Under the pieces are notes generated by a model. It saw nothing but the letters and a program-made list of their open reading frames with translations. It searched no databases and was not told the origin of the DNA. This document shows positions 1-40,301 of a stretch of 40,301 nucleotides of DNA, piece by piece; the first letter of the stretch is position 1, and the number at the start of each line of letters is the position of its first letter. The DNA is from a virus, in the IMG/VR virus record IMGVR_UViG_3300036861_000247, positions 1 through 40,301 of that record. The stretch is one strand, 5' to 3'. Both the position numbers and the translations under genes were made by a program.

Positions 1-1
1 A

Positions 2-211
2 GTGGACGACCAGCATCCCCTGTTCGACTTGCCGGGCGACGACGATTTGCCACCTGAGTTCTTGGTCGGGATGCGAACCTACCTCCGGTTCATCCGAGCG
101 CGCCGCCTCCGTGGGAGTTTCCTGCCCCGCCTCAACATCTCGGACGGCCGGATCTTGGATTGGAAATTCGAGCTCGAGGAGGTGGGTCGGACGAACGGGC
201 GGACCACGTAG
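2..211 (+). CDS. Hypothetical protein, possibly 5'-truncated
   Basis: The frame is open from base 2 (GTG) to a TAG at 209-211 and encodes 69 residues, acidic at the N-terminus and Arg-rich in the middle. I do not recognise a family. Because the frame starts at the window edge, the true start may lie outside. It precedes the strong promoter-like element at 220-248, so it probably ends the transcription unit to its left. If the genome is circular, that unit would be the early operon. Confidence 0.55.
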   Translation: MDDQHPLFDLPGDDDLPPEFLVGMRTYLRFIRARRLRGSFLPRLNISDGRILDWKFELEEVGRTNGRTT

Positions 212-219
212 CACACCCC

Positions 220-248
220 TTGACTTGGCGCAATAGGCTGAGTTAATA
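220..248 (+). promoter_or_regulatory. Sigma70-type promoter of the lysis/late block
   Basis: TTGACT at 220-225 and TTAATA at 243-248 are separated by exactly 17 bp. The -10 lies in one of the few AT-rich patches of this GC-rich window. The same arrangement recurs at 14607-14635 and 32450-32478, all facing right. No gene is seen between the -10 and about 368, so an untranslated leader of about 100 bases is expected. The role as a late or lysis promoter is inferred from the genes downstream. Confidence 0.7.
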
Positions 249-367
249 TTTCCCCGTCGTACTTCCTGGCTTACTCGCCACTGTCCCGCACCCCCGTCAG
301 TGGCTCTAAGCCGTGTTTGCCGGGACGGCTGGCGCACGGGAGGAGCTGAGACGTTTTCAGCTCCGAG

Positions 368-538
368 GTGCGCTTGGCCGCATCCAAACCCAGCTTCCCC
401 GATCAGTACGCAGAAGCCGCCCTCACGTTTTCTCTGGACGGTAGCCAGGGCGTAGCCGAGGGCTCAGGTCGAAGGAACGAGGATGCCGGTGCTGCATCCG
501 GGCGTGATGCGTGGATGCCATATCGGAGCGTGAAGTGA
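368..538 (+). CDS. Small hypothetical ORF
   Basis: A GTG-initiated frame of 56 residues, open from about 353 and closed by TGA at 536-538. It overlaps the next mini-ORF by GTGA, the junction used by most genes here, which is the main support. The N-terminal SFPDQYAEAAL faintly recalls the start of some IS5-type transposases, but there is far too little to claim a relic. The alternative is an untranslated leader. Confidence 0.3.
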   Translation: MRLAASKPSFPDQYAEAALTFSLDGSQGVAEGSGRRNEDAGAASGRDAWMPYRSVK

Positions 539-591
539 GGCCGGAGCCCATCCCCATCCTGGAGATGGCGGAAGAGATGGGCAAGTCGTGA
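535..591 (+). CDS. 18-residue mini-ORF, coupling link
   Basis: GTG at 535 overlaps the preceding stop, and the TGA at 589-591 overlaps the GTG start at 588. It encodes 18 residues including EMAEEMGKS. Being joined at both ends by GTGA overlaps suggests that ribosomes pass through it into the next frame. It may be a leader peptide or simply chance. No function can be assigned. Confidence 0.25.
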   Translation: MRPEPIPILEMAEEMGKS

Positions 592-821
592 CCCGTCGTG
601 CCTTGTCCTCTGCTCCTGGGCCGCGCTCGCGGCCGAAACCTTCCGAGTCTGGTAGCGAGTCAGGGCAGCCGGATACGCCGGTGAGGGCAGGGCACGGCGG
701 GGCCGTTTCGTGGCGGGACGTGCGCATGGTGTTCCTGGAATGCGTCGTGGCTGGCGGGCCGGGTGTGCCCATAGCGCCGTTGTGGCTCAAGAGCTATTGG
801 TGGCCGAGCCGCGAATGCTGA
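588..821 (+). CDS. Hypothetical protein, disordered N-terminus
   Basis: 77 residues from GTG 588. The first half is rich in Ser, Pro and Arg (low complexity). The second half is hydrophobic with several Trp. It ends in a TGA inside an ATGCTGA overlap with the zinc-ribbon gene that follows. No family recognised. The coding call rests on the coupled start and stop positions; coding quality is modest. Confidence 0.4.
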   Translation: MTRRALSSAPGPRSRPKPSESGSESGQPDTPVRAGHGGAVSWRDVRMVFLECVVAGGPGVPIAPLWLKSYWWPSREC

Positions 822-976
822 ACGTCACGTCCACTTGGCCCCGCTGCACGGCCTGCGGCAAGACACTCGTGTGGCGCGGGAGCGATCCCATGGAAGGCCC
901 CATATGGATCTGCAAGCACTGCTCTATCGGCTATCCCGAGAGCGCGGTGCTTGGTTCCACGGCGGGGGCGCAGTGA
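815..976 (+). CDS. Small zinc-ribbon protein
   Basis: 53 residues from ATG 815. Two CxxC pairs (CTAC and CKHC) about 19 residues apart form a typical treble-clef or zinc-ribbon knuckle, so metal binding is likely. An upstream in-frame start at 710 exists, but 815 is preferred because it overlaps the previous stop in ATGCTGA and places the ribbon near the N-terminus. It ends in a GTGA overlap with a membrane protein. Such mini-ribbons are common in phage operons; partner unknown. Confidence 0.6.
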   Translation: MLNVTSTWPRCTACGKTLVWRGSDPMEGPIWICKHCSIGYPESAVLGSTAGAQ

Positions 977-1143
977 GCGACAGTTTCCTAGCCTTCCTCG
1001 GCGTCATGCTCCATCTCGAACAGGCCATCCTGTGGCTCGCCGTCGCCCAGGCGGCGACCGCTGTTGGGGTGCTCGTGGTCGCGCTGAGCTTGGAGCGCAT
1101 CCTGCGCTTCTTCCGCTCCGGTGATCGCAGGCCCAAGCCGTGA
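973..1143 (+). CDS. Small single-span membrane protein (holin candidate)
   Basis: 56 residues from GTG 973 (GTGA overlap). A hydrophobic stretch at about residues 18-42 (LWLAVAQAATAVGVLVVAL) is followed by an Arg/Lys-rich tail (RILRFFRSGDRRPKP), consistent with a cytoplasmic C-terminus. It lies directly before the endolysin gene and is coupled to it, the position expected of a holin. Holins cannot be identified by sequence alone, and several other small membrane proteins nearby compete for the role. Confidence 0.65.
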   Translation: MSDSFLAFLGVMLHLEQAILWLAVAQAATAVGVLVVALSLERILRFFRSGDRRPKP

Positions 1144-1595
1144 TTGTCACCTCCGCCTATGCCGTGGCCAAGACGTACCTCGGCACTGAGGAAGTCGAGG
1201 GCCAGGACAGCAATGCCGCCATCGTGGCGATGCTGCGCGAGATCGCGCCGTGGGCCTCCGGGGATGAGGTCCCATGGTGCGCCGCGTTCGTCGCGCACGT
1301 CGCGCGATTGCTGGGCCTGCCGCGCTCCAAGAGCTTGCGCGCCCGTTCCTGGTTGGCGATCGGCCGGCCCGTGGCGCTGACGGAAGCGGAGGTGCACGGG
1401 GAAGACGTGGTGATTCTCAAGCGTGGCCGTGGGAAGCAGCCCGGCCCGGAAGTCATCGATGCGCCGGGACACGTCGGCTTCTTCGCCGGCCACACGCCGG
1501 GTGAGGTGCATGTGCTCGGGGGTAATCAATCCGATGCGGTCACGGTTCAGCGCTACCCCAGCGCTGATGTTCTCGGGGTGAGACGGCTTACATGA
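1140..1595 (+). CDS. Endolysin-like amidase/peptidase (CHAP, TIGR02594 type)
   Basis: 151 residues. The pattern fits the phage and bacterial TIGR02594 branch of NlpC/P60-CHAP cysteine hydrolases: PWCAAF with the presumed nucleophile Cys47, GHVGFF with His111, and LGGNQS with Asn129 as the third polar residue. These enzymes cut peptidoglycan peptide or amide bonds. The protein is a single catalytic domain with no signal peptide and no wall-binding domain, so it would need a holin to reach the wall. It is GTGA-coupled to a small membrane protein upstream and ATGA-coupled to another downstream, which supports a lysis role. Confidence 0.85.
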   Translation: MIVTSAYAVAKTYLGTEEVEGQDSNAAIVAMLREIAPWASGDEVPWCAAFVAHVARLLGLPRSKSLRARSWLAIGRPVALTEAEVHGEDVVILKRGRGKQPGPEVIDAPGHVGFFAGHTPGEVHVLGGNQSDAVTVQRYPSADVLGVRRLT

Positions 1596-1711
1596 AGGCC
1601 CTCGCCGCCGCCCTCGCTGCCGTGTCCCTCCTAGTGGTGGTGTCTGGGCTCGGGGGATTCATTCTGGGCGCAGCGTGGCGCGACAACATCGCGGGGATTC
1701 CCGGGCGATGA
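1592..1711 (+). CDS. 39-residue membrane peptide
   Basis: ATG 1592 overlaps the endolysin stop and its TGA overlaps the next ATG. The peptide is almost wholly hydrophobic from residue 4 to 28 (Ala/Leu/Val/Gly) and ends in a short polar tail AAWRDNIAGIPGR. It could be a transmembrane peptide or a signal-like segment. Its place between the endolysin and a two-span membrane protein makes a lysis accessory role possible, but this is not demonstrated. Confidence 0.55.
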   Translation: MKALAAALAAVSLLVVVSGLGGFILGAAWRDNIAGIPGR

Positions 1712-1956
1712 CGATCTGGGACGCGCTGTGGATCGGGTGGCTGCTCATCTTCGCGGTGATCGAGGGCGTCGCGCTCAAGCGGCGCGCTGCGGGCGACACA
1801 TTCAGCGAGGCCGTGTGGCGCTGGTTTGCCGTCGACGTCGATGCTGATGAGGGCTCGCGCAAGCGCGGCGTGTGGCTATGGCGAGTGAGACGGGTTTCGC
1901 TGCTGGCCCTCGTGGCCTGGCTGGCCGTCCATTTCCTTTCGGGGGGCATGTTCTAG
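1708..1956 (+). CDS. Two-span membrane protein (holin candidate)
   Basis: 82 residues from ATG 1708. The first hydrophobic segment is at about 5-25 (WDALWIGWLLIFAVIEGVAL), followed by a basic and acidic central loop containing GDTFSEAVWRWFAV, and the second segment is at about 60-78 (SLLALVAWLAVHFL). Similar small proteins are frequent next to endolysins in actinophage-type genomes, from memory of the general pattern and without a named family. Length and topology fit a class II holin. The start is set by ATGA coupling; an upstream GTG at 1675 is less likely. Confidence 0.7.
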   Translation: MTIWDALWIGWLLIFAVIEGVALKRRAAGDTFSEAVWRWFAVDVDADEGSRKRGVWLWRVRRVSLLALVAWLAVHFLSGGMF

Positions 1957-1959
1957 CCC

Positions 1960-2616
1960 ATGCGCCGCGTCCTCTTGCTCGCCTTCCTCACCCTGGGCTG
2001 CGCACATGCGCACCTAGCCCCTTTGCCCAGCGCGCCGAAGGAAGGCGAGCCTCCTGACCTCTCAGCCATGGTCGAGTTCGTGGGCAGGTTTGGCATATCG
2101 CATGGCTGTCCTCTCGGCCCCTGGACAATCTACAGCGCGGCCCATGTCACGGACGAACGGCCGTTCGATGGGGCGGTCCCGCTCTACCCGCAGCGCATGG
2201 GCAGCCCGGCCGGGGAGGACTTGGCCATCCCCGTGTTCGTAGACCGCGCCTCTGATCTCGGCCTGCTGCGCCCCGCGCGCGCGCCGCTCACGCGCTGGTT
2301 CCCAAGTGCGACGGAAGCGCCGAAGTCGGGGGAGAAACTCTGGACACTCGGCTACCGCAAGGACTCGCGCGAGCACGCGTTCGAGCCACGCGTGGTCCGG
2401 GCGACGGTCGCACGCGTCATCGCCGGGCATGTCGTACTCAGCAACGGGGGACGGCCCGGCTCGAGTGGCGCGTGCTGGGTGAACAGCCGCGGCGAGGCGG
2501 TCGCGGTGGGCATCTGGGATTTGTACATCGAGGTGATGGGCGAGCCGGCCGGGATGGCGGCGGGACTGTGGCCGCCGTGGAGATTTGAGAAAGAGGAACA
2601 GGAGCAGGCTGAGTGA
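1960..2616 (+). CDS. Secreted trypsin-like serine protease, probable lipoprotein
   Basis: 218 residues. The N-terminus MRRVLLLAFLTLGC is a signal peptide ending in a lipobox-like LTLGC, imperfect because -3 is Thr. The mature part carries a trypsin-fold triad: His62 in YSAAHV, Asp99 in ASDLGLL, and Ser169 in RPGSSGA, close to the GDSGG consensus. Cys50 and Cys172 could pair. The enzyme should act outside the cytoplasm, tethered to a membrane or released. It sits among lysis and membrane proteins and overlaps the next gene by GTGA. A secreted S1-type protease is unusual for a phage late operon; it might process envelope proteins or aid host lysis. Cleavage specificity cannot be read. Confidence 0.8.
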   Translation: MRRVLLLAFLTLGCAHAHLAPLPSAPKEGEPPDLSAMVEFVGRFGISHGCPLGPWTIYSAAHVTDERPFDGAVPLYPQRMGSPAGEDLAIPVFVDRASDLGLLRPARAPLTRWFPSATEAPKSGEKLWTLGYRKDSREHAFEPRVVRATVARVIAGHVVLSNGGRPGSSGACWVNSRGEAVAVGIWDLYIEVMGEPAGMAAGLWPPWRFEKEEQEQAE

Positions 2617-2822
2617 GCGACGACTTCCTGGCGATCCGAGTGCTTTTCGTTGTTGCTTGCATTGTCCTGTGTGAGCTGTGCTGCACTTACGACGATCGGT
2701 GTTGGCGACGACGGCGGGAGGGCGCTACTTGGTGTCGGAGAATCGCTAATCTGGCCCTTGGGGGAGGCCTGATCGTTCTGTGTTTGACTATGTGCCCGTG
2801 GACTTGGGGTTGGTGGCTGTGA
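2613..2822 (+). CDS. Cys-rich two-span membrane protein
   Basis: 69 residues from GTG 2613 (GTGA). The first hydrophobic segment is at about 6-24, with four Cys in CIVLCELCC. A basic loop RCWRRRREG follows, and the second hydrophobic segment is at about 45-68, ending in WTWGWWL. Seven Cys in 69 residues is striking. Topology resembles a small holin or pinholin, but no family is recognised. It is coupled both upstream (protease) and downstream. Confidence 0.6.
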   Translation: MSDDFLAIRVLFVVACIVLCELCCTYDDRCWRRRREGATWCRRIANLALGGGLIVLCLTMCPWTWGWWL

Positions 2823-2995
2823 GGTATCTCCCGCTCCAAATGAGGTATCTCCCGGCCGTGTGTCCCTACGGGCGTGCGCAATGGGTGGATGAGTCATCGC
2901 GGAAGCCGCAGTGCGACTACAAGGGCATTCTGCTGGACCGCTGCACCCGGTTCAGCGGCGGGAAGTGCGTCCGGTGCGGAAAGCGAAAGCGATGA
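2819..2995 (+). CDS. Small Cys-rich, probably metal-binding protein
   Basis: 58 residues from GTG 2819 (GTGA overlap). The C-terminus has CVRCGKRKR plus upstream Cys in QCDY and DRC, suggesting a zinc knuckle. The start region holds a short direct repeat: RTGAGGTATCTCCCG occurs at 2819-2833 and again at 2840-2854, so the first seven codons are echoed (MRYLP twice) and translation could start at either GTG 2819 or ATG 2840. The first is favoured by coupling. Function unknown. Confidence 0.5.
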   Translation: MRYLPLQMRYLPAVCPYGRAQWVDESSRKPQCDYKGILLDRCTRFSGGKCVRCGKRKR

Positions 2996-3753
2996 AGCGG
3001 ATGTTATTGGCTGTGGTGCTCGGGGCGGTGACGGGGCTGGCATTGGCCACGCTCATCGGTTGCGGAGGGATTCAGATCCCGCCCTGCATCCTGGACGGGA
3101 CGTGCCTACCCTCGCCGACCCCGACTTCCGTACCGTCACCGACGCCGACTCCGGCATGCCCGGATGGATGGATTTGGTATGAGCACGGTGGCCCACACCA
3201 GACGAGCGGATGTATCCCCGCACCGAGCCCAAGCCCGAGTCCCGTGCCCACGCCGAGCCCAGCGCCCACACCCGCACCTCAGTGCGAGGTCGTCTCGATC
3301 AGCGTGGGCTTTCGGGGGGCAGTCGATAAATTCCAGGAGGGCGGGAGGGGCTACAGGAACACGTTTGATCTCGGAATGTTCGATCCATTCGGCAGGAAGT
3401 ATCAGCCATACGACTTCTGTGCTCAGCCCTCACCAGTTGAGAGCATTCTCATCGCCCAATGGGGACCGTTCGTAGGGATTCAGCGAGGAGATGGATTCAC
3501 CGGCTGGCATCCGGTTGAGATTCAGTCCTCGAACGCCTGGATCGCCCACGAGAGCACCAACAGCGCGCCGGATGCAGAGTGGGATGATCGCGGGACACCA
3601 AGCGATTTCTCCGACGATCTGTACAAGCTGACCGGGAAGCGCAGGTTCTGCTTCACCCTCCGTCATCTCGACCATTACGTCTGTCAGGACGGGGAGATGA
3701 CGAACCGAGGGCGGCTCGTTGGCTTCTCCACTTCCATCAGGGTGCCGAAGTGA
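2992..3753 (+). CDS. Lipoprotein with proline-rich linkers
   Basis: 253 residues from ATG 2992, coupled by ATGA. The signal peptide ends in a good lipobox (TLIGC, Cys24). Two linkers of SPTP/APTP type (about residues 39-55 and 80-103) flank a small segment with CPDGW and GCIP that could be disulphide-closed. The remaining 150 residues form an unrecognised, probably beta-rich domain with Cys in DFCAQP, RFCFTL and YVCQDG. The design is an anchored spacer presenting a globular domain off the membrane surface. It resembles the minus-strand lipoprotein at 29480-29956 in plan. An adhesion, exclusion or envelope-disruption role is inference only. Confidence 0.75.
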   Translation: MKRMLLAVVLGAVTGLALATLIGCGGIQIPPCILDGTCLPSPTPTSVPSPTPTPACPDGWIWYEHGGPHQTSGCIPAPSPSPSPVPTPSPAPTPAPQCEVVSISVGFRGAVDKFQEGGRGYRNTFDLGMFDPFGRKYQPYDFCAQPSPVESILIAQWGPFVGIQRGDGFTGWHPVEIQSSNAWIAHESTNSAPDAEWDDRGTPSDFSDDLYKLTGKRRFCFTLRHLDHYVCQDGEMTNRGRLVGFSTSIRVPK

Positions 3754-3878
3754 ACATCTCGTCTGAGCTTCGGCGTCTGCGTGCCCTGTTGCTGGCTGCC
3801 CTCTTCGCTAGTTTCTCGGCTGGTTTCGCGGCAGGCGCGGCGGCGGCGAAGTTCATCGGGTGCGGTGGTGGATTGTGA
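3750..3878 (+). CDS. 42-residue signal-like peptide with C-terminal Cys
   Basis: GTG 3750 overlaps the lipoprotein stop, and the TGA at 3876-3878 overlaps the next GTG. The peptide has a basic start (ELRRLR), an Ala/Leu/Phe hydrophobic core, and ends FIGCGGGL. If FIGC acts as a lipobox, the mature lipopeptide would be only a few residues, as in very short outer-membrane spanin partners. It may equally be a single transmembrane peptide. Confidence 0.5.
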   Translation: MNISSELRRLRALLLAALFASFSAGFAAGAAAAKFIGCGGGL

Positions 3879-4168
3879 CCCCAGCCGCCAAGACTTCCAA
3901 GGTCGCGGACATACGCCAGGCCATGCGCTCGCGCATCGTGCAGACCGTCCTCGCTCTGGGTGTCCTGGGCGGAGGTGGGCTGGCCGCGGATGTGCCGGGG
4001 AGGGTGAGCAGGGCCATGAGTAGTACCGACCAACTCCTCGAAGCGCGCGTGGTGATCTTGGAGCGGAAGATCGACAGCATGGACGCCAAGCTGGACGTAC
4101 TCATTCGCGCGGATGAGCGGCGTAAGGGGTTTGAGGAAGCGATGAGGCAAATGCGGGGCCGCGAGTGA
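3875..4168 (+). CDS. Membrane-anchored coiled-coil protein (spanin candidate)
   Basis: 97 residues from GTG 3875. A moderately hydrophobic segment at about 22-40 (IVQTVLALGVLGGGGLAA) is followed by a charged heptad-like region (LLEARVVILERKIDSMDAKLDVLI) predicted as coiled coil. The plan, N-terminal anchor plus external helix, is that of an inner-membrane spanin subunit, and the neighbouring mini-lipopeptide could be its partner. No sequence family is recognised. Similar architecture in the next gene suggests functional relatives. Confidence 0.6.
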   Translation: MTPAAKTSKVADIRQAMRSRIVQTVLALGVLGGGGLAADVPGRVSRAMSSTDQLLEARVVILERKIDSMDAKLDVLIRADERRKGFEEAMRQMRGRE

Positions 4169-4383
4169 TGTTCATCCTGCGCCTTCTGCTTGTCGTGGCC
4201 GTGTCCATCGTGGGCCTCGCCTTCCTGGCCGGCGCGATGTTCGCTCAGTGGCTCCAGCCCAAGCGGGCGGATGACGCGCAGAGACAAGCCCTGGAGACGC
4301 TACTCGCGGAGGTGCGGGCGGCGACGACGGTGCTGGAGCGGAAAGCGGACGAGCTGGAGCGGCGGAAGGGGATGTTCAATTAA
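4165..4383 (+). CDS. Membrane-anchored coiled-coil protein (second spanin-like)
   Basis: 72 residues. GTG 4165 is immediately followed by ATG, and GTGA overlaps the previous stop. A strong transmembrane segment at residues 3-29 precedes a helical, charged tail (QRQALETLLAEVRAATTVLERKADELERRKG) typical of a short coiled coil. It ends in TAATG with the next start. Role as i-spanin or holin accessory is plausible from architecture and location but unproven. Confidence 0.6.
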   Translation: MMFILRLLLVVAVSIVGLAFLAGAMFAQWLQPKRADDAQRQALETLLAEVRAATTVLERKADELERRKGMFN

Positions 4384-4628
4384 TGGCTGTCGTCCTGACG
4401 AGTGCGACGCGGCAGAATCCGGCCCCCTGCCAGCATTTCATTGCGCGCATCGACGCGGCGGACCTGAGTCGTACCGTGTTCGTGTCTATCACTGTGGACG
4501 AGCTGACGGGCGCGATCAGCGATGACGACTTCCGAGCCGTGCTCCGGGTGTGGGCGCGATATCACACGAGCAAAGGCAAGACGCTGGGACAGCTCGTGGG
4601 GCAGACGATCTTCGCGGAGATCCCGTGA
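4383..4628 (+). CDS. Conserved-looking small phage protein
   Basis: 81 residues from ATG 4383 (TAATG junction). A compact alpha/beta sequence with no signal, membrane span or Cys motif; a single Cys is present. The segment ITVDELTGAISDDDFRAVLRVWARYH looks like a folded helix-rich domain. It precedes two long beta-rich tail-like proteins and is GTGA-coupled to the first. I cannot name a family. Confidence 0.65.
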   Translation: MAVVLTSATRQNPAPCQHFIARIDAADLSRTVFVSITVDELTGAISDDDFRAVLRVWARYHTSKGKTLGQLVGQTIFAEIP

Positions 4629-5734
4629 CGGCGTTAGCGCTGGTCGGGGCGCTCTACCCCGACCCGACGATACTCGGGACGTTACAGAGTGGCACGTCGA
4701 ACTATCAGTCCATCCTGCTTGATGCGGCGGCAGAAAAGTACGCTTTCATCTTCCAAGCGCCCAAGGCGGGCAATCTGGCCCGTGTAGGATTTCGTACTGC
4801 GACCGTGACCACCGGAGACACCATGAAGGTTTCGCTGCAAAACGTGGACCCGACGACAGGAGATCCGGACGGAGTGGCCAATCAGTTCCGGACCATCAGC
4901 GTAGCGGATGGAGACGACAACGTCTGGAAGCGAACTGGTCTCATCACCTCAGACGGGACGGATGGCGGGACGAGGCGCACCGTCACGCTTAGCGAGCGCC
5001 TCGCCGTCGTCATTGAGTTCAATGCCTACGTCGCGGGCAATCTCAACATTGCGGTTAAGGGTGTGGGTTCAAGCCGATTGACGCCTGGCGGGCTTAACTA
5101 TGTCGATCATTTCACGGCGGCATGGACGAAGCAGACGAGTAGCATCGCCGTGTTGTCCATCGAGTATGACGACGGCACGTTCTCGTATATCCCAAACGTC
5201 CTGCCGGCAGAAACGCAAGTTACCGCGGTCATAAACACCGGGACTACTCCTGACGAAGTAGCGCTCAAGTTTCGGCTCACACAAGCAACAGCGGTGAGCG
5301 GCTTCTGGATTCTCGGGGCACTGCTCGGGGATATGGATGTCGTGCTCTATGACACGGACGGTATAACCCCACTGGCGACGTCGTCGCTAGACAAGGACAT
5401 AGAGGCTAATGCGGATACGCTGGGAGCCTTGGTGGGCTTGTTAACTCCGATCGTTCCGTTGTCCGCAGATGTGTTCTATCGGCTGTCCATCAAGCCCACT
5501 AGCGCGACGAACGTCACTTACGCAGCCATCACAGTGAGCGCTGCTGCCGGAGCGGCGCAACTCGACCAGATGAGTGGCGGGCAGGACTTCCACTGGAGCC
5601 AGCGCACGGACGCGGGTGCGTGGTCGGACGACACCATGAAACGACTCGCGGCAGGATTTGTGCTGGCTGGCGCTGGTGAGACGGCGGCGGCGGGGGGCGT
5701 GAGCCGGGCCGCCGTAGTGAACGCAGGAGGCTAA
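4625..5734 (+). CDS. Putative tail-fibre or virion surface protein
   Basis: 369 residues from GTG 4625 (GTGA). The composition is Thr/Ser/Ala/Val/Gly-rich with alternating hydrophobicity, as expected for jelly-roll or beta-sandwich domains; a repeated internal plan is suggested by two segments beginning around residues 40 and 210 (KAGNLARVGFRTATVTTGDT versus ATAVSGFWILGALLGDMDV). It resembles cell-attachment or decoration proteins seen in metagenomic phages. No catalytic motif is visible. An upstream in-frame ATG at 4550 would overlap the previous gene heavily and is rejected. Confidence 0.6.
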   Translation: MTALALVGALYPDPTILGTLQSGTSNYQSILLDAAAEKYAFIFQAPKAGNLARVGFRTATVTTGDTMKVSLQNVDPTTGDPDGVANQFRTISVADGDDNVWKRTGLITSDGTDGGTRRTVTLSERLAVVIEFNAYVAGNLNIAVKGVGSSRLTPGGLNYVDHFTAAWTKQTSSIAVLSIEYDDGTFSYIPNVLPAETQVTAVINTGTTPDEVALKFRLTQATAVSGFWILGALLGDMDVVLYDTDGITPLATSSLDKDIEANADTLGALVGLLTPIVPLSADVFYRLSIKPTSATNVTYAAITVSAAAGAAQLDQMSGGQDFHWSQRTDAGAWSDDTMKRLAAGFVLAGAGETAAAGGVSRAAVVNAGG

Positions 5735-5737
5735 GGG

Positions 5738-6451
5738 GTGAGAGCGCGCAAGAAGGACAGCACGGCCTATCCCGTTCCGTTCTTCGTGACGTCAACGGCA
5801 GACCACATCACGGGCAAGACGGGCTTAACCCCTGTCATCACGATCTCCAAGAACGGCACCACGGCCCTGAGCGCAGCTTCGGGGGCAATCACTGAGATCG
5901 GAAGTGGATGGTACGCCTGGGCGGGGAGCAGCGCGGATCGGAACACGCTGGGCGCCCTCGTAGCGCACGTCTCGTCCTCGGCCAACGATCCGGCGGACTT
6001 CTCCATCGATATCCTGGCCATTGATCCATTCGATGCGAACCTGAGCTTGACCAACCTGGACGCAGCGGTGTCCAGCAGAGCAGCCTCAGGAGTGAGTGTT
6101 ACCGTCTCGAGCCCCACCGCATCAGACGGCACCATCACCGTAATCACGGGCGACGACTACTTCTCCGCAGACTCAGCGAGCATCGACTTTAGCTACTCGG
6201 GCGTGGCCGACCTTACGGGGAGCACGGTCAAGCTGTCCTTCCAAAGAGACGCGCTGTCCACACCCGACCTCACGGTCACGGGCTCAGTGCTCACGAGCGC
6301 CAGCCTGCGCTTTCAGCCTACATCCACACAGACGGGATTACTCGTGGCAGGCGAGCCCTACCACTACGACGTACAGGCCACGCTAACCAACGGGCACGTA
6401 CGCACGTTGAGTAGGGCCACGGCCACCATCCTGAGCGACTTCACCACATGA
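5738..6451 (+). CDS. Putative baseplate or tail-fibre protein
   Basis: 237 residues. The start GTG or nearby codon at 5738 follows the previous stop by 3 bp with GGAGG-like sequence upstream (GCAGGAGGCTAAGG). Two beta-rich parts are linked by LTNLDAAVSSRA, a linker met often in phage fibre and baseplate proteins. The C-terminal part (VTGDDYFSADS to TVKLSFQRD) resembles the N-terminal domain of BppU-type upper baseplate proteins in layout. The family call is tentative; a virion protein is likely. Confidence 0.6.
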   Translation: MRARKKDSTAYPVPFFVTSTADHITGKTGLTPVITISKNGTTALSAASGAITEIGSGWYAWAGSSADRNTLGALVAHVSSSANDPADFSIDILAIDPFDANLSLTNLDAAVSSRAASGVSVTVSSPTASDGTITVITGDDYFSADSASIDFSYSGVADLTGSTVKLSFQRDALSTPDLTVTGSVLTSASLRFQPTSTQTGLLVAGEPYHYDVQATLTNGHVRTLSRATATILSDFTT

Positions 6452-6573
6452 GTACTCGGCGCTTGGAAGTGTGGTTCAACTGGCGCAAGTGGGGTTGGTT
6501 TGTCGAGACGTGGCACACGGACGCGCATCTCTTCATGGCTGTCGGACCACTGTGGATCTTGGTCAAGAAGTGA
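6448..6573 (+). CDS. 41-residue Trp-rich small protein
   Basis: ATG 6448 overlaps the previous stop (ATGA) and the TGA at 6571-6573 overlaps the next GTG. Seven of 41 residues are Trp (for example WFNWRKWGWF). A hydrophobic end (LFMAVGPLWILVKK) could be membrane-associated. Unrecognised. The strict coupling on both sides supports translation. Confidence 0.5.
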   Translation: MSTRRLEVWFNWRKWGWFVETWHTDAHLFMAVGPLWILVKK

Positions 6574-6746
6574 CCAACCGCCTAGACCCCCGCCTCCTGT
6601 CCGGCAAGGTGACGACAGTCTTGTTCAGTCCTACGCATGGACCCTGCGACCTACAGGACCACCTCGCAGGCGCAACCCACTGCCCCCTGTGCCACCCGCA
6701 GGAGATGGACGTGGACGAGACGGATCTACCGATTGAGCTGTTGTGA
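6570..6746 (+). CDS. Small protein with CxxC motif
   Basis: 58 residues from GTG 6570 (GTGA overlap). Contains HCPLCHPQE, one CxxC knuckle with flanking His, and a lone Cys at GPCDL, enough for a single metal site. The acidic C-terminus MDVDETDLPIELL ends the late/lysis operon. The next 330 bp are non-coding, so this is probably the last gene of the unit. Function unknown. Confidence 0.5.
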   Translation: MTNRLDPRLLSGKVTTVLFSPTHGPCDLQDHLAGATHCPLCHPQEMDVDETDLPIELL

Positions 6747-6837
6747 TGAGCCGAGCGCGGACAGGAAGCATGCCAGGCATCAGCCCAGAAGGCCTGCGCC
6801 ATTTTAGTATTGGCACGCCGCTGCATTTGATCTATGT

Positions 6838-6912
6838 CGGTAATAGCTGCCGATCTAGGGATGTAAGCCCGAGTGTGGCTATCACGCAGCACAGTTTCGG
6901 TAATACCTACCG
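6838..6912 (+). repeat. Two CGGTAATA-type repeats 60 bp apart
   Basis: CGGTAATAGCTGCCG at 6838-6852 and CGGTAATACCTACCG at 6898-6912 match at 13 of 15 positions and start exactly 60 bp apart. Each is itself partly dyad-symmetric (CGGTA against TACCG in the second copy). They lie in the gene-free stretch upstream of the small terminase subunit and may be protein-binding sites. Confidence 0.55.
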
Positions 6913-7004
6913 GATCACTTTAGGTAAAAGCGCCCGACTGTGGGGTCTTGACAGGAGCCCGCCTATTCTTTCATGCAAAACGGCAAAAAGACCCGGGCAG
7001 TACA

Positions 7005-7023
7005 CCGTGTCACCACGACACGG
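7005..7023 (+). other. Perfect 7-bp stem hairpin
   Basis: CCGTGTC (7005-7011), loop ACCAC, GACACGG (7017-7023). It is flanked by direct repeats of ACCCGGGC at 6991-6998 and 7030-7037. There is no T-run after the stem, so it is not a standard intrinsic terminator. It might be a packaging or regulatory structure. Confidence 0.5.
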
Positions 7024-7080
7024 CGTTAAACCCGGGCTGTCAGCCCTAATATGCCGCACGAAAGTGGCTCAGGGGCGTTT

Positions 7081-7512
7081 GTGACGGGCCGCACACGGAA
7101 GGGCCTGAAAAATATTTCTGGCCGTGTGGGACGACCCAGGGTCGAGTTGACGGACGCGCAGTGGGACGAAATCGAGAAAAGGGCCTCCTACGGCTGCACG
7201 CATGACGAGATCGCGGACTACCTCGGCATCTCGAAGCGGACGTTCTACGCCCCCCACCTCCGGGAGAGGTTTGAGCGCGTGACCAAGACGGCCATAGCCC
7301 AGCGGAGGTACGAGCTGCGCAAGGCGCGAGTCGACGCGGCTATCGACAAGCCGCTGTCCGTGACGGGGATATGGGTGGACAAGAACATCCTTGGCTGGAC
7401 CGACCGGCAGGCTATCACCGGGAAGGATGGGGGACCACTTGAGTTTGCCTCGGCGGCGACGGATCACCTGACCGAAGTCTTGGACCGCCTAGCGGAGAAG
7501 CTGAAGAAGTGA
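7081..7512 (+). CDS. Terminase small subunit-like DNA-binding protein
   Basis: 143 residues from GTG 7081, chosen because AGGGG at 7071-7075 sits 5 bp upstream; an in-frame ATG at 7051 lacks a ribosome site. The N-terminus is basic. LTDAQWDEIEKRASYGCTHDEIADYLGISKRTFY is a helix-turn-helix of the kind used by small terminases to recognise packaging sites. The C-terminal half is helical and charged, ending LDRLAEKLKK, as expected for oligomerisation. It is GTGA-coupled to the large subunit. The role follows from the HTH plus position; a general regulator is the alternative. Confidence 0.75.
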   Translation: MTGRTRKGLKNISGRVGRPRVELTDAQWDEIEKRASYGCTHDEIADYLGISKRTFYAPHLRERFERVTKTAIAQRRYELRKARVDAAIDKPLSVTGIWVDKNILGWTDRQAITGKDGGPLEFASAATDHLTEVLDRLAEKLKK

Positions 7513-9050
7513 TCCCGAACGTCCACATCGGCGGCGGGCGTCTGGATTGGGACGCCATCGCGGAGGAGCAGGAGGCAAGGGCGCTCGCGAAGGAGGGGCC
7601 ATCCAGCGTTTCGTCGGACAACTGGACAGGCCGCGTAGATGCTCCCCGTGCATTGCTTGGCCGGCTCCTGGCGCTGACCTCAGAGGAGCGGCGGGCAGCG
7701 GTGGCTGAACTCTCGAAGGAGGAGCGGCAGGCATTGGCCTTGGTCGTCAAGTACGACTGGCGACTGTGGGCTCGGGACAAGCAACTCCCGCCATCAGGCA
7801 ATTGGCGCTGGTGGATCATCCTGGCCGGCCGGATGTTCGGCAAGACACGGACGGGGGCCGAGTGGATCAGGGCCTGTGCCGAGTCGGGGAAGTATCGTTG
7901 GCTGACCATCGTCGGCCCGACGCGCGAAGCCGTGCGCAAAATCATGCTGAACGGCCCGGCGGGGCTGCTGAAAATCTCGCCGCCATGGTTCGCGCCCATG
8001 TGGTCCCCGTCGAATCTCACCGTTACGTGGCCCATCCATCCCGTAACCGGAGTTCAGTGCCAGGCGCGCATCTATAGCGCTGAACGCCCGGAGCGGATGC
8101 GCGGCGAGCAGCATGAGATCGCCTGGCTGGACGAAGTTGGGGCTTGGCCGCGACCCGAAGCCTTTCATCAGATTGCCATGGGCCTGCGCTTGGCCGTGGA
8201 AGGCGGGAAGCCGGCCCAGGCACTCATCACCACGACTCCGAGATCCACACCGCTCATCCTTGATCTCGTCCTTGGGCCGAAAGTGGAAGGGAAGCGAGTC
8301 CCGAAAGAGAACGTCGTGGTAACGCGCGGCATTTCAGAGGAGAACGCGGGAAACGTGGACCCCGAAGCGCTAAAAGACTTGCGGGCCACGTACGGGCTGT
8401 CGGCGCTTGGCCGCCAGGAATTGGACGCCGAACTCTTCGAACGCTCCGGCACCGAACTCTGGACGGACGAACTCATTGCCTCCACCCGCGTCAAGGGGAT
8501 GCCGTGCGAGGCCAAGCGTATGGTGGTAGCCGTGGACCCGACGCGGGCCGAATCACCGACCGATGAATGCGGGATCGTCGTCGGAGCGCTGGGCGAGGAT
8601 GGGCACGCCTACGTGCTGGACGATCTGTCGCTGACTGCCTCTCCGCAGAAGTGGACGGAGGCGGCATTGCGGGCGGTGAGGGAGCGGCGTGCGGAGCACA
8701 TCGTGTACGAGCAGAACCGGCTGGGCAAGACGGCAGAGAACACGATCCGGGCGGCGGATACCCGCGTGCCCTGGGTTGCCGTCACGGCCTCGCGGGGGAA
8801 GTTCACTCGCGCCGAGCCGGTAGCGGCACTGTACGAGCAGGGCAGGGTGCATCATGTCGGGCAGTTCCTGTTGCTCGAGGATGAGATGGTGCGTTGGGAC
8901 CCGAACGCCGGCCAGCCAAGCCCTAACCGAATGGATGCCCTAGTCTGGCTCATCACGGATTTACTGCTACAGGATTCGCCAATGATAGTCGCCCCGCGTT
9001 CCGTGGGAGGCGGCGGAAGCCGATGGAGGTCATCCGATGGCCGCACCTAA
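7509..9050 (+). CDS. terL: Terminase large subunit (packaging ATPase-nuclease)
   Basis: 513 residues. The N-terminal ATPase domain shows Walker A GRMFGKT (residues 107-113), Walker B IAWLDE (204-209) and the coupling motif TTTP (241-244). The C-terminal RNase H-like nuclease begins at VVAVDPTRAES (Asp343), continues with the beta-hairpin GIVVGALGEDGHAYVLDD, and closes with RMDALVWLITDL carrying the last acidic residue. The enzyme translocates and cuts concatemeric DNA at the portal. Length is normal for the Terminase_6 group. It overlaps the small subunit by 4 bp and the portal gene by 14 bp. Confidence 0.95.
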   Translation: MIPNVHIGGGRLDWDAIAEEQEARALAKEGPSSVSSDNWTGRVDAPRALLGRLLALTSEERRAAVAELSKEERQALALVVKYDWRLWARDKQLPPSGNWRWWIILAGRMFGKTRTGAEWIRACAESGKYRWLTIVGPTREAVRKIMLNGPAGLLKISPPWFAPMWSPSNLTVTWPIHPVTGVQCQARIYSAERPERMRGEQHEIAWLDEVGAWPRPEAFHQIAMGLRLAVEGGKPAQALITTTPRSTPLILDLVLGPKVEGKRVPKENVVVTRGISEENAGNVDPEALKDLRATYGLSALGRQELDAELFERSGTELWTDELIASTRVKGMPCEAKRMVVAVDPTRAESPTDECGIVVGALGEDGHAYVLDDLSLTASPQKWTEAALRAVRERRAEHIVYEQNRLGKTAENTIRAADTRVPWVAVTASRGKFTRAEPVAALYEQGRVHHVGQFLLLEDEMVRWDPNAGQPSPNRMDALVWLITDLLLQDSPMIVAPRSVGGGGSRWRSSDGRT

Positions 9051-10869
9051 GAAGCTCCGCGGCAAGCCGCAGGCGGGGATGGTCGTCCCCGAGTTGGGCC
9101 GTACCGGGTTGAAGCAGTACGGGGGGTACGTCCGCGAAGAGTTCCTGAAGGATTTGCAGGGTCCGCAGGGGATGAAGATTTACCGCGAGATGGGGGACAA
9201 CTCCGCGGTGATCGGGTCCTCCATCGGGCAGATCAAGCTCATCGGCTCGCGGGTCAAGTGGTACGTCAAGCCCTTCCGCGAGAGCGAAGATGCGCCGGCC
9301 AAGCCGGAGGATATCGCGCGCGCGCAATTCTTCACGCAGTGCATGGGGGACATGACGCACACCTGGCCCTCCCTCGTGCGTTCGGGCCTCTCCATGATTC
9401 AGTACGGTTTCGCCCCCCATGAGATCGTGCTGAAGGTTCGGCAGGGGGAACAGTCCAACCCGGTGAAGTCAAGTAAGTACGCGGATGGGCTGATCGGCTG
9501 GGCGCGCTTGCCGTTGCGCTCGCAGGACAGTCTGCAGAAGTGGGTGTTCGGGCCGAACGGGGACACCCTTGGCCTGTGGCAGTACGTCATCGGGATCTCG
9601 CCTCCGACGCTCATTCCCATGTCGAAGGTTCTCAACTTCAGACCGAGAAGCGACAAGGACAACCCGGAAGGCGTGAGCGTGCTCCGGTACGTGTATTTCA
9701 CGTACTACTTCGCGAAGCAGATGCAGGTCTCGGAGGGGATCGGCATCGAGCGCGCCATCGCGGGCATGCCGGTTATGGGCATTCCGGCCGAGTGCATGGC
9801 GTCTGGCGCATCGGCGGAACTTGCGGCGGTGTATGACGGCGCGAAGGAGATCGTGCAGAACATCCGCCACGATCAGGACGACGGCGTGGTCCTGCCGATG
9901 GCCTACAAAGACGGCCAGCCCTTGTACAAGTTCGAGCTTCTGTCGGCTAACGGGTCCTCGCTGCCGGACACGTCCAAGATCATCGAACGCCTGGAGAGGC
10001 GGATCTCTCAGGCCATGGGCACGGACTTCATGCTCCTGGGCCATGAGGGCGTGGGGTCCTACGCCTTGGGCGATTCCAAGACGGACTCGTTCGAGCTGGC
10101 CGTGGAAGGCTATCTCGACCTGTTTGCGGAGCCGATTCAGCATCAGCTATTTCCCCTGACGATGCGGTTGAACGGCTGGCCGGTGGAGAGAACGCCGAAG
10201 CTGTGCCACGAGCCCATCGAGCAGAGGGACTTGGCGAAGTGGGGCGACTTCGTGAACAAGATGGTGTCCGGAAAAGTCATCACGGCTGACGACGACGTGG
10301 AGGCGGAGGCGCGGAAGATCGCGTGCTTGCCTCCTCGGAATCCCGCGCTCGAGCCGAGGGAACCTCCGGGGCCGACGAACACCAAGCCGGAGGGCGGGAG
10401 TCCGGATGAGCCGAAGCCTCCAGAGACGAAACCCACGGGGCCGCAGCCGAGGGAGTCGGATGAGGACGCGGAGGACATCGCCGCCGCCCTGGAAGCGCTA
10501 GCCGACCCGGCGCCCGCGATCCCGTGGGAGCAGGTACGGGCGGAGATGGAAGCCGCGCACGCGCGCGAGCAGGCCAAGGACGCACTGGCGCTGGCCAAGG
10601 CTGCTGTAGAACGTCCGCAGGCCCCGCTGACGGTACAGGTGGGGAGCCCCGCCGTCACGGTGGAGGCCGCGCCCGCGCCTAACGTGGACGTGAAGGTTGA
10701 GCCGCCCGCAGTGAGCGTGACCACGCCGACGCCGATCGTTCACAACGAAATCAGCATCCGGCAGTCGGTGTCGAAAAAGGTGGCCGGATTCCTGCGCGAC
10801 GTCAAGGATCGGATTGTGGGCGCAGAGATCGAGGAGCGCGTGGATAGCGAGATCGAGGAAAAGGAGTAG
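9037..10869 (+). CDS. Portal protein with long C-terminal extension
   Basis: 610 residues. The region 45-400 has the portal layout: MGDNSAVIGSSIGQIKLIG near the N-terminus, a central GVSVLRYVYFTYYF helix region, and GVGSYALGDSKTDSFELAVEGYLD before the crown helices, resembling the DUF935 (Mu gp29-like) portals. It would form the dodecameric vertex through which DNA enters. After about residue 430 comes a Pro/Glu-rich tail of about 180 residues with an internal V-x-V beta-repeat stretch (QVGSPAVTVEAAP, NVDVKVEPPAVSV) and a charged helical end, longer than a minimal portal. Follows terL in the canonical place. Confidence 0.88.
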   Translation: MAAPKKLRGKPQAGMVVPELGRTGLKQYGGYVREEFLKDLQGPQGMKIYREMGDNSAVIGSSIGQIKLIGSRVKWYVKPFRESEDAPAKPEDIARAQFFTQCMGDMTHTWPSLVRSGLSMIQYGFAPHEIVLKVRQGEQSNPVKSSKYADGLIGWARLPLRSQDSLQKWVFGPNGDTLGLWQYVIGISPPTLIPMSKVLNFRPRSDKDNPEGVSVLRYVYFTYYFAKQMQVSEGIGIERAIAGMPVMGIPAECMASGASAELAAVYDGAKEIVQNIRHDQDDGVVLPMAYKDGQPLYKFELLSANGSSLPDTSKIIERLERRISQAMGTDFMLLGHEGVGSYALGDSKTDSFELAVEGYLDLFAEPIQHQLFPLTMRLNGWPVERTPKLCHEPIEQRDLAKWGDFVNKMVSGKVITADDDVEAEARKIACLPPRNPALEPREPPGPTNTKPEGGSPDEPKPPETKPTGPQPRESDEDAEDIAAALEALADPAPAIPWEQVRAEMEAAHAREQAKDALALAKAAVERPQAPLTVQVGSPAVTVEAAPAPNVDVKVEPPAVSVTTPTPIVHNEISIRQSVSKKVAGFLRDVKDRIVGAEIEERVDSEIEEKE

Positions 10870-10872
10870 CGA

Positions 10873-11325
10873 ATGGCAGTCTCAGCCTTCAATGCGTTTC
10901 AGCGTTTGGGCGAGGACCATGCCATCGGAGTCCACAACTTTGCCGCGGCGGGGCACACGATCCGGGCGTCCCTGACTAACTCGTCCGTGACTTCTACGAT
11001 GTCTGTGCTGTCCACGCTGACGGTCCTGTCAAGTGGCAATGGGTACACCACGGGCGTAGACGTGCAGAACGACGAGGTGCGCTCTGGCGCGACGGCCACG
11101 GTGTTCGGCGTCAGTTTCATCATCACGGCTGCGGGCGGAAGCATCGGCCCGTTCCAGTACGTTGTCTTGGACAACTCCAACACGACGTCCGCCACTCGTC
11201 CGCTGATCGGGTGGTGGGACTACGGCTCCGCCTTGACCCTGCTGGACACCGAAACGCTGGAAGTCAAATTCAACAGTGCGGCAGTGGGGACCACGGGGAC
11301 CATCTTCACGGTGACGACCGCGTGA
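10873..11325 (+). CDS. Putative virion structural protein
   Basis: 150 residues. ATG 10873 follows AAGGAG, a strong ribosome site, by 8 bp. The sequence is Thr/Ser/Gly-rich and beta-predicted with no Cys or charge-dense parts, like small head decoration or tail surface proteins. It ends in a GTGA overlap with a similar beta-rich protein. I do not recognise the family. High expression is suggested by the strong ribosome site. Confidence 0.65.
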   Translation: MAVSAFNAFQRLGEDHAIGVHNFAAAGHTIRASLTNSSVTSTMSVLSTLTVLSSGNGYTTGVDVQNDEVRSGATATVFGVSFIITAAGGSIGPFQYVVLDNSNTTSATRPLIGWWDYGSALTLLDTETLEVKFNSAAVGTTGTIFTVTTA

Positions 11326-12005
11326 CCCTCGTCAACGATAGTTTCAATCGCATCGCGGACACGAGCACGTCCGGAACTCTGCTCGCGACGCACAGCGTCT
11401 CGTCCAAGGAATACCCCGTCGTCATGATCGCGGACGAATCGGGGCACATCCAACAGACCTTGCCCACGTATTCATGGCTGATCCCGGCCGTGGCGGTGGG
11501 GGCCAGCAAGCTCTATGCGGACATGTACAATTCGTCTGCATCTACATCAATCGTTGAGATCCGTGGCCTCTGGGGAATCCCCAAGAGCGATATTGCGGTT
11601 ACTGGCGTGCTCGGCGTGGAAGTCGGGCTTTACCGAACGAATGCGATAGGCACGTCCGGGACCACGTTCACGTACAACGGTGGGACCGGCACCACGGCGA
11701 CGCACGTCATCACTCCATACGACACCGATAACACCTCGTCGGTGTTCAGCGCGTCGGGGATCACGGCGCGCTACCTGCCGGCCGGTGGCGCGACGATAGC
11801 GGCCGTGTATTGGGGGCAGTACCTATTCACCGAGGAGACGAACGCGGCGACGTACATCGGGGCCTACACCAACCTCCTGCCCGTGGGGATCATGACGCAG
11901 CGTTTGACGTTGCGTGCCGGTCAAGGCCTGCTCATCAAGAACGGCGCCAGTACGCTATCGCTGGTCGGGAATATCGGCTTCCTGGGCCAGTTCACGGTGA
12001 TCTAG
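11322..12005 (+). CDS. Putative virion structural protein
   Basis: 227 residues from GTG 11322, coupled by GTGA. Thr/Ser/Ala/Gly-rich and beta-rich throughout, with segments such as IRGLWGIPKSDIAVTGVLGVEVGLYRT. No enzyme motif. Its composition is like that of the preceding protein, and both sit between portal and capsid protease genes, where this phage keeps extra structural or surface proteins. An earlier in-frame start at 11211 lies inside the upstream gene and is rejected. Confidence 0.6.
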   Translation: MTLVNDSFNRIADTSTSGTLLATHSVSSKEYPVVMIADESGHIQQTLPTYSWLIPAVAVGASKLYADMYNSSASTSIVEIRGLWGIPKSDIAVTGVLGVEVGLYRTNAIGTSGTTFTYNGGTGTTATHVITPYDTDNTSSVFSASGITARYLPAGGATIAAVYWGQYLFTEETNAATYIGAYTNLLPVGIMTQRLTLRAGQGLLIKNGASTLSLVGNIGFLGQFTVI

Positions 12006-12009
12006 CTCT

Positions 12010-12675
12010 TTGCTCCTTCCCTGGTTTGATCGCAAAGACACAACCGTAAACGCATACGTACTTGCGGCGCTGGCCGGGGGCCTGCTCATCACGGGCAGTC
12101 CGGCTACTCTCCGGGCCGGGCGTAGCCTCAGCGCCTCGCCGGGCGGCGTCAAGATCACGGGCGTCTCGTCCAGTCTCAAGGTCGGGCGCAAGGTTAACGC
12201 CAGTATTGGCCAGATCAAGATCACCGGCTCTGCGGCGAGTCTGCGCACGGGGCGCGAGCTATCTGGCGGGGTAGGCCAGGAGAAGATCACCGGATCGGCC
12301 GCCTCGCTGCGTGCGGGCAGGGAGGTTCAGGCCGGAGTCGGAAGCGTCCGCGTCAACGGCTTCGCGGCGGACCTTGTTTTCGCCTCGGCCGCGAATGCGG
12401 AGCTCGTCGCGGAGCCGGGCGCGGTCAGTCTTGCCGGAGTCTCGGCCGGGCTGACGTACACCCCGATTCCCCCTCCGCCGGAGCCCATCGGCCATTCGTG
12501 GGGCACGCCCAACCGGGGGAGGCTGATTGCCAGCTTCCCGCATCGCGCGTACGCGCTGGACCTGGGGGCGGGGTGGCAAGCCATGAGAGGCGTAGGGGCG
12601 GACCTGGTCGTGACGCGGAATCCAATCCCGGCGTGGAACGAGGAGGCAATGGAAGTCCTGCTCTTGATCCTATGA
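12010..12675 (+). CDS. Structural protein with ITG-type tandem repeats
   Basis: 221 residues if TTG 12010 is the start; no ATG or GTG is available before the repeats, so initiation is uncertain. Residues 27-114 are four 22-residue units of the pattern ITGSAASLRxGRxLxAxxGxxK, with a fifth degenerate unit (VNGFAADLVF) and a sixth (LAGVSAGL). Such units are common in phage surface proteins and probably form successive beta strands or a rod. A proline linker (IPPPPEPI) leads to a C-terminal domain of about 55 residues. Coupled by ATGA to the next gene. Confidence 0.65.
   Translation: MLLPWFDRKDTTVNAYVLAALAGGLLITGSPATLRAGRSLSASPGGVKITGVSSSLKVGRKVNASIGQIKITGSAASLRTGRELSGGVGQEKITGSAASLRAGREVQAGVGSVRVNGFAADLVFASAANAELVAEPGAVSLAGVSAGLTYTPIPPPPEPIGHSWGTPNRGRLIASFPHRAYALDLGAGWQAMRGVGADLVVTRNPIPAWNEEAMEVLLLIL
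12088..12351 (+). repeat. Four 66-bp coding repeats
   Basis: Four in-frame units of 66 bp (22 codons) inside the structural gene. Units 3 and 4 both contain AAGATCACCGG followed by codons for SAASLR, so they are recent or under gene conversion, while units 1 and 2 are more diverged. Array length may vary between relatives through slippage. Confidence 0.65.
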
Positions 12676-12860
12676 ACCATCCCATTCGAGATCCACAGGT
12701 ACAGGCCGAAGTCGAGCGCGAGACGGCAGACATGTTGCGCAAGAACAACGGCGTGGGGAGGATCGTGGTGGAATTTCATTTCAATAGATCCGAGACGGTG
12801 GGCTACCGTGTGATCCCGTTCGGGGAGCGCCGGCAAGTGACGGCCTTCCGCCGTGGGTAA
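12672..12860 (+). CDS. Small hypothetical protein
   Basis: 62 residues from ATG 12672, coupled by ATGA. Helical acidic/basic N-terminus (QAEVERETADMLRKNN) followed by a short beta segment (GRIVVEFHFNRSETVGYRVIPFG). No family recognised. Overlaps the next gene by 8 bp. Confidence 0.55.
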   Translation: MNHPIRDPQVQAEVERETADMLRKNNGVGRIVVEFHFNRSETVGYRVIPFGERRQVTAFRRG

Positions 12861-13104
12861 GGCGGATAAGGACGTCATCGGTGACGCTGAGAAATGGCGT
12901 AGCCTCCGCCCGCGCAGGGGCAGCAAGGTCTGCTGGGGTTGTAGCATTCCCCAGGCGGAGATCATCAATGAACTTCGCCGCCGTGGATGGGGACCCACCG
13001 ACGTACAGGACTACCTGATAGAGAAGCACGGGTACGCAATTACTGACGCCACGAGGAATCGGATCCACCATCACTTCAACCAACGCCACCACGAGGTCAA
13101 GTGA
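12853..13104 (+). CDS. Small HTH-like protein with Cys pair
   Basis: 83 residues from GTG 12853. CWGC at residues 27-30 and the C-terminal RIHHHFNQRHHEVK give possible metal ligands. EIINELRRRGWGPTDVQDYLIEKHGYAITDATRNRIHHHF reads as a helix-turn-helix with a recognition helix near TDATRNRI. It precedes the phosphoesterase with a GTGA overlap and may be its DNA- or RNA-binding partner. The function is an inference. Confidence 0.6.
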   Translation: MGKADKDVIGDAEKWRSLRPRRGSKVCWGCSIPQAEIINELRRRGWGPTDVQDYLIEKHGYAITDATRNRIHHHFNQRHHEVK

Positions 13105-14162
13105 GTGCCATTGAGGAGGCGGAGCGGTACCGAGCGGCCAAGGCGCGCGAAGACAACCTCAAGGCGGCACTTTCGCGCACCATGCGCCAACTCGCGACGG
13201 CGAAGGCGTCGAAGCAGGATCTTGTGGACGCCGTCTACCGCGCTGCGCGCGACGGCATCTCGGCGCTTGAACTCAAGCCGGTCATCGCCCCCGCGATCGT
13301 CAAGGCCGCTGGCTCTCCAGAGGTGGCGGTGGCCATGCTCGGGGACTGGCAACTCGGGAAGCGGACTCCCACCTACAACTCACGTGTATGTGAGGAGCGG
13401 ATCGAACTCTACGGGGACAAGCTCCTCCATCTGACCACCCTCCAGCGGGCGAACCATCCTGTGCGGGAAGCGCGGGTCTGGCTCCTGGGCGACATGATCG
13501 AGGGCGTAACCGTGTTCCCTGGCCAGCAGTGGCAGGTGGACGCATCGCTCTATCGGCAGATCACGCTGGACGGCCCGCGCATCGTGGGGAACCTGCTCCG
13601 GAGACTGCTCGGATCGTTCGACCGAGTTCATGTCGTGGCGGTCATCGGCAATCACGGACGGTTCGGGAGGCGTGGAGATTTCGACCCGGAGACGAACGGC
13701 GACCGGATGCTGTATCGCATCGTCCAGCAACTTCTGGAGAGCGAGAAGCGGCTGACGTGGACGATCCCGGACGGGATGGGGGAGAGACATTGGTATGCCG
13801 TCGATCGGATCGGCCGCTACTCCTGCCTCCTGTTCCATGGGGACCAACTGGCGGGCAGGCTCCAGGGAGCGCGAACGATCATCGGCATGAAGCGGCTCAT
13901 CAACGGGTGGAAGTCCGGGGGGATACCTGACTCGTTCGACGACGTGGCTTACGGCCACTGGCACGAGACGATGGATCTCCCGTTGAACGGCCGATGCGTC
14001 GCGCGCTGCGTGGGCTCTCCGGAGTCCTACAACACCTTCGCTCAGGAGGCCCTCGCTGCGATGAGTTGTCCGGCCCAGCGGTTGATGTTTGTCAACCCGG
14101 AGAAGGGGCGTGTCAGCGCCGAGTACCGGATCTGGCTGGACGGGAAGGCGAAGGCGGCATGA
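13101..14162 (+). CDS. Calcineurin-like metallophosphoesterase
   Basis: 353 residues. The metal-binding blocks are in order: LGDWQLGK (Asp82, but Gln84 where His is usual), LGDMIEG (Asp131, Glu134), IGNHGR (Asn184, His185), FHGDQ (His246) and YGHWHE (His286, His288). The set is that of the Mre11/SbcD and other two-metal phosphoesterases. The first 60 residues form a helical arm, perhaps a coiled coil. Substrate is unknown: DNA end processing or nucleotide hydrolysis are both possible. It lies in the head region, not with replication genes. Coupled to both neighbours. Confidence 0.85.
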   Translation: MSAIEEAERYRAAKAREDNLKAALSRTMRQLATAKASKQDLVDAVYRAARDGISALELKPVIAPAIVKAAGSPEVAVAMLGDWQLGKRTPTYNSRVCEERIELYGDKLLHLTTLQRANHPVREARVWLLGDMIEGVTVFPGQQWQVDASLYRQITLDGPRIVGNLLRRLLGSFDRVHVVAVIGNHGRFGRRGDFDPETNGDRMLYRIVQQLLESEKRLTWTIPDGMGERHWYAVDRIGRYSCLLFHGDQLAGRLQGARTIIGMKRLINGWKSGGIPDSFDDVAYGHWHETMDLPLNGRCVARCVGSPESYNTFAQEALAAMSCPAQRLMFVNPEKGRVSAEYRIWLDGKAKAA

Positions 14163-14344
14163 CTACCCCAGAGTTCGAGGCCGAGGTCGCGGAGATTCGG
14201 TGCCGCTGTGAACGGCTCCGTTCCTCCGGCGCCACGATCGACCAGCTTATCGGGCTCGGTGCGGAGCTCCAGGCCCAGCAGATGGAAATCATTGAGGTGT
14301 TCCGGCGGGCGGGGAAGATGTACCGGCCGGCGCCGTGGGTATGA
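14159..14344 (+). CDS. Small helical protein
   Basis: 61 residues from ATG 14159 (ATGA). Heptad-like helix (FEAEVAEIRCRCERLRSSGATIDQLIGLGAELQAQQMEIIEVFRRAGK) predicted as coiled coil, ending MYRPAPWV. No family recognised. The next ATG follows 3 bp after the stop. Confidence 0.55.
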   Translation: MTTPEFEAEVAEIRCRCERLRSSGATIDQLIGLGAELQAQQMEIIEVFRRAGKMYRPAPWV

Positions 14345-14347
14345 CCG

Positions 14348-14602
14348 ATGCGTCTCCCCCGAACGCTCGTGTTCCCGTTCGATTACCGAATCAGCTTCAA
14401 GTACGTCACCCGCGCCGAAATGAAGGAGGTCGACGGGACCGAAGAGCCTCCGGACGGTCTGTGGGACTGCGCCACCCGGACGATCTACGTGCTCAGGAGG
14501 CTCCCTGCCAGGCGGCTGCGGTACGTGATCGGCCACGAGATGGACCATGCGGTGAACGACTACAGGTTGCATTGCGTCAATGAGGGGATCGCACAGGGGT
14601 AG
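14348..14602 (+). CDS. Mini zinc-metallopeptidase-like protein (HExxH)
   Basis: 84 residues. VIGHEMDHAVND contains HEMDH (His63, Glu64, His67), the zincin signature, on what looks like a single helix after a small beta domain (ISFKYVTRAEMKEV, TIYVLRRLP). A third ligand could be Asp71 or His76. The size is much smaller than ordinary metallopeptidases, as in phage mini-zincins. It is the last gene before the 14607 promoter, so it closes the packaging/portal unit. Catalysis is possible but unproven. Confidence 0.65.
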   Translation: MRLPRTLVFPFDYRISFKYVTRAEMKEVDGTEEPPDGLWDCATRTIYVLRRLPARRLRYVIGHEMDHAVNDYRLHCVNEGIAQG

Positions 14603-14606
14603 GCCC

Positions 14607-14635
14607 TTGACTTTCGGGAGTCCTCGGAGTAGATT
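14607..14635 (+). promoter_or_regulatory. Sigma70-type promoter of the head/tail block
   Basis: TTGACT at 14607-14612, 17-bp spacer, TAGATT at 14630-14635. It shares the TAGATT -10 with the 32450 element and CCCTTGACTT with the 220 element. The first genes downstream are the capsid protease, decoration and capsid genes, so it would give high late transcription. A hairpin lies about 40 bp after the -10. Confidence 0.7.
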
Positions 14636-14673
14636 GTCAGTGAAGTAGTACCGTCTCGCGGCATTCCCGGTGG

Positions 14674-14705
14674 GCCCCGCGTGCTGAAAGGCACTCGGGG
14701 CTTTT
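14674..14705 (+). terminator. Terminator-like hairpin downstream of the promoter
   Basis: GCCCCGCGTGC (14674-14684), six-base loop TGAAAG, GCACTCGGGGC (14691-14701), then TTTT at 14702-14705. The 11-bp stem has one mismatch. It lies between the promoter and the protease start, so it may terminate read-through from the left, attenuate the promoter or act as an RNA 5' stabiliser. Confidence 0.6.
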
Positions 14706-14760
14706 GCCGTTTCAGGGATCGAAGCGAGTCGAAAAGACGGAGACGGGATGCCGGCCGGGA

Positions 14761-16002
14761 ATGTGGTTCTCGGACTGGGCCATCATCCCGGAGTACCTTC
14801 ACGGCTACGTCGCAACCGTCAAGGCTAGCGACCTCTCGGCAGCGACCGCCGCATCTCTCGCCGCCGCCCCCGCCCCGCTCTACAGCGTCACGCCCGATGG
14901 CCTCGCTGTCATCGACATCTCTGGCCCGATGGCGAAGTACGGGTCAAGCGTGCAAGCGATCGTTGGTGGCACCTCCACTCTGGAGAAGCGCGCTGCCCTG
15001 CGTTCCGCCCTGCGCGACCCGGAAGTCCGCGGGATCGTCGTCAAAATCGATTCGCCCGGAGGCGTCGTTAGTGGATCTGGCGACCTGGCAGCAGCGGTAG
15101 CAGCCACAGACAAGGTCAAGCCCGTCTACGCCTTCATCGAGGACCTCGGGGCGAGCGCTGCCTACCGGGTGGCCTCGCGCGCGCGGAAGGTCTATGCGAA
15201 CGCGGATGCCCAGGTCGGGAGCATCGGCACCTACGCGACGCTCATTGATTCCTCGGGCGCCTACGCCAAGGAAGGCGTGACCGTCGAGGTGATCTCCACG
15301 GGCGAATACAAGGGCCTCGGCGTGGACGGAACTCCTATCACAGACAAGCAGCGGGCCGAGACGCAGCGGCGCGTGAACGCGCTGAATGAGCAATTCCTGG
15401 CCGACGTGTCCATGGGCAGACGCATGCCCATGGACAAGGTGCGGCGGTTGGCAGACGGACGAGTCCACATGGCCGCAGCCGCCAAGGAGCTGGGCCTCAT
15501 AGATTCGGTGTCCTCGTGGGAACAGGCCACGCAGGAGATCGGGAGGGCGTTGATGGAGGAGCAGGTGTTGGAGGCCGCGACAGCCCGCGCTGAGGCGGCG
15601 GAAGCCAAGGTGGCTGAACTGGTGGCCAAGGCAGCGAAGGCCGAGGCCGCGCTCGCGGAGATCGCGCGCAAGGAGCGTCAGGCATCTTTCGAAGCGAAGG
15701 TCGCTGGCCTGAAGAACCTCAAGGCCCCGGTCTCGTTCGCGGCGGCGCTGGAGGCTTTGCAGTCTGCGGCCCCCGAGGCTTTCGCGGTTCTCGAGGCGCA
15801 GATCAGCGCCTGGGACGCGCAGAGCACCACGGCGGGCCTGTTCAGCGAGATCGGCACGTCTGCGTCCGGCCCGTCGAAGGTGGACACCTCCGATCCGGTG
15901 GCGTTCCGCGCGGCGGCTGACGCCCTCGTGAAGGCTGAGAAGTTCAAGGACAGACCGACCGCCATGGCGGCAATCCTGCGTGAGCAGGGGGAGAGGAAGT
16001 AA
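14761..16002 (+). CDS. Capsid maturation protease with scaffold-like tail (S49/SppA type)
   Basis: 413 residues from ATG 14761; a TTG at 14704 in the same frame would lie within the hairpin and is rejected. SppA-type motifs: KIDSPGGVV (about 96-103), the nucleophile Ser132 in GASAAY, and Lys184 in GEYKG, the 52-residue Ser-Lys spacing known for SppA. After about residue 255 comes an Ala/Glu/Lys-rich helical coiled coil (EAATARAEAAEAKVAELVAK), the type of fused scaffold region in capsid proteases. It should assemble the procapsid and trim head proteins. Ends in TAATG with the decoration gene. Confidence 0.9.
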   Translation: MWFSDWAIIPEYLHGYVATVKASDLSAATAASLAAAPAPLYSVTPDGLAVIDISGPMAKYGSSVQAIVGGTSTLEKRAALRSALRDPEVRGIVVKIDSPGGVVSGSGDLAAAVAATDKVKPVYAFIEDLGASAAYRVASRARKVYANADAQVGSIGTYATLIDSSGAYAKEGVTVEVISTGEYKGLGVDGTPITDKQRAETQRRVNALNEQFLADVSMGRRMPMDKVRRLADGRVHMAAAAKELGLIDSVSSWEQATQEIGRALMEEQVLEAATARAEAAEAKVAELVAKAAKAEAALAEIARKERQASFEAKVAGLKNLKAPVSFAAALEALQSAAPEAFAVLEAQISAWDAQSTTAGLFSEIGTSASGPSKVDTSDPVAFRAAADALVKAEKFKDRPTAMAAILREQGERK

Positions 16003-16391
16003 TGGCGCACGAAGTTCCGTTTCACGTCATCGGCACCCTGCAAGCGACGGCCGATCTCAGCGCGTTGCAGTACACGTTCGTCACCGTCACCACTCTCGGC
16101 GGGGTGACGGGCACCACGATCAACACGCAGCGCCCGATCGGCGTTTTGCAGAACACGCCGACCAGCAATCAGCGCTGCGAAATCATGGTGTCCGGCATCA
16201 GCAAGCTGGTGGCCGGCACGTCCGCGCTCGTCGCGGGTGACCTCATCGGCTCCACCAACGGCGGAAAGGCCGTGACGATTACCACGGGCAGCTCGAACTG
16301 GTACGCGGGGCAGGTGCTTGAGGGCACGCTCTCCACCACGTTCAACGGGCTCATCACTGCGCTGGTGTTCCCCGCGCAGCGCTCGCTCTAA
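16002..16391 (+). CDS. Head decoration protein-like (DUF2190 type)
   Basis: 129 residues from ATG 16002 (TAATG). Thr/Gly/Val-rich beta protein with the sequence GVLQNTPTSNQRCEIMVSGISKLVAGTSALVAGDLIG, like the DUF2190 decoration/parallel-beta proteins that stabilise capsids. Its position between protease and major capsid gene is canonical. There is a ribosome site AAGGAG at the end leading into the capsid gene. Confidence 0.8.
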   Translation: MAHEVPFHVIGTLQATADLSALQYTFVTVTTLGGVTGTTINTQRPIGVLQNTPTSNQRCEIMVSGISKLVAGTSALVAGDLIGSTNGGKAVTITTGSSNWYAGQVLEGTLSTTFNGLITALVFPAQRSL

Positions 16392-16402
16392 GGAGAACGT
16401 AA

Positions 16403-17371
16403 ATGGGACAGCCCACCACTTCACAAGTTCACCCGGTCAACGTTCTCCTCACGGAGTTCGGCGTCATGTACCGGCAGAACAACGCAACCTACGTGTTCGA
16501 CAAGGTGTTCCCGGTCATCCCGGTTCCGAAGCCGTCGAACCGTTACAACATCTGGACGAAGAACGACTGGTTCCGCGACGAGGCCAAGCAGCGTGCCGGC
16601 TCGGCGGAGTCGGCCGGCTCCGGGTACGGCACGTCGACCGCGACCTACTCGTGCGATGTCTTTGCCTTCCACAAGGACGTGGACTATCAGACTCGCGCCA
16701 CTGCGGACGAGATCTTCGATCTCGAGCGCGAGGCGGCCGAGTTCGTGACCGATCGTCTTCTGCTCCGGCAGGAGCGGCAGTGGGTGACGGACTTCTTCTC
16801 GACCTCCATCTGGGCGACGGACAACACGCCCACCAACCTGTGGTCCGACTACACAGCGTCCGACCCTGGCGCGAACGTGGACACCGCGAAGCGCACCGTC
16901 CTGATCTCCACGGGCAAGGAGCCGAACACGATGGTACTCGGCTATGACACGTTCATCTCCCTCCGTCGCCATCCGGCGATCGAGGCGCGTTTCGGCCTGC
17001 CGCTTGGTTCCTCAGCTTCGATTGGCGAGGCGCAGCTCGCGGCGTACTTCGGCCTGGAGCGCGTGCTCGTGGCCAAGGGCATCGTGGCGACCAACGTGGA
17101 AGGCGAGACGGCGGCGACCTCGTTCACTCACGGCAAGCACGCGCTCGTGTGCTACGTGGACCCCAACCCCGGCCCGAACACGGCGACGGCCGGCGTGACG
17201 TTCGCGTGGACCGGACTCGAGGGGGCGGGATACGGCTCCGAGATCGGGATCAACCGCATCGACCTCCGTCCCTCGGGCAAGAAGGTGGACCGCATTGAGG
17301 GTGAGTGCGCCTGGGACAACGTGGCTGTCGCCACGGACCTCGGCTACTTCTTCAACGGCGCGGTGGCCTAG
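16403..17371 (+). CDS. Major capsid protein (HK97-like fold)
   Basis: 322 residues; ATG 16403 follows AAGGAG by 7 bp. The pattern ERQWVTDFF, then EPNTMVLGYDTFISLRRHP, SIGEAQLAAYFGLERVLVAKG and the closing domain GKKVDRIEGECAWDNVAVATDLGYFF fits the E-loop, P-domain and A-domain order of HK97-fold capsid proteins, in the gpE/P22-type length class. Arg/Lys-rich E-loop part GSGYGTSTATY. It is the most abundant head protein expected. No N-terminal scaffold is fused; that is supplied by the protease gene tail. Confidence 0.9.
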   Translation: MGQPTTSQVHPVNVLLTEFGVMYRQNNATYVFDKVFPVIPVPKPSNRYNIWTKNDWFRDEAKQRAGSAESAGSGYGTSTATYSCDVFAFHKDVDYQTRATADEIFDLEREAAEFVTDRLLLRQERQWVTDFFSTSIWATDNTPTNLWSDYTASDPGANVDTAKRTVLISTGKEPNTMVLGYDTFISLRRHPAIEARFGLPLGSSASIGEAQLAAYFGLERVLVAKGIVATNVEGETAATSFTHGKHALVCYVDPNPGPNTATAGVTFAWTGLEGAGYGSEIGINRIDLRPSGKKVDRIEGECAWDNVAVATDLGYFFNGAVA

Positions 17372-17374
17372 TAC

Positions 17375-17566
17375 ATGGACACCCACGTTGTTGTTCGTGA
17401 GTTCGGCGGGCCTCACGGGAAGCGGTTCCTTCACGGCCAGGTCGTAGACGCTACGGCCTGGCCCAATGTCCGCGCGCTCGTGAATGCCCGCTATCTCCGC
17501 GAGCGAACCGTTCAGGAGGCCGCGCGCGAGGTTCCGCAGACACGGCCGATTCGGCAGAAGGGATAA
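17375..17566 (+). CDS. Small head protein, unrecognised
   Basis: 63 residues, ATG 17375, 3 bp after the capsid stop. Mixed charge, with NVRALVNARYLRERTVQEAARE as a likely helix. It sits in the head/connector gene series, so a head completion or minor head role is possible. No family recognised. Confidence 0.55.
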   Translation: MDTHVVVREFGGPHGKRFLHGQVVDATAWPNVRALVNARYLRERTVQEAAREVPQTRPIRQKG

Positions 17567-17569
17567 GCG

Positions 17570-17941
17570 ATGGCCAACCAAAGACTCGGCCTGGGCTCGC
17601 GTGGCATCAGCCTGCTTGGCGGGATCGTTGTCGGAGATCCCGCCGGTTCTGGCGTGGGGACTGCGGTCAAGCGCATGGTGACGGGGACGTTCACCGTTGA
17701 CACCTCCTCGGTCGCGCTGTCGGCGGTCGAGACGGGCACGTTCACCCTGACCGGGGCGACGACTGGAGACATGGTGTTCGTGTTCCCGTCCACCGCTCTC
17801 AATGCCGGCCTTACCCTCATGGCCGCCGCGAACGTGACGGCGACCTCTACGGTGACGGTGGCGTTTGTCAACGAGACTACTGCGGCCATCGTGCAGACCT
17901 CTGGGCTCACCAACCGCTATCTGTTCTGGGACATCACCTAG
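17570..17941 (+). CDS. Putative virion structural protein
   Basis: 123 residues. Thr/Val/Ala-rich with TGTFTLTGATTGDMVFVFPSTALNAG, beta-rich, without Cys motif. Similar in composition to decoration and fibre domains. ATG 17570 follows AAGCG, spaced 4 bp after the previous stop. Its place between capsid and connector genes suggests a head surface protein. Confidence 0.6.
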   Translation: MANQRLGLGSRGISLLGGIVVGDPAGSGVGTAVKRMVTGTFTVDTSSVALSAVETGTFTLTGATTGDMVFVFPSTALNAGLTLMAAANVTATSTVTVAFVNETTAAIVQTSGLTNRYLFWDIT

Positions 17942-17944
17942 CGC

Positions 17945-18253
17945 ATGGCGCAGCAGTTCAGCCGAAGCGTCACCCTGACGAGCGATCTAAGCACGATCGC
18001 TTACGGCTTTCGGCCGACCTACATCCGCATCGAGGCATCGACAGCGAACACTGCGTTCCTGAGCTTCAACAGCACGCAGATTGCGACCACGGCGAGCAGC
18101 ACGGATAGCAACTCGTGGCAGTTGACGAGCGGTGCGCCGCCGCTCGTCGTGCAGAGCCAGGGCGTCGAGCGCAACGGTCTCTCGTCCGCATTCACGGCCA
18201 TCGCGTCCACTGGCTCCACGACTCTGATCCGTGTTCTCGCGGTGCGGTTGTAG
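17945..18253 (+). CDS. Putative virion structural protein
   Basis: 102 residues. Beta-rich, Ser/Thr-rich (SFNSTQIATTASSTDSN, VVQSQGVERNGLSSAFTAI). ATG 17945 3 bp after the previous stop. It shows no catalytic or membrane feature and resembles the previous protein in composition. Overlaps the connector gene at its 3' end by 23 bp if that gene starts at GTG 18231. Confidence 0.55.
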   Translation: MAQQFSRSVTLTSDLSTIAYGFRPTYIRIEASTANTAFLSFNSTQIATTASSTDSNSWQLTSGAPPLVVQSQGVERNGLSSAFTAIASTGSTTLIRVLAVRL

Positions 18254-18698
18254 GCGGTGTGCCCTGAGCTTCACCTACACGGCCGGGAACACCGCTAATC
18301 GGGATAGGGTTCGGCTCCTCGTCGGTGATACCGACAGCGCGTCGGCGCAGCAGCAGAGACTAGAGGACGAGGAGATAGACGACCTCCTCGCCATGAACGG
18401 CGGATTCTGGAATGCAGCGTCCGCCGCCGCTGCCGCTCTGGCCGCGAAGTTCGCACGGCTGGCCACGTCGAAGCAAATGGGGCAGGCGTCCCTAGTCTGG
18501 CAGCGCTTCCAACAACTGAGACAACTGGCGACGGACCTGAGCGCGAAGGCGTCCTACACAGCGGTCCCGTTCGCCAGCGGCTACAGCCGTTCACTGCGCG
18601 ACACGAACGAGCAGGACACGGACATCATCCCGCCCGCGTTCAAGGAAGGCATGCTCGATTACGCGTCGACCCTTAACGACAACACGACGAGTACGTAG
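18231..18698 (+). CDS. Head-tail connector-like protein (gp6 type)
   Basis: 155 residues from GTG 18231, or about 144 if CTG at 18264 (LSFTYTAGNT) is used; the usual family start MSFTY...RVRLLVGDTD makes the CTG attractive, with GGCGG upstream. The core DRVRLLVGDTDSAS, LEDEEIDDLL, and a helical tail (WQRFQQLRQLATDLSAKA) fit the HK97 gp6 / lambda gpW-type adaptor. Probable ring between portal and stopper. Confidence 0.7.
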   Translation: MFSRCGCRRCALSFTYTAGNTANRDRVRLLVGDTDSASAQQQRLEDEEIDDLLAMNGGFWNAASAAAAALAAKFARLATSKQMGQASLVWQRFQQLRQLATDLSAKASYTAVPFASGYSRSLRDTNEQDTDIIPPAFKEGMLDYASTLNDNTTST

Positions 18699-19058
18699 AT
18701 GGGCTACGACCGCGACTTCGACGAGTTCCTGACGACCACGGTGGTCTACGCCCCGCCGAACACGATGAGCGTCCACGGCGCGCAGACCTTCAGCACTGCG
18801 ACCTTCACTGTGGCCGCGCGGATCGAGCACGACACGCGCATGGTACGGGACTCGCTTGGAAACGAAGTCGTGAGTAACACGGTGGTGTTCCTCAAGCCGA
18901 CCTCGACCACGGGGGCGACATTTACGCCTGTCGTCTCGGGGCGCATCACTCTGCCCGCCGGCAACGAGCCGCTGACACCGCAGATCGTCCATGTGGCGGT
19001 CCTGCCGGACGTGCTCTCGGAAGGCGCGGGTACACACCATTGGGAGGTGCGGCTCTAG
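18699..19058 (+). CDS. Head closure/stopper-like protein
   Basis: 119 residues. The middle reads ARIEHDTRMVRDSLGNEVVSNTVVFLKP and then SGRITLPAG, a pattern typical of gp10/HK97 gp7-like stoppers and head-tail joining proteins with an SH3-like barrel. It begins directly after the adaptor stop and abuts the next gene (TAG overlapping GTG). Assigned from pattern plus position. Confidence 0.65.
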   Translation: MGYDRDFDEFLTTTVVYAPPNTMSVHGAQTFSTATFTVAARIEHDTRMVRDSLGNEVVSNTVVFLKPTSTTGATFTPVVSGRITLPAGNEPLTPQIVHVAVLPDVLSEGAGTHHWEVRL

Positions 19059-19486
19059 TGTCCCTCGCGGCTGATGTCTGCACGCACCTTGCGAGCGTGG
19101 GCGCGCTCAGCCTAACGGCGGGCCAGACGCTATTCGCGGTGCCGTTCCCGGAGGGGACCACCTCCGACCAGGCGGTGTCCGTCGTGGAGTACGCAGGCTC
19201 GGAGGATGAGCACGCGGCGGGGGCGAGCTTGTCCCGGCCGCTGTACGAAACCACGCGATTCCAGGTGGTGTGCCGGGACGCGGAGGACAAGGCGGCGACG
19301 GCGGAAGCCTTGGCGCGGAGCATCAGCCTGAACCTGAACCGTCTGGCGGAGACGACGGTGGGGAATACGAAGTTCCTAACCGTGAAGCGGCTGTCTCGGC
19401 CGTTCTATCTGAGCCAGGACTCCAACAATCGCCATAGGTACGTAACGAACTTTGAAGCCGTGGTGATCGACACCGGATCGACGTAG
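19058..19486 (+). CDS. Tail terminator/minor capsid-like protein
   Basis: 142 residues from GTG 19058, overlapping the stopper stop by one base. LAADVCTHLASVGALSLTAGQTLFAVPFPEGTTSDQAVSVVEYAG fits the N-terminal pattern of tail terminator or minor capsid (PF12691-like) proteins. These form the ring that ends tail-tube polymerisation. Followed by a 38-bp gap with the CTCACACACTC leader shared with the tail-chaperone gene. Confidence 0.65.
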   Translation: MSLAADVCTHLASVGALSLTAGQTLFAVPFPEGTTSDQAVSVVEYAGSEDEHAAGASLSRPLYETTRFQVVCRDAEDKAATAEALARSISLNLNRLAETTVGNTKFLTVKRLSRPFYLSQDSNNRHRYVTNFEAVVIDTGST

Positions 19487-19524
19487 GCAGCACCTAACAC
19501 TCACACACTCTCAAAGGAGAAGGA

Positions 19525-19704
19525 ATGGAAGCCGGATTCAAGCTCGATGACGGAAGCAGGCTGGACATCAGATCAGACAAGCCCACGCACCGCGCGATCG
19601 TGGAGCACCTCGACGTGGAGGGCGTGGTTCGCGAGTTCAAGTTGACGTACTCGCAAACGAAGGCAGTTTCTAGCGCCCTCCAGGGCGCCGCGCAGGACAT
19701 GTGA
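19525..19704 (+). CDS. Small protein, strong ribosome site
   Basis: 59 residues from ATG 19525. The ribosome site AAAGGAGAAGG is nearly ideal. Upstream ACTCACACACTC (19499-19510) recurs before the tail chaperone. Sequence is acidic/basic mixed (EAGFKLDDGSRLDIRSDKPTHRAIVEHLDVEGVVREFKLTYSQ), beta-rich. No family recognised. The clear start and separate leader suggest real expression. Confidence 0.6.
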   Translation: MEAGFKLDDGSRLDIRSDKPTHRAIVEHLDVEGVVREFKLTYSQTKAVSSALQGAAQDM

Positions 19705-19707
19705 ACG

Positions 19708-20598
19708 GTGGGCACCCCCATTCCGGCCGTGCTCACCAAGCGCGGGAAGCGCTCGCCCAAGACGTCGGCACCTGTCGCGCAAGTGCCGGCCGTCCCGGCG
19801 TGGCACATGCTGCCCATCCATCAGCCTCTCAAGATCGCCGTCGTGGGCTTCGCGTCGAACACGCGCGACTTGGCTCCGTTCAAGGACGGGACCTGGCAAA
19901 TCTGGGGCCTGAACAACCTCTGGACGTTCCTCCCTCGTTATGACGCCTGGTGGGAAGTTCATGACCCGGAGCAGATCGAGTCTCTGTATGGGGCCGACTA
20001 CGTGAAGTTCCTGAAGGAGCTGCGCATCCCGTTATTCATGCAGAAGCGCTATCCGGAGTATCCGGCTTCGATTGAAATTCCGAGGAAGGAACTTGCGGAG
20101 AAGGTTCAGAACGGGCGCGACTTCTGGCCGTCGAGCATCAGCTTCATGGTGGCCATGGCCATCATGCTCATGTCTGGGCCGGATGGGAGAGCACTGCCCG
20201 GATCTGAACTGGCGCTCTACGGGATCGATCTCCTGGGGCCGGATGAGTACAGCTTCCAGCGGGAAGGGTGTGGGTTCCTGATCGGGATCGCCGAGGGACG
20301 GGGCATCAAGGTCACGATCCCGGACGCGGCGTCTCTCCTGAAGGGCGCGTACGTCTACGGCTACGAGGCTGGCGAGTACAGCCCCGCGCAGTACTCCACC
20401 TTCCTCGATTCGCAGACCGTGTTCTACGCGAAAAAAAAGGAGGAGGCGCTCGCCATGATTCACACCTACGACGGGGCGATTCAGGCGTTTCAAAATGCGA
20501 AAACCATGTTCCACCACAACGTCCGGGGAGGGAAATTGGCGATTGTGAATCCGCCGCCGCCTCAGCCTCCCGCCGCGGAAGGAGTCAAGGCGACATGA
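19708..20598 (+). CDS. Rossmann-like protein of unknown function
   Basis: 296 residues from GTG 19708. LKIAVVGFASNTRDLAPFKD is a Rossmann-type strand-loop-helix with a variant glycine-rich turn, followed by WQIWGLNNLWTFLPRYDAWWEVHDPEQIE and later ALPGSELALYGIDLLGPDEYSFQREG. The layout suggests nucleotide- or NAD-type binding; it is reminiscent of DUF115-like or nucleotide-sugar enzymes, but I do not claim identity. It ends in a proline-rich PPPPQPPAAEG. Such a gene is out of place between terminator and tail-tube genes, so it is probably a moron-like accessory in the late operon. Confidence 0.65.
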   Translation: MGTPIPAVLTKRGKRSPKTSAPVAQVPAVPAWHMLPIHQPLKIAVVGFASNTRDLAPFKDGTWQIWGLNNLWTFLPRYDAWWEVHDPEQIESLYGADYVKFLKELRIPLFMQKRYPEYPASIEIPRKELAEKVQNGRDFWPSSISFMVAMAIMLMSGPDGRALPGSELALYGIDLLGPDEYSFQREGCGFLIGIAEGRGIKVTIPDAASLLKGAYVYGYEAGEYSPAQYSTFLDSQTVFYAKKKEEALAMIHTYDGAIQAFQNAKTMFHHNVRGGKLAIVNPPPPQPPAAEGVKAT

Positions 20599-20786
20599 CC
20601 GAGTACGTCTACCTGGGCAGCCTGCCCTACGAGAACGAGGCCGAACAGCTCCGCATTGAGCCAAGCGAGACGGGGACTCCGTTCTCGTACGACTTCTCCC
20701 CGGAGAGGGAGAAGGCACTTACTGTGCGCGGGCTCATCGTCCGCGTGCCCACTTCTGCAAGGCCCCGCCGAAAGGGAGAGGAGTAA
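20595..20786 (+). CDS. Small hypothetical protein
   Basis: 63 residues from ATG 20595, coupled by ATGA to the Rossmann-like gene. Sequence YVYLGSLPYENEAEQLRIEPSETGTPFSYDFSPEREKAL, then GLIVRVPTSARPRRKGEE. No recognised family. Its start overlap suggests it works with the upstream protein. Confidence 0.5.
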   Translation: MTEYVYLGSLPYENEAEQLRIEPSETGTPFSYDFSPEREKALTVRGLIVRVPTSARPRRKGEE

Positions 20787-20789
20787 GCC

Positions 20790-21215
20790 GTGGCAATCCA
20801 GACCTCGTACAACTTCAAGATCACGGTCAACTCCGTCGATATGTCGGACCACTGCATCGCCCTGCGCGTGAACATGCCGCAGAACGCGAACGAAGTCTCG
20901 GCGGCGGGGGACACGCACAAGAAGTATCGGGCCGGAATGGGGGATCCGAGCATCGAGGCCACCTTCCGCGCCGATGATGCGGTGGGGAACGTGAATCAGA
21001 CGCTTCGCGCCCTCATCACCCCACTCTCGACAGGGGTCCCTGTCGTGGCTCGCCGCGTCAATAGCACGCGGACCTCGGCCAACCCGGACTACTCGGCAGA
21101 GATGATCGTCTCGGGGGACCTCGATGCGGTGAACGACTCCTGGGGAGAAGTCCCGCAGATCACGGCGAAGTTCGTCCCGGTGGGGACGTTCGCTGTCACT
21201 TCCACCACCACGTAA
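20790..21215 (+). CDS. Major tail tube protein, copy 1
   Basis: 141 residues. GTG 20790 follows GAGAGGAG by 6 bp. The pattern HCIALRVNMPQNANEVSAAGDTHKK with YRAGMGDPSIEATFRADD and TSANPDYSAEMIVSGDL belongs to a tail-tube type (beta-barrel) protein. Copy 2 follows 9 bp after its stop, and by hand alignment about 60% of positions agree between them. Both would polymerise into the siphophage tail tube, one perhaps being specialised for the baseplate- or terminator-proximal rings. Confidence 0.75.
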   Translation: MAIQTSYNFKITVNSVDMSDHCIALRVNMPQNANEVSAAGDTHKKYRAGMGDPSIEATFRADDAVGNVNQTLRALITPLSTGVPVVARRVNSTRTSANPDYSAEMIVSGDLDAVNDSWGEVPQITAKFVPVGTFAVTSTTT

Positions 21216-21224
21216 GGAGATATC

Positions 21225-21653
21225 GTGGCAATCCAGACCTCGTACAACTTCTTCATTGCGATCAACGGGACCACGCTCAGCGCGTACTGCACGAACCTGC
21301 GCGTGAACGTTCCGCAGAACGCAAACGAGGCCCAAGCTGCGGGCGCGACGCACAAGCAGTATCGCGCCGGGATGGGGGACCCCTCCATCGAGGCCACGTT
21401 CCGTGCGGACGACTCGACGGCCGGCGGGCCTGGCTACGTCCTTCGCCCGCTGGTGGCCACGTCCTCGACCGGCTTCAGTGTGGCGGCCCGCAGGGTCAAT
21501 GCCATCGTCACGTCCGCGAATCCGGAATACAACGGTCAGTTCGTGGTATCGGGCGACCTCATGGCCATGGAAGACGAATGGGGTGCAGTGCCGAGCATCT
21601 CCGTGAAACTCGTTCCGTTCGGGACGTTCACGATCTCCAGCACCGCGACGTAA
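21225..21653 (+). CDS. Major tail tube protein, copy 2
   Basis: 142 residues; GTG 21225 after AAGGAGATATC. Same motif set as copy 1 (YRAGMGDPSIEATFRADD is shared exactly) with divergent loops, so the two are a tandem duplication that has since diverged. Copy 2 begins with the same MAIQTSYNF. The gene is followed by direct repeats and a hairpin leading into the tail chaperone. Confidence 0.75.
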   Translation: MAIQTSYNFFIAINGTTLSAYCTNLRVNVPQNANEAQAAGATHKQYRAGMGDPSIEATFRADDSTAGGPGYVLRPLVATSSTGFSVAARRVNAIVTSANPEYNGQFVVSGDLMAMEDEWGAVPSISVKLVPFGTFTISSTAT

Positions 21654-21656
21654 GGC

Positions 21657-21686
21657 CGTACCCGGCTTGGGTATGAACGTACCCGG
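21657..21686 (+). repeat. Direct repeats CGTACCCGG 21 bp apart, with hairpin
   Basis: CGTACCCGG at 21657-21665 and again at 21678-21686, starting 21 bp (two helical turns) apart. Between them TACCC (21659-21663) and GGGTA (21669-21673) can pair around a 5-base loop. No T-run follows. It may be a weak terminator or a binding site ahead of the tail-chaperone gene. Confidence 0.45.
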
Positions 21687-21712
21687 GGAAACTCACACAC
21701 TCAGGAGGTAAC

Positions 21713-22183
21713 GTGCCAAAGACGTACAAGATCGCACTACCGCTCGCAACGGAGCGCGAGTTGAGGTATCAGCGCGCGGAGCGCGTGGAATTCGAGAAGC
21801 GCTTCCGTCACTTCGGCCTGCCGGGGATGAAGGACATCATCTTCGAGCGGGTATTCCCGATCAAGCCCGACCCGACGCGGGACAACAAACCTTATCCCAC
21901 GGGGGGCGGAGATCTGGAAGCGCAGTACACGCTCATCTACCTCGGCCTGAGGGGCGGGGGAAGTCTCGCGAAGCACATCACGGAAGAGAAGGTCAATGAG
22001 TGGATCGACCTGTCCATCAAGGAGGGCCGGCCGCTGGTGGGCATGGTGGCGACGTGCGTGAACGCAGTCATGGCCTCGGGGGTTCTGGGGTTCATGTACG
22101 AGCACGACGCGGTAGTTGAGGAAGAGACGGAGGAGGGCGAGGGAAAAGCCGAGGCTCCCTCGACGAGTTCGAGCGCGACCTAG
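21713..22183 (+). CDS. Tail assembly chaperone, short product (gpG-like)
   Basis: 156 residues from GTG 21713 with a very strong site AGGAGGT at 21703-21709. The helical core (ERELRYQRAERVEFEKRFRHFGLPGMKDIIFER and ITEEKVNEWIDLSIKEGRPLVGMVATCVNAVMA) and the acidic low-complexity tail (VVEEETEEGEGK) fit the lambda gpG class that coats the tape measure. The stop at 22181-22183 is bypassed in some ribosomes at GGGAAAA (22141-22147). Confidence 0.85.
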   Translation: MPKTYKIALPLATERELRYQRAERVEFEKRFRHFGLPGMKDIIFERVFPIKPDPTRDNKPYPTGGGDLEAQYTLIYLGLRGGGSLAKHITEEKVNEWIDLSIKEGRPLVGMVATCVNAVMASGVLGFMYEHDAVVEEETEEGEGKAEAPSTSSSAT

Positions 22184-22425
22184 ACCGCCTCATCGCGTTT
22201 CTGGGGCTCAGTCCCAAAGACGCGGAGCGGATGGAGCCGAGGGAGATATGGGAGCGGAGGCGCGGTGACGATCTTCGGTGGAGCCGGCTGGCGGAGATCA
22301 TCGGCTGGGCTGCGTGGCGGATCTGCGTGTCGATTCCGTTTGCCAAGACGGACGGCTATTTCATGAGCTGGTTGAAGCAGGCCCCGCCGCCGTACTTCGT
22401 GCCTCCCAACAAGAGGGACGAGTAA
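21713..22425 (+). CDS. Tail assembly chaperone, frameshift product (gpGT-like)
   Basis: A -1 shift at GGGAAAA gives 145 residues from the short frame plus 92 from the second frame, 237 in total. The added part reads SRGSLDEFERDLDRLIAFLGLSP then EPREIWERRRGDD and FAKTDGYFMSWLKQAPPPYF, a helical chaperone domain. The second frame has no own start with a ribosome site before ATG 22231. The zero-frame stop at 22181 and the -1 stop at 22423 give the usual size ratio. The product is expected at a few percent of the short form and recruits the tape measure. Confidence 0.85.
22141..22147 (+). promoter_or_regulatory. Programmed -1 ribosomal frameshift site GGGAAAA
   Basis: G GGA AAA in the zero frame (GGA at 22142, AAA at 22145) is a canonical X XXY YYZ heptamer and nearly the lambda G/GT site GGGAAAG. 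The -1 frame then runs open to TAG-free 22423-22425. Position near the end of the first chaperone frame is the universal arrangement for tail chaperones. Confidence 0.9.
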
Positions 22426-22902
22426 ATGCCGACGCGTCGTGAGAGTCGCGGACTGGACGCCTTCGTCTCAAAGAGATCGATCCGAGTAACCGGCCTCGAT
22501 GAAGTGGCAGACATGATCGGCTCCCTGGGTAAGGACGGACGTGAGGCGGCCAGGCTGGTGCTTGTTGAAAAGGGGAACGAGATCGTTAAGCGGGCCAAAC
22601 CGCTGACGCCGGATGATCCCGAGACGCAGGGGGCGCTGAGAGATTCCGTGCGCCTCTCTCAGACGAGAGCCAGCGCGAAGAAAGGCACGATCACGGTCAG
22701 CGTCATGGCCGGCGGGAAGCCGCTGGAGAAGCGCCTCAAGGGCCACAAGTACAGCGCCTGGGCTCTCGTCCAGCACGAGGACTTGGCGCTGAAACATCCA
22801 TACGGAGGGGGGCCGAAGTACCTGGAGCGGCCGACCCTGGAAGTTGCGCCGAGCATCCCGGATGCCGTGCTGGCGGCGCTGGAGAAGGTCGCTAAGAAAT
22901 GA
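22426..22902 (+). CDS. HK97 gp10-like protein
   Basis: 158 residues; ATG 22426 directly after the frameshift stop. Central SIRVTGLDEVADMIGSLGKDGREAARLVLVEKGNEIVKRAKPLTPDDP and the C-terminal GHKYSAWALVQHEDLALKHPYGGGPKYLERP follow the HK97 gp10 family pattern (probable head-tail joining or tail terminator protein). Unusually it lies after the chaperones and not before the tail tube. The 3' end overlaps the minus-strand regulator by 11 bp. Confidence 0.75.
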   Translation: MPTRRESRGLDAFVSKRSIRVTGLDEVADMIGSLGKDGREAARLVLVEKGNEIVKRAKPLTPDDPETQGALRDSVRLSQTRASAKKGTITVSVMAGGKPLEKRLKGHKYSAWALVQHEDLALKHPYGGGPKYLERPTLEVAPSIPDAVLAALEKVAKK

Positions 22903-23077
22903 GCGCGATGAAGCGCAGTGCCAGCCTGGGGACCTTGCGCGCGCCCGATTCCCACCGCGCCACCGTCACGGGGTGTACGCCCATGCGCCCCGCGAGCGCG
23001 GCCTGCGTCAGGCCGAGCCTCGTCCGCGCCGCCCGGAACTCTTCGATGTCCGTTGCCCAATCAGCCATTGCACTCAT
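22892..23077 (-). CDS. Small XRE-family regulator, antisense in the late operon
   Basis: 61 residues from ATG 23077 (or ATG 23068). FRAARTRLGLTQAALAGRMGVHPVTVARWESGARKVP is a clean XRE helix-turn-helix; only about 20 residues follow, so no dimerisation or effector domain is visible. It lies convergent to the gp10-like gene and ends inside it. Its own promoter and an operator-like inverted repeat are at 23084-23112. The short length and similar HTH recall the regulator at 30110. Possible role: auto-repressed switch or antisense control of tape-measure transcription. Confidence 0.75.
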   Translation of the reverse strand: MSAMADWATDIEEFRAARTRLGLTQAALAGRMGVHPVTVARWESGARKVPRLALRFIALIS

Positions 23078-23083
23078 GGGACC

Positions 23084-23112
23084 AATATAACCAATGGTTA
23101 GCGCCTTGTCAG
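23084..23112 (-). promoter_or_regulatory. Leftward promoter with embedded operator
   Basis: On the minus strand CTGACA (plus 23107-23112), 17-bp spacer, TATATT (plus 23084-23089): five of six consensus bases in each box. The spacer and -10 edge contain TAACCA-A-TGGTTA on the plus strand (23088-23100), a perfect six-base inverted repeat around one base, suited to a small XRE dimer. Binding there would block this promoter, so autorepression is the simplest reading. Confidence 0.7.
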
Positions 23113-23127
23113 TGATGGGGATCACAC

Positions 23128-25686
23128 GTGGCTAGGGGCGAGGTCCGATTCCGCCTAGTCCTTGACTCAAAAGAGTTTGAGTCCGGGGTCAAGGCGGCAT
23201 CCAAGGAATTCGAGGGGTTCGTCCGGAACCTGGGCGGAGGCGCTGGCGCCCTCGGGTCCATCGCTCAGAAGATGGGGCCGGTCGGTATCGCGATGGCCGC
23301 TGCTGCCGGCCTAGCTACTACTGCGTTTGTGAAGGTGGGTGCCGCAATCGCGGATGTTGTGGAAAAGGCGTCCCACTTGGCGGACATCTCAGCGGCAACA
23401 AATCTGAATGTTGAGAGTCTCCAGCGACTCGCCTATGCGGGATCGCTCGTGGGCGTGAGCCAAGACAGTATCGCTGCCGCAACCTCCAGGATGCTCAAGG
23501 AATTGGGCAACGGGAACGAGGGTTTCGCCCGACTCGGCCTGAACATCACGAGACTGAAGGACATGAAGCCGGAGGAGACTTTCGCCGCAGTCGCGGAGAA
23601 ACTGGCCGCGATCAAAAACCCAGCGGAGCAGGCGTCAGCGGCGGCGGCCATCTTCGGCAAGTCGTTCTCGACCATTCTTCCCCTCATCAAGTCGGACCTT
23701 GCGGAGACGACAGCAGAGGCGGATCGCTTGGGCGTCGTGCTCTCTGAGCAGACGGTCGCCGCTGCGGACGAGGCCGGCGATGCGGGGAAGCGCGTTACAG
23801 CAGCATGGCAAGGATTCAAGGATCAGGTAGCGGGAACCATCGTCGCCGCCTCCGGCATGGACACGCTGCTAAACGATCTGGCGCAGGGGATGGGCGCGCT
23901 CAACAACGCGGCGGCCGACAACGACGCGCTGAAAATCTACGTAGCCCTGCTCGAGCGGTTCACCGGCCTGGGCCAACTGAAGGACGTCGTCAGGATCTTG
24001 AGCCTCATCAACGAGGGCGCGCCACAGCTCAAGGGCGCGACGAAAGCCGGAGTGGGAGGTGTTTTCGCTGGCCCGGCCGATATTGACGCAGAGGCGGCGC
24101 GGATCACTCGGGAGGCGCTGAAGATCGCCCAGCAGCAAGTCAAAGAGCACGAAAAGCTGGTAGCGGCGCGGAAGCGTGTGGCCGAACAGGCGGAGCGCGA
24201 GGCCGTCGCGGCCCGACACACGCTGGCAATTCAGACGAGCATAAACAAGCTCGTTGACGACATGCTCGACGACATCGCGAAAGCCTGGATGAACGCGCCG
24301 ACGCACAACATTCCCTTGCCCATGCCGGGGGCTGGCGCGGGGTTCCTATTCGATCCGAAGGACACCACGCTCTCGGAGAGCACGAAGAAGCTAATTGCCG
24401 ACGCGGAGAAGGCGGCCGACCGTTACCGGAAATGGGGCGACGAGGCCGCCCGACTCGGCAGCATCCTGGGCGGCCCGGTAGGGGCAGCGGTAGGTGGGCT
24501 CGCCGCAATATTCGACACCCTCTCAGAGCACGAGAAGCAAGCCGCGGCCAACTTGGAAGCGTACGGCTCGCGGGCCATGACGGGCAAGCAAAAGGTCGTC
24601 GCTCTTGCCGAAGGGCTCGCGGCTGTGGCGGCAGCCTTCGAGCAGGGCGTCCGATCCGCCTCGAAGTGGAAGGGCGCGGTACACGGCGCGCTCACGGGCG
24701 CGAGCGCGGGCGCAGCGTTCGGCCCATACGGCGCAGCCGCGGGCGCCATCATCGGCGGCATTGCGGGATTCCTGGGCGGGAAAAAGGGCGAGCAGCAGCA
24801 ACTTGCCGCAGCGCGGGAGGAGTTCGAGAGGCTCCAGGCGGCGGCGCTGGCGGCCGGGATCCAGTTCGGCCATACCTTCGACCCCCGCACGTTGCAGGAC
24901 TTCAAGTTCTACATCGATGAGATCAACCGCGCGCTCGGACTCCAGACGGAAGCGGAGAACGCGCTGCACGATGCCATGGAGAAGTACGGCATCACCATCG
25001 ATCAGCTTGGGCCGAAGTGGGCGCAGCAGGAACTGGACAAGAAGGCTGCCGGCCTACTCCAAGACTGGCAGCTTCTGAATGCGGCAGGAGTCGATCACCT
25101 CGTACTGGCCGAGAAGATGGGGCCAGCCATGAACGAGTACGTCAATCTGGCCGTGAAAGCTGGGGCCGACATTCCGCTTTCAATGAAGCCGATCCTAGAT
25201 GACCTGTATCAGCAAGGGAAACTCGTTCACGAAAACGGCGAGGCGTACACGGAGGAAGAGTACAAGGCCCTGAAGTACGGCGAGACGATGACGCAGATGT
25301 TCCAAGGGCTGCTGAAGAAGATCGAGGAGCTCGTCAACGCCATCCTGGGCATTCCGAACAAGGACGTGGATATCAACGTCCGCACGAAGTACCCCAGTGG
25401 GCCGCCGCCGTCTGACTGGACGGGACCGTGGAACTACGACGGGACACCGGACAGGGATCACAACCCTTACACACCGATGGCGCAGGGCGGGATCGTCAGG
25501 AGTCCCACGCCCGCGCTGCTGGGGGAGGCCGGGCCGGAAATGGTCCTCCCGCTGAGGCAGGCTCCGACCGTGCTCGGGCTCGGGGATCTGGAAAGCCTCT
25601 TGCGCAGCATCGACTATCGGCTAGGCCAACAGCCGCGCGTGCTCGGGACCGTCGTGCGTGACGCCGTGATGCAGGGGAGGGCCTGA
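23128..25686 (+). CDS. Tail tape measure protein
   Basis: 852 residues from GTG 23128, with GGGGA upstream. N-terminus VRFRLVLDSKEFESGVKAASKEFEGFVRNLGGG is typical for tape measures, followed by long Ala-rich helical stretches, hydrophobic Gly/Ala segments (about residues 48-70 and 515-560, GALTGASAGAAFGPYGAAAGAIIGGIAGFLG) and the C-terminal GGIVRSPTPALLGEAGPEMVLPL motif found in many tape measures. It sets tail length and may pass through membranes during ejection. By the usual rule of about 1.5 angstrom per residue a tail of roughly 120-130 nm is expected. Confidence 0.92.
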   Translation: MARGEVRFRLVLDSKEFESGVKAASKEFEGFVRNLGGGAGALGSIAQKMGPVGIAMAAAAGLATTAFVKVGAAIADVVEKASHLADISAATNLNVESLQRLAYAGSLVGVSQDSIAAATSRMLKELGNGNEGFARLGLNITRLKDMKPEETFAAVAEKLAAIKNPAEQASAAAAIFGKSFSTILPLIKSDLAETTAEADRLGVVLSEQTVAAADEAGDAGKRVTAAWQGFKDQVAGTIVAASGMDTLLNDLAQGMGALNNAAADNDALKIYVALLERFTGLGQLKDVVRILSLINEGAPQLKGATKAGVGGVFAGPADIDAEAARITREALKIAQQQVKEHEKLVAARKRVAEQAEREAVAARHTLAIQTSINKLVDDMLDDIAKAWMNAPTHNIPLPMPGAGAGFLFDPKDTTLSESTKKLIADAEKAADRYRKWGDEAARLGSILGGPVGAAVGGLAAIFDTLSEHEKQAAANLEAYGSRAMTGKQKVVALAEGLAAVAAAFEQGVRSASKWKGAVHGALTGASAGAAFGPYGAAAGAIIGGIAGFLGGKKGEQQQLAAAREEFERLQAAALAAGIQFGHTFDPRTLQDFKFYIDEINRALGLQTEAENALHDAMEKYGITIDQLGPKWAQQELDKKAAGLLQDWQLLNAAGVDHLVLAEKMGPAMNEYVNLAVKAGADIPLSMKPILDDLYQQGKLVHENGEAYTEEEYKALKYGETMTQMFQGLLKKIEELVNAILGIPNKDVDINVRTKYPSGPPPSDWTGPWNYDGTPDRDHNPYTPMAQGGIVRSPTPALLGEAGPEMVLPLRQAPTVLGLGDLESLLRSIDYRLGQQPRVLGTVVRDAVMQGRA

Positions 25687-25693
25687 TAAGAAT

Positions 25694-26293
25694 ATGGCTA
25701 GTCCATCGAAAACCCCGGCGACGTCGCTCCTCTCGCTCCAGTCCGTCGCCGCTTCGAGCGTGCTGCTTTCGTCCGCCGTGAGCGTGGCGACGAAGTACGC
25801 CATCAGCGTGTTCTGCCATTTCGGCCGGCGCTCGGCTACGGCCGCTGGCGCGGGCGTGAACTTCCGCTTGGAGGGCTCTAGCAAATCCAGCGGGGACGGG
25901 CACTGGTATCCCATCGCTACGTACACCACGGACTTCGTCGCGGCCGAAGCGGAGGCCGTATCCGGCACCGAGGCCGCCGGCTCGACCGTTATCGAGGTGG
26001 CCAGCACAACGAACCTCACCGCAGGGGACATCATTTATTTCGATAACGGGACGATAGCCAACAGCGAGTGGGCGCGGGTCAAGAGCGTCGTCGCGGCCAC
26101 CAGCGTTACGCTTGAAGATGCGATCACCAACGCACAGACCGGTGCCACGCTCTATGACCGCGCGGAAATCTTCGGCTTCATCAACGTCCCATTAGACGCG
26201 GTAACGCGAATCCGGCTCGTGGTGGATGGGGCCTCGTTCACGCAGGCGTTCGCGGTCGAATCGCACTACACCACGCTCGACAGCATCGGCTAG
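25694..26293 (+). CDS. Minor tail protein, putative
   Basis: 199 residues, ATG 25694. Beta-rich Ser/Thr/Ala sequence with GTEAAGSTVIEVASTTNLTAGDIIYFDNGTIANSEWARVKSV, a small barrel-like part. It follows the tape measure where distal tail or minor tail proteins are coded. No catalytic motif. The next gene starts 3 bp later. Confidence 0.65.
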   Translation: MASPSKTPATSLLSLQSVAASSVLLSSAVSVATKYAISVFCHFGRRSATAAGAGVNFRLEGSSKSSGDGHWYPIATYTTDFVAAEAEAVSGTEAAGSTVIEVASTTNLTAGDIIYFDNGTIANSEWARVKSVVAATSVTLEDAITNAQTGATLYDRAEIFGFINVPLDAVTRIRLVVDGASFTQAFAVESHYTTLDSIG

Positions 26294-26296
26294 CCG

Positions 26297-29137
26297 GTGG
26301 TCCTCAAGTACCCCTCGACGGCCAAGCCGAAGCCGGGGGCGCAGCTTAATCGCGGTCACCCGCTCGCCAATGGGCTTCTCGCTCGCTACCTGTTCAACGA
26401 GGGTAACGGGACTCGGCTCAGCAACCTCTGTGCTGTCGGGGGCCGTCTCGACGCCACGCTGACAAGCATGGACCCGGCCACGGATTGGGTGGGCTCCGTC
26501 CACGGAGGAGGGCTGGACTTCGACGGCGTGGACGACTTCGCCATTAACTCCAGTTTCACCGCCATAGATGAAGCCGCGAGCGGCAGTATCGTTGTACGCT
26601 TTCGCACGACGACCGCGCAGAATTGCCGCCTTGTGAGTTGCCCGGAGGCCAGTGCTGGGACGGCTGGAATCGCGATTGCCTTACTGACCGGTCCTGACTC
26701 CGTCGACGCCATCCTGAACACATCTGGGACGGACGGCACAGCCGAGGCACTAATAACCTACGCGGATGGCCAATGGCACCAGATCGCCGGCACCTACGAC
26801 GGGGCGACCGTGACCGTGTATTACGATAGTGTGCCACGAGCTACCGCCGTCGCGTCTGGGACGATCCAGGCCGCATCGAACGAGTTGAACATCGGCAGAT
26901 TTGGATCGATCGGCGGCTATTTCACGGGCCAGATCGATGACGTGCGGATCTACAAGAGAGCCCTTACCGCCTTCGAGGTGGCCCAACTCTACGCCGACCC
27001 CTACGCTGACATGCGCTCTTCGTGGGCCTGGTTCGTGGACCGGCCCCACGCCTCCCTGGAAGTAGAAGCAGAGCTAAATGGGGTAGGCGGAGGATGGACG
27101 GACATCACGACAGACGTGCAAATGACCCCGGCCGTCGAATGGCAGAAGGGCATCCCGGGAGCGGCGCCGCTGGATATCGTCGCGCCCACGGGCCGGGCAA
27201 CGTTCGCGCTCAACAACGGGAAGGGCAATAGCGCAAATCTTCAGGGGTACTACTCGCCGAAGCACGCGAATGTCCGGGCCGGTTTCGCTCTCGGTATCGG
27301 AGTCCGGATTCGCTACAACATCGGCTCGACCTCTTACTACAAGTGGAGGGGCACACTCCAGAGCATTGACCCAGGGTTCGGCCAGTACGGGCCTCAGAAA
27401 ACAGTCTGCACGGCGGTGGATTGGTTCGACCAGGCAGCCGTCTACAAGGTGCTCTTGCCCGTCCAAATCGACCGTTACGCGAATCAGATCCTGGACAAGA
27501 TCGTGGACGCGATGCCGCGGCAACCCGCAGACCGCGATTTCCAGACGGGAGACTCCACCTTCCGCTACGCACTGGACAACTCAGAGGCCGAGGCGCAGCC
27601 GGCAATGACGGAGCTCCAGCGCGTCACGCAGAGCGAGTACGGCCGCCTTTATCTTAAGGGGAACACGACCGGCGGGGACGTACTGCGCTTCGAGAAGCGG
27701 ACCAACCGATTCTCTACGCCGACTGCGGCAGCGTCCTTCTCGGACACCATGACGGGCCTGGTGGCCACCGAGGAGCGGGGCCGGATCTACAACAAGATCC
27801 GCGTCACCGTTCACCCGCGCCGAGTTGACGCGGCGGCGACGACGGTCCTCTTCACGAACGATGGCAAGCCGGGCATCGCTGCCGGCGAGACGATCACCAT
27901 CAACGGGCGGTACACGGACCCTGACCTCCGGGCCTCGCGCGTGGGCGGAACGGACATGGTCGCGCCCGCAGCGACCACCGACTACACGGCCAACACGCTG
28001 GAGGACGGGACCGGCGCCGACCTCACAGCCGATCTCACTGTGACGGCGACCTATCACGCGAACAGCGTTGACTACTCCATCACGAACGCGTCTGGCTCGG
28101 ACGGCTTCATTACGAAGCTACAGGCTCGCGGCAGGGGGCTCTACGACTATTCCGAGTATGAGGCTATCGCGACGGACGCGGCCAGCGTCACGAGCTACGG
28201 CGAGACGCAGCTCCAGTACGACATGCCTTACCAGCACGGAGGCGTCATCGCGCGCGCCGTGGCCGACAACCTGCTCTCGCGCTGGTCGAACCCGGAGGTT
28301 ACGGAAGTCCGCGTTACGTACACGCCACCGAACACGACGGGCCTACAGACGGCGATGGCCCTCGAGCCCGGCGATGCGCTCTCGCTGACGGAGACTTTGA
28401 CGGGCGTCTCGTCCCTCTACTACATCCAGCACGAGAGCGTGCGCTTCGGAGAGAGTCAGTACGTCCCCAGGTTTGAATGGCTCTGTCAGGCCGCTATAGT
28501 GATCCCGACCGTCCAGAGCAGGGCCACGTCGAGCGTCACGTCCGATAGCATGTCGCACACTGTCACGCTTCCGTCGGGGATCATCTCAGGCGACCTACTT
28601 ATCAGCGCGTTTTCCGTGGACGGCAATCCCACTGTCACCTGGCCGTCCGGCTGGACCTCGTTCGCCTCCGGCAACTCTCCGGCGAACGCCTCGAAACTGG
28701 AGATTGCATATCGGCGCGCTGACGGGACGGAGGGCAGTTCGATCACGGTCACCACGTCTGCATCGGAGCAGAGCACGCATTCGACGCTCCGGATTGCTGG
28801 CGCGGAAGACCCGGCGACACGAGCGCCGGAAGCCTCGACTGCGGCCAGCAGTAACAGTACGGCGCCGAACTCTACTACGGTGACGCCAACGGGGGATACG
28901 AAGAACTACCTATGGCTCGCGGTGTTTGGCAACGACGATGGCACGGGCGGCGCCATCAAAAACGTGCCAACGGGCTATGCCAACTCCAACTGGAAGGTGA
29001 CCTCCACGGCAGCGGGGACGCGTGTTGCCACGGCAGAGAGGACGAGCCGGGCGGCGTCAGAGGACCCAGGGGCTTGGACGATCCAAGTCACCCGGGATTG
29101 GGTCGCGTTTACCGTGGCCGTGCATCCGGACGCTTAG
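26297..29137 (+). CDS. Large tail protein with LamG domain
   Basis: 946 residues from GTG 26297. Residues about 25-235 form a LamG/concanavalin-type domain: GLDFDGVDDFA, GQWHQIAGTYDGATVTVYYD, then NIGRFGSIGGYFTGQIDDVRIYKRALTAFEVAQLY. The centre (about 240-730) is a beta-rich tail hub-like region (ITTDVQMTPAVEWQKG, ERGRIYNKIRVTV, LLSRWSNPEVTEVRVTY). The C-terminal 200 residues (SVTSDSMSHTVTLPSGIISGDLLISAFSVDGNPTVTWPSG) form a repeated-in-phages adhesin-like domain. Likely a receptor-binding hub; sugar binding by LamG is an inference. Confidence 0.8.
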   Translation: MVLKYPSTAKPKPGAQLNRGHPLANGLLARYLFNEGNGTRLSNLCAVGGRLDATLTSMDPATDWVGSVHGGGLDFDGVDDFAINSSFTAIDEAASGSIVVRFRTTTAQNCRLVSCPEASAGTAGIAIALLTGPDSVDAILNTSGTDGTAEALITYADGQWHQIAGTYDGATVTVYYDSVPRATAVASGTIQAASNELNIGRFGSIGGYFTGQIDDVRIYKRALTAFEVAQLYADPYADMRSSWAWFVDRPHASLEVEAELNGVGGGWTDITTDVQMTPAVEWQKGIPGAAPLDIVAPTGRATFALNNGKGNSANLQGYYSPKHANVRAGFALGIGVRIRYNIGSTSYYKWRGTLQSIDPGFGQYGPQKTVCTAVDWFDQAAVYKVLLPVQIDRYANQILDKIVDAMPRQPADRDFQTGDSTFRYALDNSEAEAQPAMTELQRVTQSEYGRLYLKGNTTGGDVLRFEKRTNRFSTPTAAASFSDTMTGLVATEERGRIYNKIRVTVHPRRVDAAATTVLFTNDGKPGIAAGETITINGRYTDPDLRASRVGGTDMVAPAATTDYTANTLEDGTGADLTADLTVTATYHANSVDYSITNASGSDGFITKLQARGRGLYDYSEYEAIATDAASVTSYGETQLQYDMPYQHGGVIARAVADNLLSRWSNPEVTEVRVTYTPPNTTGLQTAMALEPGDALSLTETLTGVSSLYYIQHESVRFGESQYVPRFEWLCQAAIVIPTVQSRATSSVTSDSMSHTVTLPSGIISGDLLISAFSVDGNPTVTWPSGWTSFASGNSPANASKLEIAYRRADGTEGSSITVTTSASEQSTHSTLRIAGAEDPATRAPEASTAASSNSTAPNSTTVTPTGDTKNYLWLAVFGNDDGTGGAIKNVPTGYANSNWKVTSTAAGTRVATAERTSRAASEDPGAWTIQVTRDWVAFTVAVHPDA

Positions 29138-29483
29138 CGGCCGACCATGCGCGCAGGTTCCGCGAGACGATATAGCCCGTCCCCAAGATCACCACGCCGC
29201 GCCCGATCCACAGCGTCCGCTTGCTGACACGGTGACTCGCGTACTCGTCGAGCCAGGTGGAGCCAGCCCAGACGGTGGCCTCGATGGCGAGCCTGGAGCC
29301 CCGGCTGCCCATGAGCGGGTTTGCCTCCTTGACGCCGCGCGCGCGAAACATCTCCGTGGTCACGAGGTCGGACACGGCGAGTCCCCCGTAGAGGACAGCG
29401 GGTGTCCGGAAGTTGCGTTCGCCGGCCGCGGCGGGTGTGCCGGCAAGGATCACCAAGAGGACGGCAATCAGGGCGCGCATCAC
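29109..29483 (-). CDS. Exported or membrane protein of minus cassette
   Basis: 124 residues from GTG 29483, with ATG immediately after. A Sec-type signal peptide (ALIAVLLVILAGTPAAAG) is followed by TPAVLYGGLAVSDLVTTEMFRARGVKEANPLMG, a segment seen in small bacterial membrane proteins, and hydrophobic parts near residues 92-108. GTGA-coupled to the lipoprotein gene upstream on the same strand. The 3' end overlaps the LamG protein gene by 29 bp, convergently. Not a virion module gene; suits a lysogenic-conversion protein. Confidence 0.7.
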   Translation of the reverse strand: MMRALIAVLLVILAGTPAAAGERNFRTPAVLYGGLAVSDLVTTEMFRARGVKEANPLMGSRGSRLAIEATVWAGSTWLDEYASHRVSKRTLWIGRGVVILGTGYIVSRNLRAWSAAKRPDARPR

Positions 29484-29956
29484 AGCGGCCGGACCATGAC
29501 CAGAGTATAGAACGTCGTCGCGGTGCCTTGGTAATAGACAACGCGGACTTCGTAGTCGCCGGGTGTGACGGTACTACTCATGTTCTCCGGGTGTGTTACG
29601 TCCAATGTGCGGATGAGCCTTTGCGACCCGCGCCACAGCTCGAGGTCCAGGTCCGTGTCTCGCGGTGACCAGTTCAGTTCCGCGCTAAACGGTCCTTCTC
29701 TCGTAACGGTGAACCCATAGCGCTTGCATGGCTTGCTGTCGTGGATGCTTCCGGGACTCGAGCAACCCTCATTCCCCGCGCTGAGCGCTCCGGCGATGCT
29801 GTCACGGATGCTCGTCGCCGGGGTAGGTGTGGGTGTAGGGGTCGGCGTGGGGGCCGGGGTAGGAGTTGCCGTGGGGACAGCTACCGGCGTTGGTCCAGAG
29901 GTACCACCACCACAGGCCGCCAAGGGGATGAGCATCAGCGTGATCGCGAACCGCAT
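29480..29956 (-). CDS. Lipoprotein with TP-repeat linker
   Basis: 158 residues from ATG 29956, with GGAGGT (plus 29962-29967) five bases upstream on the minus strand. Signal peptide ends in a good lipobox LAAC (Cys15) followed by GGGTSG. A proline linker of alternating Thr-Pro (about residues 30-47) spaces off a compact beta domain with two Cys (EGCSSP and KPCKRY) and DTDLDLELWRGSQ, like pre-peptidase C-terminal domains that bind outside. The strand and control differ from the tail genes, so expression in the lysogen is likely. Role, for example superinfection exclusion, is inferred. Confidence 0.8.
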   Translation of the reverse strand: MRFAITLMLIPLAACGGGTSGPTPVAVPTATPTPAPTPTPTPTPTPATSIRDSIAGALSAGNEGCSSPGSIHDSKPCKRYGFTVTREGPFSAELNWSPRDTDLDLELWRGSQRLIRTLDVTHPENMSSTVTPGDYEVRVVYYQGTATTFYTLVMVRPL

Positions 29957-30046
29957 CTCAGACCTCCAACGTACGGGAGTCTACGCCTCCCGGCCGGGCT
30001 CGGCGTGGGGCCTTGTGACACTCTCGTCTCCCGTCACGTCAAGCGT

Positions 30047-30082
30047 CGATATTGACCCATGGGTCAAGGCCCGCGAATATCG
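30047..30082 (+). promoter_or_regulatory. 16-bp palindromic operator with rightward promoter
   Basis: TTGACCCATGGGTCAA (30052-30067) is a perfect 16-bp palindrome. It is bracketed by CGATATT (30047-30053) and AATATCG (30076-30082), a second inverted repeat. The left half gives a -35 TTGACC with GAATAT (30075-30080) 17 bp further, so a rightward promoter overlaps the palindrome. A regulator bound there would control the XRE gene at 30110 and perhaps the leftward lipoprotein cassette. Confidence 0.65.
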
Positions 30083-30109
30083 GCAAAGTCTTAGGTTACC
30101 CTACCCCCT

Positions 30110-30286
30110 ACGACTGGCGCGGAGCTACGGAAGATCCGGCTCCGGCTCGGCCTGACCCAGGGGCAGATGGCGGCGAAAATGGGCGTCCCCCGAGAGACTT
30201 ACAACCGTTGGGAGCGAAGGGGCCGTAGGCGCCTCTGGGAGCCCATTGGGCGTCTCGCCGAGTACCTGAGCCGCACCAGACGCTAG
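30110..30286 (+). CDS. Small XRE-family regulator with apparent ACG start
   Basis: 58 residues if translation starts at ACG 30110, giving MTGAELRKIRLRLGLTQGQM, the standard beginning of XRE repressors. No ATG, GTG, TTG or CTG exists between the in-frame stop at 30092 and codon 15. The HTH continues AKMGVPRETYNRWERRGRRRLWEPIGRLAEYL with the full helix set. No ribosome site is seen, so leaderless or weak non-AUG initiation, or a start-codon mutation (ATG to ACG), are the options. Its position between moron cassette and integrase is where a lysogeny regulator is expected. Confidence 0.65.
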   Translation, partial: TTGAELRKIRLRLGLTQGQMAAKMGVPRETYNRWERRGRRRLWEPIGRLAEYLSRTRR

Positions 30287-30288
30287 AG

Positions 30289-30303
30289 GCCCCGCCACGG
30301 GGC
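30289..30303 (+). terminator. Short GC hairpin after the regulator gene
   Basis: GCCCCG (30289-30294), CCA, CGGGGC (30298-30303), starting 2 bp after the regulator stop and followed by ACGCCTTT. A six-bp GC stem with a tight loop and a weak T-stretch: possible terminator of the regulator transcript, of modest quality. Confidence 0.4.
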
Positions 30304-30349
30304 ACGCCTTTCACGACGCATGCCCTGTGACGAACCCTCACAGCTAAAA

Positions 30350-30363
30350 GTGACGGCCGTCAC
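30350..30363 (+). promoter_or_regulatory. 14-bp palindrome before the excisionase-like gene
   Basis: GTGACGGCCGTCAC is a perfect 14-bp palindrome. TATACA at 30367-30372 lies just after it and could be a -10, with only a poor -35 at 30344. The GTGAC/GTCAC half-sites also occur loosely spaced at 30015-30019 and 30032-30036, on the other side of the regulator gene. It is likely an operator controlling the excision/integration genes. Confidence 0.55.
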
Positions 30364-30413
30364 GGATATACAGTGTCCTGAGATGCACATTTCATGTGTA
30401 CTCGGAGTCCTCA

Positions 30414-30779
30414 ATGATCCCTCCGCCTGACGTAGCGCCCAGCGTCCTTCAGGCTCTTGCCCGACTGACGGAGGCCCTCCGTCCGGTGACGGGGTACCAG
30501 GCCATGATGCTCGGCCTCGTCCTGTTCGAGCAGGCGACCGAACTGTATGCGAGGGGTGCAGTCCCGGAAACTGTCATACACGGCGGTAACGGTGCCGGCG
30601 GATCGCAGACAGTGCGCGATCGATGGATCTCACAGCAAGAGGCCGCCGACCGACTCGGGATCTCCCCACGCACCCTTCGACGACGCGCCTACCGCGCCCT
30701 GATCGTTGGACGGGGGAAGGTGTCCGAGGTGGCGTTGAACGAGTTCATGAGATGCGAGCGAGAACGTGCGCGTCGGTAG
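30414..30779 (+). CDS. Excisionase-like HTH protein
   Basis: 121 residues from ATG 30414, chosen because CGGAG lies 7 bp upstream; GTG 30396 is possible. The C-terminus WISQQEAADRLGISPRTLRRRAYRALIVGRGKVSEVALNEFMR is the MerR/excisionase-type winged HTH seen in phage Xis-like proteins (HTH_17). The N-terminal 75 residues are a helical unknown region. Just before the integrase gene, as excisionases usually are. It could also be the recombination directionality factor or a regulator. Confidence 0.75.
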   Translation: MIPPPDVAPSVLQALARLTEALRPVTGYQAMMLGLVLFEQATELYARGAVPETVIHGGNGAGGSQTVRDRWISQQEAADRLGISPRTLRRRAYRALIVGRGKVSEVALNEFMRCERERARR

Positions 30780-30789
30780 GCTGGCCCTG

Positions 30790-32028
30790 ATGGGCGAGCG
30801 CGGAATCGTCCATCTGTTTCATCCTACCTGGACCGAGCCGGACCCCGACAATCCGGGGAAGCGCCGGCGGCGCATCGCAAGCACCTGGGCTTGGCGCTTT
30901 GAGTGGCGAAAGAAGAAGTACGGCCGCGCCGACAGCTACAAGACGAAGGCGGAGGCCCGAGACGCTGGCCAGAAACGTATGGCCCAGGTCAGGGCCGGGC
31001 TGGAGGAAGATCCGCTCAAGGTGGGGTTCGCCGTGCTCGACCGAATCCTGATCGCAGAGGCCGAGCTCCAGGTGCCGTCCACGAAGCACGCCACGCTGAC
31101 CGCCCTGGCCCGGCTCCGGCTGTTCTTCGCTGGAGATCGATTGGCGGAGATCAAGCGCCCTCGTCTTATCGAGTACGTTGCCCATCAGCGGGCCAGGGGC
31201 CGGCAGGACTCGACGACTCGCCAGGATCTGCGGGCACTGAAGCACGCGATGGACTTGGCCCACGAGGAGGGATTGATGATCGCGATCCCGCGATTCCCCA
31301 CGCTGAAGGTGCGCTCACGCCAGCAGACCATCCCGCCGCATGAACTAGACGCCATCGTGGACGAGCTACCCGAGCATTGGGTCAGGTACTACATCATCGC
31401 GGACGAGATCGGCTGGAGGGCTCGGTCGGAGATCAAGACTCGGAAGTGGACGGACGTGGAGTGGGGGCCTCCGTCCTGGGAATGCGGGTGCCCTCCCCCA
31501 GCTTGGCGAGGGACGGAGGTGTGCCCGCTGTGCGGACATGGGCGCCCTGGCTTCGTGCATCTTGACGCGGAGCATTCGAAGACGGGCAAGCCTAGATCGT
31601 TCCCGCTGACGGTTCGTCTCCGTGCGCTTCTGGTGGAACAGCGTATGTGGATAGAGAAGGTCCAGCAGCAGACGGGCCAGGTGATACCGTGGATTTTCTG
31701 CAAGCCCACGGGCGAACCTCTCGGGGACACGCGGAAGGCGTGGCGCTCGGCCTGCAATCGGGCTGGGCTCGGGGAGAGGATCGAGGGACGGACGGGGCCA
31801 TGGAGCTTTGCGAAGGTCCCGCACGACATTCGGCGCACTGTCATTCGCCGGTGGAAGGCGATGGGGGAGCCGATAGACGTACGCATGGCTGCCGCAGGGC
31901 ACGACTCGACCGAAACGCATATGGCCTATGAGGGTGGAGATCCGGAGAGCCTACAGGCGTTCGGGGAGAGGATCGATGAACGGCGAAGGAAGGATGCGGA
32001 AAGGGTCGTAGCAATCAGGAAGGCTTAG
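30790..32028 (+). CDS. int: Tyrosine integrase with zinc-ribbon insert
   Basis: 412 residues from ATG 30790 (GGTAGG 9 bp upstream; GTG 30766 is an alternative). Catalytic set: Arg210 in GWRARSEIK, Lys near 264-267 in HSKTGKPRS, His345-x-x-Arg348 in HDIRRTVIRR, His371 in AAGHDS and Tyr380 in MAYE. Between Arg and Lys lies an extra CxC...CPLC set (Cys232, 234, 245, 248) of about 30 residues, a zinc ribbon inserted in the catalytic domain. The N-terminal arm-binding part and a SAM-like core domain precede it. It integrates the phage into the host chromosome. Confidence 0.92.
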   Translation: MGERGIVHLFHPTWTEPDPDNPGKRRRRIASTWAWRFEWRKKKYGRADSYKTKAEARDAGQKRMAQVRAGLEEDPLKVGFAVLDRILIAEAELQVPSTKHATLTALARLRLFFAGDRLAEIKRPRLIEYVAHQRARGRQDSTTRQDLRALKHAMDLAHEEGLMIAIPRFPTLKVRSRQQTIPPHELDAIVDELPEHWVRYYIIADEIGWRARSEIKTRKWTDVEWGPPSWECGCPPPAWRGTEVCPLCGHGRPGFVHLDAEHSKTGKPRSFPLTVRLRALLVEQRMWIEKVQQQTGQVIPWIFCKPTGEPLGDTRKAWRSACNRAGLGERIEGRTGPWSFAKVPHDIRRTVIRRWKAMGEPIDVRMAAAGHDSTETHMAYEGGDPESLQAFGERIDERRRKDAERVVAIRKA

Positions 32029-32187
32029 AACGTAGGCTCCCACTGGTGGCCAGTTATTCCCCGGCAGGGGCCACTCCGCGGGACCGCCGAAGCAGTTTCG
32101 CCTCACGGCTCATCAGCCGCAAAAGTGCCGGGCCAGATGCTCGCTGCACATGGGAGCCATGCGAGCCCACGGTCTAAGCCTTCCCCC
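32029..32187. other. Gap between convergent integrase and minus gene
   Basis: 159 bp with no gene. It holds CCCC-GGCA-GGGG (32058-32069), CGGCT-CATC-AGCCG (32106-32119) and a spaced GGCTCCCA/TGGGAGCC pair (32035-32042, 32151-32158). attP is often beside int, so it may lie here, but no core can be defined without a host attachment sequence. Confidence 0.35.
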
Positions 32188-32388
32188 TCAGGCTTCCATC
32201 ATCTCCGGCTCGATAGCCTGAGCCTCACGCGCCGCCCGGCGCTCGGCCGCCTTCCTGCTACGAGCCTCCGTCGCGATTCGGGACGCCGCCAGGCGTTCGT
32301 CTTTCGTCGTTCCGGCCCAGCGCTTCCGAGCTAAGGCGACCGCTCCCCGATCCTTCACCTTGCGCACGATTAGAAGATACGGCATCAT
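32188..32388 (-). CDS. Small basic protein, minus strand
   Basis: 66 residues from ATG 32388 (TTG 32409 upstream would add seven). MPYLLIVRKVKDRG, then VALARKRWAGTTKDERLAASRIATEARSRKAAERRAARE: the R(K)RWxGTTxxER pattern is that of small basic proteins found in many bacterial genomes and plasmids. Convergent to int and divergent from the early promoter at 32450, so it may be expressed from the lysogen. Function unknown. Confidence 0.6.
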   Translation of the reverse strand: MMPYLLIVRKVKDRGAVALARKRWAGTTKDERLAASRIATEARSRKAAERRAAREAQAIEPEMMEA

Positions 32389-32449
32389 GCCGGCCGCGTC
32401 AACGCCCAAGGGGCGAGTAAGCGCTACAAAAGGCCAATGTCGATTTTGC

Positions 32450-32478
32450 TTGACAGACCGTGCGGACAGTTTTAGATT
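32450..32478 (+). promoter_or_regulatory. Early-operon promoter
   Basis: TTGACA at 32450-32455, 17-bp spacer, TAGATT at 32473-32478: a perfect -35 and the same -10 as the 14607 promoter. It faces the early operon starting at 32741, with a 260-base leader. It is the best promoter match in the window. A regulator site within the spacer is not obvious. Confidence 0.8.
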
Positions 32479-32740
32479 AGGGTCAATTCAAGCCGCGCCG
32501 CCCGAAGCCCCCCAGAGCGGCGCCATCTGGTCCACGTACTTGAGCGGGGGGCGGGAGATGACCGCCCATGACCCGTCTGGCCCGGAAACCGGGTAGCCCC
32601 AAACCACAGCCGGACAATCTGGGCCGTCCCGTCCTCGCAAGGCACACCCAAGGGGCCGCTCTCCCGTCCCCCGAGGAGGTTTACCGGCGAAGCAGGCGAG
32701 GCGCGGTAGCACCCACTCTCACAAACACAGAGGCGATTGA
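32479..32740 (+). promoter_or_regulatory. Structured 5' leader of the early operon
   Basis: 260 bases without a standard gene. It includes a mini-ORF of 12 codons, ATG 32558 to TAG 32596, ending within the hairpin CCCGG-AAA-CCGGG (32581-32593), and a GC-rich second half with GAGGAGG (32672-32678) that is not next to a start. A leader peptide or attenuator arrangement is conceivable. No known riboswitch consensus was recognised. Confidence 0.45.
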
Positions 32741-33616
32741 ATGAAGAAGCAGTTTATCACTCCGGCACTGGCCAAGGAGTGGCTGAAGAAGGCAAACAAG
32801 TATAACCGGATCCCTAGCCCAGACCGCGTGAACTTCTACGCGCACCGGATGAAGAACGGCACCTTCAGCCTGATTGAGAACGAGCCAGACTCGCAAAACG
32901 TCATTGCTTTCGATACGCGCGGCGTCTTGCTCAACGGCCACACGCGGCTCAACGCCTGCATCGTCGCCGGCGTCGGCTTCTGGGCATGGGTCAGAGAGGG
33001 GGCGAGTCCTAAGGAGTTCATTCGCCTCGATACGAGAGAGTCCATTGCGGTCAGGGATCTCTCGGATCTGGTAGTCATCCAATCGCGGATGAGCAACAAG
33101 CCTGTGCCCAAGAACCTCAAGCCCTGCGTTCAGGCGGTCAAGATCATCCATCACTACGACGAGGGAGTATTCCGTGGCGGAGGTCACGGAGCGGCGCAGC
33201 GCCCTGGCGGCGGCGGAGACACGATGCGTCGCGGCAAATCACTCCTCGACGCCTACCTCCAAACATGGATCAAACACGAAGCAGAGATTCAGCGCTGCGT
33301 CAAGCTCTGCCAGCCGGTGCGCGCGGTCATGTCTGTCGGGATGGCCGCCGCCTTGATGTGGGGGTTTTCGCGCCGCGACAAGCCTCTCGCGGAGGAGTTC
33401 TTCGCCCGGATGGCGGACGGCGTCGATCTTGGGTCACGGCACCCGATCCGGCTGCTTCGCCAGCGACTGCTGGTGTCCAGGGCCGATCGCGCCAGACGTC
33501 TCGATCCCCACCAGGTGGTGGAGTGTGCCGTAAAGGTGTGGGGCCTCCTGCGAGATGGGCAGACGAGCATCGCGCGCCTCCCTTCCCTCGGTGGCCAGTA
33601 TCCGGTCGTCAAGTAG
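32741..33616 (+). CDS. ParB-like (N-terminal nuclease-fold) protein A
   Basis: 291 residues, ATG 32741 with AGAGG upstream. ITPALAKEWLKKANKYNRIPSPDRVNFYAHRMKNGTFSLI, then IAFDTRGVLLNGHTRLNACIVAG matches the ParB/sulfiredoxin-type box (NGHTRL near residues 65-70), followed by IRLDTRESIAVRDLSDL. This family occurs in phage early operons, often of unknown role. C-terminal half helical with several Arg-rich patches. It is the first gene of the early operon and abuts protein B. No ParA partner is seen. Confidence 0.75.
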   Translation: MKKQFITPALAKEWLKKANKYNRIPSPDRVNFYAHRMKNGTFSLIENEPDSQNVIAFDTRGVLLNGHTRLNACIVAGVGFWAWVREGASPKEFIRLDTRESIAVRDLSDLVVIQSRMSNKPVPKNLKPCVQAVKIIHHYDEGVFRGGGHGAAQRPGGGGDTMRRGKSLLDAYLQTWIKHEAEIQRCVKLCQPVRAVMSVGMAAALMWGFSRRDKPLAEEFFARMADGVDLGSRHPIRLLRQRLLVSRADRARRLDPHQVVECAVKVWGLLRDGQTSIARLPSLGGQYPVVK

Positions 33617-34417
33617 ATGCCCAGCGTGTTGGTGGTCGAGGTGCCATTGTCGGCGATCCGCCTCGGCCGCGGCCGGCCCCTCTCAGAAAAACACGTCGAG
33701 CAACTCATGTCGTCGATGGCCGAGGTTGGACTCCTGGAGCCGGTCATTGTAGGCAAGGACTATTCCCTGATCGCCGGTTACCACCGATTCAAGGCCGCGC
33801 AACGCCTGGGATGGGAAACGATCCAGGCGGTAACGTTTGAAGGCGACGCGATCGATGCTCAGATCGCGACTATCGACGAGAACCTGATCCGCCGAGAGTT
33901 GACTGTGGCCGAGCGCTCGGAGCTACTGGCCGAGCGAAAGCGCCTCTACGAGGAGAAGCATCCGGAGACGAAACACGGTGGGGATCGCAAGAACGACGAG
34001 ATCAAAACGCGGAATCCGCGTTTTGATCCGGCCCCATCCTCCTTCACCGCCGACGTCGCCGCCAAGACGGGCCGCGGGCGCCGCACGGTGGAGGAGGAGG
34101 TGCGCATCGGCGAGCGCTTGGCCCCAGACGTGATGGAGAAGGTCAAGGCGTCGCCCATCGCCGACTCCAAGGCTGCCCTGAAGTCTCTCGCCGATCTCCC
34201 ACCGGAGCGGCAGCGCGGCATACCGCTCGGGCCGGAGGTCAAGCAAGCGGACGTGGCGAAGCAACTGGAGCGCGAGGTTCGAGAGCAGAAGAAGAAGATG
34301 CCCGCCAAGCGACGTCCGGGCCGCGTAGAACCGTGCCCGCACGATGTCGTCACATGTGATGGCATGGGCGGCTGCGGCAAGACACTGCATCGCGAGGGCA
34401 AGAGGTACGTCGCATGA
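33617..34417 (+). CDS. ParB-like DNA-binding protein B
   Basis: 266 residues; ATG 33617 directly after the TAG of protein A. N-terminal ParB domain: VEVPLSAIRLGRGRPLSEKHVEQLMSSMAEVGLLEPVIVGK with the GYHRFKAAQ box (54-62), then ENLIRRELTVAERSEL. A helical linker leads to an HTH-like part (AAKTGRGRRTVEEEVRIGERLAP) and a basic stretch (EREVREQKKKMPAKRRPGR). The end has CPHDVVTCDGMGGCGKTLHREGKRY, a possible zinc ribbon. DNA- or nucleotide-binding; a role in partition is doubtful without ParA. Coupled by ATGA to the next gene. Confidence 0.8.
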   Translation: MPSVLVVEVPLSAIRLGRGRPLSEKHVEQLMSSMAEVGLLEPVIVGKDYSLIAGYHRFKAAQRLGWETIQAVTFEGDAIDAQIATIDENLIRRELTVAERSELLAERKRLYEEKHPETKHGGDRKNDEIKTRNPRFDPAPSSFTADVAAKTGRGRRTVEEEVRIGERLAPDVMEKVKASPIADSKAALKSLADLPPERQRGIPLGPEVKQADVAKQLEREVREQKKKMPAKRRPGRVEPCPHDVVTCDGMGGCGKTLHREGKRYVA

Positions 34418-34623
34418 ACCTCTCCCGCATTGGCAGCCTCGAGCCGGGCGACTCCTTCCGGACGTTGCTAACGCGGCGCCTGGGCCGGATCACGAAGAAG
34501 GAGCACCAAGGCCGAGGCGTACGCGTGGACTTCGGGCTGGACAACGGGGACATCCGATCACAGCAGGTGCATCCCGACTGTGTCGTGGAAGTGCTCTGGA
34601 CCGATGCGAGGCTGAGCGCGTGA
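34414..34623 (+). CDS. Small hypothetical protein
   Basis: 69 residues from ATG 34414 (ATGA). SLEPGDSFRTLLTRRLGRITKKEHQGRGVRVDFGLDNGDIRSQQVHPDCVVEVLW reads as a small beta-barrel (SH3/Tudor-like alternation) protein. Basic middle. No family recognised. Confidence 0.5.
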   Translation: MNLSRIGSLEPGDSFRTLLTRRLGRITKKEHQGRGVRVDFGLDNGDIRSQQVHPDCVVEVLWTDARLSA

Positions 34624-34847
34624 AGGCACAACTTTTTATCGGCAGGGAATGCGTCGCGGAAATCGACGCACCCGATCCGCCGCCGCCGAAGGTGTGGGCC
34701 GAGAAGCAAGCGGAGATCGTCGGCATGGAGTTGGACCAGGACACGGGCACGCTCCTGATCGAGCGTAAGGCTCCGAAGCCGACACATGACGTCTTCGGCC
34801 TGACGGCGGTCGTGAATGGCATTGCGCATTACGAGTTGCTCCCGTGA
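34620..34847 (+). CDS. Small hypothetical protein
   Basis: 75 residues from GTG 34620 (GTGA). MKAQLFIGRECVAEIDAPDPPPPKVWAEKQAEIVGMELDQDT, a beta protein with a Pro-rich loop; acidic. No family recognised; probably an early auxiliary protein. Confidence 0.5.
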   Translation: MKAQLFIGRECVAEIDAPDPPPPKVWAEKQAEIVGMELDQDTGTLLIERKAPKPTHDVFGLTAVVNGIAHYELLP

Positions 34848-35227
34848 CCGCCCTTGTACCTACCGCCTCCTCGCCTGGAGTCGTACCCCGCAGGGGCCGT
34901 ACCTACCGGCTAGTCACCGACGCGGCCTACTGCGGGGGGAGTGCGGAACAGCCGTGCCCCGGCCCAGCGGGGATCTGGGAGTGCGTACACCCGGAGGGGC
35001 TCGGACATGGAGGGGATCACGTGAGGGACGTCAGTAGCGAGGACGGGAGCATCGCGGAAGGACGCGACTCTCTACCGGCGCGAGGGCCGGAGCGATCTGC
35101 GGCCGTGAATGTCCCGAGCGAAAACCGGGCTCAGGGGGCAAGCCGCAGCGCTTTTTCCGGAGCCGGAATCAAGCCCGGCCTCCCGTCCTCCCTGCTGACG
35201 TCCCTCCCGACTGAGGAGGACCGATGA
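34844..35227 (+). CDS. Hypothetical protein, low complexity
   Basis: 127 residues from GTG 34844 (GTGA). CGGSAEQPCPGPAGIWECVHPEG in the first half has three Cys and could bind metal; the second half is Ser/Gly/Pro/Ala-rich and disordered, unlike its neighbours. It ends in ATGA with the next gene. Translation is supported by the couplings only. Confidence 0.45.
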   Translation: MTALVPTASSPGVVPRRGRTYRLVTDAAYCGGSAEQPCPGPAGIWECVHPEGLGHGGDHVRDVSSEDGSIAEGRDSLPARGPERSAAVNVPSENRAQGASRSAFSGAGIKPGLPSSLLTSLPTEEDR

Positions 35228-35421
35228 GTGAATCGCGGCGCAAGCGGCTGGACGAGTACGTGGAGGGCGGGCGATTGCGCGACGACCTCGCCAAGCGCAG
35301 CACCGACCCCGATGTGGTCGATCTCATCGTGGAGTTGTGCCGTCGCTATTGCGAGCCACGACGGAAGCCGTTACGGAAACGCTTGGCCGCGATCTTTGCC
35401 GCCGAGGAACGCGCACGATGA
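35224..35421 (+). CDS. Small basic hypothetical protein
   Basis: 65 residues from ATG 35224. SRRKRLDEYVEGGRLRDDLAKRSTDPDVVDLIVELCRRYCEPRRKPLRKRLAAIF, helical with two Cys. Coupled by ATGA both ways. Confidence 0.5.
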   Translation: MSESRRKRLDEYVEGGRLRDDLAKRSTDPDVVDLIVELCRRYCEPRRKPLRKRLAAIFAAEERAR

Positions 35422-35699
35422 GCAAGCACACGCCGGGGCCGTGGCGTGCGGACCAACGGTGTATCGAAGGGCCGGATGGCAACATCGCGCTCTTGAATCT
35501 GGCCCGCGGGCAAGGCGTGACCCGCGCCAACGCCCGCCTGATCGCCGCCGCGCCGGATCTCTTGTCTGCGCTGAAGCGCATGTCTGAGCATTGGCTGGGC
35601 GACAACAACGCGCCCATGCGCGACGCCTTCATCCGTGATTATCCGAAGAGTGCCATCGCGGACGCCGTCGCCGCCATCGCCAAAGCGGAGGACCGATGA
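35418..35699 (+). CDS. Conserved phage protein (HTPGPW...ANARLIAAAPDLL type)
   Basis: 93 residues from ATG 35418. HTPGPWRADQRCIEGPDGNIALLNLAR, then ANARLIAAAPDLLSALKRMSE is the diagnostic pattern of a widespread phage early protein family of unknown function, which is common in phage replication/early regions. Acidic/basic balanced with no membrane part. Coupled by ATGA to both neighbours. Confidence 0.75.
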   Translation: MSKHTPGPWRADQRCIEGPDGNIALLNLARGQGVTRANARLIAAAPDLLSALKRMSEHWLGDNNAPMRDAFIRDYPKSAIADAVAAIAKAEDR

Positions 35700-35938
35700 G
35701 CGTGCAGATCGACACCTTCGGGACGGCGGACGCCGAAGCGGACGCCGAGTGCTTGCGCCTCAACTGGAACGACCATTCGCCTTTCTCTAACGAGGCGTTC
35801 TGTCCCTACTTCGGAACGGTTGCGGTGCAAGTGGACGACCCGTCAGAGGCGGCGACGTATGCCAGGGCGGCGGCGCGGGCCGCGTTCAAGGCGGTCCCCG
35901 GCCTGAGAGGCCCGGCACTCCGCGAGGAGGCGGCGTGA
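35696..35938 (+). CDS. Small hypothetical protein
   Basis: 80 residues from ATG 35696. Acidic first half (FGTADAEADAECLRLNWNDHSPFSNEAFCPYFG) and Ala/Arg-rich helical second half. No family. Coupled to both neighbours. Confidence 0.5.
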   Translation: MSVQIDTFGTADAEADAECLRLNWNDHSPFSNEAFCPYFGTVAVQVDDPSEAATYARAAARAAFKAVPGLRGPALREEAA

Positions 35939-36111
35939 AGGGCGAGAGCTACATCCGCTCCCTGGACGAATCCGAGGAGCGCAGACCTTCGGCGCGGTCC
36001 TACCAAAGAGCGGCGGAGGCGATGGCACGGACGGACGCCTGGGAGTGTCCATTCTGTGGCGGGACACCAAACGAGGACGGACGCTGTGAAGCGTGCTTTG
36101 GGGAGGAGTGA
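35935..36111 (+). CDS. Small zinc-ribbon protein
   Basis: 58 residues from GTG 35935 (GTGA). The C-terminal ECPFCGGTPNEDGRCEACFGEE has two CxxC pairs, a zinc ribbon. The N-terminal half is basic and helical. It ends in TGATG next to the following start. Confidence 0.6.
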   Translation: MKGESYIRSLDESEERRPSARSYQRAAEAMARTDAWECPFCGGTPNEDGRCEACFGEE

Positions 36112-36530
36112 TGAAGATTCGGGAGCGGAAGACCCTCAACCGAGCCCTCCTGCGGAAGCTGGCGCGGAAGCTGCGGCGGCTCCGGCATGAGGAGCACTAC
36201 AGGCAAGGTAGTTACGGGCAGGAGACTGAGTGCGGGACCGCCGCGTGCATCGCAGGACATACGGTTTTGATGTCTGGCCACAACCTCGGCGAGTGCTACG
36301 GCCAGTGCGTGAAGGGTGGCCGAGTGTACGACATTCACCGGACGGCTCAGCGGTTGCTTGGGCTCACCGATGGAGAGGCGAGCCGGATCTTCGGAGCCGT
36401 CGCCCTCTATTGGCCCTCTCCGTACGACTGGCGCTACCAAGCGGCAGCGTGGGGAAACTCGAAGGAGCGCCCATCCCGGGTGGCCGCGGAAATGCTCATG
36501 GCCATCGCGGCCGGCAAGGTGAAGCCGTGA
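36111..36530 (+). CDS. Conserved phage protein with Cys/His motif (CGTAACIAGHT)
   Basis: 139 residues from ATG 36111. The pattern CGTAACIAGHTVLMSG, then IHRTAQRLLGLTDGEASRIF and YWPSPYDWRYQAAAW occurs in phage and plasmid accessory proteins as I remember them; no function is assigned. Basic helical N-terminus (LRRLRHEEHYRQ). Coupled by GTGA to the next gene. Confidence 0.65.
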   Translation: MKIRERKTLNRALLRKLARKLRRLRHEEHYRQGSYGQETECGTAACIAGHTVLMSGHNLGECYGQCVKGGRVYDIHRTAQRLLGLTDGEASRIFGAVALYWPSPYDWRYQAAAWGNSKERPSRVAAEMLMAIAAGKVKP

Positions 36531-36784
36531 AGCCCTGGGACGTGACCGCGGCGGACATCCTTTGGATGGAGGTGCAGCACAAGGCCCTGCGCATCCTCAC
36601 CGGAGAGCTCCACGACGCAGGGACCGATGAGGACGCGCTTGTGAAGTGCGATGGGCTCGTAGCCATCGCGAACGAGTGGCGTGCCCTGGTGCAGCGGCGG
36701 GCGGTGGAGAGGGCGGAGAGGATGAGCGAGCACCCGCAGGAGGCTTTGCCTCCGGTGGAGGTCGGGACGTGGGGGCGCTCGTGA
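36527..36784 (+). CDS. Small acidic helical protein
   Basis: 85 residues from GTG 36527. KPWDVTAADILWMEVQHKALRILTGELHDAGTDEDALVKCDGLVAIANEWRALVQRRAVERAERMS, all helical; acidic. No family. A 12-codon GTG frame (36781-36819) overlaps its end and links to the following gene. Confidence 0.5.
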   Translation: MKPWDVTAADILWMEVQHKALRILTGELHDAGTDEDALVKCDGLVAIANEWRALVQRRAVERAERMSEHPQEALPPVEVGTWGRS

Positions 36785-36815
36785 CCCTCCACCAGCTTGG
36801 ACCGTGGGGGCGAGG

Positions 36816-36983
36816 GTGAGCGCTTTGATGCCGTGCCGGAAGCATCCGAAGTATGCGGCGAAGAGAGAGCCGCGCAGCGCGTGTCACACGTGCTGGCTGA
36901 TCTGGTTGCACTCAGAGGTCACGACTCTGCGCAACGCGGTGGATGCAATGGAGCGCGAGGCGGGCGATAGATGGTGGCCATGA
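36816..36983 (+). CDS. Small Cys/His protein
   Basis: 55 residues from GTG 36816. CRKHPKYAAKREPRSACHTCWLIW gives a possible CxxH/CxxC site. It is linked by overlaps to the mini-frame before it and ATGA to the HNH gene after it. No family recognised. Confidence 0.5.
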   Translation: MSALMPCRKHPKYAAKREPRSACHTCWLIWLHSEVTTLRNAVDAMEREAGDRWWP

Positions 36984-37414
36984 CCGCCCTCGCCCGGATC
37001 GTCGGCCTCGCCAAACCGAAGCCGCGCGGCCCGAAACCGCGACGCCGGCTGGCGAGGAACACCAAGCCGATACCCCGCAAGACGCGGCCGAAGGCCCGGC
37101 GGGAGACGGCGCGCGCTATCGCGACGCGGGAGGCGGACGCGGAATGGGCGCAAGCCGTGAAGGCCCGCGCGCCACAGTGCGAGTGGTGCCCGAACTACAC
37201 CATGTCGGGGTCCGGGGATGCGCATCACGTGTTCGGCCGCCGGGCATACCCGCGTCTGAGGCATGACGTCGACAATGGCGTGCATCTTCACCGGACGTGC
37301 CACGAGAGGGCGCATCGGTACCCGGTGTCTTTCCGGACGTGGTTCGCGGCTCGAGATCCGGAGCGATGGCGAAGGCTCACGGAGAAGGCGCATCGCGAGG
37401 CGAGGCTGTCGTGA
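36980..37414 (+). CDS. HNH-type endonuclease-like protein
   Basis: 144 residues from ATG 36980. A very basic N-terminus (KPKPRGPKPRRRLARNTKPIPRKTRPKARRE) precedes a metal-binding HNH-like module: CEWC (residues 77-80), DAHHVFGRRAYPRLRHDVDNGVHLHRTCHERAHR with His-His, Asn, His and Cys ligands. The layout is like NinG/Rap-type phage recombination nucleases. Its basic tail would bind DNA. Coupled on both sides. Confidence 0.8.
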   Translation: MTALARIVGLAKPKPRGPKPRRRLARNTKPIPRKTRPKARRETARAIATREADAEWAQAVKARAPQCEWCPNYTMSGSGDAHHVFGRRAYPRLRHDVDNGVHLHRTCHERAHRYPVSFRTWFAARDPERWRRLTEKAHREARLS

Positions 37415-37608
37415 TCTGCGCTCTCTATGACGAGCGCGCACGGTTCAAGTGCTTCCGCACGTGCGCCGATGGGACGGCACTGATCGAGAACGCGGAGGGG
37501 GTGTTCCTAGCCATGACGGAGGTTGCGCCGGGCGTGGCGCTGTTCCAGAAGTTCTCGGGCGCGAAGTGCATGGCCGCGCTGATGGCCTTGGCGGAGGGCG
37601 CGCGATGA
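37411..37608 (+). CDS. Small hypothetical protein
   Basis: 65 residues from GTG 37411 (GTGA). ICALYDERARFKCFRTCADGTALIENAEGVFLAMTEVAPGVALFQKFSGAKCM with four Cys, beta then helix. No family. Confidence 0.5.
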   Translation: MICALYDERARFKCFRTCADGTALIENAEGVFLAMTEVAPGVALFQKFSGAKCMAALMALAEGAR

Positions 37609-37706
37609 CCATGTCCGCCCTGGTGGTCTGGCACGTGGCCATGCTCCTGTGCGGGATGGCTTTGGGAGGTGCCAAGTTTCTGCCGCGACGATGGAGGAGG
37701 AGATAG
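37605..37706 (+). CDS. 33-residue membrane peptide
   Basis: ATG 37605 (ATGA). One hydrophobic span (ALVVWHVAMLLCGMALGGA) followed by a basic end (KFLPRRWRRR). A single-span mini membrane protein. No ribosome site other than coupling. Confidence 0.5.
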   Translation: MTMSALVVWHVAMLLCGMALGGAKFLPRRWRRR

Positions 37707-37710
37707 ATAG

Positions 37711-37998
37711 ATGCTGCTCGATAACCGGCCGGTGGGAGAGAGGGTAATCGATGTGGAGGTCACGGAGGGGGACATCGAGGCCGCAAATCTGGCCGTCCGC
37801 CCAGGGTGGCGCTCGCAGAATTGCGCCGTCGCCATGGCCCTGAAGCGCTCTCTCGGCGGGCGCTGGGTGGTGTGTCACTCCTTTGCCCACAACCACGCCA
37901 CGAGCATGACCTACAGCCACGACGGATCGGACATCGTGCTGGGATTCGACCTGGGCCGGCCGATCACTGGCCGCGTCCGACTCACACCCATGTCATGA
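37711..37998 (+). CDS. Hypothetical protein
   Basis: 95 residues, ATG 37711. NRPVGERVIDVEVTEGDIEAANLAVRPGWRSQNCAVAMALKRSLGGRWVVCHSFAHNHATSMTYSHDGSDIVLGFDLGRP, beta-rich. Unrecognised. Ends in ATGA overlap. Confidence 0.5.
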   Translation: MLLDNRPVGERVIDVEVTEGDIEAANLAVRPGWRSQNCAVAMALKRSLGGRWVVCHSFAHNHATSMTYSHDGSDIVLGFDLGRPITGRVRLTPMS

Positions 37999-38147
37999 CC
38001 CGCCTCCTAGCCATTTGGTACTCCCTCCGTGCGGCCTGGGCTCTCTACCGGGATTTCCGGCGATGGGACAAGGAACTTGAGGCGGAGTACCGGCACAGGA
38101 GGGCGCTCCGAGAGGCGGGAGAGAGGGTCGCGGGGAGGTTGAGGTGA
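37995..38147 (+). CDS. 50-residue basic helical protein
   Basis: From ATG 37995. MTRLLAIWYSLRAAWALYRDFRRWDKELEAEYRHRRALREAGERVAGRLR, an amphipathic or partly membrane-associated helix. Coupled by GTGA to the methyltransferase. Confidence 0.5.
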   Translation: MTRLLAIWYSLRAAWALYRDFRRWDKELEAEYRHRRALREAGERVAGRLR

Positions 38148-38641
38148 GGTTCGCTTACGCGGACCCGCCGTACATCGGCCAGGCCAGAAAGCATTACGGC
38201 AAGGAGGCCACGTATGCCGGCGAGGTCGATCACGCACAGCTCGTTGTGTCTCTTGCTGCTTACGATGGTTGGGCGCTGTCCGCATCTAGTCCGTCACTGC
38301 GTGTGGTGCTCCCGCTTTGTCCGCCTGACACCCGAATCGCCGCATGGGTAAAGCCGTTCGCCGTCTTCAAGCCGGGCGTGAATCCCGCCTATGCCTGGGA
38401 GCCGGTGCTTTTCCGTGGCGGGCGCAAGCGTGAGCGTAGCGAAGCGACAACGCGAGATTGGGTATCGGCCCCGATCACTCTGAGACGCGGCCTAGCCGGA
38501 GCAAAGCCGGCGGCATTCTGTTTCTGGCTGTTCGGCCTGGTGGGGCTGCAAGAAGGCGACGAGCTCGTGGACCTGTTCCCGGGAACTGGCGCGGTCACGG
38601 CGGCATGGGACATGTACCGACGCCAGCGGCGGTTCGCGTGA
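38144..38641 (+). CDS. DNA adenine or N4-cytosine methyltransferase, compact
   Basis: 165 residues from GTG 38144. Motif IV DPPY is at residues 7-10 (YADPPYIGQA) and motif I DLFPGTGA at 143-150, with GAKPAAFCFWLF between: the beta-class order IV then I. DPPY marks an amino-methyltransferase. It is short, lacking a clear separate target domain, like several phage methyltransferases. It could protect phage DNA from host restriction. Second methyltransferase follows two genes on. Confidence 0.8.
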   Translation: MRFAYADPPYIGQARKHYGKEATYAGEVDHAQLVVSLAAYDGWALSASSPSLRVVLPLCPPDTRIAAWVKPFAVFKPGVNPAYAWEPVLFRGGRKRERSEATTRDWVSAPITLRRGLAGAKPAAFCFWLFGLVGLQEGDELVDLFPGTGAVTAAWDMYRRQRRFA

Positions 38642-38829
38642 GACGCCTTCTCCGCTGGCTCTCGGGCGAAGACGACTTAGACGTCTCGCGCTACGCCATC
38701 GCGGGGAGCGTCGCCCGCGAACGTGCTGACAAAGGACGCCACTACGCCGACCCAGGATCAGCGCGAGTCCTGGAGCGGATGCGACAGAGGGAGGAGCACT
38801 TGAGGTTCCGGAGAGGGAAGAGGGCGTGA
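38638..38829 (+). CDS. Small basic hypothetical protein
   Basis: 63 residues from GTG 38638. Arg-rich helical C-terminus (RVLERMRQREEHLRFRRGKRA) and SGEDDLDVSRYAIAG. Placed between the two methyltransferase genes and coupled to both; might act with them. No family. Confidence 0.55.
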   Translation: MRRLLRWLSGEDDLDVSRYAIAGSVARERADKGRHYADPGSARVLERMRQREEHLRFRRGKRA

Positions 38830-39473
38830 AACCGTACTACGAGCACGGGGGGATCACGATTTATCACGGGGACGCGCGCGAGATCGTGCCCTGCCTTCCG
38901 CGCGTCGATCTGGTTTTGACCGATCCGCCATACGCAATCGGGGCCGGTCGCGGCGAGTGGTCAGCCACGGCAGCGGTAGCGATAGCGCTTAACGAGGCGG
39001 CGCAGCGCGTCCGCAAAGACGGCGCGCTGATCGCGTTCACCACGACGAGCGGGCGTGGTATCGAGTTCACACAAGGCGCGATCGGCAAGCGGCTGCCGTT
39101 CAACCGAATGTTGATTTGGCACAAGGCCGGCGGGCGTTCCCGGGCCATGAGTCCGTGGGCGTGGGACACGGTGGCAATCATGCTGTTCGGGCGGGCACCG
39201 AAGGGCGCCGATGGCCAGAGCTCCATCTATCTGACGCCACCGTTTCGTGGCGAATCGGGCCACCCGGCCGAACTCCCAGATGGCCTCGCGGCTTGGCTGT
39301 ACGACCCCTTTGACGGCGAACTGCCACGGGAGTCCATCGTGCTCGATCCATTCATGGGTACGGGGCGCCTACTTGAGCCGGCCGTGCGCCTGGGCCAAAA
39401 GGTGATCGGCATCGAAATCGAGGAGCGCTACTGCGAGATCGCGGCCAAGCGATTAGCTCACGAGGAGAGGTGA
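38826..39473 (+). CDS. DNA methyltransferase (N6-adenine/N4-cytosine, beta class)
   Basis: 215 residues from GTG 38826. Motif IV TDPPYAIG with DPPY 33-36, then GHPAELP (145-151), the usual HP.E(K)P site, motif I LDPFMGTG (173-180) and GIEIEERYCEIAAKRL, the cofactor-binding last part. Beta-class order. Transfers methyl groups from S-adenosylmethionine to DNA; target sequence unknown. No restriction partner is near, so likely an orphan protective or regulatory enzyme. Confidence 0.88.
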   Translation: MKPYYEHGGITIYHGDAREIVPCLPRVDLVLTDPPYAIGAGRGEWSATAAVAIALNEAAQRVRKDGALIAFTTTSGRGIEFTQGAIGKRLPFNRMLIWHKAGGRSRAMSPWAWDTVAIMLFGRAPKGADGQSSIYLTPPFRGESGHPAELPDGLAAWLYDPFDGELPRESIVLDPFMGTGRLLEPAVRLGQKVIGIEIEERYCEIAAKRLAHEER

Positions 39474-39893
39474 ATGCCGGTTGTGATTGACGGCTATCAA
39501 CGGCGTGCTCCGGGCGAAATCCGCTGCCGAGAGTGTGGACAGGTCGCTACGGAGCCCTTCGAGACTCGTCCGCCGTGTGAGTGCGGATCACGAGCATGGA
39601 CGGAGGGGCCGCCGATGGCTTGGCCGCCGCACCTGGGCGCGCTCAATGCCCCCGCATTCCTGTTCGGCCTTTACATCCCGGAGATGACGAAGACGAGCGC
39701 GCGGACCGCACGACTCCCGCCGGCCGGTGCCCAGACGGGGGCCAAGCTCGATTGGGACATGGTGCGCGAAATTCGGCGGCTCGCTGCCACCGGGCGGACA
39801 TGCATGAGCATCGCGCAGGACTTCGGACTTCACCGCGAGACGGTCGGAGACGTGGTGTCCGGCCGCTCTTGGAGAAACGAGAGGAGGGAGTAG
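39474..39893 (+). CDS. Zinc-ribbon plus HTH protein
   Basis: 139 residues, ATG 39474. N-terminal CRECGQVATEPFETRPPCECGSRAW is a zinc-ribbon-type unit with four Cys (CxxC and CxC). After a Pro-rich linker, LDWDMVREIRRLAATGRTCMSIAQDFGLHRETVGDVVSGRSWRNER is a HTH like those in HNH-accessory and resolvase proteins. It starts right after the methyltransferase stop. It may target DNA as a regulator or nuclease accessory. Confidence 0.65.
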   Translation: MPVVIDGYQRRAPGEIRCRECGQVATEPFETRPPCECGSRAWTEGPPMAWPPHLGALNAPAFLFGLYIPEMTKTSARTARLPPAGAQTGAKLDWDMVREIRRLAATGRTCMSIAQDFGLHRETVGDVVSGRSWRNERRE

Positions 39894-39923
39894 ATGCGCC
39901 TCGCTTGGAGGAATCATGCGTAG
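39894..39923 (+). CDS. 9-residue mini-ORF
   Basis: ATG 39894 to TAG 39921-39923 overlaps the ERF start by 8 bp. It encodes MRLAWRNHA. It may act as a leader for the next gene or be chance. Confidence 0.2.
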   Translation: MRLAWRNHA

Positions 39924-40301
39924 AAGCGACTCGATCACGGCGCTGGCCAAGGCGTTGGTGCTCGCCCAGGGGGAGATGGAGTCCCCCAAGAAAACCAAGG
40001 AAGCCAAGCTCGGCGCGTATTCGTACAAGTACGCAGATCTCGGCGCGGTGAAGGACTCCTACAAGACAGCCCTCGGAGCGCACGGCCTTTCCATCGTGCA
40101 TTCCCTGGCGCCGGTCGAGGGACACCTTGTGTTGACGACGACCCTGCTTCACGAGAGCGGGGAATGGATGGCGTCGGACTATCCCATCCCGACGTACCCG
40201 AAGCCGCAAGAGCAGGGGAGCGCGCTCACGTACTTCAAGCGGTACAACGTCTGTGCCCTCCTGGACATCGCGGCGGAGGACGACGACGACGGAGCGGCGG
40301 C
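39916..40301 (+). CDS. erf: ERF-type single-strand annealing protein, 3' truncated
   Basis: 129 residues present from ATG 39916 with GGAGG six bases upstream; the frame runs off the window. LGAYSYKYADLGAVKDSYKTALGAHGLSIVHSL, VLTTTLLHESGEWMASDYPI and QEQGSALTYFKRYNVCALLDIAAEDDDDG are the ERF family blocks. ERF proteins anneal complementary single strands during phage recombination and genome circularisation. Other replication genes would be expected beyond the window. Confidence 0.9.
   Translation, partial: MRRSDSITALAKALVLAQGEMESPKKTKEAKLGAYSYKYADLGAVKDSYKTALGAHGLSIVHSLAPVEGHLVLTTTLLHESGEWMASDYPIPTYPKPQEQGSALTYFKRYNVCALLDIAAEDDDDGAA

Follow-up and report, generated by a model that had tools for sequence, protein, structure and literature searches.

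A probably amber-interrupted Cro/C1-type regulator frame with a possible leaderless start in a phage from IMG/VR

XRE1 is a small helix-turn-helix (HTH) frame in the lysogeny region of the virus record IMGVR_UViG_3300036861_000247 (40,301 bases, classed linear), the whole of which was analysed and is called here the window. A preliminary description had proposed the ACG codon at 30110 as the start of this gene. XRE1 is read here, tentatively and at somewhat less than an even chance, as a leaderless phage regulator whose native start is the ATG at 30059, whose frame is cut by an amber TAG and in which the ACG is an internal Thr codon. The sequence itself shows the frame, the ATG, the stop, the HTH domain, a -10-like element, and a stretch common to the start of a second small XRE gene, XRE2.

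The XRE1 mRNA would begin at or adjoining AUG 30059, as is apparently the case for XRE2 and many actinophage repressors. Ribosomes would read 11 codons and halt at amber codon 12. Beyond that codon the same frame passes through the ACG and enters the HTH domain, and the ancestral frame was presumably continuous. The interruption would be due either to a nonsense mutation present in the population that was assembled or to a base error in the record, and the recorded sequence would yield no HTH protein or at most traces of it. XRE1 might also be autoregulated through a palindrome, TTGACCCATGGGTCAA, centred on the ATG.

The phage and the XRE1 frame

The window belongs to a tailed phage with terminase, portal, protease, capsid, and tape measure genes. 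In the lysogeny region, a lipoprotein-like gene on the minus strand is followed on the plus strand by XRE1, an excisionase-like HTH gene, and a tyrosine integrase gene, and then by an early promoter and a ParB-like gene (Table 1). The phage looks temperate, since R, K, HDIRR, GH, and Y can all be recognised in the integrase. The generally decayed prophage that had been considered earlier is not supported, as the catalytic residues of the integrase (R, K, HxxR, H, and Y) are all readable and the structural genes open. Neither a tRNA nor a tRNA fragment was found in the window by ARAGORN and Rfam, and the Rfam scan gave 0 matches at gathering thresholds.

Table 1. Positions of the features discussed, numbered along the window.
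Feature	Position	Strand	Remarks
XRE2, second small XRE gene, 61 aa, ATG 23077	22892..23077	-	pLDDT 90.6
XRE2 promoter CTGACA-17-TATATT, 6 nt before ATG, apparently leaderless	23084..23112	-	10/12 matches
Lipoprotein-like gene, divergent from XRE1	29480..29956	-	strong Shine-Dalgarno; signal peptide and lipobox by eye
-10-like GATATT, 5 nt before ATG 30059	30048..30053	+	such a hexamer at 5/1018 ATGs
Perfect 16-bp palindrome TTGACCCATGGGTCAA centred on ATG 30059, candidate operator	30052..30067	+	1.2 expected per window
In-frame ATG and 11-codon open stretch MGQGPRISAKS up to TAG; proposed native leaderless XRE1 start	30059..30094	+	
In-frame amber stop TAG between ATG 30059 and XRE1	30092..30094	+	TAG ends 17/48 predicted genes
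Weak -10-like TACCCT, 7 nt before ACG	30097..30102	+	TANNNT there in 13/1885 ACGs; 3/6 to consensus
ACG codon, the start suggested earlier; taken here as internal Thr	30110..30112	+	aligns with internal Thr14 of UmaThurman repressor
XRE1, Cro/C1-type HTH frame, 58 codons from ACG plus TAG	30110..30286	+	HTH_3 2e-9; best coding frame; 4-helix model
Excisionase-like HTH protein	30414..30779	+	phrog_66 excisionase 2.4e-4, HTH_8
Tyrosine integrase, catalytic residues complete	30766..32028	+	phrog_1 1e-23; R, K, HDIRR, GH, Y
Early promoter TTGACA-17-TAGATT, palindrome half-site GGGTCAA at start point	32450..32486	+	

Some further elements of the window deserve mention in their own right. The lipoprotein-like gene encodes a Pro-Thr-rich stalk and could serve lysogenic conversion or exclusion. 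Right behind the integrase (32055-32140, minus strand) lies a hammerhead ribozyme-like RNA of the form CUGAUGAG-CCGUGAGG-CGAAAC-UGCUUCGGCGGUC, whose score with the Rfam HH9 model (15.9 bits) is under the HH9 cutoff; Arthrobacter phage Constance has a counterpart in which stems II and III differ by compensatory changes and GUA replaces GUC. Hammerheads near prophage integrases are already known (PMC3088659). Two palindromes were noted inside coding sequences, namely, GATCAAAACGCGGAATCCGCGTTTTGATC with 14-bp arms in the ParB-like gene (34000-34028) and TGTCCATGGGCAGACGCATGCCCATGGACA with 12-bp arms in the protease gene (15407-15436).

The open frame of XRE1 spans 30095-30286, directly after the TAG, and its first codons are GTT ACC CTA CCC CCT ACG(30110) ACT GGC GCG GAG CTA CGG. 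By its profile matches, which include HTH_3 (PF01381, E=2e-9, 37.8 bits against a cutoff of 23) and HTH_31 (PF13560, 4.8e-8, 33.6 bits against a cutoff of 27), the encoded protein is a real XRE domain and a member of the HTH_3/XRE (Cro/C1-type) regulator family. XRE1 is the best coding frame among the six, with a phage-like GC3 of 47/58 and a coding score barely above zero. The predicted fold consists of helices at residues 3-13, 17-24, 28-37, and 44-56 (pLDDT 74.5). The top Foldseek matches of this model include 3cro, 1pra, and 2xcj, with TM of about 0.6-0.7; the 434 Cro/CI matches have a probability of 0.93-0.94 and an E of about 0.5, which is not significant for so short a chain.

Start and stop signals ahead of the HTH domain

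At base level the preliminary description was accurate, as there is no ATG, GTG, TTG, or CTG between the TAG and the HTH, and an ACG stands at 30110. Its statement that this ACG is the only sensible start assumed that the gene begins after the TAG and that relatives open with M-TGAELR. It overlooked the in-frame ATG at 30059, shortly before the stop and 17 codons upstream of the ACG, and the opening MTGAELRKIR was not confirmed as standard for the family, in which the distance from the first residue to the LRK motif varies between 3 and 24 residues. Moreover, about 7 of the 61 sense codons are non-standard near-cognates and roughly 9 codons lie between the stop and helix 1; by our own arithmetic, a near-cognate among so few codons is expected more often than not, so that the ACG by itself is weak evidence.

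Several lines of evidence point to ATG 30059 instead. A single stop separates it from the HTH, and GATATT lies 5 nt upstream, an arrangement that is rare among ATGs. When the ATGs of both strands (n=1018) were counted for a hexamer matching TATAAT at >=4/6 positions (A2 and T6 fixed) 5-7 nt upstream, two of the five that qualified were ATG 30059 and ATG 23077, one in each XRE frame. The sigma-70 promoter search found no good -35 for GATATT. The pattern ATATTG-N0-3-CCCATG occurs in the window only at the XRE1 and XRE2 starts (0.01 expected), although it was noticed before being tested and chosen post hoc, so that the figures overstate the case somewhat. With a 22-base query around ATG 30059, the XRE2 start was the best other match in the window, narrowly (12.0 vs 11.5).

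Comparison with relatives is also consistent with this start. The nearest phage match of XRE1 is the repressor of Gordonia phage UmaThurman (50% over 32 aa, E 0.02, tblastn), which has an internal Thr14 where the ACG falls and an in-frame ATG 13 codons earlier, after TTGACA-17-GATACT. Ten actinophage repressors of the UmaThurman kind start 13-24 residues before the LRK motif, and most of them have a -10-like hexamer 6-7 nt before the ATG (by eye). The distance to LRK is 22 residues from ATG 30059, inside the range of these apparently leaderless repressors, and 5 residues from the ACG. Two small phage XREs that open 3 residues before LRK both have a Shine-Dalgarno, whereas the ACG is without one. 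The -10 element placed 5-7 nt before the ATG, a trait of leaderless actinophage repressors, is present in GATATT-5-ATG 30059 and in XRE2.

TAG is an ordinary stop in this phage and hence not reassigned, and no tRNA was found. Against ATG 30059 stand the lack of a -35, the lack of an uninterrupted orthologue, and the character of the upstream codons. With the repressor-family profile, XRE1 scores 35.5 bits when begun at the ACG and 35.2 bits as the readthrough version; given this lack of gain, the residues upstream of the ACG are not recognisably homologous to the family. The GC3 of codons 30062-30109 (6/15) is low relative to the genes of this phage (0.80; P 0.0008) but not clearly low relative to the N-terminal extensions of relatives (0.61; P 0.08).

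As 1.2 palindromes of its kind are expected by chance per window, TTGACCCATGGGTCAA is weak evidence alone. Its half-site GGGTCAA occurs 10 times in the window vs 4.4 expected, and recurs at the early promoter start point (32480) and at 23186, which is 70 bases upstream of the promoter of XRE2. These repeats are suggestive only; one regulator may act through the half-site at the XRE1 start, the early promoter, and the XRE2 promoter. The palindrome was rejected as a general operator, since it was present in 8 viral contigs, in seven of them within one same unrelated coding frame, and in none upstream of an XRE gene. Two other starts for XRE1 were also set aside. Initiation at the internal ATG 30167 would delete helix 1, and a frameshift from TTG 30052 via the C-run at 30104-30108, while possible, has no support.

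Competing explanations of the missing start

Non-canonical initiation and a broken gene, the two alternatives offered in the preliminary description, were rightly chosen, as the recorded sequence has no ordinary start for the XRE protein downstream of the TAG; the particular forms given to them, a leaderless ACG and the loss of an ATG by change to ACG, fared less well. The ACG could be a rare start of low efficiency, by which the regulator would be kept scarce; ribosomes might initiate at it directly on a leaderless transcript, or reinitiate there once the 11-codon cistron of ATG 30059, 15 nt upstream, has been translated. Between the stop and helix 1 there is no other near-cognate codon, GC3 becomes coding-like just past the ACG, and non-standard starts used for tuning do exist, such as GTC in sigR and ATT/ATC in infC (PMC5472188). 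TACCCT lies upstream, but it is the sole -10-like hexamer before the ACG and has no -35, and the Shine-Dalgarno energy is only -3.1 kcal/mol, which amounts to none. Leaderless AUG starts are common, but in the leaderless position other codons usually initiate poorly, as in E. coli and Caulobacter, while some actinobacteria accept GUG (PMC9031893). No homologue that starts at ACG was found. Use of this codon in any form appears unlikely. A native ATG at 30110, disabled by a single change to ACG or hidden by an assembly error at the C, is quite unlikely. Some small XRE families do have their first residue 1-6 positions ahead of this point: in phrog_6962, 4779, and 7950, residue 1 or 2 is aligned with positions 2, 2, and 7 of the model, and the 434 repressor opens likewise. 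However, no promoter or Shine-Dalgarno fits such a start, whereas ATG 30059 is favoured both by its -10 and start signals and by its likeness to XRE2, and the aligned Thr of UmaThurman is internal.

Other possibilities concern expression rather than the position of the start. The HTH frame could be an unexpressed relic, phage control resting on XRE2, which has a near-consensus promoter, a leaderless ATG, and a confident fold; the coding score of XRE1, only slightly positive, would agree with this. Since the HTH core is well conserved and the GC3 is phage-like, any decay would have to be recent, and we regard a relic as improbable. Low-level readthrough or bypass of the amber codon, with a regulated product of 75 residues starting at ATG 30059, is very unlikely: the stop does stand alone in a frame that is otherwise open and begins with a plausible leaderless ATG, but the window has no suppressor tRNA and TAG is a normal stop. 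A combined arrangement, in which the leaderless 11-codon cistron (ATG 30059-TAG 30092) followed by ACG reinitiation or amber readthrough keeps the regulator very low and the AUG-centred palindrome provides autoregulation, is likewise distinctly improbable.

The assignment of XRE1 as the immunity repressor was not supported. Given its strong promoter and intact frame, XRE2 is a better candidate for the maintaining repressor and possibly the real one; its promoter ranks among the top two sigma-70 matches of the window. XRE2 sits antisense among virion genes, immediately ahead of the tape-measure gene.

If the amber reading of XRE1 is right, the gene would be a small phage regulator of an ordinary kind whose frame is interrupted, and a warning that, where a start codon seems to be missing, in-frame starts past the nearest stop need to be considered. 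Should the ACG or readthrough be used, XRE1 would offer a rare natural example of a phage switch controlled by near-cognate initiation or recoding.

Relatives and known systems

The phage, plasmid, viral-contig, and genome collections yielded no close relative of the lysogeny region, and no uninterrupted orthologous copy of XRE1 was found in the collections searched. The XRE1 protein matched 1 unrelated viral locus and 6 distant genome loci, gave a best E of 0.02 by tblastn against phages, no plasmid match, and nothing in 298 genomes of the phylum of the Gemmatimonadaceae MAG; the readthrough protein as a query gave no better match. The near-DNA pattern of XRE1 was present in 0 contigs. Searches with the integrase found no match in viral contigs, phages, or genomes, and the excisionase-like protein had no match. 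Relatives found via the major capsid protein were without an integrase and without a convincing XRE1, and the single contig with a match to the ParB-like gene stops at the matching gene. For a comparison at the ACG codon no orthologue was found, and the nearest phage match has its internal Thr there.

In UmaThurman (NC_031249), the annotated repressor start, L022:437, falls within helix 1, and the likely true start is the in-frame ATG at 362 (L022:362-436), after TTGACA-17-GATACT.

The closest known systems are actinophage immunity repressors of the leaderless Cro/C1 type (UmaThurman gp36, QuinnAvery gp43, and Petra gp39). XRE1 shares with them the HTH_3 fold, the nearby excisionase-like HTH and tyrosine integrase genes, a -10 before the ATG (6-7 nt in theirs), and an N-terminal extension (13-24 residues in theirs). 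XRE1 differs in being shorter, without their C-terminal tail, interrupted by TAG, and weakly matched in sequence (E 0.02); in this phage, moreover, the excisionase-like gene stands between XRE1 and the integrase. The [VI]P.W N-terminal motif of leaderless actinophage repressors is absent from the XRE1 readthrough frame, which has LPP without the W. Integration-dependent immunity, with attP inside rep and int directly next to it, was not recognised here, as no tRNA-derived attP was found in XRE1. In view of this, of the intervening excisionase-like gene, and of the missing motif, XRE1 was not filed as an integration-dependent repressor.

In lambda cI transcribed from PRM and in the telomere-phage repressors, translation of the regulator begins at an AUG that forms the 5′ end of the mRNA. 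The leaderless AUG is their likeness to the proposed XRE1, from which they differ in being large, two-domain proteins with uninterrupted frames. Lambda cI is also named as leaderless in the literature (PMC9031893). The 434 Cro and CI proteins and P2 C have the same size and fold as XRE1, with no sequence relationship outside the HTH. Finally, infC and Streptomyces sigR have experimentally shown ATT, ATC, or GTC starts, and XRE1 would resemble them only if its ACG is used.
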